DNA of 64,000 nt from Pelosinus sp. (GTDB taxonomy: Bacteria > Bacillota > Negativicutes > Propionisporales > Propionisporaceae). Numbering within the stretch: position 1 is the stretch's first letter; every line of letters starts with the position of its first letter. The DNA lies in contig JAJFUN010000017.1 in assembly GCA_021372375.1 (NCBI GenBank), positions 1-64,000 on the forward strand, in the 5' to 3' direction. The notes below the pieces were generated by a model that saw nothing but the letters and a program-made list of their open reading frames with translations, made no database searches and was not told where the DNA came from. Positions 1-64,000 of the stretch are shown here, one piece after another. The translations under genes were made by a program, and so were the position numbers.

Positions 1-1015
1 CCATTAGGATACGCATAAGTTCCGGTACAGACACGGCCGGATGGGTGTCATTAATATGGATACAAACCTTATCGGCTAAGCCGCGAATGGAACGGCGTTT
101 TTTCTTATAGCGGCGAATAATACTCTGAATGCCCGCTGAAACAAAGAAATACTGCTGTTTTAAACGAAGCAGTCTTCCTTCATAAAAGTTATCTTCAGGA
201 TACAATATTTTGGAGATACGTTCTACGGAATGTTTATATTCCACAGCTTTTAAATAATCGCCGCGGTTAAAAGTCGGCAAATCAAATTCGCCTTCAATCG
301 GTTCAGCATTCCACAGTCTAAGGGTATTAACCGTCTTATTGTCATAGCCAATCATCGGCACATCATAAGGCACAGCTAATACTGCTTCATAATTCTGATG
401 CTTTACAATCAAACGGTTATTGTGCGGTTCTACTGATACATCGCCGTAAAAATGAACTTCTACTGCTTTGTCAGGGCGTTTGACTTCCCAGGCATAGCCA
501 TCTTTCAGCCAATTGTCAGGCAGTTCCACCTGATTGTTATTGACAATTTTTTGTTCAAACAAGCCATAACGGTAACGAATACCATTACCATTTACTGGAA
601 GTTTCAAGGCCGCCACGGAATCTAAATAGCAAGCAGCCAGACGTCCTAGCCCGCCATTACCAAGACCTGCATCTGGTTCGTGATTTTCGATTTCCTCCAA
701 ACTTATACCAAGATCCGCCAGCCCCTCTTTACAGGTATCATACAGGCCAATATTAACCAAATTCATACCCAACATTTTACCAAGTAAAAATTCCATAGAA
801 AAATAATATACCTGTTTACGATTCTGCTCAGTATACTGCTTACTTGTAGCAATCCAATTTTCGGCAATACGGTCGCGTACTACAGCAGTTAAGGCCAGGT
901 ATTTATCATTTACACTTGCTTCCTCAACGCCCTTACCAGTCATTGCCTGCAAATTACGAATAAATTGCTCTTTAAACGTTGCTTTTTCTGAATTCTTATT
1001 TTTTAATCTTGCCAT
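1..1015 (-). CDS. glgP: glycogen/starch phosphorylase, N-terminal part (runs off the left edge)
   Basis: Degrades glycogen or maltodextrin by phosphorolysis to glucose-1-phosphate (GT35, PLP-dependent, cytoplasmic). About 338 residues are visible. Reading from an ATG at 1015 behind GGGGGAG, it shows the family signatures YYFSMEFLLG, GLGNGGLGRLAACYLDS, RYRYGLFEQKI, PDNWL and IHINDTHPAV. The catalytic C-terminal half with the PLP lysine lies outside the window. It is a close paralogue of the phosphorylase immediately upstream (1390-3966, same strand), which matches it over this whole stretch. A terminator and about 370 bases separate them, so it probably has its own promoter. Family assignment is firm; completeness cannot be judged. 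Confidence 0.95.
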   Translation of the reverse strand, partial: MARLKNKNSEKATFKEQFIRNLQAMTGKGVEEASVNDKYLALTAVVRDRIAENWIATSKQYTEQNRKQVYYFSMEFLLGKMLGMNLVNIGLYDTCKEGLADLGISLEEIENHEPDAGLGNGGLGRLAACYLDSVAALKLPVNGNGIRYRYGLFEQKIVNNNQVELPDNWLKDGYAWEVKRPDKAVEVHFYGDVSVEPHNNRLIVKHQNYEAVLAVPYDVPMIGYDNKTVNTLRLWNAEPIEGEFDLPTFNRGDYLKAVEYKHSVERISKILYPEDNFYEGRLLRLKQQYFFVSAGIQSIIRRYKKKRRSIRGLADKVCIHINDTHPAVSVPELMRILM

Positions 1016-1324
1016 TTTTCAATACTCCCCCACACCATATGTAGCAATTTACATATTTCATATTTACAATAGCAAATATGAATATTTCCTAATATTCTTA
1101 CATTTTATTAATTCTACAAATCCTTGTTAAATCCTTCAATTTATTGTAAATTTCTCATTAACGTTATGTGAACCATGCAGTAATTTAAAGGAGAAAGTCG
1201 GCAAATGGAATGTTCATTTCCATTCCTGTTTATAGCAAATAAATATTTGTATTATTATAAAGTATACCTGTAAACTAGACCATTATTGTTAAATTATTCT
1301 CCAAATATCACAAGTTCCCTTCAA
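1016..1324 (-). other. AT-rich spacer/leader between the two phosphorylases
   Basis: About 300 bases between the terminator of the upstream phosphorylase and the next start codon. It is AT-rich and holds no convincing ORF. It should contain the promoter and 5' leader of the downstream glgP, but I could not pick a clear -35/-10 pair. Confidence 0.4.
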
Positions 1325-1379
1325 AAAGTAAGGGAGTATCTAAAATAGGCTAAAGCCCCTTTTAGAAACTCCCTTACTT
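1325..1379 (-). terminator. rho-independent terminator of the upstream glgP
   Basis: A near-perfect 20-bp inverted repeat (AAGTAAGGGAGT... with ...ACTCCCTTACTT) begins 10 bases past the glgP stop. Read on the minus strand it is followed by a T run. Confidence 0.85.
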
Positions 1380-1389
1380 AATTATTTTA

Positions 1390-3966
1390 CTATTGCCACA
1401 ATTGATTTAACTTCTGATGACAACCGGCAACAGATGCCGCAAAAGCATCGTCTGTTTTACAATAACAATGCGCTTCATTATGGGGTACCATTTCCCAGAT
1501 ATCCACTGCATATTCGGAAAATGTTCGGTCACCGGCAAACTTGCCGGCATTTCCAATATTATAACAGCACATTTTAAGCCACTCGGCCTGATTTTTATAT
1601 TTTTCGTCTACCCTACTCTGCGCGCCGCAATAGGCAGCAAAATCTTTGAGCACAAAGAAATGATCCCCCTGATTTAAAAGAGACTCATATAATACGGCAA
1701 ATTCATCCCGTGACACCGGAAAAAATCCATTAACAAGCTGATCCAGCACCATTCTTACCGCCTCATCGCTTTGGTAAATATCCCATGGATTATAACCGCC
1801 GTCTTGGTAATAAGCCATCACCTCATCTGCCGTTAAGCCAAAAGTAATAATATTTTCATCACCAACAGCATTTTTTATTTCAATATTTGCTCCATCAAGC
1901 GTGCCAATGGTTACCGCCCCATTCATCATTAATTTCATGTTGCCTGTCCCCGAGGCCTCATAACCAGCTGTCGGAATTTGCTCGCTGACATCAGACGCCG
2001 GAATAATGAGTTCAGCCAGTGATACATTATAGTTTTCTAAAAATACTACCTTGATCTTGTCCAAAATAGCCGGATCATTGTTTACAACAGCTGCTATTTC
2101 ATGAATCAATTTAATCATCTTTTTGGCGGCAAAATAACCCATTGCCGTTTTACCGCCAAAAATAAAGGTACGGGGCGTTATATCAAGACCGGGATTCTCC
2201 TTTAGACGGTTGTATAAGCTCATAATGTGCAAGGCATTTAATAGTTGGCGCTTATAGGCATGAATGCGTTTAATATGCACATCAAAAATAGAACGCACAT
2301 CAACTGAAATATTGTATTTATCTTTAATATACTTGGCCAAAGCAACTTTGTTTTGCAGCTTAACCCTAAGGAGGTAATGCTGAAAGCCGGTATCGTCCGC
2401 ATGTTTTAGCAGGTGTGCCAAATCACAGGGATACTGAAGCCAGCCGGTGCCGATTGTATCGTTTAAAAGCTCTGTCAAAAGAGGATTGGCCTGGGCCAGC
2501 CAGCGCCGATGCGTGACCCCGTTTGTAACATTACTGAATTTATCCGGCTGAAATTCATAAAAATTTTTCATGACTTTGGTTTTTAAAATTTCGGTATGAA
2601 GTTTAGCCACGCCATTTACACTATGACTCCCGGCAATTGCTAAATGAGCCATAAATACTTGCCCATTGGCGATAATCGCCATAGAGCTAATCTTATCCCA
2701 CTCACCTGGATACTGCTGCCACAACTCATGGCAAAAGTATTCATTGATTTCCTGAATTATTATATAGATACGCGGCAGCAAGGACTGCATTAGCTCGACT
2801 GGCCATTTTTCCAGTGCTTCAGGCAGTACAGTGTGGTTAGTATAGGAAATAGTCCTGGTCGTAATCTTCCACGCTTCTGTCCATTCCACGCCTTCTTCAT
2901 CCATCAGGATGCGCATAATTTCCGGTATGGCCAAGGCCGGATGCGTATCATTAATATGAATAGCCACTTTGTCCGCAAGTTCCCGAAAATGCCCGTTATT
3001 CTTTTTAAAACTGCGGATAATACTTTTTACCCCGGCGGAAACCAAAAAATATTGCTGCTTTAACCGCAGCCGTTTGCCCGCATACGTAGAATCATCCGGA
3101 TATAAAATGTTCGTAATATCGGCAACCTCTTGCGAATACCAAATGGCCTTATGACAATCCTTACGGCTGGGCTCACAAACAGCAAGCTCCTCAAGCTGTG
3201 CTTCCGCGCTCCATAACCTGAGTGTATTTACTACATTATTGTTATGCCCGACAACAGGAACATCATAAGGTACCGCCAGCACCGACTGATAATTTTCATG
3301 CACGAAACATACCTTGCCATTGACCTTTTTCTCGACCGTGCCGCCAAATCTTACCTCAACCGACTCATCAGGTCGGCGTACCTCCCAAGGAAACCCGTCA
3401 ATCAGCCAGTTATCCGGATATTCATGCTGATAGCCGCGCATAATTTTTTGTTCGAATAAACCATACCGATACCTAAGACCGCAGCCGTAGCCAAACAGCC
3501 CATTTGCCGCCATAGAATCAAGGTAGCAGGCCGCCAGCCTCCCAAGACCGCCATTGCCAAGTCCCGGATCTTCTTCAGCCTGCTCTAGCACACCAAGTTC
3601 AATGCCAAGTTCGTTTAAGGCTTTTTTACACACCTCAGTCAGACCTAAGTTATACAGCATTGATCCTAATAACCGCCCCAGCAAAAATTCGATAGAAAAA
3701 TAATATACCTGTTTGCTGCCGCTAGTACGCTGCTGCTCTTTGCTTTGTATCCACCCTTCGGCAATTTGCTCCTTTAGCAAAATAACCAAGGCCTGATATT
3801 TATCCAGATTGGAAGTATTGGCCAGGCTCTCGCCGTATAACTCCTGTAATTTAGTAACATAGGCTGTTTTAAAAGCTTCTATATCGCCTTCATGCCATTT
3901 TGTTTTTACTGTAATATAGCTATTTTCGCCCGCTGCCTCATTACTTATACCTTCAATAGTATGCAT
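1390..3966 (-). CDS. glgP: glycogen/starch phosphorylase, full length
   Basis: 858-residue GT35 enzyme releasing glucose-1-phosphate from glycogen or maltodextrin in the cytoplasm. Seen: YYFSIEFLLG near residue 90, GLGNGGLGRLAACYLDS, YGLFEQKI, HINDTHPALAIPE, TNHTVLPEALEKW, and the PLP motif EASGTGNMKLMMNGA with the Schiff-base lysine at about residue 678. Length is slightly above the usual 800-840 because of an extended N-terminus and C-terminal tail. The ATG at 3966 sits 6 bases after AGGAGG. It lies in tandem with a second phosphorylase, which may differ in substrate (glycogen versus dextrin) or timing. No glgA, glgB or glgC is nearby, but a free-standing starch-binding module lies at 39.9 kb. 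Confidence 0.97.
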   Translation of the reverse strand: MHTIEGISNEAAGENSYITVKTKWHEGDIEAFKTAYVTKLQELYGESLANTSNLDKYQALVILLKEQIAEGWIQSKEQQRTSGSKQVYYFSIEFLLGRLLGSMLYNLGLTEVCKKALNELGIELGVLEQAEEDPGLGNGGLGRLAACYLDSMAANGLFGYGCGLRYRYGLFEQKIMRGYQHEYPDNWLIDGFPWEVRRPDESVEVRFGGTVEKKVNGKVCFVHENYQSVLAVPYDVPVVGHNNNVVNTLRLWSAEAQLEELAVCEPSRKDCHKAIWYSQEVADITNILYPDDSTYAGKRLRLKQQYFLVSAGVKSIIRSFKKNNGHFRELADKVAIHINDTHPALAIPEIMRILMDEEGVEWTEAWKITTRTISYTNHTVLPEALEKWPVELMQSLLPRIYIIIQEINEYFCHELWQQYPGEWDKISSMAIIANGQVFMAHLAIAGSHSVNGVAKLHTEILKTKVMKNFYEFQPDKFSNVTNGVTHRRWLAQANPLLTELLNDTIGTGWLQYPCDLAHLLKHADDTGFQHYLLRVKLQNKVALAKYIKDKYNISVDVRSIFDVHIKRIHAYKRQLLNALHIMSLYNRLKENPGLDITPRTFIFGGKTAMGYFAAKKMIKLIHEIAAVVNNDPAILDKIKVVFLENYNVSLAELIIPASDVSEQIPTAGYEASGTGNMKLMMNGAVTIGTLDGANIEIKNAVGDENIITFGLTADEVMAYYQDGGYNPWDIYQSDEAVRMVLDQLVNGFFPVSRDEFAVLYESLLNQGDHFFVLKDFAAYCGAQSRVDEKYKNQAEWLKMCCYNIGNAGKFAGDRTFSEYAVDIWEMVPHNEAHCYCKTDDAFAASVAGCHQKLNQLWQ

Positions 3967-4125
3967 AAAAACCTCCTATGAAACTGCTACATTTTTACAA
4001 TACAAATAATAGTTTATGCAATAGTAAATTTTTTATACTATAGCCGCACACTATTTCCACTGGAAGGATTTTTCCCTGTCTATGACTAATTTAGCAGGTA
4101 AACAAGTAAGAAAAGAGGTATACCT

Positions 4126-6003
4126 GTGAATAAAAAAATAAGTCTAGCCTGCTGTTTATGCGGTACTATGCTGTTTTCACCCAGCACTCTGGCGGCAAAC
4201 GACACGCTGCCGGAACGCGGACAAGTTTCTTCCGCGTATAAGTGGCATCTTGAGGATATTTATAACAGCGAGCAAGCCTGGCAAAAAGACGCCGAAAAAT
4301 TAAAAGATCTTTTGATTAAGCTTGCTCCCTATCAAGGAAAGCTAAAAGAATCACCTGCTAAACTGTCAGCTTGTCTTAAGCTGCAAGATGAAATTAATAT
4401 CTTAGTCGGCGAAAAGCTTTATCCTTATGCCCGTATGCGCCAGGACGAAAATACTGCCAACAATACCTATCAGGCGCTAACCGGCAAGGCGCAAGCCCTC
4501 TTAAGTGAGGCTGGCGCTGCCACCAGCTTTATAGAGCCGGAAATTCTCGCCATACCGGAAGAAAGGCTCGCCAAATTCCGTCAGCAGGAACCAGCTCTTT
4601 TGCCCTATGCTTACTACCTTGATACCCTTAAGCTAAGAAAAGTGCATATTCTTTCGCCGCAATTAGAAGAAATGCTATCACGTACAACAGATGTTGCCGA
4701 AGCGCCTGCCAGTATCTATAACACGCTAACCGGAGCTGATATGACCTTTCCGGTTATTAAGGATGAAGAAAATAGTGAGGTACAGCTAAGCGCCGGACGT
4801 TATATCAATTTTCTCCGTTCACAAAGCCGCAGCGTCCGCATGGCAGCTTTTGAAAGCTATCATAACACCTACCACCAGTATCGCAATACTCTTGCTGCAA
4901 CATTAAACGCCTATGTCAAAAAGAATATCTTTTATGCCAAGGCCAGAAATTATCCGTCAGCTTTAGCCGCATCGCTAGAGCAAAACCAAATTCCTGTCAG
5001 TGTTTATGATACATTGATCACTACCGTCAATAATCACCTTGACCCCTTACACCGGTATGTAAACCTAAAGAAAAAGGTCTTAAAGCTAGAAAATATCCAT
5101 ATGTATGATCTCTACGTACCATTAATCGGCGATGTCACCTTCCACATTCCTTATGAACAGGGCATGGATATGGTAAAAAATGCACTGACGGTACTGGGCC
5201 CTGATTATTCGGCTAACCTGAATAAGGCCCTGACCTCTGGCTGGATTGATGTCCAGGAAACCAAAAATAAACGATCTGGAGCCTATTCCTGGGGAGTTTA
5301 TGGCATACACCCCTTCATACTGCTCAATTATAATGAAAATTTAGGCGATGCCTCTACGCTGGCGCATGAACTAGGACATACCATGCATAGTTTTTACTCA
5401 AGCACCAATCAGCCGTACATCAATTCCCAGTACTCCATCTTTACCGCAGAAACAGCTTCTACTACGAATGAACTGTTATTCCAGCATTACCTTATGCAGC
5501 AAACAACCGACAAACAGCAAAAGATATATCTCCTTAATCAGGCTTTAGAAGATCTCAGGGCTACCTTATACCGTCAAACCATGTTTGCCGAGTTTGAAAA
5601 AGCAATTTATGAAAAAGCCGAAAAAGGCGAAACCCTGACAGCTGACCTGCTGGAAAGAATATATCACGAACTAAATGTAAAATACTTTGGGCCGGAAATG
5701 GTTGTTGACAAGGATATTGATATCGAATGGGCACGCATTCCCCATTTTTACGGCAATTTCTATGTATACCAATACGCTACAGGCTATTCAGCCGCAACCG
5801 CCCTATCTGAACAAATCCTTACCCAAGGGAAACCCGCCGCAGACCGCTATATTAATGAATTTTTAAAAAGAGGCGGATCAGATACCCCTATTAATATTCT
5901 TACAAGAGCCGGCGTCGATATGTCCTCTCCTCAGCCTATTGAGATTACACTAAACAAATTTTCAGCGATAGTAGATGAATTAGAGAAGCTGCTCACGAAA
6001 TAA
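4126..6003 (+). CDS. pepF: secreted oligoendopeptidase F-type zinc peptidase (M3B)
   Basis: Zinc metallopeptidase of the M3 family that cleaves short peptides. The core matches PepF: an N-terminal helical M3_N region (residues ~30-200), then the catalytic domain with HELGHTMHS at 414-418 (H414, E415, H418) and a downstream glutamate in FTAETASTTNE supplying the third zinc ligand. Unusually for PepF, which is normally cytoplasmic, residues 1-23 form a signal peptide (MNKK, hydrophobic stretch, LAAND), so this copy is probably exported. It starts at GTG 4126 after AGAGGT. The gene is monocistronic, ending in a bidirectional terminator. Length (625) fits family size plus the signal. Confidence 0.94.
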   Translation: MNKKISLACCLCGTMLFSPSTLAANDTLPERGQVSSAYKWHLEDIYNSEQAWQKDAEKLKDLLIKLAPYQGKLKESPAKLSACLKLQDEINILVGEKLYPYARMRQDENTANNTYQALTGKAQALLSEAGAATSFIEPEILAIPEERLAKFRQQEPALLPYAYYLDTLKLRKVHILSPQLEEMLSRTTDVAEAPASIYNTLTGADMTFPVIKDEENSEVQLSAGRYINFLRSQSRSVRMAAFESYHNTYHQYRNTLAATLNAYVKKNIFYAKARNYPSALAASLEQNQIPVSVYDTLITTVNNHLDPLHRYVNLKKKVLKLENIHMYDLYVPLIGDVTFHIPYEQGMDMVKNALTVLGPDYSANLNKALTSGWIDVQETKNKRSGAYSWGVYGIHPFILLNYNENLGDASTLAHELGHTMHSFYSSTNQPYINSQYSIFTAETASTTNELLFQHYLMQQTTDKQQKIYLLNQALEDLRATLYRQTMFAEFEKAIYEKAEKGETLTADLLERIYHELNVKYFGPEMVVDKDIDIEWARIPHFYGNFYVYQYATGYSAATALSEQILTQGKPAADRYINEFLKRGGSDTPINILTRAGVDMSSPQPIEITLNKFSAIVDELEKLLTK

Positions 6004-6016
6004 AGGCTTCAACCAT

Positions 6017-6064
6017 AAAAGGTGGTACTCGAAACAAGAAATTTTGTTTCAAGCACCACCTTTT
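6017..6064. terminator. bidirectional terminator between convergent genes
   Basis: Long inverted repeat (AAAAGGTGGT... / ...ACCACCTTTT with an inner GAAACAA/TTGTTTC stem) between the convergent pepF and permease genes. It has T or A runs on both sides. Confidence 0.88.
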
Positions 6065-7472
6065 ATTTTTTATCTTTATCTTCTGGGCACTTAGGCTGCA
6101 GCTCTGCAGACATTTCAAACTGGGTTTGTAAAACAGGCGATACTGTTTTGTGATCTTGATGAAAAAATTTCACCTTAATAAAATAAACGGCTATATAAAA
6201 AATAACCAAGGTCAGTCCGGCAATAAGACCGCCCCCTTGCCCCGGCACCAAAGGCATGCTTACTATTACAGCGGCGCAGCTAATAATAGCCAGCCATGAA
6301 GTATACGGGTATCCGGGCAGCTGACAGTTTCCGCTTGGCGGACAGCCATGCATTTTACGAAATTTGTAATGAGTTGCCACAATAATAATATAAGCAAACA
6401 AGAGGGAAAAACCGCCTGAACTAATCAGAAAAAGGTATACACCAGGCAGTATAAAACCTAGTGTCATGCCAAGAAGCATACCAGCGCCAGAAAAAAGTAT
6501 ACCGCGCCGGGGGCTGCTTTCCTTATCATTAAGCCAGGAAGGCGCATGTTCCTCAGCCGCAAGCGATCGAATCATTCTGCCTAGGCCAAACATGGCCGCA
6601 AGCATAGTTGATAGTATTGCAGTAATAAGTACAATATTCATAACTGCCCCCGCCCACGTTAGCCCCCATCTGGCAAGTGCTGCCACTAAGGGGCTTTCCT
6701 GCTGTGATAGTTCTGTGGTAGGAATAAGGAGCAGTAGTGACAAAAAAGCCAATACGTATAGACTAACTAACGAAATGACAGTATAGCCAATAGCTTTAGG
6801 AACAGTACTGGCAGGATTTTTGGCTTCCGCAGCTGCAAGTCCAATAATCTCAAAGCCAGCAAAGGTTAACACGACAATAAGCATACTGCCGGCCATGCCG
6901 CTAATTCCTGCCGGAAACCAGCTTTCAGCTGCAAGTACCGACATACCGCTTGGCCCAGTGCCTTCTATCAAGCCGCTTGCTAAAGAAAATCCCAAAACAA
7001 TAAAACCAATAATCGCGAGCACCTTGACCACCGCCAAAGCGCTTTCCAGCTTACTCAAATGCTCGGCACCCAAAAGGTTTAGTAGAGTGACAAGAACGAT
7101 AATACCTGATCCGGCGGCAGCAATTGATATAGTAGGAAACCAATTTTTCAAAAGGATAGCAGCAGCGGTTGCCTCACTAGACATGGCCAGAACAAGACCT
7201 GTCCAGTACACCCAGCCCACAACAAAACCGGTTCCCTCCCCGTATGCCGCTTGGGCATACGTGCGAAACGAACCAGGCACCGGGTCAGCAACTGTCATTT
7301 CTGATAAAGAAGTCAAAATAATATACACCAGCGCGCCAGCCAGCAAATAGCAAATAACAATAGCCGGACCAGCGGCCTTGACTGATACTGCCGAACCAAG
7401 AAAAAAGGAGCCGCCAAACACTGTGCCAAGCGCCATCATTGTAAGCTGCCATGCTGATAATCCCTTACTCAT
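6063..7472 (-). CDS. APC-family amino acid permease
   Basis: 469-residue integral membrane protein with about 12 hydrophobic segments, taking up (or exchanging) an amino acid at the cytoplasmic membrane. Features seen: the APC N-terminal signature with GTVFGGSFFLGSAVSVKAAGPA (residues ~17-37), SLSEMTVADPVPGSFRTYAQ, and AGFEIIGLAAAEAKNP typical of amino-acid transporters. The C-terminal ~35 residues are hydrophilic. The ATG at 7472 follows AGAGGGGG. It lies 12 bases downstream of the DHA2 exporter and is probably co-transcribed with it. The substrate cannot be told from the sequence. Confidence 0.9.
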   Translation of the reverse strand: MSKGLSAWQLTMMALGTVFGGSFFLGSAVSVKAAGPAIVICYLLAGALVYIILTSLSEMTVADPVPGSFRTYAQAAYGEGTGFVVGWVYWTGLVLAMSSEATAAAILLKNWFPTISIAAAGSGIIVLVTLLNLLGAEHLSKLESALAVVKVLAIIGFIVLGFSLASGLIEGTGPSGMSVLAAESWFPAGISGMAGSMLIVVLTFAGFEIIGLAAAEAKNPASTVPKAIGYTVISLVSLYVLAFLSLLLLIPTTELSQQESPLVAALARWGLTWAGAVMNIVLITAILSTMLAAMFGLGRMIRSLAAEEHAPSWLNDKESSPRRGILFSGAGMLLGMTLGFILPGVYLFLISSGGFSLLFAYIIIVATHYKFRKMHGCPPSGNCQLPGYPYTSWLAIISCAAVIVSMPLVPGQGGGLIAGLTLVIFYIAVYFIKVKFFHQDHKTVSPVLQTQFEMSAELQPKCPEDKDKK

Positions 7473-7484
7473 AAAATCCCCCTC

Positions 7485-9158
7485 TTACTTTTTCCTTTTA
7501 GGCTTTACTGTACCTATGAGGTCAGGCACTAATTCCGCCGCCAGCTCAACTGAGGATATACCTTCCGCAAATAGAGTTACCCCAGCATCTTTAGGCGGCT
7601 TTACAAGCTTTCTTTCCACTTTAGCGCTACCAATTAGCAGACTGACAAGCATGCCAAGCACAGCAAATAGTGCAGCCAGCCCAAAGACGATGTAGAGCGA
7701 CTGCGCCAGCGCAATTTTTAGCGGCGCCAAAAGTATCTCCTTAAACTCAGTTGGAATCATAGTAAGCGTACCTGGACTTAAAAGTACATTAAACAAACTA
7801 TGCGGATCATTTTGCCCCTTTTCAATCAGCCCCCAGAGTGGACTTACACTCACTCCAGGCACATTTTGTACTACAGGAAAAAAATCCCGCCTCATAATAG
7901 TAATGGAATAGCTATTAAATGCTGTCCCTAAAAGTGTCATACCCAAAGTTCCGCCAATACTGCGGAAAAACTGGGTGGCCGAAGTTGCCACCCCGCGGCG
8001 CTCCGCCCCGAATGCACTTTGCACGGCAATAGTCAGCATCGGCATGATTATTCCCATGCCAATACCCAGCGTAATTATATAGAATATCGCTGTAAGCTGG
8101 GTAGTATGGACTGTCATGGTACTCATTAAGTAAAAGGCTGCAGCCATTAAGGTCATGCCTGATAGATAAACCGGGCGAAAAGGCAGCTTGGCCGCAAAAC
8201 GCCCTGTGATAATACTTGTCAGCATCATGGCAACCATCATGGGCAGCATGGTATTCCCGGAACCAGTAGCACTTATACCAAGCACACCCTGAAAAAAGAG
8301 CGGTAAAAACATCAGCGAGCCAAACATACCAAGACCCATCAGAAAACCGACAATATTGGTAACGACAAATATCTTGTTTTTAAATAAGGCCAGACTTAGC
8401 ACAGGATCGACTGCTCTTTTTTCCGTCTTGACAAAGAGCAGCCATGAAATTATTGACAGAGCCAGCAAACTAAGAATCTGCCACGATGCCCACTTATATT
8501 CTGTCCCGCCGAGATTCAGCCCCAAGAGCAGGCTTACTGTTCCACTGATTAGCCAAGCTACCCCCGCGTAATCTATGACAACCTTATCAGAGCGTACTTT
8601 TTCTCCTTGCAGGCCTAAGAAGATTGTAATTACTGCTAAAACCCCAATTGGCAAGTTGATATAAAATACCCATTGCCAGGACGAATAGTCAACAATCCAG
8701 CCGCCGATTGTCGGCCCTACAACAGATGACAAGCCAAATAAAGCGCCCATCATGCCCTGCCACTTACCGCGCTGCTCAAGAGGAAAAATATCACCGACGA
8801 TTGTCATGGCCATCGGCATCATAATACCACCGCCGATGCCCTGCAAGGCCCGAAAGACAATTAGCTGCAGCATGGTAGTACTGGTGCCGCACAGCGCAGA
8901 CCCTGTCATAAATACAGTTAATCCTGCAATATAAACTATGCGGCGGCCGTAAACATCAGCAATCTTGCCTGCAATTGGCACTACTGTGGTTGATGTCAAC
9001 ATATAGGCTGTTGTCACCCAGGTCATGATGCTAAGTCCGCCCAGTTCGCCGATAATCCTCGGCATAGCTGTGCCGACAACTGTCTGATCCAAGGAAGAAA
9101 AAAACAGTGCCAGAAATAGTCCTACTAATAAAAATTTTCGCTGCTTTGCTGCATCCAT
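7485..9158 (-). CDS. MFS drug exporter, DHA2 (EmrB/QacA) family, 14 TM
   Basis: 557-residue proton-coupled efflux pump of the 14-TM DHA2 group. Seen: the DHA2 motif LDQTVVGTAMPRI at residues ~24-36, the motif-A-like GKIADVYGRRIVYI, motif C in FGLSSVVGPTIGGW, and an extracytoplasmic loop near residues 425-465 typical of EmrB-like proteins. The C-terminus is a lysine-rich cytoplasmic tail. ATG 9158, with GAAAGG about 10 bases upstream. First gene of a two-gene unit with the downstream APC permease. There is no EmrA-type adaptor next to it; an HlyD-type adaptor lies far away at 29.7 kb. Substrates are unknown. Confidence 0.92.
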   Translation of the reverse strand: MDAAKQRKFLLVGLFLALFFSSLDQTVVGTAMPRIIGELGGLSIMTWVTTAYMLTSTTVVPIAGKIADVYGRRIVYIAGLTVFMTGSALCGTSTTMLQLIVFRALQGIGGGIMMPMAMTIVGDIFPLEQRGKWQGMMGALFGLSSVVGPTIGGWIVDYSSWQWVFYINLPIGVLAVITIFLGLQGEKVRSDKVVIDYAGVAWLISGTVSLLLGLNLGGTEYKWASWQILSLLALSIISWLLFVKTEKRAVDPVLSLALFKNKIFVVTNIVGFLMGLGMFGSLMFLPLFFQGVLGISATGSGNTMLPMMVAMMLTSIITGRFAAKLPFRPVYLSGMTLMAAAFYLMSTMTVHTTQLTAIFYIITLGIGMGIIMPMLTIAVQSAFGAERRGVATSATQFFRSIGGTLGMTLLGTAFNSYSITIMRRDFFPVVQNVPGVSVSPLWGLIEKGQNDPHSLFNVLLSPGTLTMIPTEFKEILLAPLKIALAQSLYIVFGLAALFAVLGMLVSLLIGSAKVERKLVKPPKDAGVTLFAEGISSVELAAELVPDLIGTVKPKRKK

Positions 9159-9181
9159 AATGATAGGCCTTTCTTGTTAAT

Positions 9182-9365
9182 TTAGGAATTAGACTGTTGC
9201 TCTCTTTTACAAACTACTGTTTTGCTGCTTAGCTTCCCCATTGCCAGGCCAGCTAGCAGCCAAACAGCAGGTATTCCTATACCCAGCGCAGCCGAAAGTT
9301 GCGCCCAGCCTCATCCGCAGGATAAGCCATATGGTATTTTCCCCGAAATTTAGAACGATATTCAT
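9182..9365 (-). pseudogene. possible frameshifted small membrane-protein ORF
   Basis: An ATG at 9365 opens a frame (MNIVLNFGENTIWLILRMR), but a second frame then looks coding: a hydrophobic segment AALGIGIPAVWLLAGLAMGK and a Cys/Lys tail ending at the TAA 9182-9184. One inserted base near 9310 would join the two into a protein of about 60 residues with one TM helix. The apparent ribosome site is the GGGGG of the preceding terminator stem. I do not recognise the family; it may equally be non-coding. Confidence 0.3.
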
Positions 9366-9368
9366 AAA

Positions 9369-9408
9369 AATAACCCCCTATCTGTCAGTAAACAAATAGG
9401 GGGTTATT
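9369..9408 (-). terminator. terminator after the glutamate-synthase-like gene
   Basis: 13-bp perfect stem (AATAACCCCCTAT / ATAGGGGGTTATT) directly after the stop at 9416, followed on the minus strand by TTTTT. Confidence 0.9.
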
Positions 9409-9415
9409 AAACAAC

Positions 9416-11059
9416 TTATCCGCCTTTTAATATCTTCTTGGCGCTTTCATCCTGTACATCTGTAATAAAGGAAATACCAGTCTCCGCCGCTGTTTCCCGG
9501 TTAGCAGCAAAAATATCATCACGAGAAATAGCGCTGACCGAGAACTTTCTTGCCCCTGCCATAAATTGTTGCAGGCCGCCTGACAGTTTATCAGCAAGTG
9601 TCCAAACACCAATTGCCCCGTAAGGAACTCTTTTCATAGCCTCAGCGCCGACTTTGGCCTGAATATCATAGTATCCGGCAAATATCTCTTCAGGAGTAAC
9701 ACCCATTTCAGCTATGCTGCTCGGGAGTTTATCCCAGTTTCCTGCAACTTTATCCCTGCGTTCAGGATGTAATACTCCTTCAATATTAGCTCCCACAAAG
9801 GCGGGAATCATCAGCGCACGTCCCATACAAATCAATTTGCTAAAAGGCGCACCAAGCGCAAGCGCTTTAAAGATATGATCTTCTCTGGCAAGTCCTCCGG
9901 CAAGCGCAAAATCAACAACCTTTTGTCCCTTAGCTGCAAGAATATTTGCGTATTCATAAGCTTTAGCATGGAGAAGTATTGACGGCACACCCCAAGACTC
10001 CATCATATTCCACGGGCTCATCCCAGTACCGCCGCCCGCGCCGTCTATTGTAAGTAAATCAAGTTTAGCATCAGAAGCAAATTTAATGGCCATAGCAAGT
10101 GCTTCCATCCCATAAGCACCTGTTTTTAGTGAAATCTTCTTATAACCAATCTTTCTGAGGTAGGTCACACTATTTATAAAGTCTTCCTGAACCTGATTTA
10201 TCGAGCTGTATCCCGTATTGCCCAGCCGGCTGTGACGAGCGAAAGATTTAATTGCCCCATGATGATACGATTCCTGTACTTCCTCCTTGGAGGGATCTGG
10301 ATCAACCACATAACCTCTGTTTTTTAAAAATAATGCGTATTCGAGATTTACAACCTGTATCTCGCCGCCGATATCCTTGGCGCCCTGCCCCCATTTGAGC
10401 TCAATCATAACCTTGTCGCCGTACTTTTCGATTACATACTCGGCAACACCATTTCTGGTATCTTCTACATTCATCTGAACAATAATTCCCCCATACCCTT
10501 CATAGTACTTAAGGTATGTTTCAATGCGCCTGTCTAACTCAGGAGCTTTTATAATCTTACCATTTTCAATGACTGCTGCTTTATCAATCCCTACTACATT
10601 TTCACCGATAACAATCGGAAATCCTACTAAAGCTGCGCCAATTGCAAAGGACTCCCAGTACTTGGCGGCAATAAAGGTTGAACCAAGTGCCCCTGTCATA
10701 AAAGGAACACGGCATTTAGTTAAAACCTCATTACCAAAACTTGTCTCTAAACTGACATTGGGAAAGATCGCATCATCAGCAGAATTTGATATACCGTCAG
10801 GCAAGCCTTGAGCCCCATAATTGTAGCCCTGAATCCTGAGCGAATTGTATGCAACGCCTACATGAGAGGTATTAGAACTACCTGCAGTAACACACCCAAA
10901 ATCCCTTGGGTACAACATTTTCCGGCCTCGCACACTGGATAACCATGTTTCACATTTCCCCTGACAATCAGCCCGGCACAACGTACATAACCCTGATTCT
11001 GCAGGATTACCCCTGTTGACTGTACCCAATACATCGTTTGCCTTTGGCCATTGTATCAT
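9416..11059 (-). CDS. FMN-binding glutamate-synthase-domain protein
   Basis: Carries the central/FMN domain of glutamate synthase in a (beta/alpha)8 barrel, with TIDGAGGGTGMSPWNMMESWGVPS and DFALAGGLAREDHIFKALALGA as substrate and FMN-binding stretches. It resembles stand-alone archaeal-type GltB proteins, lacking the glutaminase domain. A N-terminal cluster C-x2-C-x3-C-x3-C (longest-frame numbering 28, 31, 35, 39) may bind iron-sulfur or zinc. The longest frame starts at 11068, but that ATG touches the AGGAGG; the ATG at 11059, 10 bases downstream of it, is the better start (547 residues). No small subunit (GltD) is nearby, so electron donor and true reaction are unknown. Monocistronic, with its own terminator. 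Confidence 0.85.
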   Translation of the reverse strand: MIQWPKANDVLGTVNRGNPAESGLCTLCRADCQGKCETWLSSVRGRKMLYPRDFGCVTAGSSNTSHVGVAYNSLRIQGYNYGAQGLPDGISNSADDAIFPNVSLETSFGNEVLTKCRVPFMTGALGSTFIAAKYWESFAIGAALVGFPIVIGENVVGIDKAAVIENGKIIKAPELDRRIETYLKYYEGYGGIIVQMNVEDTRNGVAEYVIEKYGDKVMIELKWGQGAKDIGGEIQVVNLEYALFLKNRGYVVDPDPSKEEVQESYHHGAIKSFARHSRLGNTGYSSINQVQEDFINSVTYLRKIGYKKISLKTGAYGMEALAMAIKFASDAKLDLLTIDGAGGGTGMSPWNMMESWGVPSILLHAKAYEYANILAAKGQKVVDFALAGGLAREDHIFKALALGAPFSKLICMGRALMIPAFVGANIEGVLHPERRDKVAGNWDKLPSSIAEMGVTPEEIFAGYYDIQAKVGAEAMKRVPYGAIGVWTLADKLSGGLQQFMAGARKFSVSAISRDDIFAANRETAAETGISFITDVQDESAKKILKGG

Positions 11060-11208
11060 AATTATCATACCTCCTGACTAAACTCTGCATTTATTCTTAA
11101 AACATCGTAATAATCCGGTTTGGTAAAATATTACTTGTATACATGTCAAAGGGATAAGTTATTAAATGTCGAATATTAACATATAGCAGAGAGATGGAGT
11201 GATAACGG

Positions 11209-12264
11209 ATGAATAAGCCTACCGGAACTACAAACGTTAATAAATGCCACTTTTTTAATATATGTACAGGCAAGACAAATCATGAACAATTAAATGAGCA
11301 GCTTCACTTTCTCCAGACCATACTTGACTCAATACCAAGCCCCATTTTCTATAAAGATAAAACCGGCGTGTACAGAGGATGCAATACCGCGTTTGAAACT
11401 TACATAGGCCTTGACAGAACAAACCTTATCGGTAAATCAGTCTTTGATATCTCTCCTCAGCCATTAGCACAAAAATATTTTGAAATGGATAACGAACTCT
11501 TCGACAACCGCGGCTGCCAGATCTATGAAAGTAAAGTAAAATATGCGGACGGCAGTATCCATGATGTTATTTTTAATAAAGCTACCTACGCGAACACTTC
11601 AGGCGAACTTGCCGGACTTGTCGGCACAATGTTTGATGTAAGCAAGCACAAAGCGACAGAACTGGCCTTAAAAGAAACTACAGAAAAACTCAGTCTTATA
11701 CTCAGCCAAACCGTGCAGGCCATGTCTGCCATCGCCGAGGTCAGAGATATCTATACCGCTGGACATCAAAAGAGAGTAGCTGACCTTTCCTATGCTATCG
11801 CCTCTGAACTAGGCCTCCCTGCCCAAACAATTAAAGCCATCAAAACAGCGGCCTTACTTCACGATCTCGGCAAAATATCTATTCCCTCAGAGATACTAAC
11901 AAAACCAGGCAAGTTGTCTTTTCATGAATTTGAACTTGTCAAAGACCATGCTCAACTTGGCTATGAAATTCTTAAATCTATAGATTTTCCCTATCCGCTT
12001 GCCGAAATTGTCCGTCAGCACCACGAACGCATTGACGGTTCAGGTTATCCGCAGGGGCTGAGCGGCGAAAAAATATTGTTAGAAGCCCGGGTAATAGCCG
12101 TAGCGGACGTGGTAGAAGCAATATCCTCGCATCGCCCATACAGGCCGGCGCTAGGAATAGATACAGCGATAGCAGAAATTAAACGTCTGCAAGGAATAGC
12201 ATTTGATGCCAAAGTAGTATCAGCCTGCCTAAGGGTATTTGACAAAGGATATTCACTTGGCTAA
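11209..12264 (+). CDS. PAS + HD-GYP domain phosphodiesterase-like protein
   Basis: 351 residues. A PAS domain covers about residues 27-150 (LDSIPSPIFYKDKTGVYRGC, then FDISPQPLAQKY and VGTMFDVSKHK). A HD-GYP domain covers ~170-345, with metal ligands H-D at 218-219 (ALLHDLGKISIP), H271-H272 and the DGSGYPQGL loop at 276-284. HD-GYP proteins hydrolyse cyclic di-GMP or related dinucleotides; here a PAS sensor probably tunes the activity. There is no membrane segment, so it is cytoplasmic. ATG 11209 after GGAG. Stand-alone gene ending in a strong terminator shared with the convergent GGGtGRT gene. Confidence 0.9.
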   Translation: MNKPTGTTNVNKCHFFNICTGKTNHEQLNEQLHFLQTILDSIPSPIFYKDKTGVYRGCNTAFETYIGLDRTNLIGKSVFDISPQPLAQKYFEMDNELFDNRGCQIYESKVKYADGSIHDVIFNKATYANTSGELAGLVGTMFDVSKHKATELALKETTEKLSLILSQTVQAMSAIAEVRDIYTAGHQKRVADLSYAIASELGLPAQTIKAIKTAALLHDLGKISIPSEILTKPGKLSFHEFELVKDHAQLGYEILKSIDFPYPLAEIVRQHHERIDGSGYPQGLSGEKILLEARVIAVADVVEAISSHRPYRPALGIDTAIAEIKRLQGIAFDAKVVSACLRVFDKGYSLG

Positions 12265-12266
12265 AT

Positions 12267-12303
12267 AAAAAGGCTCCGTAAGCAAATGCTTACGGAGCCT
12301 TTT
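12267..12303. terminator. bidirectional terminator
   Basis: 17-bp perfect stem (AAAAGGCTCCGTAAGCA / TGCTTACGGAGCCTTTT) between the convergent HD-GYP and GGGtGRT genes. Confidence 0.93.
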
Positions 12304-12314
12304 ATTACTTATTA

Positions 12315-13313
12315 TTATTTGCTGGCTTCTTCAATCGCAACTGCTACAGCTACGCTGGCACCGACCATTGGGTTGTTGCCCATACCGATGAGGCCCATCA
12401 TTTCAACGTGGGCCGGAACAGAAGAGGAACCGGCAAACTGAGCATCTGAATGCATTCTGCCCATAGTGTCTGTCATGCCATAAGAAGCAGGACCTGCTGC
12501 CATGTTATCAGGATGCAGCGTTCTGCCTGTACCGCCGCCAGAGGCAACAGAGAAATACTTTTTGCCTTTTTCGGCAGCTTCCTTTTTGTAAGTACCAGCA
12601 ACCGGATGCTGGAAGCGGGTCGGGTTGGTTGAGTTACCGGTAATGGAAACGTCAACATCCTCTTTGAACATGATGGCTACGCCTTCTTGCACATCGTCAG
12701 CACCGTAGCAGCGAACATTAGCGCGTTCGCCATTAGAATACTTAGTTTCTTTTACTACTGATAATTTATTAGTATAGTAGTCATACTGTGTTTGCACATA
12801 AGTAAAACCGTTGATGCGGGAAATAATCTGCGCAGCATCTTTACCAAGGCCATTGAGGATAACTTGCAAAGGTGCGGTTCTAACTTTATTGGCAGATCTA
12901 ACAATTCCAATGGCCCCTTCAGCGGCAGCAAAGGATTCGTGACCTGCTAAAAAGGCAAAGCATTTGGTTTCTTCTCTTAAGAGCATTGCTGCCAGGTTGC
13001 CATGACCGATACCTACTTTACGGCTGTCGGCAACAGAGCCGGGAATACAGAAGGCCTGCAGTCCTTGACCAAGTGTTTCAGCGGCATCAGCTGCTTTGGT
13101 ATTGCCTTTTTTAATGGCAATAGCTGCGCCCAGCGTATAAGCCCAGCAGGCGTTTTCAAAACAAATGGGCTGAATGCCTTTTACAATACTATGTACGTCA
13201 ATGCCTTTAGCATCGCAAATTGCTTTGGCATCATCCAGCGATTTGATATCATACTTTTTCAATACTTCATTAATACCGTCTATACGGCGTTCATAGCCTT
13301 CAAACGTTGTCAT
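12315..13313 (-). CDS. GGGtGRT protein (uncharacterised family)
   Basis: 332-residue soluble protein carrying the eponymous motif at residues 259-265 (SVASGGGTGRTLHP), followed by a glycine- and methionine-rich C-terminus (AHVEMMGLIGMGNNPMVGAS). The family has no established biochemical role. It is commonly encoded next to a NifU-like scaffold, as here: the gene follows the scaffold by 21 bases and the pair forms one transcription unit. The ATG at 13313 follows GGGAGG. The unit begins with a fluoride riboswitch, which suggests synthesis is raised when fluoride is present. No TM or signal peptide. Family membership is firm; function is unknown. Confidence 0.92.
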   Translation of the reverse strand: MTTFEGYERRIDGINEVLKKYDIKSLDDAKAICDAKGIDVHSIVKGIQPICFENACWAYTLGAAIAIKKGNTKAADAAETLGQGLQAFCIPGSVADSRKVGIGHGNLAAMLLREETKCFAFLAGHESFAAAEGAIGIVRSANKVRTAPLQVILNGLGKDAAQIISRINGFTYVQTQYDYYTNKLSVVKETKYSNGERANVRCYGADDVQEGVAIMFKEDVDVSITGNSTNPTRFQHPVAGTYKKEAAEKGKKYFSVASGGGTGRTLHPDNMAAGPASYGMTDTMGRMHSDAQFAGSSSVPAHVEMMGLIGMGNNPMVGASVAVAVAIEEASK

Positions 13314-13334
13314 TATTCCTCATCCTCCCTATGA

Positions 13335-14027
13335 TTACTCGTGTCTTGGATTGATTACTTTCGCGGCTTCATCAAAGCGGCCATATTTGCCTGTGGCTTT
13401 TTTAACAGCTTCGTTAGCATCCATTCCCTTTTCAATCATTTCCATCATTTTGCCGAGATGCACAAACTGATAGCCGATGATTTCACTATTTTCATCAAGG
13501 GCAATACGAGTAACATATCCTTCAGCGAGCTCGAGATATCTTGGTCCTTTTTCCAAAGTACCAAACATTGTGCCAACCTGGCTTCTAAGACCTTTACCCA
13601 AATCTTCGAGGCCAGCACCAATCGGTAGTCCACCTTCAGAAAAAGCCGTCTGGCTGCGGCCATAAACGATCTGCAAAAATAGCTCGCGCATGGCTGTATT
13701 AATTGCGTCACATACTAAGTCAGTATTTAACGCTTCTAGGATTGTTTTACCAGGGAGAATTTCTGAGGCCATCGCTGCAGAATGAGTCATACCTGAACAG
13801 CCAAGGGTTTCAACAAGTGCTTCTTGAATAACACCATCTTTAATATTCAAGGTAAGCTTACAGGCACCCTGCTGCGGAGCGCACCAGCCAACACCATGTG
13901 TCAAGCCATTTACCTCTTTAATTTCTTTTACCTTGGTCCATTTTCCTTCCTGCGGAATAGGAGCAGATCCATGGTTTGCCCCTTTGGCAACCTTGCACAT
14001 TGACATAACTTCAGTTGAATAAATCAT
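13335..14027 (-). CDS. NifU/IscU-like iron-sulfur scaffold-family protein
   Basis: 230 residues from the ATG at 14027, which follows GAGGAG by 7 bases. An upstream in-frame extension to 14102 runs through the riboswitch and terminator and is not coding. The N-terminal ~110 residues resemble the NifU_N/IscU fold, with cysteines at 11, 49, 56, 77 (ETLGCSGMTHSAAMAS) and 106. The C-terminal half is specific to the group paired with GGGtGRT proteins. It may hold or deliver an Fe-S cluster, but the cysteine pattern is not that of classical IscU, and no cysteine desulfurase is nearby. First gene of the fluoride-riboswitch operon. Confidence 0.88.
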   Translation of the reverse strand: MIYSTEVMSMCKVAKGANHGSAPIPQEGKWTKVKEIKEVNGLTHGVGWCAPQQGACKLTLNIKDGVIQEALVETLGCSGMTHSAAMASEILPGKTILEALNTDLVCDAINTAMRELFLQIVYGRSQTAFSEGGLPIGAGLEDLGKGLRSQVGTMFGTLEKGPRYLELAEGYVTRIALDENSEIIGYQFVHLGKMMEMIEKGMDANEAVKKATGKYGRFDEAAKVINPRHE

Positions 14028-14049
14028 CTTTTCTCTCCTCTCTGCTAAA

Positions 14050-14137
14050 AAACAAAAAACTCCTACTAGCACGACACTAGTAGGAGTCATCACCGCTAGC
14101 AAACGGATATATAGCGAACCCCATCGCCTATAGGTAT
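14050..14137 (-). promoter_or_regulatory. fluoride riboswitch (crcB RNA) with terminator
   Basis: The minus strand reads TATAGGCGATGGGGTTCGC..., then GATGACTCCTAC, the near-invariant parts of the crcB/fluoride aptamer. The layout matches the Bacillus cereus crcB RNA almost base for base (TATAGGCGATGGAGTTCGCC, TAATGACTCCTAC). GGGGT can pair with ACTCC through one G-U. The expression platform is an intrinsic terminator, stem 14059-14069/14077-14087 (ACTCCTACTAG/CTAGTAGGAGT) plus T run. Its 5' arm ACTCCTAC overlaps the aptamer, so fluoride binding should prevent termination. It controls the NifU-like and GGGtGRT genes, not crcB/fluc or a CLC-F exporter. Confidence 0.94.
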
Positions 14138-14143
14138 ACCCAT

Positions 14144-14173
14144 ATTATAGCAATCAAGACCGAACAAGGTCAA
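14144..14173 (-). promoter_or_regulatory. sigma-A promoter of the fluoride-riboswitch operon
   Basis: TTGACC (14168-14173), 18-bp spacer, TATAAT (14144-14149). Transcription would begin a few bases before the aptamer. Confidence 0.85.
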
Positions 14174-14240
14174 GCGTAACCGCAAATTTTTATATGTATA
14201 CATTACCCCTGCCTTTTGTCTTATCTCTTTCTTATTAGAA

Positions 14241-14576
14241 CTACTTTTGTTTGGGAATCACAATACTGTCTGTCATTAATTGGCTGCCTTCTAAGGGAAC
14301 CTGCCTAAATATTTCATCATGAGAATTATGATCTTTTACAGGGCTATTACTCAAGGCCTTACGATAGTGAATAAAAGCGCCTTTTGTTCCACATTCCGGA
14401 CAATACGTATTATCACTCCGATGCCGGTTAGCCTTCCAGGAAAACAAATTAAAATGCAGCCCGCAGCTCTGACAAATAAACCCGTTGACAAATACTCCCT
14501 CTCGCTCTTTTTCCTTAACCCCCACTGGCTTAGTTTCAGGCACACTCACTAGTTGATTTTCTTGCTTTACAGTCAT
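14241..14576 (-). CDS. small zinc-ribbon protein, function unknown
   Basis: 111 residues with two CxxC pairs at 35/38 and 59/62 (FICQSCGLHFN and YCPECGTKG), the spacing of a single zinc ribbon, flanked by hydrophilic and probably disordered ends. The ATG at 14576 lies 7 bases after GAGGAGG. No TM. It could be a nucleic-acid-binding or protein-binding ribbon, but I do not recognise a named family. It stands alone between the fluoride operon and the Mg transporter operon. Confidence 0.8.
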   Translation of the reverse strand: MTVKQENQLVSVPETKPVGVKEKEREGVFVNGFICQSCGLHFNLFSWKANRHRSDNTYCPECGTKGAFIHYRKALSNSPVKDHNSHDEIFRQVPLEGSQLMTDSIVIPKQK

Positions 14577-14745
14577 AATCTAACCTCCTCAAAAGATAAT
14601 CACTTTCTTTGCGCTTAGGGTAGCTAGAATCTACAATACTATAATCACTATTTAGTCACTTTTTAATTATTTCCTGCTGACCTTGCTGAAATTCTTACAT
14701 TTCTCTCCAATAAACACCGTGCCTGTTTTTGTTTCAATTAAAATA

Positions 14746-14787
14746 ACAAGGAAGCCTTTCACCGTTTTCAGCAAAAAGCTTCCTTGT
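14746..14787 (-). terminator. terminator of the M-box operon
   Basis: 10-bp stem ACAAGGAAGC/GCTTCCTTGT just past the Nramp-related gene, followed by TATTTT on the minus strand. Confidence 0.85.
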
Positions 14788-14796
14788 GTTCTATTT

Positions 14797-16074
14797 TTAT
14801 CTTACCCTGAAAAATTCTAATAACCACTGCATAAAATCCGGAACAAAGGTAGAGATAAGCAGCATAACGGTCAAAACAATCAATACAACAGTAAATATCC
14901 AGGCCACAACATTATACCATTTTGAATTGGCGTATTTCCCCATGATATTAACGTTGCTGGCGATAAGCACCATAAATATAAGAATAGGCGGTAATAATAC
15001 ACCGTTAACAACCTGTGAGGCCAGCATAATTTTATATAACGAAAGATCCGGCCATAACACCAGGCCCGCCCCGAGGACAATCAAGGCTGTATATAACCCA
15101 TAGAAGATAGGCGCCTCTTCGTAGGATTTGCTAACGCCGCGTTCAAAGCCCAAGGCTTCACACACAGCATAGGCGGTGCTGAGCGGCAGTACAAAAGCAG
15201 CCAGCATCGATGCCCCGAGTAGACCAAAAGCAAACAACATAGAGGCATATTGACCAGCCAGTGGCGCTAAGGCCATCGCCGCATCCTTCGCTGTTTCAAT
15301 CGAGACATCATTTACATACAAGGTAGCGGCTGTGGCTACGATAATAAAAAAGGCAATTAGGCCGGTAAAAAAGGAGCCGATCAGCACATCCCACCGTGTA
15401 TAAATATAATCTTTGGCAGTAATTCCTTTATCAACTACCGAAGCCTGCACATAGAATTGCCCCCATGGCGTAATCGTCGTACCGATAACCCCGATGGCCA
15501 TCATTAGGAACTCGGCATCAGCGGAAAAGCTAGGGGTAATCGAGGCTTTCATGACTTCACCCCAGGGCGGATTAACCATTATACCAGACACTACATAACT
15601 AAAAAAGGTTAAACATAGTACAAAAAATATTTTTTCAGTTCGTTCATAACTGGCCTTCAGCACCAGCCACCAGACTAAAAGCCCTGCCAGCGGCACTGAA
15701 ATATATTTACTAACGCCAAAAATCTCAAAGCTTGTGGCAATACCGGAAAACTCGGAGGCTGTTGTGCCCAAGTTGGCTACCAAGAGAACAATCATGGCAA
15801 AAAATGTCCACTTTACACCATACTGCTCCCGAATCAAATCAGATAAGCCGCGGCCTGTCACCGCCCCAGTCCTGGCGGAAATCTCTTGCGCTACAGCCAG
15901 GCACACGGTACTAACGAACATGGTAAATAACAGTGCATAACCGTATTTGGCCCCAGCAGCAGCATATGTTGCAATACCGCCTGCATCGTTATCGGCAAAA
16001 GCAGTAACAATCCCTGGTCCCATAACTGCAAAAAACAAACCAAACCGTTTCCAAAAACTATTAAGCGTATTCAT
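14797..16074 (-). CDS. Nramp-related divalent metal (probably Mg2+) transporter
   Basis: 425-residue membrane protein with about 11 TM helices of the Nramp/LeuT fold. The two metal-binding motifs deviate from Mn/Fe Nramps: TM1 has DAGG (residues 30-33) where DPGN is usual, and TM6 has ITPWGQ where the MPH methionine is expected. Loss of the soft methionine ligand is a known trait of Nramp-related Mg2+ transporters (NRMT). The start chosen is ATG 16074, one base after the stop of the upstream gene (TAATATG) and 7 bases after GGGGG; a longer frame to 16125 overlaps that gene. The M-box and the MgtE-N/CBS partner also point to Mg2+ rather than Mn2+ or Fe2+. Confidence 0.88.
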   Translation of the reverse strand: MNTLNSFWKRFGLFFAVMGPGIVTAFADNDAGGIATYAAAGAKYGYALLFTMFVSTVCLAVAQEISARTGAVTGRGLSDLIREQYGVKWTFFAMIVLLVANLGTTASEFSGIATSFEIFGVSKYISVPLAGLLVWWLVLKASYERTEKIFFVLCLTFFSYVVSGIMVNPPWGEVMKASITPSFSADAEFLMMAIGVIGTTITPWGQFYVQASVVDKGITAKDYIYTRWDVLIGSFFTGLIAFFIIVATAATLYVNDVSIETAKDAAMALAPLAGQYASMLFAFGLLGASMLAAFVLPLSTAYAVCEALGFERGVSKSYEEAPIFYGLYTALIVLGAGLVLWPDLSLYKIMLASQVVNGVLLPPILIFMVLIASNVNIMGKYANSKWYNVVAWIFTVVLIVLTVMLLISTFVPDFMQWLLEFFRVR

Positions 16075-16075
16075 A

Positions 16076-17365
16076 TTAGTGCCCCCGTCCTGCCCACTGG
16101 GTAATGTTAAACCATGCATACCCATCAGACCTAGTACGTTCCGGTATCAATATATACAAAATATCATCAACCGTAATAATCCCCTGCATCACTTGCTCGT
16201 CATCAACCACCGGCACAGCCAAAAGGCCGTATTTTCTAAATACGTCGGCAACTTTAGCATGATCATCATCAGGCTGAACAGTTACCACTTTGGTATTCAT
16301 CAGTTCTCCTAAAGTTGCCTCAGGCGAAGCCACAATGAGTTCACGCAGCGATAATACCCCCTGCAGATGTTCTGCTTCATCGGTAATAAAGAGATAATAA
16401 ATAGTCTCGGCGGCCGGCGCTAATTTTCTAAGGCGGTTAATCGCCTGGTCAGCGGTAAGAAGGCTTGAGAAACCGATAAACTCAGTTGTCATAAGCGCGC
16501 CTGCTGTATCCTCTTCATACTGCATGAGTTCGCGAACTTCTTCAGCATCGTCTGTTTCCATGGCTTGCAAGAGTTCTTCTGATTTTTCATCAGAGAGTTC
16601 CCCTAAAATATCTGCTGCTTCATCAGGCGGCAGATCCTCTAAGAGATCAGAGGCCCGTTCGGTATCAAGCTGCTCAATAATCTCGACTTGCGTGTCAAGA
16701 TCCATTTCCGCCAAGGCATCTATTGCCTGCTGATCATCTAAGTTATCAATAAAGTCAGCCCGATGGCGATAGTCAATTTCTTCAATTAAATCCGCAATAT
16801 CAGCCGGATGCAATTTCTCAAACTGCTGTTTATCCCGATTGAGCTGAAGGTTTGATGTTCTTTTTTCCAGCGGCTTCATATATTGCAGTCCGAGCAGCTT
16901 GTTTTCAAACCGCTTAAATAAAAATTCTAGTCCCAGCCGCCGAAACAATCCGCGAATTCCGGTATCAACCGCCACTAAAACCATGGCGCTTTCCCCCGCC
17001 TGAGAAATCCAGGAGAGTGTAATATCATTGACCCGCACCAGTTTTGAGCCCTGCAAATCAATAATTTGTTTATCTAACAACCATTTACTAATATATATTT
17101 CTTTTTCGAGCAAAGGCACGGTATGCTTAGCATCAAAGGTTATATTGAGGCGTATGCCTTTTTCGTCGCAGCCGGCAATAAACCGTACCGGAATGAGCTG
17201 CGGCAGTTTTCGGGCATACTTTAAGCCCACTACCACAGGCGAAACTCCATCCCAGCGTACTGCCATATCCTTAACCCAGCCAATCCGGCAATTTCCCGCA
17301 TCATAAATGGGTTTACCAAGAAGCTGGCTGAAATAATATTCACCTAAAATCTTTACGGCATGCAT
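16076..17365 (-). CDS. soluble PRC-barrel / MgtE-N / CBS-pair protein
   Basis: 429 residues. A PRC-barrel-like region is at ~1-80 (LLGKPIYDAGNCRIGWVKDM) and a second beta region follows to ~165. The MgtE N-terminal superhelical domain spans ~175-280 (LHPADIADLIEEID ... LPPDEAADILGEL), and two CBS motifs ~285-410 (GALMTTEFIGFSS ... LAVPVVDDEQVMQGIITVDD). The MgtE TM channel domain is absent. In MgtE the N/CBS part is the cytosolic Mg2+ sensor that gates the pore; here it likely plays that role for the Nramp-related transporter encoded one base downstream. ATG 17365 with AAGGAG upstream. Confidence 0.9.
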   Translation of the reverse strand: MHAVKILGEYYFSQLLGKPIYDAGNCRIGWVKDMAVRWDGVSPVVVGLKYARKLPQLIPVRFIAGCDEKGIRLNITFDAKHTVPLLEKEIYISKWLLDKQIIDLQGSKLVRVNDITLSWISQAGESAMVLVAVDTGIRGLFRRLGLEFLFKRFENKLLGLQYMKPLEKRTSNLQLNRDKQQFEKLHPADIADLIEEIDYRHRADFIDNLDDQQAIDALAEMDLDTQVEIIEQLDTERASDLLEDLPPDEAADILGELSDEKSEELLQAMETDDAEEVRELMQYEEDTAGALMTTEFIGFSSLLTADQAINRLRKLAPAAETIYYLFITDEAEHLQGVLSLRELIVASPEATLGELMNTKVVTVQPDDDHAKVADVFRKYGLLAVPVVDDEQVMQGIITVDDILYILIPERTRSDGYAWFNITQWAGRGH

Positions 17366-17369
17366 AGTA

Positions 17370-17453
17370 TCACTCCTTTTTCTTTGGATTCCGGCCGCTA
17401 TCTGCCAGTTTAACTACTATGTTGTTATTATCTCGCTCAGGGCCATCATCCAT
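17370..17453 (-). CDS. 27-residue ORF between the M-box and the MgtE-N/CBS gene
   Basis: ATG 17453 preceded by AGGAGGTGAGCGCC, one of the strongest ribosome sites in the window, encodes MDDGPERDNNNIVVKLADSG followed by RNPKKKE and a TGA at 17370. The TGA lies 4 bases before the next start codon and overlaps that gene's ribosome site, so translation is probably coupled. It is charged, without TM or Cys. It could be a small regulatory subunit or a leader peptide; no homologue comes to mind. Confidence 0.6.
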   Translation of the reverse strand: MDDGPERDNNNIVVKLADSGRNPKKKE

Positions 17454-17479
17454 GGCGCTCACCTCCTAGTATAAGATAT

Positions 17480-17506
17480 TAAAAAGACCTTCCAAATGGA
17501 AGGTCG
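17480..17506 (-). terminator. terminator in the M-box expression platform
   Basis: GACCTTCC-AAAT-GGAAGGTC hairpin followed by TTTTTAATA on the minus strand, between the M-box and the first ORF. It would act as the OFF state of the riboswitch. Confidence 0.8.
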
Positions 17507-17519
17507 TACTGCTTAAAAG

Positions 17520-17692
17520 CAATAAAAAAACAAACCTCCCTCTCGTTTGAGCTTTAGCACTGCACAACGTAGAGTCTTACTCAGCCACCTTAGATAAAAC
17601 CTTAAACCGGTAATAACTGTTCTACCCATTGGCGTCTTTCGACGTTTCCGGGCAGTGGCCTGTATTTGTGCAGGAGCCTCACCTAACGGGAT
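17520..17692 (-). promoter_or_regulatory. M-box (ykoK leader) magnesium riboswitch
   Basis: The minus strand carries the conserved M-box blocks in order: GTTAGGTGAGGCTCCT, GGCCACTGCCCGG, AACGTCGAAAGACGCC followed by AATGGGT, CTAAGGTGGCTGAG, and GCTAAAGCTCAAACGAGAGG. M-boxes fold on Mg2+ and shut off Mg2+ transporter genes; a terminator follows at 17480-17506. The downstream genes, MgtE-N/CBS and Nramp-related, fit a Mg2+ regulon. Confidence 0.95.
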
Positions 17693-17711
17693 GCTATTAA
17701 ATTCATCTATA

Positions 17712-17740
17712 ATACTATTATGTTTACTTTAACCTGTCAA
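17712..17740 (-). promoter_or_regulatory. promoter of the M-box operon
   Basis: TTGACA (17735-17740), 17-bp spacer, TAGTAT (17712-17717), ending about 20 bases before the M-box core. Confidence 0.8.
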
Positions 17741-17904
17741 GATTATACATGTTAACTTTTTGTTAATCCGACAAATTTCTTTCCAATCTTAGGGCCAGTC
17801 TGTTAAGGGTTCAATCGGCGAAAGGACTTTCTTTCAGTGGTAACTGCCAGAGAAGCCCTTTTCTACACACCCAATTTTGATTACTAACACCAAATTTCCA
17901 TTTG

Positions 17905-18771
17905 CTACAATTTTTGAGCCAAGCCAACAAGTTCTTTACTGTTCCTTTGTATGCCTTCCAGCATACTGGCAATACTTTGCACGGCTGCCGCTTGTTCCTG
18001 GATAATCCCGCTGTTTTCCTGAGTATTTTGGCTGACTTCAATCACAGTTGTACTAATTCTGTTTAGAATATCATGAATCTTGTTTACTGATTGATTGGTA
18101 TCATCGGACAATTTCCTAACTTCATCAGCCACAACGGCAAAACCGCGACCTAACTCTCCCGCCCGAGCCGCTTCAATCGCAGCATTAAGGCCCAGTAAAT
18201 TGGTTTGTCCAGCCACCCGTTTAATCATTGCCAATATCTCAGTGGAACTACTGATATCATGATCGGCTTTACTTGATATTTCGGTGGCATGCTCTCCAGC
18301 AACAGCCAATTGCTCCGACATGGTCGTCAGCTGCTTGATAGCATCCGAAGCCTGTGCAATGTCATTATTCATTTTCTGGATAGAATTAAGAATCATAATA
18401 CGAGCTTGGTTATCATTTAGTTTAGACTTGATTAGTCCAGCAGCAATTTTAGCGACAGGTTCAACAACTTCCATCTTGCCAGCAATCCCAAATGTCCCAA
18501 TTTTACTGGCTCCATCTTTGATTACTAAATGAATTCCCGCCTTCAGTTTACCATCGCTGGCGGCTTGATCTTCTTCACTGATTACAATGGAGTCGATATT
18601 GGAATTCATAATTTTTACTGAACCGCTGTGAATAATTCCGTTGCGGGTACGGGCTGAATCCGCGATAATTTTCCCGGTAGTATCACATACAATAGTATGA
18701 AACCCGGTTTGTGCAAGAATAAAATCGACAATTTTTTCGGCGATAGCTTGGTCAATTTCCATAAAACTCAC
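17905..18771 (-). CDS. short soluble methyl-accepting chemotaxis-type protein
   Basis: 288 residues with no TM segment. Residues ~8-120 resemble the sugar-diacid-recognition type sensor domain ([34 protein letters not shown]). Residues ~140-285 hold half of an MCP signalling coiled coil, with the conserved hairpin [27 protein letters not shown]. The methylation helices are shortened, so adaptation may be absent. The start is ambiguous: GTG 18771 or the in-frame ATG three codons later, both after AAGGA. It stands alone and probably signals to a CheA elsewhere. Confidence 0.87.
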
Positions 18772-18874
18772 TCTTCCTTCTGCTTATTGATACGAACAAA
18801 GATTATGTGAGTTTATTTCTATGTCGAAATTGAGGTTTCCTTTAATTATATTCAAATTGCAGTATATAATTTTT

Positions 18875-18964
18875 GAAACAAGGGGACAGACGAATTGTTT
18901 CCTCCGGCTACTAAGGAAAATCGTGCATAGTACGCCGGAAACAAAGTGTCTGTCCCCCTGTTTC
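18875..18964. repeat. REP-like imperfect palindrome
   Basis: Imperfect ~90-base hairpin just past hydE: arms AAGGGGACAGAC/GTCTGTCCCC, then GTTTCC/GGAAAC and CCGGC/GCCGG. The GGGGACAGAC...GTCTGTCCCC style is that of repeats mobilised by REP-associated tyrosine transposases; none is encoded here. It may also terminate hydE. Confidence 0.6.
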
Positions 18965-18985
18965 TTCAGAATCGGCCCTTCGACA

Positions 18986-20020
18986 TCATTCTTTGGCAAA
19001 CTTCTTTCTGTTGCCTTGGCTACTCGCAATCTGTCGACCAATCCCCTGAATCTTGCCGGTGATACACCTCCGACAATGGGCTGGAGTATCATTCATGCAT
19101 ATTTTCCCAGGATATAAGGCATACAACTTACGGTATTCCCCTTCGGTCACGTTCGGCATCACCACATTGGCCCCGCTTTGCAGGCCAATTATCCGTCCAT
19201 TCTTATTTAGTGTCTCCATGGCAGTCGTGGCAGGAATATTAATATCAGGCAGTACTAGGCGAATAATGGCCATCACGCGGCGCGCTAGTTCAAAAGTTCC
19301 CCCAGCCTCACCGGCGAGCGGCGTATCCTGATTGGGGATAAACGGCCCAATGCCAATCATATCCGCATCTATTGCTTTAAAAAACAAAATATCATCAGCC
19401 AGCATTGCCAGAGTTTGCCCAGGCAGTCCGACCAGGCAGCCTGTCCCCACTTCATAGCCTAGCAGCTTTAGATCATTTAAGCACCTGAGACGATTTTCAA
19501 GACTCATACCTGGATGCATATTTTTATATAATTCACTGTTTGTTGTTTCGATACGGAGTAAATAACGATCCGCCCCGGCTCTTTTATACGCCCGGTATTC
19601 TTCGGTAGTTTTTTCGCCGATACTTAAGGTTAAAGCTAGATCTAGTTTCTTAATTTCGCGGATAATATGCTCCATTTTAGGGGCTGTATAATAGGCGTCC
19701 TCCCCTGATTGCAACACTAATGTCTTATAGCCGTAACCAGCCGCCTTGCGGGCCAAATCCAATATAGTTTCCGGTTCCATACGATACCTTTTTAAATTTT
19801 TATTAGCGCCCCTCAGACCACAATACCGACATGTCCGGCCGCAAACATTCGAAAATTCAATAAGCCCTCTGAGATGTACCTCATCACCCACATACTTTTG
19901 GCGCACGGCGTCAGCAGCTGCCGCCAATTCCTCGTCAATTGCCGGAACTTCCAGTAAAGCGATAATTTCTTGTTTCGTCAATGCATGCTGCATTTTTGCT
20001 TTTTCTATAATCTCAATCAT
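18986..20020 (-). CDS. hydE: [FeFe]-hydrogenase maturase HydE (radical SAM)
   Basis: Radical-SAM enzyme that helps build the diiron subcluster of the [FeFe]-hydrogenase H-cluster. Seen: the CxxxCxxC cluster ligands at C60, C64, C67 (SNVCGRTCRYCGLRG), a glycine-rich SAM region (GYKTLVLQSGEDAYY), and a C-terminal CMNDTPAHCRRC motif for an auxiliary cluster, present in a subset of HydE. The GTG at 20029 touches the ribosome site, so the ATG at 20020, 6 bases after AGAGGTG, is the likely start (344 residues). No hydF, hydG or hydrogenase gene is nearby. The related PylB and other HydE-like enzymes are less likely given the close motif match. Confidence 0.9.
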   Translation of the reverse strand: MIEIIEKAKMQHALTKQEIIALLEVPAIDEELAAAADAVRQKYVGDEVHLRGLIEFSNVCGRTCRYCGLRGANKNLKRYRMEPETILDLARKAAGYGYKTLVLQSGEDAYYTAPKMEHIIREIKKLDLALTLSIGEKTTEEYRAYKRAGADRYLLRIETTNSELYKNMHPGMSLENRLRCLNDLKLLGYEVGTGCLVGLPGQTLAMLADDILFFKAIDADMIGIGPFIPNQDTPLAGEAGGTFELARRVMAIIRLVLPDINIPATTAMETLNKNGRIIGLQSGANVVMPNVTEGEYRKLYALYPGKICMNDTPAHCRRCITGKIQGIGRQIASSQGNRKKFAKE

Positions 20021-20138
20021 GCTAGCCACCTCTGATTGCCTAAATTATAAACATTATCTCATAACAACCTATGCATTGCATCTTTTATTTTGATTTTTGG
20101 TACATACTACATCTATACTGTAAAACGGAGGCAGCACT

Positions 20139-21164
20139 ATGGAACGTTTTATCCCCAAAAGAGCTTTTTTTGAACCTAGGGCCCTTGATTATCCAATTGG
20201 CGAAAAAATTTATAAAGAGTTACTAAGCTTACATATCCCCATTCAAATGACCAGCTCACATAACCGCGTCAGCGCTCTCACCGGACTAACATCCAGACAA
20301 GCTTACCGTGAAGCTAAACAGACTTTGGTAGTGGGCGTAAAAAAGACTACTACTTTTGCTCCCTGCAAACCGTCCGCGCACTACCAACTTCCTTTAAATA
20401 CCAGTTGTCCAGGCATGTGTGAATATTGTTATCTAGCCACAACTTTAGGTAAAAAACCTTATGTACGCCTCTATGTAAATATTGAAGAAATACTAAATAA
20501 AACCGCAGCCTACATAGAAAAAGCAGCGCCCAAGGTTACCATTTTTGAAGGAGCGGCTACCTCTGACCCCATTCCCACCGAATATCTAAGCGGCCTTTTA
20601 AAAACCACGATCGAATTTTTTGGCAGAAACCCTTTAGGCCGATTTCGCTTTGTTACCAAACACACCGATATTGAATCCTTACTCACCGCCGAGCATAGCA
20701 AACATACCACGTTTCGCTTCAGCCTAAACTGTGAGCATATCATCGCCGCATACGAACACCATACAGCCCCCATGCTAGAGCGGATCCAAGCCGCAAGCCA
20801 AGTAGCAGCAGCCGGATATCCGCTCGGCTTTATTATTGCTCCTGTTTTTTCTTTTCCCGGCTGGCAAGCGGAATACCAAAAACTATTTGCCACGCTGTCC
20901 CAAAACCTCCCGGCTAGCGCCCAAAGTCAGCTAACCTTTGAATTTATTACACATCGCTTTACACTGCGGGCCAAAAATAATATTCTAAGCCTATTTCCTG
21001 AAACCACACTCCCCATGGAAACCGAAAATCGTCAGTTTAAATACGGTCAATTTGGCTATGGCAAATATATTTATGATAAACAAATGATGAGTGAAATCAA
21101 AGAATTTCTCTATGAGCAGACCGTAAGCTTTTTTCCAGCGGCTAAAATTGATTACTTTGTATAA
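20139..21164 (+). CDS. splB: spore photoproduct lyase (radical SAM), with altered catalytic residue
   Basis: 341 residues, aligning end to end with Bacillus subtilis SplB (342), which reverses the UV spore photoproduct in DNA during germination. The radical-SAM cysteines C90, C94, C97 and tyrosines Y96 and Y98 are kept (CPGMCEYCYLA). At the position of the catalytic Cys141, however, this protein reads FEGAATSDP, that is Ala in place of Cys. A cysteine absent from the Bacillus protein occurs at C198 (FRFSLNCEH). ATG 20139 after ACGGAGG. Its presence implies an endospore former; whether it still repairs spore photoproduct is uncertain. Confidence 0.9.
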   Translation: MERFIPKRAFFEPRALDYPIGEKIYKELLSLHIPIQMTSSHNRVSALTGLTSRQAYREAKQTLVVGVKKTTTFAPCKPSAHYQLPLNTSCPGMCEYCYLATTLGKKPYVRLYVNIEEILNKTAAYIEKAAPKVTIFEGAATSDPIPTEYLSGLLKTTIEFFGRNPLGRFRFVTKHTDIESLLTAEHSKHTTFRFSLNCEHIIAAYEHHTAPMLERIQAASQVAAAGYPLGFIIAPVFSFPGWQAEYQKLFATLSQNLPASAQSQLTFEFITHRFTLRAKNNILSLFPETTLPMETENRQFKYGQFGYGKYIYDKQMMSEIKEFLYEQTVSFFPAAKIDYFV

Positions 21165-21169
21165 CGTAA

Positions 21170-21202
21170 ATAAAATGGCGACCAATGGCCGCCATTTATT
21201 TT
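21170..21202 (+). terminator. terminator of splB
   Basis: 13-bp stem AAATAAAATGGCG/CGCCATTTATTTT directly after the splB stop. It is also usable as the terminator of the small convergent gene. Confidence 0.8.
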
Positions 21203-21231
21203 GGAGGATCAATACTACATTCTAACAGTAA

Positions 21232-21354
21232 CTACCGCTTGCAGTCTTCAGCTTTTTCCTGGCACTTTTTACAGCCGCCAGCCAATTCGCGACTAAACTC
21301 CAAGTTTTTGTTCTCCTGTTGTTTGCGCTCTTGTTTGCGGTTTTCTTTTTTCAT
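21232..21354 (-). CDS. 40-residue Lys/Cys-containing small protein
   Basis: ATG 21354 lies 6 bases after a strong GGAGGTGAT and encodes 40 residues: a Lys/Gln/Glu-rich N-terminal helix-like half (MKKENRKQERKQQENKN), then GGCKKCQEKAEDCKR with three cysteines. No TM. Possibly a small metal-binding or structural peptide; no family recognised. Follows the similar-sized gene at 21423-21542 on the same strand. Confidence 0.65.
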   Translation of the reverse strand: MKKENRKQERKQQENKNLEFSRELAGGCKKCQEKAEDCKR

Positions 21355-21422
21355 GCGCTTATCACCTCCGCTGTTAGTATATACACACCAACAGCCATCA
21401 TACATGGTTATAATTGCAAATG

Positions 21423-21542
21423 TTATTCTGCGTCTTTTTTAGCTGGTTCTGCATTTTCACATCTGCCACATAAATGCGGTAAACTATCACATACTGCTGA
21501 ATCTGCTGCAGAGCACTGCTGACAAATCTCTATATTATCCAT
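21423..21542 (-). CDS. 39-residue Cys-rich small protein
   Basis: ATG 21542 preceded by GGGGGTG encodes 39 residues with CQQC (7/10), C18 and CGRC (25/28), the five cysteines resembling a minimal zinc knuckle. Acidic, soluble. It heads a likely two-gene unit with the 40-residue protein downstream. I cannot name the family. Confidence 0.65.
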   Translation of the reverse strand: MDNIEICQQCSAADSAVCDSLPHLCGRCENAEPAKKDAE

Positions 21543-21741
21543 CTCTACACCCCCATTTTTTAAACTTCTATACTAGTAATAATACCTATATGTCTTATTC
21601 CCATTATTATCCCATTTTAAACAATGGTTATTTATATGTACCAACTAGTATTATCATATTTATAAAATATGCCTTTTTATAAAAATTGTCAACACATACC
21701 ATTTAAAAGTATATACTAATACAATATGTCGAAACGTAAAA

Positions 21742-21796
21742 CAAACACACCCCGCCCTTCGGGCACCCCTCTCTAGAGGGGAATTTTAAACCTTTG
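21742..21796. repeat. dispersed GC-rich repeat, half copy
   Basis: Contains AACACACCCCGCCC, GGGCACCCCTCTCTAGAGGGG and AATTTTAAA, one arm of the inverted repeat seen in full at 37347-37460 and 45920-46035. Confidence 0.75.
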
Positions 21797-21824
21797 CCTA
21801 TTATAAAAGTAATAACCATAAAAA

Positions 21825-21855
21825 ACGGGGTGCTTCTTCTTAAGAAGCACCCCGT
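21825..21855 (-). terminator. terminator of the CheA/hybrid-kinase operon
   Basis: 14-bp perfect stem ACGGGGTGCTTCTT/AAGAAGCACCCCGT followed by TTTTTTA on the minus strand. Confidence 0.92.
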
Positions 21856-21871
21856 CACCATTTACTCCTAA

Positions 21872-22267
21872 TCATACCTTCAAGCCTAATTCCCTCATAA
21901 CTTCTAATAGCTTTGCGGTGTCAACCGGCTTAGCGGCAAAAGCCTCACAGCCTGTTTCAAATGAATTGAAGACAGTTTCTTTATCATTTAGTGCAGTAAT
22001 CATAATAACTTTGGCCCTAGCTTCATCCTTAACCTTCTTTTGCCGCTCCAAATCACGAATGGCCTGTAAAGCCTTAATTCCATCGACTCGCGGCATCATA
22101 ATATCCAAACAAATGAGGTCATAAGGATGCCCTAAATCCCAGGCGGTAAGAAATGCCTCAACGACTTCCAGGCCATTAACCGTAAGATCACATTCCCCAT
22201 ACGCAGACATTATTTTGTATAAATATTTTCGGCTGGCTAAATCATCTTCAGCAATCAGAATCCTCAT
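21872..22267 (-). CDS. stand-alone response-regulator receiver (CheY-like)
   Basis: 131 residues, a single receiver domain with acidic pocket E7-D8-D9, phospho-acceptor D55 (LICLDIMMP), and conserved T (MITALND) and K (AAKPVD). Its ATG overlaps the stop of the hybrid kinase by 4 bases (ATGA), so the two are translationally coupled. It is probably phosphorylated by, or via the Hpt domain of, that kinase. No output domain: it may act on the flagellar switch or by protein contact. Confidence 0.93.
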   Translation of the reverse strand: MRILIAEDDLASRKYLYKIMSAYGECDLTVNGLEVVEAFLTAWDLGHPYDLICLDIMMPRVDGIKALQAIRDLERQKKVKDEARAKVIMITALNDKETVFNSFETGCEAFAAKPVDTAKLLEVMRELGLKV

Positions 22268-24615
22268 GACAATTCCCCCATTTTTTTCAAATTGTTAATC
22301 TCGCCCTCAAGAAGCTGTATGAGCTCGGAAATTTCCGCAAGGCTACTTTTGCGGGCCGCCAGTTCGAGCCGAAAACTAAGTCTTCTAATCGTCTTTTCCC
22401 CTGCTGCTGCCTCTTTCAGAGTATGAGCTGTTTGCTCTATCAATAAAAAGTCACCTTTTTGATATACTTCCTGGAGCCGTGCAAAATTCAAGCAAATTTT
22501 TTCTATAACAAAGGTGGGCTCCACTTCCTGCAATGATCCTGTACCGGCTAGAATGCCCGCTGAGCCTAAATCACGCAGTATTTTATCAATACGCGAGTTT
22601 TCCAGTACTTTCTCTATCGTCAGCAAAAGTTCGCTTATATTGACTGGCTTGGCTAAATATCCATCCATCCCGGCCCGCAAAAAACGCTCACGGTCGCCGG
22701 CTAACGCATAGGCTGTAAAGGCGATAATCGGTATATGCTCTGTTGTACCACTTTCTTTTTGCCGAATTTGTCTGGTAGCTTCCACTCCATCCATTTCAGG
22801 CATTTGGATATCCATTATGACTACATCAACGTTTTCGTTTGCCAAAACTTCTAATGCTTCCCTGCCATTATTGACAGTTTTAAGAATATACCCCTTTTCC
22901 TGCAGCATAAGCTGGATTACCCTTTGATTAATTTTATCATCCTCAGCCAGCAATACAGCAAGCGGCTCCTCATTTTTTTTCTTTTCTCTACATAATACTG
23001 CATCTTCCACAATGGTACCGCCAGGGGCAAGCTGAATGGTAAAATAAAAGGTACTGCCTGCGCCCTTTTGACTTTCTACCCAAATACGACCGCCCATCAG
23101 TTCAACAAGCTGTTTTGAAATAGCAAGACCCAGACCTGTACCTCCATATTTGCGGGTAAGCGATCCATCGACCTGACTAAAACTTTTAAACAAATAGGGT
23201 TTATCTTCCTCTGCTAAGCCAATCCCGGTATCACTTACAGCAAACTCTAATTCCAGTCCAGCTGCAGTAGAGGTTACCTTACGAATAGCAACAGTTACTA
23301 CACCCTGCTCTGTAAATTTAATGGCATTGCTGATTAAATTATACAGTATTTGTCCCAGTCGATTGGCATCACCCTTTAATACCTGCGGCAAATCAGGCGG
23401 CATCTGGCACTCTAACCGCACACCTTTTTCCTCAGCTTTAACAGCATACATGCGCACCGTTTTTTTCACAGTCTGCTCAATATTAAAAGGAACCTTACTA
23501 ATCACCAGTTTACCTGCTTCCAGTTTGGAAAAGTCCAAAATATCATTAATTACATTAAGCAGTGACTGGGCGCAGCTTTTGGCAATCATGAGATTCTCTT
23601 GCTGCTCCGCGGTCAAAATGGTATTTATCGTTAAATCAATCATGCCCAGCATACCATTTAGCGGGGTTCTTATCTCATGACTCATATTCGCCAAAAATTG
23701 ACTTTTTACTTGATTGGCAAATTCAGCCGCCTCTTTGGCTGCTAACAGTTCCTCAAGCGTCTGCCGATACTCGGTAATATCAGAAACTAACAGGAGTACA
23801 TAGCTAGAATCATTTTCAAAAAAAGGGACGGCATTAAAACGAAACCATCTTACTGTCGGCGTGCGATTACTGAGAACTGTAAACCTTATCTCCATGTCTC
23901 GTGTGCTTTCGCCACATTGAGCGGCTTGCGTGACTGCTTGCCTTATCTTACAGGTTGTGCACGCCTTACTAGAGCCGCAAGGGCCAGTGCTGCAATTAAT
24001 ACAATTTAAAACCTGGCCCAGCGCATGTTCAAAGATCTGTTTGTTCTCTGGCAAAAATTTCTCCAGCACATAAGTATTTGCTTGTTTAATGATGCATTTT
24101 TGATCAACAATTACCATGCCGATTGGTGCAGCATTAAAAATAGTTTCCAGATTTTTTTGCTTATGTAAGACAGCTTCCTCAGCCAGACGCAGCCGTCTAA
24201 TATCACGAAATACCGCAACAGCCCCGGTAATTTTTCCGTGCTCTAGGACCGGTGAAATTTTGGCTGATATATAAAACTCCGACCCCAGCTTAGTCACAAT
24301 GACCGTATCCTTAGGCAGTCCGGTAGACGGCTCTCCTTGAAGTATCCTGGCAAATGGACTAGGCACAATGTTTTTGGTTTTTGCATGGATAATGCAAAAA
24401 ATAGTCTCAACAGACTGCCCCATACTTTCCTCAAGAGACCAACCGGTTATTTTTACTGCAGCGTCATTAATAAAGGAAATTTTGCCGAGAGCATCCGTGA
24501 TAATTAAACCATCGCCAATGCTTAGTAAGGCCGAATTAAGCTTCTCGATTCTCGCCTTAAGCTTAGTGTACTTTGCACCCCACTGACTATTGCCTAGTCT
24601 TTGCACCGCATCCAC
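22264..24615 (-). CDS. hybrid sensor histidine kinase: PAS-PAS-HisKA-HATPase-REC-Hpt
   Basis: 783 residues, no clear TM. Two PAS regions at ~20-145 and ~150-280; the second holds a Cys cluster (CINCSTGPCG, CTTCK). Then HisKA with H313 (NMSHEIRTPLNG), HATPase (QILYNLISNAIKF, DTGIGL, GGTGLGL), a receiver with D602 (VIMDIQMPEMDG), and a C-terminal Hpt-like helical bundle with H731 (AHTLKEAAAG). This is a complete internal phosphorelay, probably passing to the coupled receiver downstream. The start is GTG (24615 or three codons in); neither has an ideal ribosome site. It lies 12 bases after an MCP gene, so the kinase may respond to chemoreceptor-type input. Confidence 0.92.
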   Translation of the reverse strand: MDAVQRLGNSQWGAKYTKLKARIEKLNSALLSIGDGLIITDALGKISFINDAAVKITGWSLEESMGQSVETIFCIIHAKTKNIVPSPFARILQGEPSTGLPKDTVIVTKLGSEFYISAKISPVLEHGKITGAVAVFRDIRRLRLAEEAVLHKQKNLETIFNAAPIGMVIVDQKCIIKQANTYVLEKFLPENKQIFEHALGQVLNCINCSTGPCGSSKACTTCKIRQAVTQAAQCGESTRDMEIRFTVLSNRTPTVRWFRFNAVPFFENDSSYVLLLVSDITEYRQTLEELLAAKEAAEFANQVKSQFLANMSHEIRTPLNGMLGMIDLTINTILTAEQQENLMIAKSCAQSLLNVINDILDFSKLEAGKLVISKVPFNIEQTVKKTVRMYAVKAEEKGVRLECQMPPDLPQVLKGDANRLGQILYNLISNAIKFTEQGVVTVAIRKVTSTAAGLELEFAVSDTGIGLAEEDKPYLFKSFSQVDGSLTRKYGGTGLGLAISKQLVELMGGRIWVESQKGAGSTFYFTIQLAPGGTIVEDAVLCREKKKNEEPLAVLLAEDDKINQRVIQLMLQEKGYILKTVNNGREALEVLANENVDVVIMDIQMPEMDGVEATRQIRQKESGTTEHIPIIAFTAYALAGDRERFLRAGMDGYLAKPVNISELLLTIEKVLENSRIDKILRDLGSAGILAGTGSLQEVEPTFVIEKICLNFARLQEVYQKGDFLLIEQTAHTLKEAAAGEKTIRRLSFRLELAARKSSLAEISELIQLLEGEINNLKKMGELS

Positions 24616-24627
24616 CCCAATTGCCTG

Positions 24628-26292
24628 CTAATACTTACCGAAATCCTGGCTACCAAGCGATATTTTAGGCCGGCTGGCGGCATCTTTTTGATATGTATTG
24701 CCTCCTGCATCCATCTTTCCCGGTATATCCCCGAAACTTTGATTATCAATACCGGTATGCTGGGCTTTTTTTAGCTTAAAATCACCTACCATGCCCCGCA
24801 GCATATGGGCCTGGCTGGATAATTCCTCACTGGCTGCCGCACTTTGCTGGGCTGTCGCGGAATTGGTCTGTGTAACCTGTGACACTTGCATAATGCCCTG
24901 ATTAACCTGAGAAATAGCGGTAGCCTGCTCGTTTGAAGCACTAGCAATGCCGTCAACTAAAGCGGCCACCTTGGCAACCCCGTCTGCTATATTATTTAAA
25001 GCATCTGCAGTATCTTTAGCAATTCTTCTGCCATCATTGACCTTTTTAATCGAGCCCTCAATCATTTCCGTTGTTTCTTTAGCCGCATTAGCACTGCGCG
25101 CTGCTAGATTCCGCACTTCTTCCGCGACTACCGCGAAACCCTTGCCGTGTTCACCGGCTCTGGCTGCTTCCACAGCTGCATTAAGCGCCAAAATATTTGT
25201 TTGAAAGGCAATTTCATCAATAACCTTAATAATTTTGGAAATATTGGCGGAAGAATCATTAATCTCTTCCATGGCGCCAAGCATTCCCTGCATTTGTGTA
25301 TTGCCGGAATCTGCATCGGCCTTGGCCTTTACCGCCAAAGCATCAGCCTCGGTGGCATTCTTGGCATTTTGTTTGGTTTCGGCGGCAATCTCCTCCATGG
25401 ACGCTGACAATTGCTCAACTGAGCTGGCCTGTTCAGTAGCGCCTTGCGACAAGGCCTGACTGGAATCAGAGACCTGCCGTGAGGCTGCCGCAACCTGGTG
25501 GGCCGAAGTATTGATATTCTGGAGCACTTCATTGATGTTTGCCGCCATTTTCCGAAAGGCTTCGGCTAATCTGCCAATTTCATCTGTACTATGAATAGCA
25601 AGCTCTACATTAAGATTATTTTCCGCCATCTGCTCGGTAACCATCACTAACTTACCAATGGGTCTGCTAATACTGCGGGCAATCGCAATACCTAGAATAA
25701 AAGCGACCATAACAGCCGATAAAACAATCAAGATCATACTCCGTACAGCCGCATTTGTCTGGTCAGTAGCCTTTTCCGATTCGCTATGACCAGTAGCTAT
25801 ATTGTATTCCATAATCTGATCAATATCATCATTGATAACCGCCGCCAGTTTAGCACCTTCCTCTGAAATAGGCACGTTGACATTACTAAGCTCCAAATTT
25901 ATTATGTTTTCCTGGATTGGCTCATATTTGATAAGATCAGCTTTTAGCTTTTCCACTAATTTTTTTTCTTCCGCCGTACTTACTGTCTTTTCATATTTAA
26001 CTATATTTTCCTTAATAGCTTTATTCAATTCCTTAATCTTAGCCGCACAAGTACTTTTATTATTCTGTAACCGGATATCACGCAAACTTGTTCTAACCTT
26101 TTGGTAATCGATTGCAATACGTCCGATTACCCCCAGCGATGCACCATAATCTTCATATAAAGCGGAATACTTTGTATCAATTCCCTTGATGTTGTTAATG
26201 CCTATAAACCCGACAATACCGGCCAAAGCCGCTACCAAGATAAAACTGCCCACTAATTTTACCGCTATTTTCATATTATAAAACCACTGCAT
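24628..26292 (-). CDS. methyl-accepting chemotaxis protein with 4-helix-bundle sensor
   Basis: 554-residue transmembrane chemoreceptor. TM1 at ~11-31, periplasmic/extracellular four-helix-bundle ligand domain ~32-185, TM2 ~187-207, HAMP ~208-260, then the MCP coiled coil with hairpin tip [27 protein letters not shown]. The C-terminus lacks a CheR-tethering pentapeptide and is a ~50-residue loose tail. ATG 26292, 7 bases after AAAGGGGGA. It sits between cheA and the hybrid kinase in one operon, so CheA is its likely partner. Confidence 0.93.
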
Positions 26293-26355
26293 ACCATTAT
26301 CCCCCTTTGATATATTGTGATTAACATGTACTTATAGCAAAATGGCTCATGTCAC

Positions 26356-28377
26356 CTATAAATAAGCGTTCATGAAGCCATCCACATCTAATATCAGACT
26401 AATATTTCCGTCCCCCAGCAAAGTACACCCAGCCAAACCGCGCACCTTCTTAATATAACTGGGCAAGGCTTTTACCACTACTTGCTGCTGTCCTAGCAGC
26501 TCATCGGCAAAAATGCAAAAACCCTTACCGTTATTTTCGACCATAATAGTAATGCCTGCATACATATCCGTAATAGCCTGGTTAATTTTATAAATATCAT
26601 AAAGCCTGAGCACAGGATAACATACGCCGCGAATAATGGTCATTTCATTCCCTTCGGTATCAATAATAACATCGCCAGGTTTTGCCCGAAAAGATTCGCG
26701 TATGGCAGTTGTAGGAATGGTATAACGAGAGTGTCCAACTTTAATCGTCATGCCATCAATAATGGCTAACGTCAAGGGAATACGAATGGATATAACAGTG
26801 CCCTCACCAGGAGTACTGTCTACCTGGATACTGCCGCCAATTTTTTCGATATTCTTGGTAACTACATCCATTCCAACCCCACGTCCCGATAGCTCTGTCA
26901 CTTGATCTTTAGTAGAAAATCCAGGTAAAAATATATATGAATAAATTTCTTTATCTGTAAGCTCATGCTCTTGTTTGTTAGTCAGGCCATTTTCCCAGGC
27001 TTTCTTTAGAATTTTTGCTCGATCTAAACCTTTGCCGTCATCCTTTACAATAATCCACACTTCACGCCCGGCATTTTTTGCTTCCAAAGTGATTTTTCCT
27101 GCGGCTGGTTTTCCCTGGTCTTGCCGCTCGGCTGGAGACTCAATGCCATGATCCACTGAATTCCGGATTAAATGCATCAGCGGGTCTGAAATATTTTCAA
27201 TAATATTCTTATCTACCTCTGTTTCTTCGCCGACAATTTCGAGCTCTACCTCTTTTGCTAGTGCTTTGCTGGCATCGCGCACAATCCGATTCATTTTGCG
27301 AAAAGTAGGCGCGAGAGAAACCATGCGGGTAGACATGACAATATTCTGCAGCTCCGAAGTTATTTTTTTTAGCTGCCTGGCGGCTTTATGATAGTTACTC
27401 AGTGGAAGTCCCTCAAGCTCCGGGTTTTGCGTAACCATAGCTTCTGCGATAACTAATTCGCCGACAATGTCCATTAGCTTGTCAAGCTTGTCCACATTCA
27501 CACTAATGAAACTGGCTAAATGACTGCCGCTCTCGCTTTTTACCGGCTTTTTAGTAAGGTGCTCAGGCATTTTGACGTTATCAGCTAACTCTGCCTGTGC
27601 TGGTATCTGCGCTAGCGGTATTTCCTGCAAATCCAGGCGCGCTAAAAAGGCAGTTTGCCCAAAAAAACTGCGAATTTCCTCAATTGAGCTTGCTGAATTA
27701 AAATGAATGGTAAAACCATCCCTTTGAATAACTTGGGCCGATTCAGCATTAGCGATAATATCTTCAGGCACATACACAATATCACTGGCCAATTCCTGGA
27801 GATGATGCACAATGGTAAAGGCTCTTACATTTTCCATCTCACAGTCTGCTTCAAAGAAAATAATGGCTTGGTAACTCTTCGCCCCAGCTATAGGCTGTTT
27901 TTCGGCAGCAATATAGAACTTTTGCGGCTCTGTCTGTTTAGGTGCTTCTTTTTTGGGTGCCTGCGTGCTTCCTTTTAGTTCCTCTAGAAAAACCCGCACA
28001 GCATTAATTAATTCGGTCGCATCGCTATCTTCGCGTTTTCCGTTTTGAATTTCATCCAGCTCGGTTTTTATGTAATCAATACAGGACAATATAATATCGG
28101 TAAGACGTGAATGATTAAACTCAGCCGGCTTTTCTTCCCTAATAAAGAAAAATAAGTCCTCCGCCGAATGGGCTAAGGTAGAAATATTTTTAAAGAGCAT
28201 CATCGCTGATGAGCTTTTAATTGTATGCATGATTCGAAAGATTTTGTTAATTGATTCTACCGAAAATCCCGTTTCTTTTTCATTGTTCAAAACTTCCTCT
28301 TCGAGTTGTTCGATTAACTGCACCGATTCAAAAATAAACATTTCTAACATGGGCTCACGATATGCATCATCAGACAT
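26356..28377 (-). CDS. cheA: chemotaxis histidine kinase CheA
   Basis: 673 residues. P1/Hpt with phospho-acceptor H51 (RIMHTIKSSSAMM); a linker and divergent P2-like region ~140-280; P3 dimerisation helices (~285-350); P4 ATPase with HLIRNSVDHGIE, DDGKGLD and GRGVGMDVV; and P5/CheW-like domain from ~540. The DHGI motif is intact, so it should be active. ATG 28377 after GTGAGGTG. It is the first gene of the operon cheA-MCP-hybrid kinase-receiver. No cheW, cheB, cheR or cheD is here, so this looks like an accessory chemosensory system, not the main motility operon. Confidence 0.95.
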   Translation of the reverse strand: MSDDAYREPMLEMFIFESVQLIEQLEEEVLNNEKETGFSVESINKIFRIMHTIKSSSAMMLFKNISTLAHSAEDLFFFIREEKPAEFNHSRLTDIILSCIDYIKTELDEIQNGKREDSDATELINAVRVFLEELKGSTQAPKKEAPKQTEPQKFYIAAEKQPIAGAKSYQAIIFFEADCEMENVRAFTIVHHLQELASDIVYVPEDIIANAESAQVIQRDGFTIHFNSASSIEEIRSFFGQTAFLARLDLQEIPLAQIPAQAELADNVKMPEHLTKKPVKSESGSHLASFISVNVDKLDKLMDIVGELVIAEAMVTQNPELEGLPLSNYHKAARQLKKITSELQNIVMSTRMVSLAPTFRKMNRIVRDASKALAKEVELEIVGEETEVDKNIIENISDPLMHLIRNSVDHGIESPAERQDQGKPAAGKITLEAKNAGREVWIIVKDDGKGLDRAKILKKAWENGLTNKQEHELTDKEIYSYIFLPGFSTKDQVTELSGRGVGMDVVTKNIEKIGGSIQVDSTPGEGTVISIRIPLTLAIIDGMTIKVGHSRYTIPTTAIRESFRAKPGDVIIDTEGNEMTIIRGVCYPVLRLYDIYKINQAITDMYAGITIMVENNGKGFCIFADELLGQQQVVVKALPSYIKKVRGLAGCTLLGDGNISLILDVDGFMNAYL

Positions 28378-28445
28378 AAAAACACCTCACTATTCTAAAT
28401 TATCAAGATGCTGAAAATTCAGCCTCCTTTCCTTGTACTATAAAA

Positions 28446-28490
28446 AAACAAATAGCAGTCCTGCGTATTGCCGAATATACTACTATTTGT
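28446..28490 (-). terminator. terminator of the EamA gene
   Basis: 11-bp stem with one mismatch (CAAATAGTAGT/ACTGCTATTTG on the minus strand) followed by seven Ts, about 70 bases past the EamA stop and before cheA. Confidence 0.85.
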
Positions 28491-28559
28491 TGAAAATATT
28501 ACCTTTATATATTAAATTTTAGGACCTCTCTGCTACATCTGTCAATAGATTTTAAAATT

Positions 28560-29474
28560 TCACATACTTTTCATATTGTTAAGTTCTAAAGAACCAGCGG
28601 TCGTTGGTTCTTTTTTGATATTACAGAGCTGCGAAAGCAGCATTCCCATCATCATGAGCACACAGCCAATCAGCTCAACAACCGTCAAACGCTCGCCTAA
28701 CAGTAAGTAGCCGCCCAGCGCCGCAAATACTGTTTCCATACTGAGAATAATTGCCGCATGCGCCGGCTCGGCCTGTTTTTGCCCGACAATCTGCAAGGTA
28801 TAGGCAATACCGACAGAACAAAATCCGCCGTACAAAATGGGGACAGCCGCCCCCATAATACCTGCTATTGTCATAGTTTCGAGACAAAGCGCTGTCACTA
28901 AACTTAAGAAAGAACAGGTAACAAATTGATAAAAAGCCAGTTCCAGGCTGTCTATCTCCGAAAAATGGTCGATCCACAAAATATGCAGCGTCCAAAAGCA
29001 GGCTCCAATAACTTCTAAGATATCACCGTATGATATAGTAAAACCCTCTTTGACACAAAGAAGATATAAGCCGCTAATGACAAGAACTGAACCAAACCAA
29101 GTGCTTCTACCAGCTCGCTGCCCCAAAAATATGCCGGCAATCGGTACTAAAATTATATATAGACAAGTTACAAAGGCGGCTTTGCCTGCTGTTGTATAAA
29201 GCATGCCGATTTGCTGCAGCGACGCCGCAATAAATAAAATAAGCCCGGCGGCGGTACCAACCTGCCAGCTTTTCCAGCCTTGATGAGCCTTAACTGCAGC
29301 TTTACGTGATCTAAAAAACACCAGCAGCGGAATTAAGGAAAGCGCCCCAAGCGCAAAGCGAATTCCATTAAAACTATATGGTCCAAGATAATCCATACCT
29401 ACTCGCTGCGCCACAAAAGCAAAACCCCAAATCAACGCAGCTAACAGCAATAATAAATTTGCGCGTAATTTCAT
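28560..29474 (-). CDS. EamA/DMT-family transporter
   Basis: 304 residues with ten predicted TM helices in two EamA repeats. The first begins at LLLLLAALIWGFAFVAQRVGM, and the second has the typical EPAHAAIILSMETVFAALGGYLLLGE. Drug/metabolite transporter superfamily, usually exporters of amino acids or metabolites; the substrate cannot be read from sequence. ATG 29474 after AGGAGA. Monocistronic, divergent from the efflux adaptor gene. Confidence 0.92.
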   Translation of the reverse strand: MKLRANLLLLLAALIWGFAFVAQRVGMDYLGPYSFNGIRFALGALSLIPLLVFFRSRKAAVKAHQGWKSWQVGTAAGLILFIAASLQQIGMLYTTAGKAAFVTCLYIILVPIAGIFLGQRAGRSTWFGSVLVISGLYLLCVKEGFTISYGDILEVIGACFWTLHILWIDHFSEIDSLELAFYQFVTCSFLSLVTALCLETMTIAGIMGAAVPILYGGFCSVGIAYTLQIVGQKQAEPAHAAIILSMETVFAALGGYLLLGERLTVVELIGCVLMMMGMLLSQLCNIKKEPTTAGSLELNNMKSM

Positions 29475-29615
29475 ATATAATCTCCTAAAATAATAATACT
29501 TTTTATTGTAACCTTTTCTTGCTGCGCTGTAAATAAAGTAACGTGTATACTAACCTGCATAAAACATAAGTCAGCATTTCCCCACACCACTGGTTTATTT
29601 CCCTAAAACAAACCC

Positions 29616-29647
29616 TTGACGTTTGACCCTAAACGTGCGAACATAAT
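29616..29647 (+). promoter_or_regulatory. MerR-type promoter/operator
   Basis: TTGACG (29616-29621) and CATAAT (29642-29647) are 20 bp apart, too far for ordinary sigma-A, and the spacer region holds the 18-bp dyad ACGTTT-gaccct-AAACGT (29619-29636). This is the layout of ZntR/CueR/MerR-controlled promoters. No MerR gene adjoins it; the only one in the window is at 58.9 kb. Confidence 0.65.
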
Positions 29648-29678
29648 GAATTGAACTATTTAATTGGAGATGATTCTA

Positions 29679-30830
29679 TTGAAAAAAATAAAAATTCCTA
29701 CCTGGCGCTCAGTTTTGAGCACTGTTGTTTTTTTGATAGCTGCCATAAGTGTCAGTAATTATTCCGGTCTTACGCAAACTCTCTTTCCCGAGTCGTCCGT
29801 CACCGTCACAGCTATGCCTGTCAGTACACTTAGTAAACCAGTGCAATTAGTACTATCCGGTGCGGTAGAAGGGGCCAATTCAGCTGTCATCACCGCCGAA
29901 ATTTCCGGGCAAATTACCGAAGTAAACGTAAAGGAAGGGCAAACAGTAACCCCCGGACAATCACTGATTAAAATTCAAGGCACAAGTACAAACACTGTTC
30001 AGGCACAGCCCGTGCCACAGATCATTCCGGTCCAGCCAAATCCGGAAATCATTGCCGAGGCCGAGGCCAATTATAACGCACTGGCCAAACAATTTGACCG
30101 TTATCAAAAGCTCCTGGACCAAGGCGCAATTGCCCGTCGTCAAGTAGATGATTTGGCGCTCCGCTTAGACGCCGCCAAGGAAGCGCTGGAAAACGCTAAA
30201 AGCACCGCAGACATGCCGCCTGCCGCAGCAAGCACCCCTAGTGAAGCAGCAGTGCAAAATAGCTTGGCCAATCTGACCTCAGCCGTTCCAGGAGTTGTTA
30301 GAAGCCTTACCGCTGCGCCAGGTGCAGCCGTGCAGACAGGACAGCCGCTGCTTGTTGTAGATAGCGGCAGTGATGTGCAGGTAAGTGTTCAGCTAGCCCA
30401 AAAGGATTTGTATGCCGTTCATTCCGGCACGCCAGTCGAAATATTTTTAAACGAAAGCCCCGAACAAATCATTGCCGGACAAATTCAAGGTATTTTCCCG
30501 CAAGCCGGCCCTGCTGGCACCTTTTTTCGCACGCAGATTCGCATCGATAATTCTGCAATTCTCTTGAAATCAGGCATGACTGTCAAGGTTCGGATTAATA
30601 CGCCGAATTCCGCCCCGGTACAAGCCGTCCCCGTCACCGCCATCAGACAGGATCAAAGTGAGGACTATATTTATATAGCCGTTAACGGCAAAGCTGTCCG
30701 TCAGCCGGTAACCATTGGTGATAAGATTGGGGAATTTGCCGAAATCACTTCGTCACTGCCTGAAGGAGCTTCCGTCATTATCACAAATCTAAATACCTTA
30801 AAAGATGGCACTGAAATTACGCTGCAATAA
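29679..30830 (+). CDS. membrane-fusion (HlyD/RND) efflux adaptor
   Basis: About 383 residues. One N-terminal TM/signal anchor (SVLSTVVFLIAAISVSNYSG), a biotinyl-lipoyl half-motif (VITAEISGQITEVNVKEGQTVTPGQSLIKI), a short alpha-helical hairpin (~120-170), the second lipoyl half (VPGVVRSLTAAPGAAVQTGQPLLVVDS), and beta-barrel and membrane-proximal domains. The frame opens at 29664, but the TTG at 29679, 9 bases after TTGGAG, fits best. Such adaptors link an inner-membrane pump to an outer-membrane channel or assist ABC exporters. No pump gene follows, so it works with one encoded elsewhere. A MerR-type promoter lies upstream. Confidence 0.87.
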   Translation: MKKIKIPTWRSVLSTVVFLIAAISVSNYSGLTQTLFPESSVTVTAMPVSTLSKPVQLVLSGAVEGANSAVITAEISGQITEVNVKEGQTVTPGQSLIKIQGTSTNTVQAQPVPQIIPVQPNPEIIAEAEANYNALAKQFDRYQKLLDQGAIARRQVDDLALRLDAAKEALENAKSTADMPPAAASTPSEAAVQNSLANLTSAVPGVVRSLTAAPGAAVQTGQPLLVVDSGSDVQVSVQLAQKDLYAVHSGTPVEIFLNESPEQIIAGQIQGIFPQAGPAGTFFRTQIRIDNSAILLKSGMTVKVRINTPNSAPVQAVPVTAIRQDQSEDYIYIAVNGKAVRQPVTIGDKIGEFAEITSSLPEGASVIITNLNTLKDGTEITLQ

Positions 30831-30859
30831 GACTATAAGGGATGCTGCAAATAGAATTC

Positions 30860-30955
30860 TATTTTGCGACATCCCCCTCGAAGAGGGAGACTAAATTTAA
30901 GAGCCTCCATCCTTGAGGGAGGTGGCGCGAAGCGACGGAGGGAGTTCCTTCAAAT
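30860..30955. repeat. dispersed GC-rich repeat (variant)
   Basis: Contains CCCTCGAAGAGGGA and GAGGGAGGTGGCGCGAAGCG followed by ACGGAGGGAG. The GTGGCGCGAAGCGACGG core is shared with the repeats at 37.4 and 45.9 kb. Confidence 0.7.
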
Positions 30956-30968
30956 GGATTTACAGTTT

Positions 30969-31017
30969 AAAGGAGCTGCTCGCATTAGTAATTTTATTAA
31001 TGCGAACAGCTCCTTTT
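30969..31017. terminator. bidirectional terminator
   Basis: Long hairpin AAAGGAGCTGCTCGCATTA/TAATGCGAACAGCTCCTTTT between the convergent adaptor and yhaM genes. Confidence 0.9.
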
Positions 31018-31021
31018 CATT

Positions 31022-31984
31022 TTATTTTGTGCTAGTGCATTCAGCCTTGTATAGCTTGCGGTTATTAAGCAGCCATACTTTATCTGACAAGACGCCTGCC
31101 TTGGTATTATCGAGTACTTTGCGCATGTCATACATTCTGGCATCAATGGTGTCTAAATAATGGAGAATCTCAGCTTCCGGAATCATCGGGCGTTTAGGAC
31201 TGCCAAACTCCGGTTCAGCATGATGAGACAGAATCATGTGCTGCAGCAGCAAGGAAACTTCCTCATCAGCACCAACTGCTTTGGCCGCGCGGTCAATTAG
31301 CTTAATTCCTTGAATAATATGGCCTAAGAGTTCCCCTTCAACAGTATAGTTTGAAACAATCCCCAAATCCCCGGCATCCATTTCATCAAGCTTGGCCATA
31401 TCGTGCAGAATAATCCCGGCAAACAGTAAATCACGGTTAAGCGTAGTATAAACCTCACTCACTCTTTCCCCAAGCTGCAGCATTGTTAGTATATGGTATA
31501 GTAAGCCTGAGCGCACAGAATGATGATTTTGCTTGGCGGCTGGATAAATCATCAGCTTACTTTTTTTATTGTTAATAATATGACAAACAATTTGCTTGAG
31601 ATCGGAATGCTCAATTCTTTCAATATATGTAGTTACTTCCTGGTACATATCGCTGGCCGTCCGCGGCGCTGACGGTACAAAATCAGCAACATCTACCCCG
31701 TCTTCTGTCACTGCCAGCCGGATATTTTCTAATTTGAGCTGCATACGGCCCTGCCATTCATGAGCAACCCCACGCACCTTGACAAGGGCATGATTCACAT
31801 ACCGCTCTTCATCTTGGCTGCTGGCATCCCACAGCTTGGCGTTAATATCACCGGTTTTATCGACAAAGGTAATATCCAAATATTTTTTATTATTGGTTGA
31901 TACCTTGCATTCAACTGTTTTAATTAGAAAAAATTGCTGCACAGCATCGCCGACTTTTAGTTCTTTAATATCTTTTTTGTCCAT
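31022..31984 (-). CDS. yhaM: YhaM-family 3'-5' exoribonuclease (OB fold + HD)
   Basis: 320 residues. An N-terminal OB-fold nucleic-acid-binding domain (~15-100, VDKTGDINAKLWDAS) is followed by an HD domain with HHSVRSGLLYHILTM, ILHDMAKLDEM (HD pair) and LQHMILSHHAEPEFGSPKRP. This is the architecture of B. subtilis YhaM/CBF1, a Mn2+-dependent 3'-5' exonuclease acting on short RNA or DNA. ATG 31984, 7 bases after TAGGAG. Monocistronic. An intrinsic-terminator-like hairpin lies ~60 bases upstream of its start and could attenuate it. Confidence 0.93.
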   Translation of the reverse strand: MDKKDIKELKVGDAVQQFFLIKTVECKVSTNNKKYLDITFVDKTGDINAKLWDASSQDEERYVNHALVKVRGVAHEWQGRMQLKLENIRLAVTEDGVDVADFVPSAPRTASDMYQEVTTYIERIEHSDLKQIVCHIINNKKSKLMIYPAAKQNHHSVRSGLLYHILTMLQLGERVSEVYTTLNRDLLFAGIILHDMAKLDEMDAGDLGIVSNYTVEGELLGHIIQGIKLIDRAAKAVGADEEVSLLLQHMILSHHAEPEFGSPKRPMIPEAEILHYLDTIDARMYDMRKVLDNTKAGVLSDKVWLLNNRKLYKAECTSTK

Positions 31985-32045
31985 GATACACTCCTACTAT
32001 TACCTATTTTCTTTATTACTTTTGTTTTTATTCCATAAAACACAA

Positions 32046-32086
32046 AAAAGACCTGCAAATTTGCCATAAAAATCTGCAGGTCTTTT
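32046..32086. terminator. hairpin with T-run between two divergent genes
   Basis: 12-bp perfect stem AAAAGACCTGCA/TGCAGGTCTTTT. On the minus strand it is followed by TT, so it has six Ts. It lies between the divergent starts of yhaM (31984) and the hydrolase gene (32201), where no annotated transcript should end; it may be an attenuator or mark a small RNA. Confidence 0.7.
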
Positions 32087-32200
32087 GAATGGCCTCGTAA
32101 AAGTATTTTCCTAGATAGCAAAAAAAACGGTTAAAAACAGGAATTTTGCCAAAGTATCGAGAATGCTTACACTTGACCTTTTATGCCATAAGGAGAAAAC

Positions 32201-32986
32201 ATGAACAAACTACAAGAAAAACTAGAACGCGAATTTTCGCGCTATCAATGCCGCTGGGGCATTGTCATTAAAAATTATGCAACTGGTGAAAAGCTAACCA
32301 TTAACCCGGATATGCCTTTTCCTTCAGCGAGCATGATCAAAGTCCCCATTCTTTACGAAGTAATGCGGCAAACTGCGGCGGGCAGTCTCTCGCTTGATGA
32401 AATGCTGCCGGTAACAAAAGATGTACGGGTGGACGGCGCAGGTATTCTATTTGAACTCAGGCCGGACATCCAAATGACCATCCGGGAATTAGCCACATTA
32501 ATGATTGTCTTGAGTGATAATACCGCCACAAATATGCTAATTGACCGGATAGGCATGAAAGCAGTAAATACAACCATGCATAAACTTGGCCTAACATCTA
32601 CGCATCTTCGGCGGCGCATGATGGATTTTGCTGCGGCCCGCCGCGGCGAAGAGAACCAGACAACAGCAGCTGAAATGGCCCAAATCTTTGAGCTCATCTT
32701 AAACAGTACGGGTCTGCCGCATGAATACAGCGCAGCCATGCTGGACATCCTAAAACGCCAGCAAGTACGTGATAAACTGCCGTTTTATCTGCCGGAAGAA
32801 ACCGTACTTGCAAGCAAAACCGGCACACTGCCTGGAGCCGAGCATGATGGCGGCATTTTGTATTTATCAAACGGGACATATATTATCTCGATATTTACCG
32901 CTGACCTCAAGACCAATTATGAAGGACTGCAGCTGGTAGCCCGGCTTGGCAAAATAATATATGACCACTTTACCAAGGAGGATTAA
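32201..32986 (+). CDS. serine hydrolase of class A beta-lactamase fold, no signal peptide
   Basis: 261 residues with the class A catalytic set: S44-x-x-K47 (PSASMIKVP), S105-D106-N107 (LSDNTATN), an omega-loop-like acidic GEENQTT at 149-155, and K206-T207-G208 (SKTGTL). No signal peptide or lipobox is visible, unlike secreted beta-lactamases, so it probably works in the cytoplasm. Two bases upstream of an oligopeptide-binding lipoprotein gene and near an LD-carboxypeptidase, it is likelier a murein-peptide amidase or esterase than an antibiotic-resistance enzyme. ATG 32201 after AAGGAG. Confidence 0.85.
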   Translation: MNKLQEKLEREFSRYQCRWGIVIKNYATGEKLTINPDMPFPSASMIKVPILYEVMRQTAAGSLSLDEMLPVTKDVRVDGAGILFELRPDIQMTIRELATLMIVLSDNTATNMLIDRIGMKAVNTTMHKLGLTSTHLRRRMMDFAAARRGEENQTTAAEMAQIFELILNSTGLPHEYSAAMLDILKRQQVRDKLPFYLPEETVLASKTGTLPGAEHDGGILYLSNGTYIISIFTADLKTNYEGLQLVARLGKIIYDHFTKED

Positions 32987-32988
32987 GT

Positions 32989-34581
32989 ATGAAGAAAAAG
33001 CTATTGTTTTTCCTGCTGGCGGTTTTATCGCTGACAATTGTCCTAGCAGGCTGCAGCAGTAAAAAAAGTACGGAGCAGGTCTTTCGCTATGCCTTAGAAG
33101 CAGAACCCGCGACCCTGGATCCGGCAAAATCGACGGGTATTCCAGAATCATTGGTGGAACTGCAGATTTTCGAAGGACTCACCAGACTTGATGATAAGGA
33201 TCAGCCGGCGCCAGGCGTTGCCGAAAAGTGGGACGTATCGCCTGACGGCCTTGTTTATACTTTTCATTTGCGCGCTGATGCCAAATGGTCAAATGGCGAC
33301 CCAGTAACCGCCAAAGACTTTGAATTTGCCTGGAAACGAGCGTTATCACCGGCAGAAGCTACCGAAAATGCTTATATGCTATTTCCGCTAAAAAACGCCG
33401 AAGCCTATAACAAAAAAGCCGTCTCAGCTGAGGAAGTCGGCGTCAAAGCAATAAATGATACTACACTTGAAGTTATGCTCGAAAAACCAACTGCTTATTT
33501 TTTGAGTCTGACTGCCTTCCATGCTTTTTATCCGCTGCCGGAAAAAGTCGTAACCGCAAGTCCTGACAAATGGGCCAGCGAAGTCCGCACCCTGATTGGC
33601 AACGGTCCCTTTAAGCTTAGCCTATGGGAACATAACAACAAAATGGAGTTTGCCAAAAACGAAAACTACTGGGATAAAGGTGCGGTCAAACTTACCAAAA
33701 TGGAATGGCCTGTCAGCGATTCACAGACAACCCGTTTAACTCTCATCGAAAACGACCAGGCTGATATGATGGTGGAACCGCCTACGCCTGATCACGACCG
33801 TTTAACCAAAGAAGGCCTCTTAAAAATCGCCCCATACCTTGGTGAATACTACTATGTATTTAATACCACCAAGGCCCCGTTTGACAATCCGAAAGTACGC
33901 AAAGCCTTTTCGATGGCAATTAACCGTGACCCGCTTGTAACAAATGTAATTAAAGGCGGCAAAAAACCGGCCTATGCCTGGGTAGCACCGGGACTATTAG
34001 ACCCGGCTACCAATAAAGATTTCCGCGAGGAAGGCGGCAATCTAGTCGCAGAAGATTTAGCCGAAGCCAAAAAGCTGCTGGCTGAAGCAGGCTATCCTGA
34101 CGGACGGGGCCTGCCGCCTGTCACCATACTTTTCAGCACCAGTGAACTCCATAAATCAATTGCCGAAGGCATCCAGGAAATGTGGAAGAAGAACCTTGGC
34201 GTAAATGTAGACTTAACCAATCAGGAATCCAAGGTATTTTTGGCCACCAGAACCGCCGGCGCTTTCCAAATAGCCCGTGCCTCCTGGATTGGCGACTACG
34301 CTGATCCCATGACCTTTATGGATGTATTTACCGATCCGACTAATGATGCCAAATACAATAATCCGGCTTACAATAAACTAGTAGAACAAGCTAAAAACAC
34401 CAACGATCAAAAAATCCGCTTTGATGCCATGCATAATGCCGAAAAAATGCTCATGGATGACGCGGTAGTTATCCCAATCTACTATACCACTCAGCCGTAT
34501 ATTGCTAAGCCTTATGTCAAGGGTTATTTTTGGTCAATTCTGGGGCTTGCTGATTTTAAGACAGCTTATATTGAAAAATAG
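32989..34581 (+). CDS. oligopeptide ABC transporter substrate-binding lipoprotein (OppA/MppA type)
   Basis: 530 residues. Lipoprotein signal with LAGC lipobox (C22), then the SBP_bac_5 fold: FRYALEAEPATLDPAKSTG, a long lobe II with WSNGDPVTAKDFEFAWKR, and KAFSMAINRDPLV. It binds peptides outside the cytoplasmic membrane and hands them to an Opp permease, which is not encoded here. Followed by a hairpin, then LD-carboxypeptidase. ATG 32989 is 8 bases after AAGGAGG, and the gene is 2 bases after the hydrolase stop. A murein-peptide specificity (MppA-like) is inferred from neighbours. Confidence 0.92.
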   Translation: MKKKLLFFLLAVLSLTIVLAGCSSKKSTEQVFRYALEAEPATLDPAKSTGIPESLVELQIFEGLTRLDDKDQPAPGVAEKWDVSPDGLVYTFHLRADAKWSNGDPVTAKDFEFAWKRALSPAEATENAYMLFPLKNAEAYNKKAVSAEEVGVKAINDTTLEVMLEKPTAYFLSLTAFHAFYPLPEKVVTASPDKWASEVRTLIGNGPFKLSLWEHNNKMEFAKNENYWDKGAVKLTKMEWPVSDSQTTRLTLIENDQADMMVEPPTPDHDRLTKEGLLKIAPYLGEYYYVFNTTKAPFDNPKVRKAFSMAINRDPLVTNVIKGGKKPAYAWVAPGLLDPATNKDFREEGGNLVAEDLAEAKKLLAEAGYPDGRGLPPVTILFSTSELHKSIAEGIQEMWKKNLGVNVDLTNQESKVFLATRTAGAFQIARASWIGDYADPMTFMDVFTDPTNDAKYNNPAYNKLVEQAKNTNDQKIRFDAMHNAEKMLMDDAVVIPIYYTTQPYIAKPYVKGYFWSILGLADFKTAYIEK

Positions 34582-34594
34582 CAAACTGTATTAT

Positions 34595-34636
34595 AATAAA
34601 GGGATATGCTGATTATTTTTAGCATATCCCTTTATT
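34595..34636 (+). terminator. terminator after the oligopeptide-binding gene
   Basis: 16-bp perfect stem AATAAAGGGATATGCT/AGCATATCCCTTTATT. The T run is weak, so read-through to the LD-carboxypeptidase gene is possible. Confidence 0.7.
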
Positions 34637-34660
34637 AATGTAGTGTAAGGAGGCCCCTTT

Positions 34661-35596
34661 ATGAATATAATAAAACCCAAACGGCTCTGTCCAGGCCATA
34701 CCCTCGGCATAATTGCTCCGGCGAGTCCCGGTGACAAAGGTGCGGCTGAAGCAGGCATGGCCTTTTTAGAAACCCAAGGGTTTACCATTAAATTAGGCAA
34801 AAGTGTTTTTGATGCATGGGGTGACTTGGCAGGGCCTGATCTACTGCGGGCTGAAGATATCAACACCATGTTTGCCGATCCCCAAATTGATGGAATTATC
34901 TGCCTCAGGGGCGGTTATGGCACCATGCGGCTCTTAAACCTTCTCGATTATGCCCTCATCAAAAAAAATCCCAAGGTATTTGTCGGCTATAGCGATATTA
35001 CTGCCCTGCACCTTAGCATTAATCAGCGCACAGGTCTAGCTACCTTTCATGGACCTATGACTGCCTCTGACTTTGGTAAAAATCCGCCTGACTATACTTG
35101 GAACGCTTTTCGCCGCGCAGTCACAGCGCCAGAGCCTTTAGGACTAATTGCTAATCCTCCGGATACTCCGTCTCCTATTGTCATTACACCAGGCGAGGCA
35201 GCAGGAACTTTAACCGGCGGTAATCTCAGCCTGATTGCTGCCACTTTAGGCACGCCCTATGAGATTGATACTCGCGGCAAGCTTCTTTTTCTCGAAGATG
35301 TCGGCGAAGCGCCGTACCGTATTGACCGTATGCTAACCCAGCTGACTTTAGCCGGAAAGCTGGCTGATGCTGCCGGCATTGTGCTGGATGTGTTTGCCGG
35401 CTGCCAGGAAGAAGCTGACTCAACGAGTTTTTCGGTCGAAGAAGTGCTGTATGACAGGCTAGGTCATTTACAAAAGCCGGTACTTTATAAGCTCTACTTT
35501 GGTCATACGCCCCTTAAGGCTACTTTACCGATAGGCGTTAGGGCCACATTAAACAATGAAGGCTTGTCTATTTTAGAAGCAGCTGTAACAGAGTAA
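34661..35596 (+). CDS. LD-carboxypeptidase (peptidase S66, murein-peptide recycling)
   Basis: 311 residues of the S66/LdcA family, which removes the terminal D-Ala from cytoplasmic murein tetrapeptides. The catalytic triad is visible: S111 in FVGYSDITALH after LRGGYGTMRLL, E212 in LLFLEDVGEAPYRIDRM, and H282 in YFGHTPLKATLPIG. The conserved GGNLSLIAATLGTPYEID is present. No signal peptide. ATG 34661, 7 bases after AAGGAGG. It follows an oligopeptide-binding protein and precedes an M20 amidohydrolase, a grouping that suggests import and stripping of murein peptides. Confidence 0.94.
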   Translation: MNIIKPKRLCPGHTLGIIAPASPGDKGAAEAGMAFLETQGFTIKLGKSVFDAWGDLAGPDLLRAEDINTMFADPQIDGIICLRGGYGTMRLLNLLDYALIKKNPKVFVGYSDITALHLSINQRTGLATFHGPMTASDFGKNPPDYTWNAFRRAVTAPEPLGLIANPPDTPSPIVITPGEAAGTLTGGNLSLIAATLGTPYEIDTRGKLLFLEDVGEAPYRIDRMLTQLTLAGKLADAAGIVLDVFAGCQEEADSTSFSVEEVLYDRLGHLQKPVLYKLYFGHTPLKATLPIGVRATLNNEGLSILEAAVTE

Positions 35597-35724
35597 ATCA
35601 ACACCAAAAACCGTTCTTAATTATTCCAATCACCTTTGGATTTTAGTAAAGTTCAGCGTATCCTCTATAATCGGAGCGCCAGACTATCGTGAAATTAAAT
35701 GTATTTTAAAATGGACTTTGGACT

Positions 35725-35860
35725 TCATCCCATGCCGCCCTTGCCAAAGGGAGGTGGCGCCGCAGCGCCGGAGGGATTTGTCTCCGGTTTTGTTCGTTTC
35801 TTCTGTATTGCCCGTTTCTCAATCCCCCTGTCACTGCGGTGACATCCCCCTTTAGCAAGC
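35725..35860. repeat. dispersed GC-rich repeat (variant)
   Basis: Contains AGGGAGGTGGCGCCGCAGCG, CCGGAGGGA, and later ATCCCCCTGTCACTGCGGTG followed by ACATCCCCC. Related to 30860-30955 by the AGGGAGGTGGCGC...CGGAGGGA block. Confidence 0.65.
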
Positions 35861-35925
35861 AATGTCAAATATCTATGGTGGTAATTAACGTAATATTGCT
35901 GATGTTGATAAATAGTTGTTTATGT

Positions 35926-36017
35926 GTAGGGTAATTCACGAATTACCCCTATTAGCAGAGACGTACAAATAGAGGTTGTCTCCAGCTGGCAATGGCAATT
36001 CGTGAATTGCCCCTACG
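35926..36017. repeat. miniature inverted-repeat pair
   Basis: Two 18-bp palindromes, GGTAATTCACGAATTACC (35930-35947) and GGCAATTCGTGAATTGCC (35994-36011), face each other with outer TGTAGGG/CCCCTACG ends. The whole resembles a ~90-bp MITE with terminal inverted repeats. Confidence 0.6.
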
Positions 36018-36177
36018 ATTTAAATACAATTAAATACTATAAGCAAAAGCACTGTACTTTATTAGTAATTTATTGCAAGCCTGATGACATTGGGCAGGAG
36101 CCTGGCGCTCCTGCCATAGATGCATGGTGCTAGCCAGAGTAGCAAGCGTAAGGCAAAATATAAAGAGAGGTATAGAA

Positions 36178-37296
36178 ATGGATAAAAGTTTACTTAAACA
36201 AAGAGTTATCAATATTGTAGACAAAATGGCGCCAGAACTTATTGAAACCAGCCTATTTTTGCATCAAAATCCGGAGCTTGGCGGCCACGAGTATAAAGCT
36301 GCCGCATATCTCCAGGCAGCTGCCGCGCGCCGGGGCTTTTCAGTACAGGCAAATATCAGCGGCTACGAAACAGCCTTTATTAGTCAAAAAGGAACGGCTG
36401 GCCCCAAGATTGCCTTTCTAGCCGAATATGATGCTCTGCCAGAGCTTGGGCACGCCTGCGGCCACAACCTTATTGCCGCTATGAGCTGGGGAGCAGCAGC
36501 CGCCTTTACTGAAGTCACCGGAGAAATGGCTACCGCCTATTTTATTGGCTGTCCGGCGGAAGAAACCACGGGCGCCAAAGTAAGCATGGCCGCTGACGGC
36601 GTGTTTGATCATTTAACTGCCGCCCTCATTATTCATCCGGATGATACCAATTATCTTGGCGGCAGTTCTTACGCCTCACATCCCCTTGCAGTAACCTTTC
36701 AGGGCTGCCCTGCGCATGTGGCCAGCCGCAGCGACAAGGGCGTCAATGCCCTTGATGCGCTGGTTATGTTTTATCAGGGTCTTAAGCCGCTAAAACAAAC
36801 CTTTACGGAAGAAACTATTTTAGCCGGCATTATTACCAAAGGCGGCGTAGCGCCAAATATTGTTCCTGGGGAAGCTGAGGCCAAATTTACCATTCGTGCT
36901 TTGTCGGCACATTACCTCGAAAATACGGTATTACCTGCGGTAAAGCGCCTGGCCGACGGCATTGCCCTGGCTACAAATACTACTGTGACAACAAGGCATT
37001 ATGAACCGCTGTATAAAGAGCTATTAAACGATGCCACACTTATGCATTATTTTGCGGAAAATATGACAGCACTTGGTGAAAAAGTAGTATATCATAGCAC
37101 TGACTATACCAGCGGCTCTACTGATGTCGGCAATGTTAGCCACTGCGTACCAACCATCCATCCTGATATTTCTATCGGCTTGAGTCTTGAGGCCCATACC
37201 CCGCAATTCGCGCTGGCCGCTGGCTCAGAATATGCCCAGCAGCGCCTCTTAATCGGCGCAAAGGCCATGGCGATGACAGCCATTGATTTACTTTAG
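36178..37296 (+). CDS. M20-family amidohydrolase/peptidase
   Basis: 372 residues from the ATG at 36178, 6 bases after AGAGAGGT (an in-frame ATG at 36124 lacks a ribosome site). M20D-type metal-dependent amidohydrolase: AFLAEYDALPELGHACGHNL supplies the first ligands, CPAEETTGAKVSM the catalytic Glu and second site, then a dimerisation domain (~170-280) and STDVGNVSHCVPTIHP. Relatives cleave N-acyl amino acids or p-aminobenzoyl-glutamate (AbgB-like). After an LD-carboxypeptidase it may act on peptide fragments of murein. Cytoplasmic. Confidence 0.9.
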   Translation: MDKSLLKQRVINIVDKMAPELIETSLFLHQNPELGGHEYKAAAYLQAAAARRGFSVQANISGYETAFISQKGTAGPKIAFLAEYDALPELGHACGHNLIAAMSWGAAAAFTEVTGEMATAYFIGCPAEETTGAKVSMAADGVFDHLTAALIIHPDDTNYLGGSSYASHPLAVTFQGCPAHVASRSDKGVNALDALVMFYQGLKPLKQTFTEETILAGIITKGGVAPNIVPGEAEAKFTIRALSAHYLENTVLPAVKRLADGIALATNTTVTTRHYEPLYKELLNDATLMHYFAENMTALGEKVVYHSTDYTSGSTDVGNVSHCVPTIHPDISIGLSLEAHTPQFALAAGSEYAQQRLLIGAKAMAMTAIDLL

Positions 37297-37346
37297 TAAA
37301 GCGGTCTGTTGAAACTTAAGACCAAAAAAGGGGGTATTTGCCTTTG

Positions 37347-37460
37347 TTTCCCTCAAGAGAGGGGTGCCCGTTAGGGCGGGGTGTGTTGCCTCCATTTTTC
37401 CGCAAAAGAACACACCCCGTCGCTTCGCGCCACCCCTCTCCAGAGGGAAACTTTTAAAAC
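37347..37460. repeat. dispersed GC-rich inverted repeat, full copy
   Basis: Left arm CCCTCAAGAGAGGGGTGCCC + GTTAGGGCGGGGTGTGTT, 21-base loop region, right arm AACACACCCCGTCGCTTCGC + GCCACCCCTCTCCAGAGGG. The arms can pair over ~40 bases. Near-identical to 45920-46035. Confidence 0.85.
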
Positions 37461-37470
37461 CTCAATGCAT

Positions 37471-37517
37471 AAAAAGCAAGGTACAGCCCCACTAAGTAGG
37501 ACTGTACCTTGCTTTAA
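37471..37517. terminator. bidirectional terminator
   Basis: 14-bp stem AAAGCAAGGTACAG/CTGTACCTTGCTTT between the convergent M20 and unknown genes, with A/T runs on both sides. Confidence 0.9.
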
Positions 37518-37527
37518 TTGCCGTATA

Positions 37528-37920
37528 TTATGATACTAATTTTTCTGCGAATACTTTTTTGAGATAGCTAGAAATTTTATTGATAAAGCCTTCTTCATTA
37601 TTGGTAAGCTGATAAAACTGAAAGCGGACATAATTACTGGTATCGTTCCTCCAGATATTTCCTCCCAATTTATTAAACCCATCTACTATGCCAAGTGCCT
37701 GCAAATGCCGTCTAGGGAATCTGAGTTCCACATACTTTCCTGCATCACAGCGAATCGATGCAAACGCATATTTTCTGTAAGAAGGATCTTTTAAATGGAC
37801 TTCCATTGTTTCTACGTAGTTTTTATCAACTATATCCAAATTTGCCTGCTGCATTGCCTGGCTGATTTTTAAATAAACCGCCCGCAATTGTGTACTTTCC
37901 AATCCAGCAACTAGTCGCAC
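37528..37920 (-). CDS. conserved-looking protein of unknown function, 130 aa
   Basis: GTG start at 37920, 7 bases after GGGAGGT. Soluble, mixed alpha/beta: an N-terminal helix (STQLRAVYLKISQAMQQANL), beta-rich centre (YAFASIRCDAGKYVELRFPRR), and a lysine-rich C-terminal helix. No catalytic or metal motif is evident, and I do not recognise a family. Stand-alone, between a terminator and a 300-base spacer. Confidence 0.7.
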   Translation of the reverse strand: MRLVAGLESTQLRAVYLKISQAMQQANLDIVDKNYVETMEVHLKDPSYRKYAFASIRCDAGKYVELRFPRRHLQALGIVDGFNKLGGNIWRNDTSNYVRFQFYQLTNNEEGFINKISSYLKKVFAEKLVS

Positions 37921-38231
37921 CTTACATACCTCCCTAGTTTATACTGTTCCATCCCCTGCGCAGCACAATTACAAACGCAGGTTAGCAGCAATTCATGCAT
38001 TAAATTTTGGCCTACTTGAATATTTAGCCTTTTACCTCAAAAAATCCTGCAAGCAATTTGATTGTTTACAAGAATTTTTCCTATTCTTAATAATTATCGT
38101 AAAAATGTAAAGTAAACTTAAATATAAACAGACAATCAGTTTCTGGTTATGGGCCATGGACTCTTAAAATCGAGAGGGTTCCTACCCCATGCTCATAACT
38201 CATAGTCCATAACCCATAGCCCCGCGCACAT
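37921..38231. other. 311-base intergenic region
   Basis: AT-rich spacer upstream of the 130-aa gene. Its left part should hold that gene's promoter; its right part carries an inverted repeat (38148-38218) listed separately. No other ORF or RNA was seen. Confidence 0.5.
38148..38218. repeat. imperfect inverted repeat (TATGGGYYATGGACT)
   Basis: TATGGGCCATGGACT (38148-38162) and AGTCCATAACCCATA (38204-38218) pair with two mismatches; short CATAGTC/CATAAC echoes lie between. It follows the stop of the gene at 38232 and may act as its terminator or be a mobile palindrome. Confidence 0.55.
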
Positions 38232-38882
38232 TTAATCTCGCACAAACATATCTGGAAACTGCTCTACAATGCCTGCGGTCAAAGCATCAGCCATATCTAA
38301 AGCCTGCTGTTCTATCTCATCATAGATAGCAATATCGCGGGCAAATCTGCCTGATAATCTGGCTACTGCCTCGTCTTTGGTCAAGACCAAATGCTCATGC
38401 AGCATAGTTTTCAGTTCTTCTTCAGACCAGTTAGCATTAATGCTGCTTAAGAAAGCCGCTATTTCATCAGCGTTTTTATACCAATCGGCCTCTATTCTAG
38501 CTGCTGCCCTGCTGTCGCCCGCCTTGGCTGCTTTTACAAGCTCACTGGCAATTACTAAATGAGCCTTCAGCAATGCCGCAAACTCCCGAGCCTTTTCATC
38601 ACCATAAAAGTGTCTAAACAGAACCTCAAAATCCTTGGGATTACGCAGCAGGCGCTTGACGGTAAAATCCAAATCAGGTAAACAATGCGCAATACTGATA
38701 ATAGTCATCCGGGTCCAGGCAACATGCTGCTCCCAGAGTATACGCATCGAGTTCATTAAGCCAACTTCTCTTTGGGTAAACAAATTGGCCTTTCGCTCAT
38801 CTAGCTCAGATTCTTCACTTGTAGCCTCCGCATCAGGCCATTCCCAATCAGCCTCATTTTCCCAGTAATTTTTCTTCAACAT
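38232..38882 (-). CDS. helical protein of unknown function, 216 aa
   Basis: Chosen start ATG 38882, 8 bases after GGAGGGGG; a longer frame to 38957 has no ribosome site. An acidic N-terminus (WENEADWEWPDAEATSEESE) precedes an all-helical body with two similar halves: LWEQHVAWTRMTIIS ... LLRNPKDFEVLFRHFYG ... LKAHLVIASELV, then LSSINANWSEEELKTMLHEH. The conserved H, W and E residues hint at a helical-bundle metal or cofactor site, but no function is assigned. No TM or signal. Divergent from nudC. Confidence 0.75.
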   Translation of the reverse strand: MLKKNYWENEADWEWPDAEATSEESELDERKANLFTQREVGLMNSMRILWEQHVAWTRMTIISIAHCLPDLDFTVKRLLRNPKDFEVLFRHFYGDEKAREFAALLKAHLVIASELVKAAKAGDSRAAARIEADWYKNADEIAAFLSSINANWSEEELKTMLHEHLVLTKDEAVARLSGRFARDIAIYDEIEQQALDMADALTAGIVEQFPDMFVRD

Positions 38883-39021
38883 AACCGCCCCCTCCGCTCC
38901 TTGGTTTGTTACATAATATGCGTCAACCACAAAATAAGTAACGGAAAAAAGCGCCACTTGTGTAATGTTTTATGATATTATGATACCATATACATAATAG
39001 TTACTAAGGTGGTTGAAAATA

Positions 39022-39825
39022 ATGATTGAACTAAACTTTCCTGCTGCTAATCCCGCGCCGTCAGCAGCCTGCTGTTTTCTATTTCAAGGCGATGAGCTGC
39101 TCCTGAAAGAAGACTCTGAGCAAAATATTATTCCTTTGATGCAGGATATTAAAAAACTCCCAAGTCCGCTAGTGCACTTTCAATATATTGGCACACTTAA
39201 TCAAACAGCCTGTTATACCGGCAGTATCGAAGCCCCTAGGCTGCCAGCCGGATATACTCCGAAAAAGCTGCGCCCGCTTTACAGTGAGCTCTCCGAGGAT
39301 CTTTTTGGTATGGCGCTTAGAGCTTATCATCTGCTCACCTGGCTGAAAAACAATCAGTTTTGCGGCTGCTGTGGTACAAAAATGGCAACGCTGTCAGAAG
39401 AACTTGCGCAAAAGTGTCCTAGCTGCGGTCATATTGCCTATCCCAAAATTTCACCTGCAATAATTGTCGCCATTACCAAAGAAGACAAGATTCTTTTGGC
39501 GCGCTCTAATCGATTTCCGCCAGGACGGTACAGCGTCATTGCCGGCTTTGTCGAAGCCGGTGAAAATCTCGAACAAGGCGTAATACGGGAAATTAAGGAA
39601 GAGGTTGGCATTCAGGCCAAAAACATTCGTTATTTCAGCAGCCAGCCCTGGCCTTATCCAGATTCCCTAATGATTGGCTTTACTGCTGAGTGGGCAGGCG
39701 GCGAGATAACAATTGACAACAAAGAAATTGTCGCTGCCGATTGGTTTACTGCTAATACCTTACCGGATATTCCAGGTCAGGGAAGTCTCGGCAGAAAGTT
39801 AATTGATTGGTATCTTAAAAAATAG
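39022..39825 (+). CDS. nudC: NAD(H) diphosphatase NudC
   Basis: 267 residues from ATG 39022 (9 bases after AAGGTGG; the TTG at 39013 abuts the ribosome site). It carries the NudC-specific zinc ribbon C-G-C-C-G ... C-P-S-C-G, the Nudix box GFVEAGENLEQGVIREIKEE followed by VGI, and the signature SQPWPYPDSLMIGF that marks NADH pyrophosphatases. It hydrolyses NAD(H) to NMN(H) and AMP, or removes NAD caps from RNA. Cytoplasmic, monocistronic. Confidence 0.95.
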   Translation: MIELNFPAANPAPSAACCFLFQGDELLLKEDSEQNIIPLMQDIKKLPSPLVHFQYIGTLNQTACYTGSIEAPRLPAGYTPKKLRPLYSELSEDLFGMALRAYHLLTWLKNNQFCGCCGTKMATLSEELAQKCPSCGHIAYPKISPAIIVAITKEDKILLARSNRFPPGRYSVIAGFVEAGENLEQGVIREIKEEVGIQAKNIRYFSSQPWPYPDSLMIGFTAEWAGGEITIDNKEIVAADWFTANTLPDIPGQGSLGRKLIDWYLKK

Positions 39826-39924
39826 CGCACAAACAATGATTGACAGGCATGATGAACAGTATTTTTACAAACAATATTTATGCAGTATGTTTCATTAATT
39901 TTTACAATTTAAGGAGGGGATTCA

Positions 39925-40347
39925 ATGACGAAATACTATGAAAATGGTGTCTTCATATACCCTTCGACCCTGGATACTTGTCATATCACGTACACCGGCC
40001 TTTTAAAACAGTGTGGCGCCACCGCAGTTTATGCCCATGTCGGACAAGGCTGCCAGTGGAAAAACACACAAGATTATCAAATGGAGCAAACCGCGCAAGG
40101 CTTTGAACTCTCGCTGCCCCTGCCAGAAAATGTTGACCGCATAAATTTATGTTTTAAAGACTCCGCAGGCAATTGGGACAACAATACCGGAGCCAATTAT
40201 TCCTTCTTGATTTCGACTTCAGCCGAAAATAGCTCAATGGAAGTTGCTGAAGAATTTAGCCCCTGGGATAATCTAAAGACCCAATGCCAAAACAATGTTA
40301 CCGCCTGTAAAACAGCACTCTGCCGTTGGTTTGGCACTGAAGACTGA
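39925..40347 (+). CDS. free-standing starch-binding module (CBM25/53-like)
   Basis: 140 residues. Residues ~10-97 match a CBM25/53-type beta-sandwich: VYAHVGQGCQWKNTQDYQM, FELSLPLPENVDRINLCFKD and SAGNWDNNTGANYSF, with aromatic W/Y/F residues expected for alpha-glucan binding. The rest is an acidic and Cys-containing tail. No catalytic domain and no signal peptide, so it is a cytoplasmic glycogen-binding protein rather than an exoenzyme piece. ATG 39925 after AAGGAGGGG. Possible link to the two phosphorylases at the left edge. Confidence 0.82.
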   Translation: MTKYYENGVFIYPSTLDTCHITYTGLLKQCGATAVYAHVGQGCQWKNTQDYQMEQTAQGFELSLPLPENVDRINLCFKDSAGNWDNNTGANYSFLISTSAENSSMEVAEEFSPWDNLKTQCQNNVTACKTALCRWFGTED

Positions 40348-40355
40348 GCAATAGA

Positions 40356-40394
40356 AAAAAGGTTCTGCCAAGAAAATACTGGCAGAACCTTTTT
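40356..40394. terminator. bidirectional terminator
   Basis: 15-bp perfect stem AAAAAGGTTCTGCCA/TGGCAGAACCTTTTT between convergent genes. Confidence 0.95.
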
Positions 40395-40403
40395 ATCTTA
40401 AGA

Positions 40404-41000
40404 TTACTTCTTTATAATCTTGTCCATACGCGCAAAAGGTTCACTTACATCCAAATGACCGCTTAGCGTTGCTACCTTTTTATCATTTACCAGAATTTGT
40501 ACCTTTTGAATCTCAGGAAACTCGGTCAGCGTGTTGACAATTGCCCCCACCAATAGAAGTTCACCTGTCGAGCCGCTAACCTTTTGCAGCTTATCATTAA
40601 AGTTTACATAAGCAATATGGTCGTTTATTGTAATACCTAAAACCTCAGTACCTGCCGGTACTACTGAAATAAGCCCAGGACTTTTAGGCCCGGCAATTAA
40701 GAGACTCACGGCCGTCTGTGCCGGATGCTCATCAAAAGGCACTATATGGTTTTCAGAAATTAAATGTAATGCGTCTTTATCGGCTTGATACGTTGTGAGC
40801 GGCATTGTCTTTGCCTGTTGTCCGCTCGGCATAGCAGTTGGCGCATTTTTATCTGCTTTTACACCTGCTGGCTGATTAACAGCTCCATTAGGCGGCGCCG
40901 CTTCCTTCTCTGGCATAGCTGCATTTCCAGCACAGCCGGCCAGCAAAACCATACCGGTAAAAACTAAAAGCCAACAGAAAACCTTTTTCGCCCGCATCAC
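40404..41000 (-). CDS. GerMN-domain lipoprotein
   Basis: 198 residues. Lipoprotein signal with lipobox LLAGC near residue 23, a low-complexity Ala/Pro/Lys linker (~25-70), and a GerMN domain (~75-198: TAVSLLIAGPKSPGLISVVP, YVNFNDKLQ, GELLLVGAIVNTLTEFP). GerMN domains occur in sporulation/germination protein GerM and in surface proteins. It starts at GTG 41000 or ATG 40997, both after AGGAGGG, and overlaps the stop of the upstream amidase gene, so the two are co-expressed and likely act together in cell-wall remodelling. Confidence 0.88.
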   Translation of the reverse strand: MMRAKKVFCWLLVFTGMVLLAGCAGNAAMPEKEAAPPNGAVNQPAGVKADKNAPTAMPSGQQAKTMPLTTYQADKDALHLISENHIVPFDEHPAQTAVSLLIAGPKSPGLISVVPAGTEVLGITINDHIAYVNFNDKLQKVSGSTGELLLVGAIVNTLTEFPEIQKVQILVNDKKVATLSGHLDVSEPFARMDKIIKK

Positions 41001-42076
41001 TTTTTCCCTCCTATTTGCGCCGCGCGGCTAAAGAATACATTTAGCCCGTTTACAATACCTTGCGCTAATTTCTGTTGATACTGCGGCGAATTCAAGAGGC
41101 TTTCTTCATTGGGATTTGAAAGAAACGCCAGCTCAATTAGTGCAGCAGGCATATCTGTATGCTTTAATACATAAAAATTGGCCGCATAAATTCCACGATT
41201 AGTAAGACCATCAGCCCGAACCAAGCCTGTTTGCAAACTTTGCGCCAGCAAACTGTCATAGCTGGTTTTACGATAGTAATAGGTGCCTGTCCCGCCAACC
41301 GACGGATCACCAAACGAGTTGGCATGAATATCGACAAATATATCGACATGATTTGCATTGCCAACATCTGCCCTGGCACTTAATTCTTCAGTTGCTGTAT
41401 CATTAGGCGCATATACGTCCACATCATCCTCACGCGTCATATATACAACAGCCCCCGCGTTTTCGAGCAGCTTCTTTACCCGTAAAGACACCGCCAAAGT
41501 AACGGCTTTTTCCTGCACCTGATTAGGCCCAACTGCCCCGGAATCACTCCCGCCGTGCCCTGGATCAAGGGCAATCACTTTGCCCCTGAGTCCCGGCGTA
41601 AACTGGATATCTGGGGGGAAAACTGGCTTACGGATATCAATAACCACCCGGTAAGGTTTACCAGATTTTTCATCCTGCGGCAGTGTAAATACACTGTAAT
41701 CGGCTTCGGTAATTTCCATAGGCAAATGAATGGCTACCTGGCTTGCAGCTTTATCAATTGACGAGATAGTCATATCACTGGCGATATCTCCATCCAAAGC
41801 TAAGTTGCCAGCTTGTTTGCCTGGCGCCGCCCCGTTTAGCGTAACCGTTATTTGTGAAGAAAGACCAGTACCTGATGAGGCAGCCGCCTGTACAGGGCAT
41901 GTTGTCTCCAAGACAACCCGAAGTTTATCGCCGCCGGCATCCTGACTGACAGCAAAGCGGGTATTAAGAAGCTCCGCCGCCGGAGTTTCAATCTGTTGTG
42001 CCCCCTCAGCCCACACTAGCTGCGGCAGAGTGAGAAACAATAATAAAAACAATACCAAACTCTTTTTTATCGACAA
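40997..42076 (-). CDS. N-acetylmuramoyl-L-alanine amidase (AMIN + Amidase_3)
   Basis: About 359 residues, cutting the bond between MurNAc and L-Ala in peptidoglycan. Signal peptide (SLVLFLLLFLTLPQLVWA), AMIN domain (~25-140), then the zinc amidase with GHGG (IALDPGHGGSDSGA), Glu ligand (QVQEKAVTL), second His (VDIHAN) and catalytic Glu (AALIELAFLSN). The frame extends to 42136, but the TTG at 42076, 7 bases after AAGGGGG, gives a normal signal peptide. Exported. Coupled with the downstream GerMN lipoprotein. Confidence 0.92.
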   Translation of the reverse strand: MSIKKSLVLFLLLFLTLPQLVWAEGAQQIETPAAELLNTRFAVSQDAGGDKLRVVLETTCPVQAAASSGTGLSSQITVTLNGAAPGKQAGNLALDGDIASDMTISSIDKAASQVAIHLPMEITEADYSVFTLPQDEKSGKPYRVVIDIRKPVFPPDIQFTPGLRGKVIALDPGHGGSDSGAVGPNQVQEKAVTLAVSLRVKKLLENAGAVVYMTREDDVDVYAPNDTATEELSARADVGNANHVDIFVDIHANSFGDPSVGGTGTYYYRKTSYDSLLAQSLQTGLVRADGLTNRGIYAANFYVLKHTDMPAALIELAFLSNPNEESLLNSPQYQQKLAQGIVNGLNVFFSRAAQIGGKK

Positions 42077-42267
42077 AGACAATCCCCCTTGGTAATAAAC
42101 TGTGTAATTTAGAAGCTGCAATATTTCACTAATCACTTAAATGAAAGTGAAATCTATACTATAATTCGTGCTAAATTTCTAAAATCCTATAAAAAGAAGT
42201 AGGTAATATTTTCCTTTACAGTATTAATACTACATTACACATTAATTGTTAGCTAAACAGCTACCTT

Positions 42268-42708
42268 TCATAGTTTATCCCCAAGTCCTGCTTGCTTTAT
42301 TTCATTCTCCGTAATTACTTGGATATTCTTCGCCTGAAGTAAAGCGCAAAATATCCCATCGCCTGAAATTAATCTGCGAGAAAAGGTTCCATTATAAATC
42401 AATCCCTTACCGCAGCTAGGCGACTTCGCCTTAAGAATTGCCGTCCGGCAGCCGACTAGCTGAGCAATATCCGCGGCCAGTTTGGCGCCTGCCTCAAATT
42501 CGCTGGTTACATCCTGCCCTGTCTGTGTAATAATTCTATCGCCCAAACGCTCTGCACACGTCCGCGGCGTAGGCAGTTTGCCGAGTATCTCGGGACAAAC
42601 AGGGAGCGCCTGCCCCTTTTTAACCATCTCTATTACTTCAGGTATTGGAAATGCCTGCCCATTATATCTGCATGCTACCCCTGCCAAACAGGCACTGACA
42701 ATTATCAT
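42268..42708 (-). CDS. DUF523 protein (YbbK-like)
   Basis: 146 residues. Conserved cysteines in VSACLAGVACRYNG, PVCPEILGKLPTPR and KAKSPSCGKGLIYNG mark the DUF523 family, thought to bind a metal or Fe-S cluster; its function is unproven. The ATG at 42708 is 8 bases after GGAGG, while the longer frame to 42756 lacks one. Single-domain version without the C-terminal DUF1722. Lies downstream of uppP on the same strand. Confidence 0.9.
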   Translation of the reverse strand: MIIVSACLAGVACRYNGQAFPIPEVIEMVKKGQALPVCPEILGKLPTPRTCAERLGDRIITQTGQDVTSEFEAGAKLAADIAQLVGCRTAILKAKSPSCGKGLIYNGTFSRRLISGDGIFCALLQAKNIQVITENEIKQAGLGDKL

Positions 42709-42777
42709 AGCTAAATCCTCCAAAGTTTCTCTATTTCTTAAATATCCTTTCCTCATAAAAAATAGAATTTCCTGCTT

Positions 42778-43602
42778 TTACATAAACTTACTGATTAAAA
42801 CCCCTGCCCCAACCAGCCAGCAATACCAGGCAAAAGGCCGCATGGCACTGATTTCATTGGTATGAAACCATTTCATTAATGTCCACACGCTGATAAACGC
42901 AGCAATACCTGATGCTACCCCGCCAATAATCGCTACCTGCAGTAAATTTCCAAGACCTGTATGGAGCAGCTTAGGAACTTCCACAATTCCTGCCCCAATA
43001 ATAATCGGCGTGGCAAGCAGCATGGAAAAGCGCGCTGATTCAGCGTGCTTTAGCCCTGTCCAAAAGCCTGCCGTCATAGTGGCGCCAGAACGAGAAAACC
43101 CGGGCACAAGCGCTAATGCTTGAAACAGACCAATGATTGCCGCTTCCTTAAAACTTAGCGCAGCAATACTTTTTTGTCCTTGTCCCCGTCCGCGCATTTT
43201 TTCGCCCCAATACAAAATGAAACCATTGATAATCAAAAAAAAGGCGGCACTTGTTATATTACTAAACATCAGCCTAAGCGGTTTTTCAAGCACAAGCCCA
43301 ATTAAGCCCGCAGGGATACAGCCAACTAAGATTAAATACAGCAGTCTTCTATTTTCCTTATCTGCTTTAAATAATGATGCAATAATCTTTGTCCATTCTG
43401 AACCAAAATATAATAGCAGCGCAACTGCCGTCCCTAAATGCAGCATTACCAAGAAAGGTAAAAAATGTTCTTTTAGAAAATTAGGATCTAACTCCCACTG
43501 AAAAAAATAGGGGGTCAATACCCCATGGGCCACACTGCTAATCGGAAAAAGCTCCGTAATGCCTTGCACAATGGCAAAAATCATAGTTTGCAATATCGTC
43601 AA
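42778..43602 (-). CDS. uppP: undecaprenyl-diphosphatase UppP/BacA
   Basis: 274 residues, 7-8 TM helices. It recycles the lipid carrier of peptidoglycan and other envelope polymers. Signatures: QGITELFPISSVAHGVL (E of the PISSxxH motif) and VPGFSRSGATMTAGF. It starts at TTG 43602, 7 bases after GGAGG. Overexpression of this family gives bacitracin resistance. Followed by the DUF523 gene after ~70 bases. Confidence 0.95.
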   Translation of the reverse strand: MTILQTMIFAIVQGITELFPISSVAHGVLTPYFFQWELDPNFLKEHFLPFLVMLHLGTAVALLLYFGSEWTKIIASLFKADKENRRLLYLILVGCIPAGLIGLVLEKPLRLMFSNITSAAFFLIINGFILYWGEKMRGRGQGQKSIAALSFKEAAIIGLFQALALVPGFSRSGATMTAGFWTGLKHAESARFSMLLATPIIIGAGIVEVPKLLHTGLGNLLQVAIIGGVASGIAAFISVWTLMKWFHTNEISAMRPFAWYCWLVGAGVLISKFM

Positions 43603-43774
43603 AATATAACCTCCATTTAAACTTATTTACTTTAATATGCGTCTTCTGATTCTATAATACACAGCTAGCATTACATACAGATTAGAGTAAGATTAGAATC
43701 TGATTAAAAATAAAAAATTGCCCTTCCTATTAGAGCAAAAAAGTGGTTTCATATAATTAATGGAGGGTAGCACT

Positions 43775-44467
43775 ATGACGACCGAAATTATAAAGATACT
43801 AATCGTAGAAGACGAATGGAAAATTGCCCGTTTTCTACAAATGGAACTAGAACATGAAGGATTCAAAACAGCTATCGAAGCCAATGGGCAAAGAGCCTTA
43901 GAGCGCATTATCCAGGAAGCATTCGGCCTGGTCTTGCTGGACGTAATGCTGCCGGAGATGAACGGTATAGAAGTCTGTAAGCGGGTACGAGAGTTATCAG
44001 AAATTCCCATTATCATGGTAACCGCTAAAGACGAAATTGAAGATAAGGTAGTAGGCCTCGATACTGGCGCAGATGATTATCTAACAAAGCCCTTCGCCAT
44101 CCAAGAGCTGCTGGCCCGCATCCGCGCGGCACTGCGTAAACATAAACCGGCAGCTGCACCTTGCGTGGAAAATGCGCTGCGCATAAAAAATCTCGTACTA
44201 TTTCCAAGTCGTTACCAGGCAAAAGTGGCTGAAGAACTTATTGATTTAACCAAAAAAGAATATGACCTCCTGGAGTATTTGGTCCGCAACAAGCATGTAG
44301 TACTAGATCGCCAACATATTCTGCAGAAGGTCTGGGGCTATGAATATTTGGGAGATACAAATGTGGTAGATGTGTATATCCGTTACTTGCGCAGCAAAAT
44401 AGATGAACGCTTCGGCGAAAAGTACATTCACACAGTTCGAGGAGTAGGCTATGTGGTCAAGGATTAA
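43775..44467 (+). CDS. OmpR/PhoB-family response regulator
   Basis: 230 residues from ATG 43775 (7 bases after GGAGGG). Receiver domain with phospho-acceptor D56 (LVLLDVMLPEMNG), T (MVTAKD) and K (YLTKPF), then a winged-helix DNA-binding domain (~130-230: DLTKKEYDLLEYLVRNK, VDVYIRYLRSKID, IHTVRGVGYVVKD). Overlaps the kinase gene by 17 bases. Targets unknown; neighbours suggest envelope genes. Confidence 0.96.
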   Translation: MTTEIIKILIVEDEWKIARFLQMELEHEGFKTAIEANGQRALERIIQEAFGLVLLDVMLPEMNGIEVCKRVRELSEIPIIMVTAKDEIEDKVVGLDTGADDYLTKPFAIQELLARIRAALRKHKPAAAPCVENALRIKNLVLFPSRYQAKVAEELIDLTKKEYDLLEYLVRNKHVVLDRQHILQKVWGYEYLGDTNVVDVYIRYLRSKIDERFGEKYIHTVRGVGYVVKD

Positions 44468-45875
44468 TCGTCTTAGTATACCTATATCCATTAAATTAAC
44501 ACTGCTCTACACCACTATTTTGTTTTGCAGCTTACTGATTACCAGTTCTTTAACTATAATCGGCGTATATTACATAATGTACCATCAAGCCGAAAGTGAT
44601 ATCGTCCTTAGTAGAGATGCGGTTATAAACTATGCAAATTTAGGCAAGCCGCTCAATGAAAAACTGCTCCGCGAAAACATTCTGCTGCCCGGCGTTATTT
44701 TGCGCATAACTGATGAACAAAATAATTTGCTGCTTGATAGTGCGCCTTATCTACCAAGTACAGATGAGGTACTGCAAGAACAAAGCCAAGATAATAATTC
44801 GCTCATACCTTCTTTGCTCAAAAGGACATCACTGCGAGCATTTCATAAAAATCATACTTATTTTTATTATACAAACAAATTAGTAATGCAAAAAGACCAG
44901 ACTTATGAGCTACACTTTTTAAAGACACTAACGGCGGAAAAGCTGTTTATAAAAACGCTAATTGAAATTTTGACCATAACCAACCTGATTGGCCTCTTGA
45001 TTGCCGTCTTGTCCGGTATATTCATCAGCCGGAGAATTCTCAGTCCAATACGCCAGATAACTGCCACCGCCAAGGAAATTGAAATTAATGACCTCGGCAA
45101 ACGCATTGAAGTAAAAAGCAGCAAAGACGAACTCTATGAACTTACAACTACCTTTAACTATATGCTAAACCGAATTCAAACAGGCTTTGAACAACAGCGG
45201 CGTTTTGTAGCTGATGCCTCACACGAACTTAGAACCCCGATTACTGTTATCAGCGGTTACGCCAATATGTTGGATCGCTGGGGAAAACAAGATTCTTTAG
45301 TCTTAGCCGAAGGTATTGACGCCATAAAATCAGAAGCCGCCAATATGTACAATCTAATTGAAAAAATGCTGTTTCTGGCGCGGGCGGATCAAAACAAACA
45401 GTCAATTACCAGAGTCCCCCTTACCATACACAGTCTTATTGCTGAAGTTTATGAGGAAACACGCCTGATTGCACCACAGCACGAAGTTGTCCTGAAGCAA
45501 AACCAGTCCGCGGCAATTTGGGCCGATGCCGCCTCCATAAAACAACTACTTCGCATTTTTATTGAAAACAGCATTAAATACACGCCAGCTGGCGGAGTAA
45601 TTGCTATTGATTCGCAAAAAGGCTCAGACCATTTGGCGGTTACAATAGAGGATACCGGGATTGGTATTCCCGCAAAAGACCTGCAAAAAATCTTTGACCG
45701 CTTTTACCGCGTGGACTCTTCCCGTACCAAAATGACCGGAGGGGCAGGTTTGGGCTTAGCAATTGCCCGCTATATTGCTATACAGCATGATATTACAATC
45801 AAAGTATCTAGTATGCCTGACCAAGGGACAACCATAACCCTAAACATTCCATTATACCAAGAACGGGTTAAATAA
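44451..45875 (+). CDS. membrane sensor histidine kinase
   Basis: 474 residues. TM1 ~15-42, extracytoplasmic sensor ~43-165, TM2 ~173-198, HAMP ~195-247, HisKA with H258 (DASHELRTPITVISGY), HATPase (FIENSIKYTP, DTGIGIP, GGAGLGLAIA). Pairs with the OmpR-type regulator whose gene it overlaps. ATG 44451 after CGAGGAG. A simple two-component system; the signal is unknown. Confidence 0.96.
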   Translation: MWSRINRLSIPISIKLTLLYTTILFCSLLITSSLTIIGVYYIMYHQAESDIVLSRDAVINYANLGKPLNEKLLRENILLPGVILRITDEQNNLLLDSAPYLPSTDEVLQEQSQDNNSLIPSLLKRTSLRAFHKNHTYFYYTNKLVMQKDQTYELHFLKTLTAEKLFIKTLIEILTITNLIGLLIAVLSGIFISRRILSPIRQITATAKEIEINDLGKRIEVKSSKDELYELTTTFNYMLNRIQTGFEQQRRFVADASHELRTPITVISGYANMLDRWGKQDSLVLAEGIDAIKSEAANMYNLIEKMLFLARADQNKQSITRVPLTIHSLIAEVYEETRLIAPQHEVVLKQNQSAAIWADAASIKQLLRIFIENSIKYTPAGGVIAIDSQKGSDHLAVTIEDTGIGIPAKDLQKIFDRFYRVDSSRTKMTGGAGLGLAIARYIAIQHDITIKVSSMPDQGTTITLNIPLYQERVK

Positions 45876-45919
45876 ACGCTAACGCGGTCCTTTGCCCCTT
45901 AAAACCAGCATTTTGTCTC

Positions 45920-46035
45920 AATTCCCCTCTAGAGAGGAGTGCCCGTTAGGGCGGGGTGTATTGCCTCCGTTTTGCCGCCAAAGAACACACCCCGTCGCTT
46001 CGCGCCACCCCTCTCAAGAGGGGACTTTCAAAACC
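45920..46035. repeat. dispersed GC-rich inverted repeat, full copy
   Basis: Left arm CCCCTCTAGAGAGGAGTGCC + CGTTAGGGCGGGGTGTA, right arm AACACACCCCGTCGCTTCGC + GCCACCCCTCTCAAGAGGGG. Matches 37347-37460 almost throughout, including TTGCCTCC in the loop. Confidence 0.85.
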
Positions 46036-46061
46036 GCACGATAAATTCCAATATAAGAAGC

Positions 46062-46100
46062 AAAAAAGCTCAGTCTGCCACAATGCAAACTGAGCCCTTT
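46062..46100 (-). terminator. terminator of the CBS-pair gene
   Basis: GCTCAGT/ACTGAGC stem followed by six Ts on the minus strand, just past the stop at 46109. Confidence 0.8.
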
Positions 46101-46108
46101 GTTTTATC

Positions 46109-46555
46109 TTAACATACCAATAGCCTGACAAGATCAGCCCGGCTGACAATTCCTACAACTTTGCCACTTTTAACAACCGGTAGCCGCTTAATACCATGCT
46201 CGAGCATGAGCTGGGCTATTTCCTCGATTTCCTCTTCTTCGGCAATGGTCACTACTTCCTCGGTCATAATGTTTACTGCTTGCTCGGCAAGTAGTTTTTT
46301 AAAATCCGCATTAAACCGCTGCAGGCCATTGTAAAAGACAATTGCCCCTAAGACATTTACGTACTCAGGCGTTTTAGGGAATGCTTCCTTATGCAGTAAA
46401 TCGCCTTCACTCACAATTCCTACCAGCACACCATCATCATTAACCACCGGTACCCCGGAAATATCGTTGTCAACTAACGCTTTTGCAATCTCTTTGATGG
46501 TTGCGTTTTTATGAACCGTAACTACATTGCTGGTCATAATATCTTTCGCTTTCAT
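46109..46555 (-). CDS. CBS-domain pair protein
   Basis: 148 residues from ATG 46555 (6 bases after GAGGTG; in-frame starts upstream to 46564 touch it). Two CBS motifs: MKAKDIMTSNVVTV ... DISGVPVVNDDGVLVGIVSEGD, then NIMTEEVVTI ... HGIKRLPVVKSGKVVGIVSRAD, with a ~40-residue insert between. Such proteins sense adenylates (AMP, ATP, SAM) and regulate a partner; the partner is unknown. Cytoplasmic. Confidence 0.93.
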   Translation of the reverse strand: MKAKDIMTSNVVTVHKNATIKEIAKALVDNDISGVPVVNDDGVLVGIVSEGDLLHKEAFPKTPEYVNVLGAIVFYNGLQRFNADFKKLLAEQAVNIMTEEVVTIAEEEEIEEIAQLMLEHGIKRLPVVKSGKVVGIVSRADLVRLLVC

Positions 46556-46847
46556 TACCATCACCTCAATGCATAATAATTATTTTACTGCTTCCTTTAT
46601 TATCATAATATACTGAAAATTGATTAACGTCAACCATGCCATAAATAAAACGCTATGCGTTTTTAAAACAATAAGAAAGTATGTAACGTTTCACCGATAA
46701 TCCTAGCATGCGAAATCTAAGGGGGCAAAAGCCGGTACAATCTTCATGCTGCCCAGTACCAAAATTACAATTCTATTAGCTGCCTTTGCTGCATATAAGT
46801 AACGTACAGGACTTAACTGCCGCAATTTGTCTAGAAGAGGTGCTATT

Positions 46848-47546
46848 ATGAAATTAATGCAAAAATTTATGTGGAGTTTTGTCGTACTTGCAGTGATAGC
46901 AGTCACAAAAATAGAAAACCCGCTAATAGATATCATGCCTGCCATCCACAAGGTTCCCACATCGCACAAGGTAGCTGCACTAACCTTTGATGACGGACCG
47001 CTTCAGCAAACAACACCGGAGATATTAACTGTTTTGCACGAAAAAAATGTAAAAGCCACTTTTTTTGTAATCGGAGAAAATATAGCAAGGGTTCCGGAAC
47101 TTGTAGCACAAGAAATTGCTGAAGGGCACGAAGTGGGCAGTCATACCTATACCCATCCTCACTTATATAAATTAAGTAAAAATGCTATAGAAAAGGAACT
47201 GGACATGACTGATAATCTTATTTCTCAGCACGCGCCCAAACCAACCCTATTTCGTCCGCCACAGGGAAAATACAATCCTATCATTTCAAAAATATCCCGT
47301 AATCATGGTTACACCACTATTTTGTGGTCGATTGACACATTAGATTGGCAGCGTCCTCCTGTTGGTCAGGTTGTTAACACTGTGCTAAAAAATATTAAAC
47401 CAGGCAGTATTATTTTATTGCATGACGGGGTCACCAATTCCCCTACACCAGAAGCGCTTGGATTTATTATTGACGGATTGAAGGAACGTGGCTACGAGTT
47501 GGTAACAGTGAGCGAACTCTTGCAATACTATGAAGAATCTCCTTAA
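46848..47546 (+). CDS. polysaccharide deacetylase (CE4) with N-terminal anchor
   Basis: 232 residues from ATG 46848 (8 bases after AGAGGT). A hydrophobic signal/anchor (FVVLAVIAVT) precedes the NodB domain: TFDDGP (catalytic base and metal Asp), SHTYTHPHL (metal His pair), FRPPQGKYNP, LWSIDTLDWQRP and ILLHDG. It removes acetyl groups from peptidoglycan or spore-cortex glycans outside the membrane. The sequence resembles the PdaA/PdaB-type sporulation deacetylases, but a specific assignment is not possible. Confidence 0.92.
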   Translation: MKLMQKFMWSFVVLAVIAVTKIENPLIDIMPAIHKVPTSHKVAALTFDDGPLQQTTPEILTVLHEKNVKATFFVIGENIARVPELVAQEIAEGHEVGSHTYTHPHLYKLSKNAIEKELDMTDNLISQHAPKPTLFRPPQGKYNPIISKISRNHGYTTILWSIDTLDWQRPPVGQVVNTVLKNIKPGSIILLHDGVTNSPTPEALGFIIDGLKERGYELVTVSELLQYYEESP

Positions 47547-47551
47547 TGCAA

Positions 47552-47590
47552 AAAAGACCTTTGCCAAAGCTTTGCCTTGACACAGGTCTC
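47552..47590 (+). terminator. probable terminator
   Basis: AGACCT/AGGTCT outer stem with inner AAAGCTTT pairing after the deacetylase stop. Weaker than the other terminators; it may serve both convergent genes. Confidence 0.5.
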
Positions 47591-47617
47591 TTGATTTTGC
47601 CTGTTATGCTGTGCAGC

Positions 47618-48520
47618 CTAAACTGCAATTTTTTTATCAACAATACTGATTAACTGCTCAATTTCCGGCTTGGTAACCTGCGCATAAGCACCTAATGCCT
47701 CGCCTTTACGCCTCATTTCATCATTAATTAATGATGAAAAAATAACCACCGGCAGTTCTTTAAGTACTTTATCCTCTTTCACCTTTTTCAAAAGATGATG
47801 ACCATCCATCTGCGGCATTTCCACATCGGTAATAACCAATTGAATTTGTTCAGCCAGCGCTTTTCCATCATGAGCAAGCGCCTCTAACTTCTCCCAGGCA
47901 ACTTGTCCATTTTCGGCCGCAATGGTATTATAGCCTGAATCATGAAGTGTGCTGATCAAGAGTTCTCTTAGCATATGAGAATCTTCTGCCACCAGAATTG
48001 TTTTAGTTTTACGAATAGCCACGACGTCAGCCGTAGATGTAGGAATAGCTGTCAGTTTTTTATTAATTTCCGGGTTAATTTCTGAGAGGATTTTTTCAAA
48101 ATCCAGCAAAATTATTAAACGCCCCTCCATTTTTACAATCCCAATAGCACGATCAGAATTTGTAATATCTGGGGATGGTTCCATTTTACTCCAAGATATA
48201 CGATGAATACGTGATACATCGTCCACCTTAAATCCTAAATAATAACCATTCATTTCTGAAATAATTATTTTACAGTTCTCGGTTTTGGGCTCACTTGCTA
48301 AGCAGGTTGCCAAATTTACTACCGGCATTACTTTGCCGCGTAAGGTAAATATTCCTTCCACATAAGGATGCATATTAGGTAATTTGGTAACCGGAACTAC
48401 ATTTATAATCTCTCTAACCTTAGCTACATTTATTCCATAAAAAACATTTCCCACTGAAAATTCAATAATCTCAAATTCATTTGTGCCTGATTCAAGTAAA
48501 ATACCTTTATCATCTTCCAT
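47618..48520 (-). CDS. cheV: CheV (CheW + receiver) chemotaxis coupling protein
   Basis: 300 residues. A CheW-like domain (~10-155: VREIINVVPVTKLPNMHPYV, GIFTLRGKVMPVVNLATCL) couples receptors to CheA. A C-terminal receiver (~172-300: ILVAEDSH, LVITDVEMPQMDGHHLL, VIFSSL) provides phosphorylation-dependent adaptation. ATG 48520 with AAGGAG upstream. It could serve the CheA/MCP pair at 24.6-28.4 kb. Confidence 0.94.
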   Translation of the reverse strand: MEDDKGILLESGTNEFEIIEFSVGNVFYGINVAKVREIINVVPVTKLPNMHPYVEGIFTLRGKVMPVVNLATCLASEPKTENCKIIISEMNGYYLGFKVDDVSRIHRISWSKMEPSPDITNSDRAIGIVKMEGRLIILLDFEKILSEINPEINKKLTAIPTSTADVVAIRKTKTILVAEDSHMLRELLISTLHDSGYNTIAAENGQVAWEKLEALAHDGKALAEQIQLVITDVEMPQMDGHHLLKKVKEDKVLKELPVVIFSSLINDEMRRKGEALGAYAQVTKPEIEQLISIVDKKIAV

Positions 48521-48851
48521 ATTCCTCTAATCTCCTTCATTTTTTATATAACTAAATACAAAAGGGCCGAGATACTCATTGAATGTGCTGTTATGATATG
48601 ACAAAATAATTAGTATTTTGGTATTTTCTATTTATTCTATGCGTCCCCACAAAATTCCTTTTCATAGATTATTATTTTTAGAGCAAAGCAAACTATAGAT
48701 TATCAGCCCGAAATGTTATACTTTCTTATATTGTAAAAAATCCCCTCTAGAGAGCCGTGCCCGCTAGGACGGAATGTGTTGTTAGTTCAATCCTCTGCCA
48801 ACACACCCCGCTCTATGCACCATTCCTCTCTAAAGGGGACCTAAAATCAAA
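48521..48851. other. 331-base intergenic region between cheV and RNase J gene
   Basis: Holds the AT-rich upstream region of cheV and a copy of the dispersed repeat (48740-48841), which occupies the space right after the RNase J stop. No ORF or other RNA seen; no separate terminator for the RNase J gene is evident beyond the repeat. Confidence 0.5.
48740..48841. repeat. dispersed GC-rich inverted repeat, diverged copy
   Basis: TCCCCTCTAGAGAGCCGTGC + CCGCTAGGACGGAATGTGTT, then AACACACCCCGCTCTATGCA + CCATTCCTCTCTAAAGGGGA. Same architecture as 37347-37460 with many substitutions, so an older copy. Confidence 0.75.
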
Positions 48852-50513
48852 TTATACTTCCATAATAATCGGTAAAATCATCGGACGACGCCCTGTCTTT
48901 TCATGCAAATATTTTCCTAATACCTCACGAACTTTGGTTTTTATCTGTGACCACTCGGTAATATTACTGGCCATACACTGTTCTAACGCCATGCGCACTT
49001 TTGCTTGGGCTTCTCCCATAAGTTCACTTGAGTCCCGCACATACACAAAGCCACGCGATACCAAATCCGGACCCGCAAGTATCAGGCCTCTTTCCTTATC
49101 CAGCGTCATCACCGCAATTAATACACCTTCCTGAGATAACTGCTGCCGATCGCGAATAACGATATTCCCGACATCTCCCACACCAAGACCGTCTACAAAT
49201 ACCTTGCCTGCTGTCACTTTACCAGCAATACAACCTGTGCGTTTGGTAAAAGAAAAGACCGAACCATTTTCCCCTAAAAAGACATTTTCCCGCAAAACGC
49301 CCAGCTCTTGTGCTATTTCGCCATGCCGTTTAAGCATGCGATATTCGCCATGCACCGGAATAAAAAACTTAGGATGTACTAAATTGAGCATAAATTTAAG
49401 TTCTTCCTGACTGGCATGTCCTGAAACGTGAATACCCGATATTTTCTCATATACTACATGCGCACCTAAGCGCAGCAGACCATCAATAATTTTCCCCACA
49501 GACTTTTCATTCCCAGGTATCGGATTAGCCGCAATAAGCACTGTATCTCCGGGAATAACGGACACACTACGATGCGTATTAGAAGCCATACGGCTAAGAC
49601 CTGACATGGGCTCGCCCTGACTGCCTGTAGTAATGATCAACAGCTGATTCTCACGATACCGGTTCATTTCCTCCGGCTCAATGAGCACTCCCTCAGGGAT
49701 TTCGAGATAACCTAATTCCATAGCAACGTTAACTACATTTACCATACTGCGGCCAAGTACCACAACTTTGCGGCCATATTTGGCAGCTGAATGAGCCGCC
49801 TGCTGAATACGCGATACATTGGAGGCAAAAGTAGCCAAAATAATCCGCTGTTTGGCCTCATTAAATTCTTCATCAAGTGCGCGGGAAACCTCTTTTTCCG
49901 AACCTGTATACCCAGGCCGCTCGGCATTGGTACTGTCTGATAAAAACACTAAAACTCCCTGATCGCCAAGTTCAGCGAATTTATGAATATCAATTAACTT
50001 ACCGTCTACCGGTGTTTGATCAATTTTAAAATCGCCTGTATGAAGAGCTATCCCCACCGGAGTCTTGAAATATATGCCGCAGGCATCCGGAATGGAATGG
50101 CTGCCTTGAATAAAGCCAATTTTAAATACACCAATCGTTATCTCATCACCAGCTTCAACAGGCTTCAGCTGATAATTTCCCACGCGATTTTCCTTCAAAC
50201 GTCCTTCCACAAGTCCCAAAGCCAGCCTGGTGCCATAAACAGGTATATTAAATTCTTTGAGCAAATAAGACAGACCGCCAATATGGTCTTCATGACCATG
50301 TGTCAGCACCACAGCACGAACCTTGTCCCTATTTTCCACAAGATACGTTAAATCAGGTATTACCAAATCAATACCCAGCATATCATCTTCCGGAAAGGCC
50401 ATACCTGCATCCAGAATAACAATGTCCTCACCATATTGAAAAACTGTCATATTTTTGCCTATCTCACCTAAGCCGCCAAGCGGAATAATCAATAATTTGT
50501 TTTTTTGTTCCAA
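48852..50513 (-). CDS. rnj: ribonuclease J
   Basis: Metallo-beta-lactamase/beta-CASP ribonuclease with 5'-3' exo- and endonuclease activity in mRNA decay and rRNA maturation. Seen: HGHEDH zinc motif at 72-77 (LTHGHEDHIGG), ALHTGDFKIDQ, the beta-CASP region (ATFASNVSRIQQ, TTGSQGEPMSGLSRM), and HVSGHASQEEL with PVHGEYRM. A C-terminal domain supports dimerisation. The best start is TTG 50513, 7 bases after GGAGG, giving 553 residues, normal for the family; the frame extends to 50549. An upstream promoter is listed separately. Confidence 0.96.
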   Translation of the reverse strand: MEQKNKLLIIPLGGLGEIGKNMTVFQYGEDIVILDAGMAFPEDDMLGIDLVIPDLTYLVENRDKVRAVVLTHGHEDHIGGLSYLLKEFNIPVYGTRLALGLVEGRLKENRVGNYQLKPVEAGDEITIGVFKIGFIQGSHSIPDACGIYFKTPVGIALHTGDFKIDQTPVDGKLIDIHKFAELGDQGVLVFLSDSTNAERPGYTGSEKEVSRALDEEFNEAKQRIILATFASNVSRIQQAAHSAAKYGRKVVVLGRSMVNVVNVAMELGYLEIPEGVLIEPEEMNRYRENQLLIITTGSQGEPMSGLSRMASNTHRSVSVIPGDTVLIAANPIPGNEKSVGKIIDGLLRLGAHVVYEKISGIHVSGHASQEELKFMLNLVHPKFFIPVHGEYRMLKRHGEIAQELGVLRENVFLGENGSVFSFTKRTGCIAGKVTAGKVFVDGLGVGDVGNIVIRDRQQLSQEGVLIAVMTLDKERGLILAGPDLVSRGFVYVRDSSELMGEAQAKVRMALEQCMASNITEWSQIKTKVREVLGKYLHEKTGRRPMILPIIMEV

Positions 50514-50591
50514 AATAATTCCTCCAGTTTCAATACTTTGTCCGTTCAATACCTAAAAATATAAATACCACCCGTACAATATCTTCTTTTC

Positions 50592-50621
50592 ATTGTAACA
50601 CAAATACTAACATCTTAACAA
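50592..50621 (-). promoter_or_regulatory. candidate promoter of the RNase J gene
   Basis: TTGTTA (50616-50621), 18-bp spacer, TACAAT (50592-50597), about 80 bases upstream of the TTG start. The rest of the 50622-50834 spacer is AT-rich and shows nothing else. Confidence 0.55.
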
Positions 50622-50834
50622 ATACTTATCGTAAATGTTTATGGCAAATAACTGTGCCTTACCTTAGTAAATAAGTTGGTGTAAAATTATCTCATAGTTG
50701 TTTCTTTCCCTATCACGTCCAATTTTATTCATTAGGGTAAGAAAAAATTGAATACTCATAGTTCCGGCTGTTTCTAAAAAACTAATTCTTAAAATAAGGC
50801 ATTACCTAACATAAGTCGTATTTTTAATGCAAAC

Positions 50835-50879
50835 TAAGCGGGGCTGCCGCACTAAAAATTTAGTGCGCAGCCCCGCTTA
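50835..50879 (-). terminator. terminator of the permease-thioredoxin-ArsR genes
   Basis: Very stable hairpin TAAGCGGGGCTGC.../...GCAGCCCCGCTTA with inner CGCACTAAA pairing, directly after the ArsR gene. Confidence 0.93.
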
Positions 50880-50887
50880 AAAACATG

Positions 50888-51214
50888 TTATTTTAAAAAT
50901 TTCAGTAGCCCCTGACTATGCCCTATCTGCTCACTAAGCGTTTGTTCCGCTGCTCCAATCAGTTCGTTTACTGATGGATAGGCAAGCCAGTAAATGACAC
51001 GCTGCCCATCTTTACGCGAATCAATTAAACCTTGCTTTTTAAGTAATCCTAAATGCTGAGAAAAGTTTGACTGCTCAATATCAATTTCTTCGATCATTTC
51101 ACAGACGCACCGCTCGCCATCACGTAACATGCGCAAAATTTTAACGCGTACAGGATGCCCTAATGTTTTAAATAGTTCGGCCGTTAACTTGTTCACAATA
51201 TCTTCCGCCACCAT
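50888..51214 (-). CDS. ArsR-family metal(loid)-responsive repressor
   Basis: 108 residues, winged helix-turn-helix (LFKTLGHPVRVKILRML ... QSNFSQHLGLLKKQGLIDSRKDGQRVIYWL). The recognition-helix-adjacent motif ERCVCEM (C36, C38) matches the ELCVCDL arsenic/antimony site of ArsR. ATG 51214 after AGGGGG. Last gene of a same-strand set permease-thioredoxin-ArsR, near an ACR3 remnant. Probably senses As(III) or another soft metal. Confidence 0.92.
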   Translation of the reverse strand: MVAEDIVNKLTAELFKTLGHPVRVKILRMLRDGERCVCEMIEEIDIEQSNFSQHLGLLKKQGLIDSRKDGQRVIYWLAYPSVNELIGAAEQTLSEQIGHSQGLLKFLK

Positions 51215-51291
51215 AACACCCCCTACTAAAATTCATTGCCTCGACTCCAGCTACCATCGATGTTCTCCAGTTTCGGATGAACTACATAAAT

Positions 51292-51316
51292 GCAAGCACT
51301 ATCAAATGCTTGCATC
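51292..51316. repeat. short palindrome (ATGCAAGCA/TGCTTGCAT)
   Basis: 9-bp perfect arms with an 8-base loop between the thioredoxin and ArsR genes. It may be a weak terminator or an operator. Confidence 0.5.
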
Positions 51317-51324
51317 TTGTTCTA

Positions 51325-51555
51325 TTACTGCAACATAGCTTTGATTTCATCTTTGCTTGGCACTTTACCAGAGACTTTGACTACGCCATCAACCACCAGC
51401 GCCGGTGTGGTCATGACACCATACTTCATAATTTCCTTAATATCTTTTACCTTCACAAACTCAGCATCGATATTAAGCTCTTTCACCGCTTGCTTAGCTG
51501 TATCCTCTAATGTATTGCATTTTGTACAACCCATACCTAAAATTTCAATTTTCAA
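51325..51555 (-). CDS. small thioredoxin-like redox protein
   Basis: 76 residues starting at TTG 51555, 8 bases after GGAGG (the frame extends to 51570). Active-site GMGCTKCNTL (C10, C13), then a short thioredoxin fold (VMTTPALVVDGVVKVSGKVPS with the cis-Pro). It belongs to the small thioredoxin_3 / redox-active disulfide protein 2 type, often encoded beside DUF318/ArsP permeases, as here. Cytoplasmic. Confidence 0.92.
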   Translation of the reverse strand: MKIEILGMGCTKCNTLEDTAKQAVKELNIDAEFVKVKDIKEIMKYGVMTTPALVVDGVVKVSGKVPSKDEIKAMLQ

Positions 51556-51591
51556 CCTTATTACCTCCATAACATGTATTTTATTATTTTC

Positions 51592-51622
51592 CTATATTAT
51601 AATATGATTATATTATAATATT
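51592..51622. promoter_or_regulatory. AT-only palindrome, possible ArsR operator or RNA hairpin
   Basis: TATTATAATAT (51595-51605) and ATATTATAATA (51609-51619) form an 11-bp perfect inverted repeat in the gap between the permease and thioredoxin genes. Similar TTATAATA blocks recur at the promoter near 52.8 kb. Confidence 0.4.
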
Positions 51623-52555
51623 AAAAAGATATCCTGTAAAGATAATAGACACCGCCAAAATAGCTACAAAAATTGCTATTAATTTCGGTTTTAATACATT
51701 TCGCAAGATAATCATCTCCGGAAAACTCAAGGCAGTCACCGCCATCATAAAGGCGAGTGCTGTTCCTAGGCTCATGCCCTTTTGAATGAGTGCCGTAACA
51801 ATCGGGATTACGCCAGCTGCGTTAGAATACAACGGTACACCAATTAAGACTGCCATCGGCACTGCCCAGATATTATCCTTGCCTGCATACTGAACCAAAA
51901 AATCTTCCGGCGCATAGCCATGGATAAAACCGCCAATCCCAATTGCAATAATAACATACAGCCATACCTTCTTTAAAATCTCCTTCGTATAATCGCGTGC
52001 ATACTGCAAGCGTTCAGCAAAAGACTGGTCTGTAATTTCGGTATCGCCTACTTTCATTTCATACACATAATCTTGCACTAAATGTTCTAATTGAAATTTA
52101 CCAATGAAATATCCAGCAATAATAGCAATGGTAACCCCAGAAAGAATATAAATGGCGGCAATTTTCCACCCTAATAATCCCCATAGCATGACAAGCGCTA
52201 CTTCATTAACCATCGGCGAAGAAATCAGAAATGAAAACGTAATGCCAAGCGGTACTCCTGATTCGATAAACCCGATGAACACCGGTACGGCGGAACAGGA
52301 GCAAAAAGGGGTGACAATCCCAAGTAAGGCCGCCACAATGTTTCCATAAAATTCTCGCTTGTGACTTAAGATTTTTTTTGTGCGTTCTGCCGGAAAATAG
52401 GAGCGCAGTATAGATACGCCAAAGATAATAATTGTCAGCATTAAAAATATTTTTATACTGTCATAAACAAAGAAATTAATTGCTCCGCCTAGCGTACTTC
52501 CAGGCACTAAGCCTAAGCCTTGATAGACCAAAAGGTCAGCAAATTCTTGTAACAT
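51608..52555 (-). CDS. DUF318/ArsP-type membrane permease
   Basis: 315 residues, about 8-9 TM helices. Characteristic of the permease family that includes ArsP (methylarsenite/organoarsenical efflux): TPFCSCSAVPVFIGFIESGVPLG with the C-x-C pair, and a second repeat with GVPLYSNAAGVIPIVTALIQKG. ATG 52555 after GGGAGG. It is the first intact gene of the unit that continues with thioredoxin and ArsR. The substrate is not proven; the neighbouring ArsR and ACR3 remnant favour arsenicals. Confidence 0.9.
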   Translation of the reverse strand: MLQEFADLLVYQGLGLVPGSTLGGAINFFVYDSIKIFLMLTIIIFGVSILRSYFPAERTKKILSHKREFYGNIVAALLGIVTPFCSCSAVPVFIGFIESGVPLGITFSFLISSPMVNEVALVMLWGLLGWKIAAIYILSGVTIAIIAGYFIGKFQLEHLVQDYVYEMKVGDTEITDQSFAERLQYARDYTKEILKKVWLYVIIAIGIGGFIHGYAPEDFLVQYAGKDNIWAVPMAVLIGVPLYSNAAGVIPIVTALIQKGMSLGTALAFMMAVTALSFPEMIILRNVLKPKLIAIFVAILAVSIIFTGYLFNIII

Positions 52556-52557
52556 AA

Positions 52558-52761
52558 TTATTCCTCCCTTAATTTAAACTGTCTTTGCATATCCCCTATT
52601 GCTGCCAAATATTTTATTAACAATAGCTTTTCAACTTTTATCATTACTTTAAAAAATATCCTAGCCAAAGCTGGCTGATAAAATACCGTAATCTTTTCAA
52701 CAGGAGTTTGTTCATAATTTTCTGGTAAATATCCGCGTAATTTCGCATAAATGTTTTCTTC
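52558..52761 (-). pseudogene. start-less ORF remnant before the permease
   Basis: A 67-codon frame (EENIYAKLRGYLPENYEQTP ... VEKITVFYQPALARIFFKVM ... FKLREE, TAA at 52558) follows an in-frame TAA at 52762 and has no ATG, GTG or TTG with a ribosome site. Its composition looks protein-like, so it may be the tail of a decayed gene. Its last codons contain the ribosome site of the permease. Family not recognised. Confidence 0.4.
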
Positions 52762-52798
52762 TTAACTACGTTTTTAAAATATATTAGCTTTTTATAAT

Positions 52799-52827
52799 AT
52801 TATAATGTAGTTTATTATAAAACACAA
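52799..52827 (-). promoter_or_regulatory. promoter of the permease unit with AT dyads
   Basis: TTGTGT (52822-52827), 17-bp spacer, TATAAT (52799-52804). The spacer and -10 carry repeated TTATAATA blocks, suggesting ArsR binding. Confidence 0.55.
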
Positions 52828-52843
52828 TATAATAATATCAAAA

Positions 52844-52871
52844 GGGAGGTAATCGCAATGAATTACCTCCC
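52844..52871 (-). terminator. terminator of the ferredoxin-like gene
   Basis: 10-bp perfect stem GGGAGGTAAT/ATTACCTCCC followed by TTTTG on the minus strand. Confidence 0.85.
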
Positions 52872-52877
52872 CTCGTA

Positions 52878-53108
52878 TTAACAGCAGTTACAACCTGATC
52901 CTTCGTAACCACAACTGCCAGCATATTCAATAGCACCTGCCGGACACTTTTTTTGGCACCCCCGACAACCGTGTACACATCCGACTTGCTTAACAACAAC
53001 GGGCTTGCCGTTTCGCTGTGTATATACTCCCTGCCTACAAAAATTCACACAAATCTGACATCCCGTACATTTTTCTAAATCGACAATTGGATACCACGTT
53101 TTTGACAT
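52878..53108 (-). CDS. Cys-rich ferredoxin-like protein, 12 cysteines in 76 residues
   Basis: From ATG 53108 (8 bases after GAGGAG): first 4Fe-4S motif C14-x2-C17-x2-C20-x3-C24 (CTGCQICVNFC), second C44-x3-C48-x2-C51-x3-C55-P, and a C-terminal tail C66, C73, C75, C76 (GSGCNCC). Two [4Fe-4S] clusters are likely; the last four cysteines form an extra CC/CxCC metal- or metalloid-binding tail. It lies between the arsenic-type genes and an ACR3 remnant, which suggests a role in metalloid handling (inference). Confidence 0.87.
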   Translation of the reverse strand: MSKTWYPIVDLEKCTGCQICVNFCRQGVYTQRNGKPVVVKQVGCVHGCRGCQKKCPAGAIEYAGSCGYEGSGCNCC

Positions 53109-53139
53109 GCTCATCACTCCTCGATTCATTCTCAAGTTT

Positions 53140-53312
53140 TTAACTATTCTCCTTTATCTGTACATGCCCGGGGAAATACTTATGGAAGCGTAATGCAACA
53201 TTTACTAGCCCAATCATGACCGGCACTTCAATCAGTGGCCCAATAACAGCAGCAAAAGCCTGCCCTGAATTTATACCAAACATAGCTACTGCACAGCAAT
53301 GGCTAATTCAAA
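53140..53312 (-). pseudogene. decayed C-terminal end of an ACR3-type arsenite efflux pump
   Basis: Reading minus, NFELAIAV (one frame), then a one-base loss, then [20 protein letters not shown] and [14 protein letters not shown] followed by [14 protein letters not shown] and TAA at 53140. This matches the last transmembrane part of ACR3/ArsB-type arsenite carriers ([28 protein letters not shown]). The first ~300 residues are missing. The gene is therefore a truncated, frameshifted relic next to still-intact ArsR-type genes. Confidence 0.8.
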
Positions 53313-53343
53313 ATTAATTTCAATCCAGCAATAGTTTCGTAAA

Positions 53344-53385
53344 CACAAACACTCTGCATGCCTTTAAACCTACAGAGTGTTTGTG
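53344..53385 (-). terminator. terminator-like hairpin after the flavin reductase gene
   Basis: 13-bp perfect stem CACAAACACTCTG/CAGAGTGTTTGTG, right after the stop at 53394. The T run is short. Confidence 0.75.
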
Positions 53386-53393
53386 CTTTACCG

Positions 53394-53969
53394 TTATCTT
53401 TTTATGCTTTTACCAATACTAAAGGCCTCACCGCATTTTTCGCCTATACTCCGGTATTCTCTGGCATTGCCGAAATAAGAAAGCGGCTGAATTTGGGCGT
53501 AGTCCGGACTTATTCTTTTCGGCTGTACTAACTTATTTTCATCAAGATAGGTCTCGACAATTTCGCCAAGCACCAAAATCCAATCGCCGACTTCCACTTC
53601 CTGTGTGACTTTGCATTCCATATTATACGGACATTCCTTAATCAGCGGCGTTTTTACTATTGAACCATCAATAGCAGTAAGACCTGTATCCATAAACTTA
53701 TTGGTCTTATTCCCAGAAACTAACCCGCAGTAGTCAGCCTGACTGACTATATCTTTAGACGGAATATTTACTGTAAATTCCTTGTTTTCACGAATAAGCT
53801 GCAATGAATATCTATTCTTATGTACTGCAATTCCGATTGTCGGCGGCTTGCCGCTGACAATACTGCCCCAGACAACCGTCATAATATTGGCATTATCACC
53901 GATGCCGCTGACTACCAGCATTACCGGTGCGGGAAATAATAAATCCAATGGGCCAAGCTGCTTTTTCAT
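53394..53969 (-). CDS. flavin reductase-like FMN-binding protein (flavoredoxin type)
   Basis: 191 residues from ATG 53969 (8 bases after GAGGAG; the GTG at 53978 abuts it). Flavin-reductase-like split barrel: PAPVMLVVSG, NIMTVVWGSIVSGKPPTIGIAV, FTVNIPSKDIV, ECKVTQEVEVGDWILVLGEIVE and LSYFGNAREYRSIGE. It binds FMN and takes part in electron transfer. Last gene of the MarR-GNAT-aminotransferase operon, 17 bases after the aminotransferase. Confidence 0.92.
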   Translation of the reverse strand: MKKQLGPLDLLFPAPVMLVVSGIGDNANIMTVVWGSIVSGKPPTIGIAVHKNRYSLQLIRENKEFTVNIPSKDIVSQADYCGLVSGNKTNKFMDTGLTAIDGSIVKTPLIKECPYNMECKVTQEVEVGDWILVLGEIVETYLDENKLVQPKRISPDYAQIQPLSYFGNAREYRSIGEKCGEAFSIGKSIKR

Positions 53970-53986
53970 GCAAAACACTCCTCGTA

Positions 53987-55189
53987 TTACAATACTCTGG
54001 TTAATACTGCAAAAAGTATGGAAAACATCTCATCTACATCTTCTTTTGCGACAATTAACGGCGGCATTAAACGAATCATGATCGGTCTTGGTGAATTAAT
54101 GAGCAGTCCCTCTTTCAAACATTCAGCAGCAATCTCACTGCCTTTAGGAGAGGGTAAGTCAAAACCAATCAGCAACCCCTTGCCGCGAATATCTTTTAGG
54201 GCAAATTTCTCTTTTAGCTCATTTAACTTTGCCTTTATGTAAAGGCCTTGTTTTTCTGCATTTGCCGCAATATCTTTGTTAAGCACTTCATGTACAACTG
54301 CCATACCGACAGCCATGGCCAGCGGCTGTCCTGAATACGTTCCTCCCTGGTCGCCGGCTTCAAAGATATTGTATTTTTCTTTAACCAATAAGGCTGCTAA
54401 GGGAAAACCGCCGCCAATCCCTTTTGCTAAGGTCATAATATCCGGCTCTATGCCATAATGCTCATAAGCAAATAGCTTTCCTGTCCTGCCAATGCCTGTC
54501 TGCACTTCATCAAAAATAAGGAGGATTCCCTGCTCGTCACAGATTTTACGAACTTCTTTAATATAAGCCTCTTCTACCTCAAAAACCCCGCCTTCCCCTT
54601 GAATGGGTTCATACATAATGGCACAGGTATTCGGATTGATAGCTTGCCGCAGCACATCCAGATTATTTAGGGGAACATGCTTAAAGCCAGGCACTTTAGG
54701 CGCAAATAAATCCTCCCACTTTTGCTTGCCGGTTGCTGACATGGTAGCTAACGTTCGTCCATGGAAGCCATTTATCGTAGTAATGATTTCATAAGCGCCA
54801 TTTCGGTACAACGAGCCATATTTTCTCGCTAGTTTTATCGCGCCCTCATTAGCCTCTGCCCCGCTGCTGCCAAAAAACACCCTGTCAAAACAAGAATGAT
54901 CTGTAAGCAGTTTGGCAAACTCAAGCATCGGCTTATTATAAAAAGACGGGCTGGCATTAACCAATTTGCGGCTTTGCTCTTCCAAGGATTTAGTGATAAC
55001 CACTGGTGAATGTCCGAGACACGTAACTGCCCAGCCGCCAATAAAGTCTAAATACTTTTTACCGGCTGTATCCCAGAGGTGCATGCCTACGCCTCGTTCC
55101 ATTACGACATCAGGGCGTACCGCAGTAAACAAAATTGACTGCTTGCCTTTTTCCATAAGTTCAGTTTCACTTATCAATGCATTACTCAT
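53987..55189 (-). CDS. class III PLP aminotransferase (acetylornithine/GABA type)
   Basis: 400 residues. Class III fold: FIGGWAVTCLGHSP, FFGSSGAEANEGAIKLAR, INGFHGRTLATMSATG, IYEPIQGEGG-like MYEPIQGEGGVF, IFDEVQTGIGRTG (D228), and the PLP lysine K256 in LAKGIGGGFP. It is closest to acetylornithine aminotransferases (ArgD), but no arginine genes adjoin it. Co-transcribed with a GNAT enzyme and a flavin reductase under a MarR regulator, so it may instead act on an acetylated or unusual amino acid. ATG 55189 after GGAGGGG. Confidence 0.9.
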   Translation of the reverse strand: MSNALISETELMEKGKQSILFTAVRPDVVMERGVGMHLWDTAGKKYLDFIGGWAVTCLGHSPVVITKSLEEQSRKLVNASPSFYNKPMLEFAKLLTDHSCFDRVFFGSSGAEANEGAIKLARKYGSLYRNGAYEIITTINGFHGRTLATMSATGKQKWEDLFAPKVPGFKHVPLNNLDVLRQAINPNTCAIMYEPIQGEGGVFEVEEAYIKEVRKICDEQGILLIFDEVQTGIGRTGKLFAYEHYGIEPDIMTLAKGIGGGFPLAALLVKEKYNIFEAGDQGGTYSGQPLAMAVGMAVVHEVLNKDIAANAEKQGLYIKAKLNELKEKFALKDIRGKGLLIGFDLPSPKGSEIAAECLKEGLLINSPRPIMIRLMPPLIVAKEDVDEMFSILFAVLTRVL

Positions 55190-55213
55190 ATAAACCCCTC
55201 CCCCATAAATACC

Positions 55214-55654
55214 TCAATCCAATACATATTTCATGCCTTTGCTGCTGCAGGGGCAAGCCTGATCAAGGCCAGACTCCTTAAGCATGTTTTCCGGCATAAC
55301 TATGCGATCAATGCAAAAAAAACCAATTTGCTTAAAGTAATCAGTGGCTGTCTCGGTAAGCAGGTATACCTCTTGTATATTCTGGCTTTTTAGCGCTTGC
55401 AGCATTGCTGTTACCAAAGAGCCGCCGATTCCTTTAGACCTGTAAGGGGATCTGACAGCAAAAGAACGAAGCAGCGCTTTTTTTCCCTCACATAGCACGC
55501 CAAGTATGCCAATAACCTGACCGTTATCCGCGACTAAGAAATGCTCCCCGGCTTTCTCCACGCCTACTGTCGGTAAATCGCTGACTATTAAAAGTTCTTT
55601 GATTTGAGCTAGATCACTAGCTTTGGCTCTCCGCACCAAATAATCTGTAAACAT
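55214..55654 (-). CDS. GNAT N-acetyltransferase, ArsN2-like
   Basis: 146 residues with the GNAT core: SDLPTVGVEKAGEHFLVADN, ALLRSFAVRSPYRSKGIGGS (acetyl-CoA loop R-S-K-G-I-G), LLTETATDYFKQIGF, and a C-terminal ACPCSSKGM. The LPT..G, ALLRS.AV and CP.S..M pattern is that of the arsenic-resistance-associated ArsN2 family, whose substrate is not established. ATG 55654 after GAGGG. Second gene of the MarR operon; the substrate may be an amino-acid analogue (inference). Confidence 0.85.
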   Translation of the reverse strand: MFTDYLVRRAKASDLAQIKELLIVSDLPTVGVEKAGEHFLVADNGQVIGILGVLCEGKKALLRSFAVRSPYRSKGIGGSLVTAMLQALKSQNIQEVYLLTETATDYFKQIGFFCIDRIVMPENMLKESGLDQACPCSSKGMKYVLD

Positions 55655-55664
55655 ATGTTTTCCC

Positions 55665-56120
55665 TCACTTCTTTATATCCTCGCAGCACTTCCCATGCAC
55701 GGCCTTAACTAAAAGTTCCAAACTCTCAATTACCTGCTGCTGCGTTTCTGCGGGCAAACATTCAAGAACCCCGGCATAATATTCCTTCATACGTGCTTCC
55801 GTACTTTTGTATAATTGGCTGCCTTGATCAGTAAGCTCCAATGTGACAAAGCGGCGATCGCATTCATGCGCCTTGCGCAGCAGCAGATTGTTTTTTACTA
55901 ATTGCTCCACAACACGACTGACCGTACTCTTGTCCAAATTCAAAAGCTCTGCCAAATCATTTACCGACATATCTGTTTTTCGGCCAACTTCAACAAGCAC
56001 ATGGCTTTGCGTCAGAGTAAGACCGGAACATACCGCCTCATCTTTGTCTAGCAGGCCCAGTTTTCTTACCAGCATCCGTATATTTTCCCTTAATCGTTGA
56101 CTAGAATTTGTATCGCTCAT
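55665..56120 (-). CDS. MarR-family regulator
   Basis: 151 residues from ATG 56120 (7 bases after AGGAGG; the frame extends to 56207 without a ribosome site). Winged HTH: LTQSHVLVEVGRKTDMSVND, LAELLNLDKSTVSRVVEQL, wing KAHECDRRFVTLELTDQG. Cysteines in ECDRR and a C-terminal GKCCED could sense oxidants or metals. First gene of the operon with GNAT, aminotransferase and flavin reductase; presumably autoregulated through the dyad at 56151-56173. Confidence 0.92.
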   Translation of the reverse strand: MSDTNSSQRLRENIRMLVRKLGLLDKDEAVCSGLTLTQSHVLVEVGRKTDMSVNDLAELLNLDKSTVSRVVEQLVKNNLLLRKAHECDRRFVTLELTDQGSQLYKSTEARMKEYYAGVLECLPAETQQQVIESLELLVKAVHGKCCEDIKK

Positions 56121-56150
56121 GCAAATACCTCCTAAAACTAGGATAACACC

Positions 56151-56173
56151 AACAGTTTCGTTTTGCAACTGTT
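56151..56173. promoter_or_regulatory. candidate MarR operator
   Basis: Inverted repeat AACAGTT-tcgttttgc-AACTGTT, 31 bases upstream of the MarR start codon. Confidence 0.5.
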
Positions 56174-56225
56174 TCATTGTCAAATCAATTATGAAAGGGC
56201 TACCCATAAGTAATGGTGCAAAAAA

Positions 56226-56255
56226 GCTACCGCACTATTTTCTTAGTGCGGTAGC
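56226..56255 (-). terminator. terminator of the MocR gene
   Basis: 12-bp perfect stem GCTACCGCACTA/TAGTGCGGTAGC followed by six Ts on the minus strand. Confidence 0.93.
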
Positions 56256-56262
56256 CTCTTGA

Positions 56263-57591
56263 CTAACCTTGTCTTTTGATTTCATCCAATATTGCAGCGA
56301 TCCCCTCGCTTATATCATTAAGACTGGCTTTACTGACACTAAGCTTTAAAATTTTATTATTATAATATGAATCTAGATAGTTTTCGCGTATATCATTAAT
56401 AATTATATCTTTCTCTTTGAGCCGGCAGATAAGCTTACTGATATCTACCTTGTTTAAAAACTCTGCACAAGCAAAAAAGCCTACTTCAGGAACATGCCAT
56501 TTGATATTAGGAAAGCCTACAGCTTGCACTTTCTCATTTAACAGTTGCATTTTACTTTTATAGACTTTTTGTATCTTTTTTCTATGAGTTTTAATCATGC
56601 CGCATTTTATATATATTTCTAAGGCCCCCTGCGACAAAACCGAAGTACCCAAATCCATCCACTTTTTATACTTTTTAAAACATTCTGCCATAATTGGCGG
56701 CATCACAACCGTTGCAATTCTTAACCCAGGCAATAACATTTTTGAAAAACTCTTTATATAAATGACCCGTGACGACATATCCTCATAATATAGCGAATAT
56801 GCGTTGCTATGCCGTTCCAAATCGCTTAAATAATCATCTTCTACGATATACACGTCATATTTATCAGCAAGCTTGACAATTTGCTTACGCTCGTTTGGTG
56901 ACAGACTTGTGCCCAAGGGATTATGAAACCTCGGGCAAGTATAAAAAAGTTTTATATTGTTTTGTGCAAACGTTCTTTCAAGTTCAGCTAAATTTAGGCC
57001 TTGAAAATTTCTTTCTATCCCAAGCACTGGAATGTTACTAGTCGCAAGAAACTGCAAAATACCATTATATGTAGGCTGTTCAACCAAAATATTAGTTTTG
57101 TTATTCGGATACGGCATGGTTGACAAAATATGAATTGCCTGTTGCGCACCCGCTGTAATAAACAAATTATCGGGCTTGGTAAATATTTGATAATCCACTA
57201 GATATTTTGCCATTACCTCAATTAAGCTAGGAAGGCCCTGTGGCTGCGCATAATTAAATAACGCATACCGATATTTATCGATAGCCTGATTTAAACAATG
57301 CTGAATTTCCCTATAGGGAAGCACATTTTCATCAGGGGACGCCGCAGCAAAGTTAATAACAGCAGAGCTGTTATCTAATTTATTTTTATGTACCAAATAG
57401 TAGCCATCTTGCGGAATAGCATATACTATATGATTTTGCTGCAATTCTGTATAAGCCCTGACCACAGTCACCTTACTGCAATGAAACAGCGCGGCTAGTT
57501 CACGTATTGTTGGCAGCCTTTGTTCAGTCTTGATTTCATTTCTTGCTATCTTGTCTGTCAAATAATTAACAATCCCAATATACTTAGGCAT
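56263..57591 (-). CDS. MocR/GntR-type regulator with aminotransferase-like domain
   Basis: 442 residues. N-terminal GntR winged HTH (~1-70: QRLPTIRELAALFHCSKVTV, VRAYTELQQNHIVYAIPQDG), then a class I aminotransferase-like domain with ITAGAQQAIHIL, PTYNG, CPRFHNPLG, IVEDDYLSDL and the PLP lysine K284 (YIKSFSKMLLPGLR). MocR proteins bind PLP as effector or cofactor and usually control the divergent gene, here the YciI-like gene. ATG 57591 after AGGGG. Confidence 0.92.
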   Translation of the reverse strand: MPKYIGIVNYLTDKIARNEIKTEQRLPTIRELAALFHCSKVTVVRAYTELQQNHIVYAIPQDGYYLVHKNKLDNSSAVINFAAASPDENVLPYREIQHCLNQAIDKYRYALFNYAQPQGLPSLIEVMAKYLVDYQIFTKPDNLFITAGAQQAIHILSTMPYPNNKTNILVEQPTYNGILQFLATSNIPVLGIERNFQGLNLAELERTFAQNNIKLFYTCPRFHNPLGTSLSPNERKQIVKLADKYDVYIVEDDYLSDLERHSNAYSLYYEDMSSRVIYIKSFSKMLLPGLRIATVVMPPIMAECFKKYKKWMDLGTSVLSQGALEIYIKCGMIKTHRKKIQKVYKSKMQLLNEKVQAVGFPNIKWHVPEVGFFACAEFLNKVDISKLICRLKEKDIIINDIRENYLDSYYNNKILKLSVSKASLNDISEGIAAILDEIKRQG

Positions 57592-57613
57592 TTTCTTACC
57601 CCTTTTATATTCC

Positions 57614-57689
57614 TTGTACTAGTACAACTCGTTAATTCCGTTCTTGTTAATAGATTGCGGTTACCGTATATTAATATTGTACTACGTAG
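57614..57689. promoter_or_regulatory. candidate MocR operator sites
   Basis: TTGTACTAGTACAA (57614-57627, perfect palindrome) and TTGTACTACGTAG (57677-57689) share TTGTACTA as direct repeats 63 bp apart, six helical turns, in the divergent promoter region. MocR regulators commonly use spaced repeats. Confidence 0.6.
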
Positions 57690-57725
57690 TTAAAAATAAT
57701 TCTCATTTAAAGGAGCGACTATATT

Positions 57726-58013
57726 ATGTTTATTCTAGTTTTAAAATATATCAGCCCGCTTAGCGAAATTGATCATGCAATCCCTGCTCATATTGAATAT
57801 TTAAATAAATATTACGGACTGAGCAAGTTTATTTGCTCCGGCCGGCAGGTCCCCCGCAAAGGCGGCATCATTTTGTGTACTGCCAAAGATATTTGTGAAG
57901 TTGAAACAATTATTAAAGAAGACCCGTTTAATGATAAAAAACTTGCGGAATATGAAATTATTGAGTTTTCTCCAAGTAAGTATGCTGATGAACTAAAGCC
58001 ACTCTTGGGCTAA
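57726..58013 (+). CDS. YciI-family protein
   Basis: 95 residues with the dimeric alpha+beta barrel of YCII proteins: ISPLSEIDHAIPAHIEYLNK, FICSGRQVPRKGGIILC, IIKEDPFNDKKLAEYEIIEF. The conserved His-Asp pair fits a small catalytic site, but physiological substrates are unknown. ATG 57726 after AAGGAGCG. It is divergent from the MocR gene, which probably controls it. Ends in a strong terminator. Confidence 0.92.
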   Translation: MFILVLKYISPLSEIDHAIPAHIEYLNKYYGLSKFICSGRQVPRKGGIILCTAKDICEVETIIKEDPFNDKKLAEYEIIEFSPSKYADELKPLLG

Positions 58014-58029
58014 CAACTACAATACTACT

Positions 58030-58060
58030 AGAGGGGTATCTCAATACGAGATACCCCTCT
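58030..58060 (+). terminator. terminator of the YciI gene
   Basis: 12-bp perfect stem AGAGGGGTATCT/AGATACCCCTCT, then TTAATTT. Confidence 0.88.
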
Positions 58061-58102
58061 TAATTTAACGTTTAATATATTATTTTTAACAGTTGAGTGC
58101 TT

Positions 58103-58888
58103 TTATATCTTTAACAGCCGAGCAATATTTCCCCCCAAGACCTGCTCTAAAACCTCTTTGTCGGCAACGGTCTGTTCCAAAATGGTGCGCGCGGTAAGCG
58201 GCGAAGAGTAAGGAGCATCGGAACTAAAGAATGTACGCTCAGGATACTCCTGAATAGCAAAGGACGGCGCTATGGTAGTAAAGGTTGCTGATAAATCAAG
58301 ATACACATTTTCTAAATCTCGCACTGCTTTTAATGTATTCAGCCAATGTATGCCGCCTAAATGCCCAAGTATTAATGGTACTGTAGGATACTTCTTGGCT
58401 AAATAGAGGAGCTTCTTAATATCATCGAAACTGAGCGGCAAGAAGGTATGCACCCAGAGCGGCAGATTCCCCACCTCCATTGATGCTTCAAACAGCGGCT
58501 CCAACTTCGCCGTTTGCCCGGAGCCTGGCGCCAATTCGCCAATACCGCGAAAGCCATTTGACAAAATATATTTACTTATCCACTCTAGGTTTTCCTGATA
58601 GGATAACCCAAAAGGAATAGGACCAAAACCTAGATACTTATCTGGATTTTCTTTGACAACTTCAGCAAGCTCTGCTAAGCTGCGTACCCTTTCCTGTAGC
58701 GGATTTTTCACGCCATTTAAAATATCATATAGCTGGTTTAATTCTGCTTCAAAATCAGCCATATTGGTCTTTGTTTCCGGATGAATGGTGGTACTAAATA
58801 AAATAGTGCGGTTCACCCCCGCATCTTTCATCAGCGCTAATTGCCGCTCCGGCGGCAGTATTACATGAGCGTGACTATCAATAATCAT
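58103..58888 (-). CDS. metal-dependent amidohydrolase (amidohydrolase_2 type)
   Basis: 261 residues from ATG 58888, 7 bases after AAGGAG; this start overlaps the end of the MerR gene by 11 bases. TIM-barrel hydrolase: IIDSHAHV (H6, H8), GFRGIGELAPGSG, PLWVHTF, PLILGHLGGIHW, and FSSDAPYSSP with the catalytic Asp. Related enzymes include decarboxylases and hydrolases of the ACMSD group; the substrate is unknown. Translationally coupled to, and probably controlled by, the MerR regulator. Confidence 0.88.
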   Translation of the reverse strand: MIIDSHAHVILPPERQLALMKDAGVNRTILFSTTIHPETKTNMADFEAELNQLYDILNGVKNPLQERVRSLAELAEVVKENPDKYLGFGPIPFGLSYQENLEWISKYILSNGFRGIGELAPGSGQTAKLEPLFEASMEVGNLPLWVHTFLPLSFDDIKKLLYLAKKYPTVPLILGHLGGIHWLNTLKAVRDLENVYLDLSATFTTIAPSFAIQEYPERTFFSSDAPYSSPLTARTILEQTVADKEVLEQVLGGNIARLLKI

Positions 58889-59249
58889 AATTTTTCTCCT
58901 TTTTTTCAAACTCTCGCAGCCGCTCTTTTAATCTGAATTGTACGTCCTGCAATAAAACTATCTGCCTATTTATCTCGTCTAGTTTAATTTTATATAGTTC
59001 ATAGGCAGCCTTGCAGAGCGGCCGGCGGGTTTGTATATCAGCCGGGCATTCCATGATTGGCGCAATTTCATCAGTTGTCAGACCAAGACTTAGATAAAGC
59101 TGAATGGTTTTTACTTTATCAATTGCGCTTTCATCATAATCCCGGTAGCTATTTGGCAAGCGGCTGGCTATGATTAATCCCTTTGTTTCATAATACCGTA
59201 TGGAACGTACACTGGCTCCGGTCTTAGCAGACAATTCCTTTATTCTCAT
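58878..59249 (-). CDS. MerR-family regulator
   Basis: 123 residues. N-terminal MerR HTH (MRIKELSAKTGASVRSIRYY + ETKGLI), wing (PNSYRDYDESAIDKVKTIQ), then a helical dimerisation region with CPADIQTRRPLC (two cysteines that might bind an effector). ATG 59249 after AAAGGAG. Upstream sits a MerR-type promoter with dyad, consistent with autoregulation of the MerR-amidohydrolase unit. Confidence 0.93.
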   Translation of the reverse strand: MRIKELSAKTGASVRSIRYYETKGLIIASRLPNSYRDYDESAIDKVKTIQLYLSLGLTTDEIAPIMECPADIQTRRPLCKAAYELYKIKLDEINRQIVLLQDVQFRLKERLREFEKKEKNYDY

Positions 59250-59270
59250 TTGTATCTCCTTTCTGCCCTT

Positions 59271-59302
59271 ATTATAAAGTATGACATTTATGTCAATGTC
59301 AA
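59271..59302 (-). promoter_or_regulatory. MerR-type promoter of the merR-amidohydrolase unit
   Basis: TTGACA (59297-59302) and TATAAT (59271-59276) are separated by 20 bp, with the dyad TGACATAAATGTCA (59282-59295 on the minus strand) in the spacer. Long-spacer layout typical of MerR activation. Confidence 0.75.
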
Positions 59303-59397
59303 GTGCTTTGATATAATTTTTTTAATTTTACGATATAGTCCTTATAACATTACCGCTACGGTCTTTCTGTAATTCAGGGAAAAATAGGTTATCTTGA

Positions 59398-59440
59398 CCT
59401 TTATTCCCCTCTTAAGAGGGGAATTTCTACAAACCGCATA
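59398..59440. repeat. dispersed GC-rich repeat, fragment
   Basis: TTCCCCTCTTAAGAGGGGAA followed by TTTCTACAAACC, the outer end of the repeat family only. Confidence 0.5.
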
Positions 59441-59447
59441 GTAAAAA

Positions 59448-59488
59448 GGACTATGCTTTGACCGCTAACACGGTCTTTTGCATAGCCC
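59448..59488 (-). terminator. terminator of leuA
   Basis: GGGCTATGC/GCATAGTCC outer and GACCG/CGGTC inner stems followed by five Ts on the minus strand. Confidence 0.88.
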
Positions 59489-59506
59489 TTATAATTATGA
59501 AATCTT

Positions 59507-61186
59507 TTATTGTTTCACCGCCCGATTAATCGCCGAAATAATGGCCTTAATTGAAGCAATACTGATATCGTCATCAAGACCAGCGCCAAAATGCGCTTTA
59601 CCCTGCTCATCTTTCAGTTGAATAAAGGACAAGGCTTTGGATTTTGCACCTGAGGAAACAGCCTGTTCATCGTAGGAAACCAGTTCATAATCAGGCATAT
59701 CTAAGGTCTTGATGGCGCTAAAGAACGCATCAATTGGGCCGTTGCCACTGCTGGTAATTTCATATACTTTACTTTGATATTCCACTTTTCCTTTAAAAGA
59801 AACGTCTACCGTACTGTCGTCATCAGCCTCATGCGAGAAGCGATAAGACTTTAGGTGGTAAGGATACTTATTGTCAAGATATTCGCCTTTAAATAAATCA
59901 TAGACATCTTGAGAGGAAATCTCGGTACCGCGTTCATCACAGGCCGCCTTTACGATAGCGCCGAATTCAGGATGCATGATTTTGGGCAAATTATAGCCAA
60001 AACAGGTCTTGAGGATATACGCCGCGCCGCCTTTGCCTGACTGGCTGTTAATGCGGATAATGGGTTCATACGCCCGGCCGACATCAGCCGGATCGATCGG
60101 CAGATAGGGTACTTCCCAGTACTGGGTACCTGAAGTGCGCATATATTCCATGCCTTTATTGATAGCATCCTGATGCGAGCCGGAAAATGCGGTAAATACC
60201 AAGTCCCCGGCATACGGATGACGTTCATGTACACTCATCTTGGTAACCTGTTCATAAACCTCACGCACCTTACGGATATTGCTGAAATCAAGCTTGGGAT
60301 CAATGGCCTGGGTATACATGTTCATGGCCAAGGTGACTATATCAACATTGCCTGTGCGTTCCCCATTGCCAAACAGCGAGCCTTCCACCCTTTCTCCGCC
60401 TGCCAGCAAACCAAGTTCTGTCGTAGCCACCCCTGTACCGCGGTCATTATGGGGATGCAGGCTGATAATGGCCGACTGCCGGTTTGGCAGATGCTTACAA
60501 AAATACTCAATCTGATCAGCATAGCCATTGGGCATACTGCCTTCGACCGTTGACGGCAAATTAAGAATGACTTTATTATTCGGCGTAGCCTCCAGCACCT
60601 CCATCACCCTGGCGCAAATTGCCACGGCATTATCCATTTCGGTGCCTGTAAAGCTCTCTGGTGAATATTCATAACTGAGTTTGGTTTCTTTAGGTACTTC
60701 TTTAGACAATTCTTTGATAAGTTTGGCGCCCTCGGCGGCAATATCAATAATGCCGGCCATATCTTTTTTAAATACAACCTTGCGCTGGAGTGTCGAAGTA
60801 GAATTGTAAAAGTGGATAATGACGTTTTTGGCGCCCTTAATGGCTTCAAAAGTCTTTCTGATGAGATGTTCCCTAGATTGCACCAGCACCTGAATGGTCA
60901 CATCATCCGGAATATGATTACCTTCAATCAGCGTACGCAGAATTTCATACTCGGTTTCCGACGCGGACGGAAAACCAACTTCAATTTCTTTAAACCCGAT
61001 GTCAACCAAGGTTTTAAAGAGCAGCAGCTTCTCCTCAAGATTCATAGGATCAACCAAAGCCTGGTTGCCGTCCCGAAGATCCACACTGCACCAAACAGGA
61101 GCCTTTTCGATAACCTTTGACGGCCACTGCCGGTCTTTTATCGGCACGCCGGGAAACGGAATATATTTTGCAAATGAACTCTTCAT
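59507..61186 (-). CDS. leuA: 2-isopropylmalate synthase, LeuA type 2
   Basis: 559 residues. First step of leucine synthesis: acetyl-CoA + 2-oxoisovalerate to 2-isopropylmalate. HMGL-like catalytic barrel with WCSVDLRDGNQAL, SLHPHNDRGTG (metal His pair) and GGERVEGSLFGNGERTGNVD. The C-terminal LeuA regulatory domain (~430-559) binds leucine for feedback. The N-terminus (KYIPFPGVPIKDRQWPSKVI) is that of the longer LeuA type 2 group. ATG 61186 after AAGGAG. Expression is controlled by a T-box leader. No other leu genes follow. Confidence 0.96.
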   Translation of the reverse strand: MKSSFAKYIPFPGVPIKDRQWPSKVIEKAPVWCSVDLRDGNQALVDPMNLEEKLLLFKTLVDIGFKEIEVGFPSASETEYEILRTLIEGNHIPDDVTIQVLVQSREHLIRKTFEAIKGAKNVIIHFYNSTSTLQRKVVFKKDMAGIIDIAAEGAKLIKELSKEVPKETKLSYEYSPESFTGTEMDNAVAICARVMEVLEATPNNKVILNLPSTVEGSMPNGYADQIEYFCKHLPNRQSAIISLHPHNDRGTGVATTELGLLAGGERVEGSLFGNGERTGNVDIVTLAMNMYTQAIDPKLDFSNIRKVREVYEQVTKMSVHERHPYAGDLVFTAFSGSHQDAINKGMEYMRTSGTQYWEVPYLPIDPADVGRAYEPIIRINSQSGKGGAAYILKTCFGYNLPKIMHPEFGAIVKAACDERGTEISSQDVYDLFKGEYLDNKYPYHLKSYRFSHEADDDSTVDVSFKGKVEYQSKVYEITSSGNGPIDAFFSAIKTLDMPDYELVSYDEQAVSSGAKSKALSFIQLKDEQGKAHFGAGLDDDISIASIKAIISAINRAVKQ

Positions 61187-61248
61187 AATAAATTCTCCTT
61201 TTAGAGTCTGCTACAGAGTAACAGGCTCTTTTAATTTGTAATGAAAAT

Positions 61249-61500
61249 AAAAAATCCCCGCCCCCAGCAAGGGGCGAGGAGAAATTCCACGCGGTACCAC
61301 CCAAATTGACTGCACTGCAGTCCTCATCGCCTTTATCGGCATGACCTATAACGCGGCCTCTGCGTCCTGCCCTAATATCCTTTCAGGCAGGCAACTCCGG
61401 GATGAGCTATACACGAAAGGCTTGGCGCCGATTTTTCACCATCACCGGCTCTCTGAAGCTCTTACCTATCGTCTTATTCCCTTCAATGTCTTTAAGCCAA
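61249..61500 (-). promoter_or_regulatory. T-box leader (leucine) with terminator
   Basis: The minus strand has the T-box TGGGTGGTACCGCGTGG (61287-61303), preceded by a long stem I region. The downstream terminator (CGCCCC.../...GGGGCG, 61255-61277) is followed by TTTTTT. In stem I, TATAGCTCATCCCGG offers CUC (Leu) followed by A as the likely specifier. Uncharged tRNA-Leu would promote read-through into leuA. Confidence 0.93.
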
Positions 61501-61518
61501 ACATATAAACTTAATACA

Positions 61519-61547
61519 AATATATGCTAAGTAACGCAAATTGTCAA
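61519..61547 (-). promoter_or_regulatory. promoter of the leuA T-box transcript
   Basis: TTGACA (61542-61547), 17-bp spacer, TATATT (61519-61524), about 20 bases before the leader. Confidence 0.82.
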
Positions 61548-61678
61548 TCCCTTTATAAAATGTATCACTTCTGTAAGCTGCCAATATATTTTTGTATCCT
61601 TGAAAAATACACAATAACTTTAATTCCTGTTATATCAGCTTGTCCCATTTAATAAGCCCCTAACCAATCGGTTAAGGC

Positions 61679-61775
61679 CTAAAAGTTAAATTTAAACTTC
61701 TGAATCAAAGTTTGTAGTTCTTCCGCCATATTGGCTAAATCATAGCTGGAAGAAAATATTTCTTCAATTAAAGCA
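61679..61775 (-). pseudogene. C-terminal remnant of a methyl-accepting chemotaxis protein
   Basis: Reading minus, IALIEEIFSSSYDLANMAEE followed by LQTLIQKFKFNF and TAG. This matches the universal tail of chemoreceptors (IEEI..SS..LA.MAEELQ.LV.KFK). Nothing upstream continues it: the tRNA-Arg and its terminator occupy that place. It is a ~30-codon relic of a deleted MCP gene, cut at the tRNA end. Confidence 0.7.
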
Positions 61776-61783
61776 ATAAAAAA

Positions 61784-61805
61784 CCACAGAACTTAATTTC
61801 TGTGG
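61784..61805 (-). terminator. terminator of tRNA-Arg
   Basis: 8-bp stem CCACAGAA/TTCTGTGG followed by TTTTTTATT on the minus strand, 12 bases past the tRNA CCA end. Confidence 0.9.
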
Positions 61806-61817
61806 TAATAATCTGCA

Positions 61818-61894
61818 TGGTGACCCCGGCAGGATTCGAACCTGCGGCCTTTTGATTCGTAGTCAAACGCTCTATCCAGCTGGGCTACGGGGCC
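61818..61894 (-). tRNA. tRNA-Arg (anticodon ACG)
   Basis: 77 nt including an encoded CCA. Acceptor GGCCCCG/CGGGGTC (one G-U), D arm AGCCCAGCTGGATAGAGC, anticodon stem TTTGA/TCAAA with loop CTACGAA (anticodon ACG, reading CGU/C/A after inosine modification), T arm GCAGGTTCGAATCCTGC. All cloverleaf parts pair. Confidence 0.98.
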
Positions 61895-61926
61895 ATATAT
61901 AAATTTCTTTCAGTCGAACAAAAGCT

Positions 61927-61955
61927 ATTATATCATATAGATTTTATAAAGTCAA
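61927..61955 (-). promoter_or_regulatory. promoter of tRNA-Arg
   Basis: TTGACT (61950-61955), 17-bp spacer, TATAAT (61927-61932), about 33 bases before the tRNA. Confidence 0.85.
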
Positions 61956-62029
61956 ATAATTAGTTATGGTAATTTACGCAAATTTTTGTGCATAACGCCA
62001 ACTTTATATACCATAATATTACTGGCATG

Positions 62030-62242
62030 TTTTCCACATTTTTATCCACAGGCAAACCCTTTATTTTTCAATAACGTTGCACCTTTTCCACAAAAATTAC
62101 TTTTCATTAAGCAACTTATCCACATTTGCAGCTACTTTGTGGATAGTTTTGTGGATAAACACCTTTAAACCAGTAAATATCATCTGTTTTACCGTTGTGG
62201 ATATCCTATCTAGCCAGATAAGTTATCCACAACGGTAAAACA
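62030..62242. promoter_or_regulatory. DnaA-box cluster with long inverted repeat
   Basis: Perfect TTATCCACA boxes at 62042-62050, 62116-62124, 62150-62158 (reverse) and 62223-62231. One-mismatch boxes at 62030-62038, 62084-62092, 62138-62146 (reverse) and 62196-62204 (reverse). The last two lie in the arms of a 19-bp inverted repeat, TGTTTTACCGTTGTGGATA (62186-62204) / TATCCACAACGGTAAAACA (62224-62242). It lies between the tRNA-Arg promoter and the 3' end of a small gene, with no dnaA or dnaN nearby. Probably a DnaA-binding titration or regulatory region rather than oriC. Confidence 0.75.
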
Positions 62243-62263
62243 TTAGCTAGATTAAAATGTTAT

Positions 62264-62560
62264 TTATTCTACCGGACGGCTCCAGTCTACTGACACCCCG
62301 GTTCTCATCCATAAATAAGTCAGCACCGCTTTAAAATCTGCTATTCCATGACTCGCAAGCATCGTCACATGCGCAAACTCTCCGATATTCCCCTTACTTA
62401 TAGGAATAACCTGTTCCTGACTTAAATATTTCTCGACTTCACCGCGTTTACCCGCATGATCCAGCTGCACATTAATGCTGTTATTTGTGGTATTATAACC
62501 AATATACCCATACTGATTTTCATAACGAATACAAATTTTCAAATCTGCTGACTGCTTCAC
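62264..62560 (-). CDS. 98-residue protein of unknown function
   Basis: GTG start at 62560, 8 bases after AGGGGG. Soluble, alpha/beta: LKICIRYENQYGYIGYNTTN + NSINVQLDH, then KYLSQEQVIPISKGNIGEFA and FKAVLTYLWMRTGVSVDWSR. The tryptophan-containing C-terminus is distinctive, but I do not recognise a family. It reads toward the DnaA-box cluster, whose inverted repeat (62186-62242) may serve as its terminator. Divergent from the DUF2600 gene. Confidence 0.7.
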   Translation of the reverse strand: MKQSADLKICIRYENQYGYIGYNTTNNSINVQLDHAGKRGEVEKYLSQEQVIPISKGNIGEFAHVTMLASHGIADFKAVLTYLWMRTGVSVDWSRPVE

Positions 62561-62616
62561 ACAATATACCCCCTACTTAATTTAATTACGTCTTATTTTA
62601 TACATTTGGAGGTTTT

Positions 62617-63672
62617 ATGTTTAAAATCCTGCAAAGCTGCTATTTAATTACAGTTTTCGTTAGTAAAATTTTCCCCAAAGTAAAATGTGAACTAGCCTAT
62701 TGGCAAAAAAAGGCCCAGCAAGCTGAGCCCGCACTAAAAGAGCAAGCGCTAGCCAGTATAACCGCAAAAAGGTTTCACTGTTTAGGCGGTTCAATATACA
62801 GCTTGTATACAGGTAAGTTCAGCAAAAACGCCGTACGCTTCATCGTTGCTTTACAAACCATCAGTGATTATCTGGATAACTTGTGCGACCGCGCAGGTAT
62901 CGCTGATGAAAAAGCATTTCGCCAATTACATCTAGCTATGACCGATGCCCTTACCCCCTACAAGCCCCTGGAGAATTATTACCTGTATTATCCTTATAAA
63001 CAAGATGGAGGTTACCTTGCGGCGCTGGTAACTACCTGCCAAAAGGAAGCAGCCAAACTCCCTAACTATTTAATTATCCAAAAAGATATCCTGGCGCTGG
63101 CTGGTCTGTATTCTGAGCTGCAAACCTATAAGCACCTTGATCCAGTCACACGCGAAGAAAAAATTAAGTTGTGGACAAGTACTTATTTACCTGTTTATCC
63201 ACAGCTGACTACTTGGGAATTTGCTGCCGCTACAGGCTCGACCCTTGGCCTGTTTGCCTTGTGCGCTGCCGCCAAGAGCACACAGCTTAAGTATGAGCTT
63301 GCCAGCCGTATTGCTGAGGCCTATTTCCCCTGGATTAGTACACTACATATTTTATTGGATTACTACATTGATGAGGTCGAAGACAGCCTGTCAGGCGATC
63401 TCAATTTTGTTTCGTATTATACAGCCAATGAAGACATCCCGCAGCGGTTATCATTTTTTCTGAAAGAGGCCTTTTTCCGTATACAGAGATTGCCGCAAAG
63501 TATCTTTCATTACACCATACTTTGCGGTCTAATCGCGATGTACCTATCTGACCCGAAAGCCCACACCCCGTCAAAAAAAACTGCAACAAACAAAATATTA
63601 AAATCAGCTGGTATATACACTATACTGCTTTACACAATATGCAAAATACTGCGCCAGCAGAAAATACTATAG
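62617..63672 (+). CDS. DUF2600/YtpB-like terpene-synthase-family protein
   Basis: 351 residues, all-helical. It matches the YtpB (tetraprenyl-beta-curcumene synthase) family: LGGSIYSLYTGKFSKNAVRF, the aspartate-rich QTISDYLDNLCDR (D84-D88), a long DGGYLAALVTTCQ, and a second acidic patch LLDYYIDEVEDSLSGDLNFV near residue 250. Members cyclise long isoprenyl diphosphates to make sesquarterpenes linked with spores. ATG 62617 after GGAGG. No prenyl synthase is nearby. Confidence 0.88.
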   Translation: MFKILQSCYLITVFVSKIFPKVKCELAYWQKKAQQAEPALKEQALASITAKRFHCLGGSIYSLYTGKFSKNAVRFIVALQTISDYLDNLCDRAGIADEKAFRQLHLAMTDALTPYKPLENYYLYYPYKQDGGYLAALVTTCQKEAAKLPNYLIIQKDILALAGLYSELQTYKHLDPVTREEKIKLWTSTYLPVYPQLTTWEFAAATGSTLGLFALCAAAKSTQLKYELASRIAEAYFPWISTLHILLDYYIDEVEDSLSGDLNFVSYYTANEDIPQRLSFFLKEAFFRIQRLPQSIFHYTILCGLIAMYLSDPKAHTPSKKTATNKILKSAGIYTILLYTICKILRQQKIL

Positions 63673-63675
63673 TTT

Positions 63676-64000
63676 TTATTTTTTTATTGCCGCAGCTGTT
63701 TTAATAATAGCCACAATCCACTCAGCGCTATTATACAGATCCTCTTCTTTAAGAAATTCTTCTGTAGTATGTACTTTGGACATTCCCACGCCCAGCACCG
63801 CTGTAGGCATTCCAAAGCTATTGAAGAAGTTGGCGTCACTGCCGCCGCCTGTTGCCCCAATATTGACCGTCAAACCAAGACTTTTGGCCGCCGCTTCTGC
63901 TAACTTTATCACTGCAGCGTCTCTTGACAGAACAAACGGCTGATAGGCTTCTTTAACAATTACTTCTGCCTTACCGCCATTTTCGCTAACAACTTGTTCA
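63676..64000 (-). CDS. peptidase T-like M20 metallopeptidase, C-terminal end (runs off the right edge)
   Basis: About 107 C-terminal residues are visible, ending at the stop 63676: YQPFVLSRDAAVIKLAEAAA, GATGGGSDANFFNSFGMPTA and LGVGMSKVHTTEEFLKEEDL. The GGGSDAN and KVHTTEE motifs are those of the tripeptidase (PepT-like) group of M20 zinc peptidases; the His of the latter is a metal ligand. The active-site N-terminal part is outside the window. Convergent with the DUF2600 gene, with only 3 bases between stops. Confidence 0.9.
   Translation of the reverse strand, partial: EQVVSENGGKAEVIVKEAYQPFVLSRDAAVIKLAEAAAKSLGLTVNIGATGGGSDANFFNSFGMPTAVLGVGMSKVHTTEEFLKEEDLYNSAEWIVAIIKTAAAIKK

Follow-up and report, generated by a model that had tools for sequence, protein, structure and literature searches.

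The window (the whole 64-kb stretch of a Pelosinus sp. draft genome that was analysed, on contig C100) carried, in minus-strand order, orf98, a cluster of DnaA-box-like sites, a tRNA promoter and tRNA-Arg(ACG) (Table 1). Eight sites with at most one mismatch to TTATCCACA, four of them perfect, lay in both orientations within the 213 bp of positions 62030-62242, an AT-rich segment (34% GC), and all eight were recovered where the preliminary description had placed them; a ninth box, with one mismatch, lay just outside the cluster span. The density was, as had been claimed, far beyond chance (Poisson about 1e-14): the window contained 34 boxes with up to one mismatch vs. 17.05 in shuffles, and the probability of eight boxes in 213 bp was 2.5e-15 at the shuffle rate and 5.5e-14 at the window's own background. 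Perfect TTATCCACA occurred 54 times genome-wide (draft of 3.54 Mb, 199 contigs), the cluster's four being the densest group and the three in 228 bp at oriC, beside dnaA on contig C192, the next densest. A smaller trio of boxes, one of them perfect (63195), was present at 63074-63203, inside a DUF2600 gene (62617-63672).

Table 1. Features of the box cluster and its surroundings (window coordinates; + positions are counted in bp from the start of box A).
Feature	Position	Strand	Remarks
tRNA-Arg(ACG)	61818..61894	-	downstream neighbour
sigma-70-type promoter of tRNA-Arg, TTGACT-17-TATAAT	61927..61955	-	outside cluster
weak box TTATGCACA, one mismatch	61987..61995	-	box closest to tRNA promoter
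box TTTTCCACA, one mismatch	62030..62038	+	12-bp tandem with box D
box D, TTATCCACA perfect	62042..62050	+	+108 from A; kept at +107..113 in most families
box TTTTCCACA, one mismatch	62084..62092	+	+66 from A, on 11-bp lattice
core box C, TTATCCACA perfect	62116..62124	+	inverted, 13-bp gap from B; perfect in 38/43 distinct cores
core box B, CTATCCACA one mismatch	62138..62146	-	3-bp gap from A, same direction; imperfect in 36/43 distinct cores
core box A, TTATCCACA perfect	62150..62158	-	core position 0; perfect in 35/43 distinct cores
inverted repeat, 19-bp perfect stem	62185..62242	.	directly after orf98; lineage-specific
box ATATCCACA, one mismatch	62196..62204	-	within left hairpin arm
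box TTATCCACA perfect	62223..62231	+	within right hairpin arm; f14 and f33 also have a box at about -70..-74
orf98, conserved 98-aa protein of unassigned function	62264..62560	-	upstream neighbour

The inverted repeat had the 19-bp perfect stem described previously, within 27-nt arms (62185-62211 and 62216-62242) that were 93% complementary, and folding of the region as DNA gave z = -8.0. Boxes had also been placed in the hairpin arms, which was correct for those at 62196 and 62223, but the arms were not the conserved element; this was the core at 62116-62158. The hairpin was not seen as a conserved element when the cluster loci of relatives were compared and, being lineage-specific, was rejected as the main feature.

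Conservation and core geometry in Negativicutes

A spacing-blind search of the region against 61 genomes recovered the same tRNA in relatives, with a box cluster upstream in 11 fetched loci (the window's included). All 11 shared one core, two boxes in tandem followed by an inverted one (A> N3 B> N13 <C, starts at 0/12/34). Class-wide (251 Negativicutes genomes, up to 3 mismatches), this core was present in 73 genomes, 40 of 91 genera and about 20 families, while the reversed pattern matched a single genome. Conservation in relatives, suggested at the outset as a check, was thus found at the same place and with the same core spacing. Named matches in the public genome scan were Propionispora, Propionispira, Lucifera, Anaerospora, Sporomusa, Pectinatus and Massilibacillus, which assign the window to the Negativicutes.

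Families are designated here by working handles (f1-f46). When the gaps were left free, 40 matches fell outside f11 and f23, of which 23, spread over 15 families, had the 3/13 pair, and no other gap pair occurred in more than two families; f11 and f23, which mostly had other gaps, were excluded from this table, save for one f11 match with 3/13. Boxes A and C were perfect in most of the 43 distinct cores (35 and 38 respectively) and box B in only 7, a contrast to which the search pattern may have contributed, yet B was also imperfect in 9 of the 11 loci from the spacing-blind search. Within families, box columns were 77-90% identical and the remaining DNA 43-55%: selection acts on the boxes.

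The outer boxes and the hairpin differed between genera. In f11, in f22, in most of f15 and in part of f23 the core has disappeared or been rearranged, and the cluster is therefore not essential to the class. Box clusters with other spacings lay beside orf98 in part of f23, in f4, in f7 and in some f15 genomes. Five f11 loci (L181-L185, e.g., L181:2164-2197) carried another conserved DnaA-box cluster, whose core (0/13/25) differs by one base from the 0/14/26 of E. coli DARS. The simplest history we infer is that of an ancestral module of the class with several losses or remodellings.

Further boxes were placed in register with the core. Where box D was not at its most frequent place (Table 1), it was at +97..102 or +87..90, and each shift among +88, +99 and +110 requires an insertion or deletion of its own. 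When a given place was counted only once in each family, inverted boxes from +50 to +150 recurred with a period of 11.0 bp, a signal that none of 5000 random sets equalled; when the +110 place was set aside and the other boxes were collapsed to distinct positions, the phase was the same (p at most 5e-5), p-values being optimistic here in that families are related and were treated as independent. The lattice of about 11 bp corresponds to one helical turn. No phasing was detected for forward boxes (n = 13).

Chromosomal position and DnaA control

The preliminary description had placed the cluster away from dnaA, and dnaA indeed lay on a different contig. In the 13 relatives in which both could be placed, dnaA and the core were 77-409 kb apart, equivalent to 4-23% of the half-chromosome in relatives of known length. 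The cluster was on the rpmH side in most relatives and on the dnaN side in f10 and Propionispora: the distance from dnaA was roughly kept and the arm was not, the position always being an early-replicated one. Absence from relatives together with a location away from any skew feature had been named beforehand as evidence against a function; the cluster was present in relatives, at the above distance from dnaA.

Boxes, geometry and nearness to oriC are direct observations. We consider it probable (roughly 0.6) that they mark an oriC-proximal DnaA-control locus of the Negativicutes, working like E. coli datA or the DnaA-box clusters (DBCs) of B. subtilis, and the locus probably serves as an inbuilt brake or sensor for replication start. 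The strong boxes A and C would be bound by DnaA and the weaker B between them would be bound cooperatively; further DnaA on box D and the other boxes, whole helical turns away, would give one ordered complex on one DNA face. The locus would be copied soon after oriC fires, and its doubling would take up free (probably ATP-bound) DnaA, delaying re-initiation. We infer DnaA occupancy, a preference for ATP-DnaA and an effect on initiation on this basis. Conservation throughout the class, the fixed geometry and a position that is always replicated early support the earlier suggestion of a titration site or replication-linked regulator.

An early-copied DnaA sink, a role put forward for datA and for the clusters of B. 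subtilis (PMC5295017, PMC13220808, PMC5742627), appears to be the most economical reading; initiation in B. subtilis and E. coli is delayed by known DnaA-box loci of this type (PMC13220808, PMC5742627), and in E. coli titration near oriC has been described (PMC12371093). In a limited open-access collection, DnaA-box clusters of Negativicutes were not the subject of any paper. Fixed spacing would be superfluous in a mere sink and hints at a more specific role: helical phasing and a rigid core of strong, weak and strong boxes suggest a defined complex, for which a catalytic role is possible.

The genome's own DnaA retained the box-reading helix (GGRDHTTV), Walker A, sensor 1, the arginine finger and the AID-2 leucine. 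Since the box-reading helix is kept, TTATCCACA should be bound, judging from knowledge of the family. In this assembly (93% complete), YabA was not found and no match to Hda exceeded the cut-off. A second DnaA-like protein (up to 1276 aa; contig C141, L242:4057-7887 (+), also L034) had a long acidic repeat region followed by an AAA+ domain very like that of the genome's own DnaA, and was devoid of the box-binding domain IV and of DnaA_N, a layout that recalls Hda; it did not turn up in the family's other three genomes.

The cluster belongs to the broad DBC/datA-like kind, having several boxes packed into a few hundred bp outside oriC and an oriC-proximal, early position. Six oriC-proximal DBCs are ascribed to B. 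subtilis (Okumura et al. 2012, as reported in PMC5295017 and PMC13220808), with, according to the same accounts, a strong phenotype only on deletion of all six. Likeness to the DBCs, drawn from their description and not from their sequence, lies in a box cluster outside but close to oriC in a bacterium of Gram-positive lineage described as devoid of datA and DARS (PMC13220808), whereas Negativicutes mostly have one locus with one fixed core across the class. E. coli datA is similar in size (about 250 bp), early replication, a neighbouring tRNA gene (glyVXY) and several boxes, but differs in box order and spacing (the boxes at L070 positions 1678, 1745, 1907 and 1919 do not give 0/12/34) and in tRNA transcription, which runs towards datA and away from the cluster in Negativicutes. 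The core search of E. coli genomes gave no match.

The Negativicutes locus occupies one place across the class and has a fixed geometry, with f11, f22, most of f15 and part of f23 serving as natural "deletion" lineages, and DnaA limitation outside Proteobacteria becomes testable through a single 200-bp element. Detailed knowledge of chromosomal DnaA-control loci comes mainly from E. coli.

Alternative explanations

A nucleotide switch like DARS or datA, in which the ordered complex makes DnaA release ADP (DARS) or hydrolyse ATP (datA), is possible, if doubtful. The cores of E. coli DARS1 and DARS2 likewise consist of three boxes, a tandem pair with a 12-bp step and one box that faces it, so that order and orientation agree; rigid spacing and phased extra boxes would suit such a switch, as would, for datA, the position by a tRNA and near oriC, and other control of the ATP/ADP state would be useful given the result for Hda. 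The starts, however, are 0/14/26 in E. coli DARS vs. 0/22/34 in the cluster (read from box C), and the gap between the facing boxes (I-II) is 13 bp in the cluster vs. 5 bp in E. coli. The additional 8 bp fall short of one complete turn, which would alter the head-to-head contact through which the DARS core acts (PMC8682772). The cluster also has extra phased boxes on the far side, unlike DARS, and the reported lack of such loci in B. subtilis argues in the same direction. A true DARS was rejected: order, orientation and the 12-bp tandem step fit, but the gap (N13 vs. N5) does not. IHF and Fis are required by datA and DARS2. A class-wide, geometrically fixed locus of this type, counterpart to DARS/datA with its own spacing, can be proposed only tentatively; if real, it would represent chromosome-encoded control of the ATP/ADP state of DnaA outside Proteobacteria.

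Less likely, and in our view improbable, is a transcription switch, in which bound DnaA would tune tRNA-Arg(ACG) or orf98 to the replication cycle. The orientation of the core relative to tRNA-Arg was constant, at about 140-510 bp upstream, as such a switch might require, but in the loci examined, that of the window among them, the tRNA promoter was separate and near-consensus, and the core lay well upstream of it. The cluster was moreover INDEPENDENCE from its neighbours, being kept where the tRNA or orf98 was gone: most f24 genomes (Sporomusa and relatives) had orf98 and the cluster without a nearby tRNA, some other families likewise had the cluster with no tRNA close by, and f6 retained cluster and tRNA with no orf98 match there. 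The reverse also occurred: in f22, in most f15 loci and in part of f23 the cluster was absent and orf98 lay 33-156 bp from tRNA-Arg. The cluster is therefore a separate module, independent of the neighbouring genes, and a tRNA promoter element is disfavoured; a tRNA does adjoin it, as first described, as a neighbour and not a necessary part.

The gene orf98 was present in one copy in 211 of the 251 Negativicutes genomes, with invariant residues G, W, V and WS and a C-terminal DWSRP, and had no match in Pfam or NCBIfam. It was used as the anchor for loci since it does not depend on the boxes; among 40 orf98-anchored loci in f11, f15, f22 and f23, not one carried three or more boxes in the 600 bp that follow downstream.

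A second or displaced replication origin, raised earlier as an "unusual origin", is very unlikely. The dense strong and weak boxes and AT-richness are those expected of it, clustered strong and weak boxes being a feature of bacterial oriC, and the 12-bp tandem spacing recurs within this genome's own oriC (L035). The cluster, however, is not at dnaA, which has its own oriC-like box group elsewhere. Skew in the window's contig was negative on either side of the cluster, with no switch at it, and in the complete 5.1-Mb genome G008 the sign changed in the 20-kb sample holding dnaA, 294 kb from the cluster; the cluster is therefore not an origin, and this candidate was rejected on skew and dnaA position.

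A run of boxes that arose by chance or is selectively neutral, with which the variation of outer boxes and hairpin between genera would agree, is hardly conceivable at the Poisson probability given above, and was already excluded by the same place and core spacing in about 20 families and by boxes far more conserved than their spacers.

Core and box groups elsewhere

The phylum-wide core search matched 15 of 399 genomes, the new matches being without a nearby tRNA and one of them beside dnaA; the core is therefore rare outside Negativicutes. Matches in Trueperaceae, Saprospiraceae, Lachnospiraceae and others were also without a nearby tRNA, some of them beside dnaA. In f46, a family outside the class, all eight matches (L152-L159) carried the three-box core at 0/12/34; its neighbours in L154 and L159 were genes for an aminotransferase and a small coiled-coil-like protein and, on the opposite side, a HypF-like gene, and it was not near dnaA or a tRNA.

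Two further observations were made in the Pelosinus genome. A second box group, at C154:57235-57255 (L037:1736-1800 and 1980-2040), consisted of two degenerate copies, similar to each other, immediately upstream of a gene called by eye as encoding a putative secreted HtrA-type protease. Perfect TTATCCACA recurred every 6-7.5 kb or so on one strand of contigs C47 (24590, 32100, 39459, 46187) and C6 (6403, 12298, 18252), as if in repeated genes.
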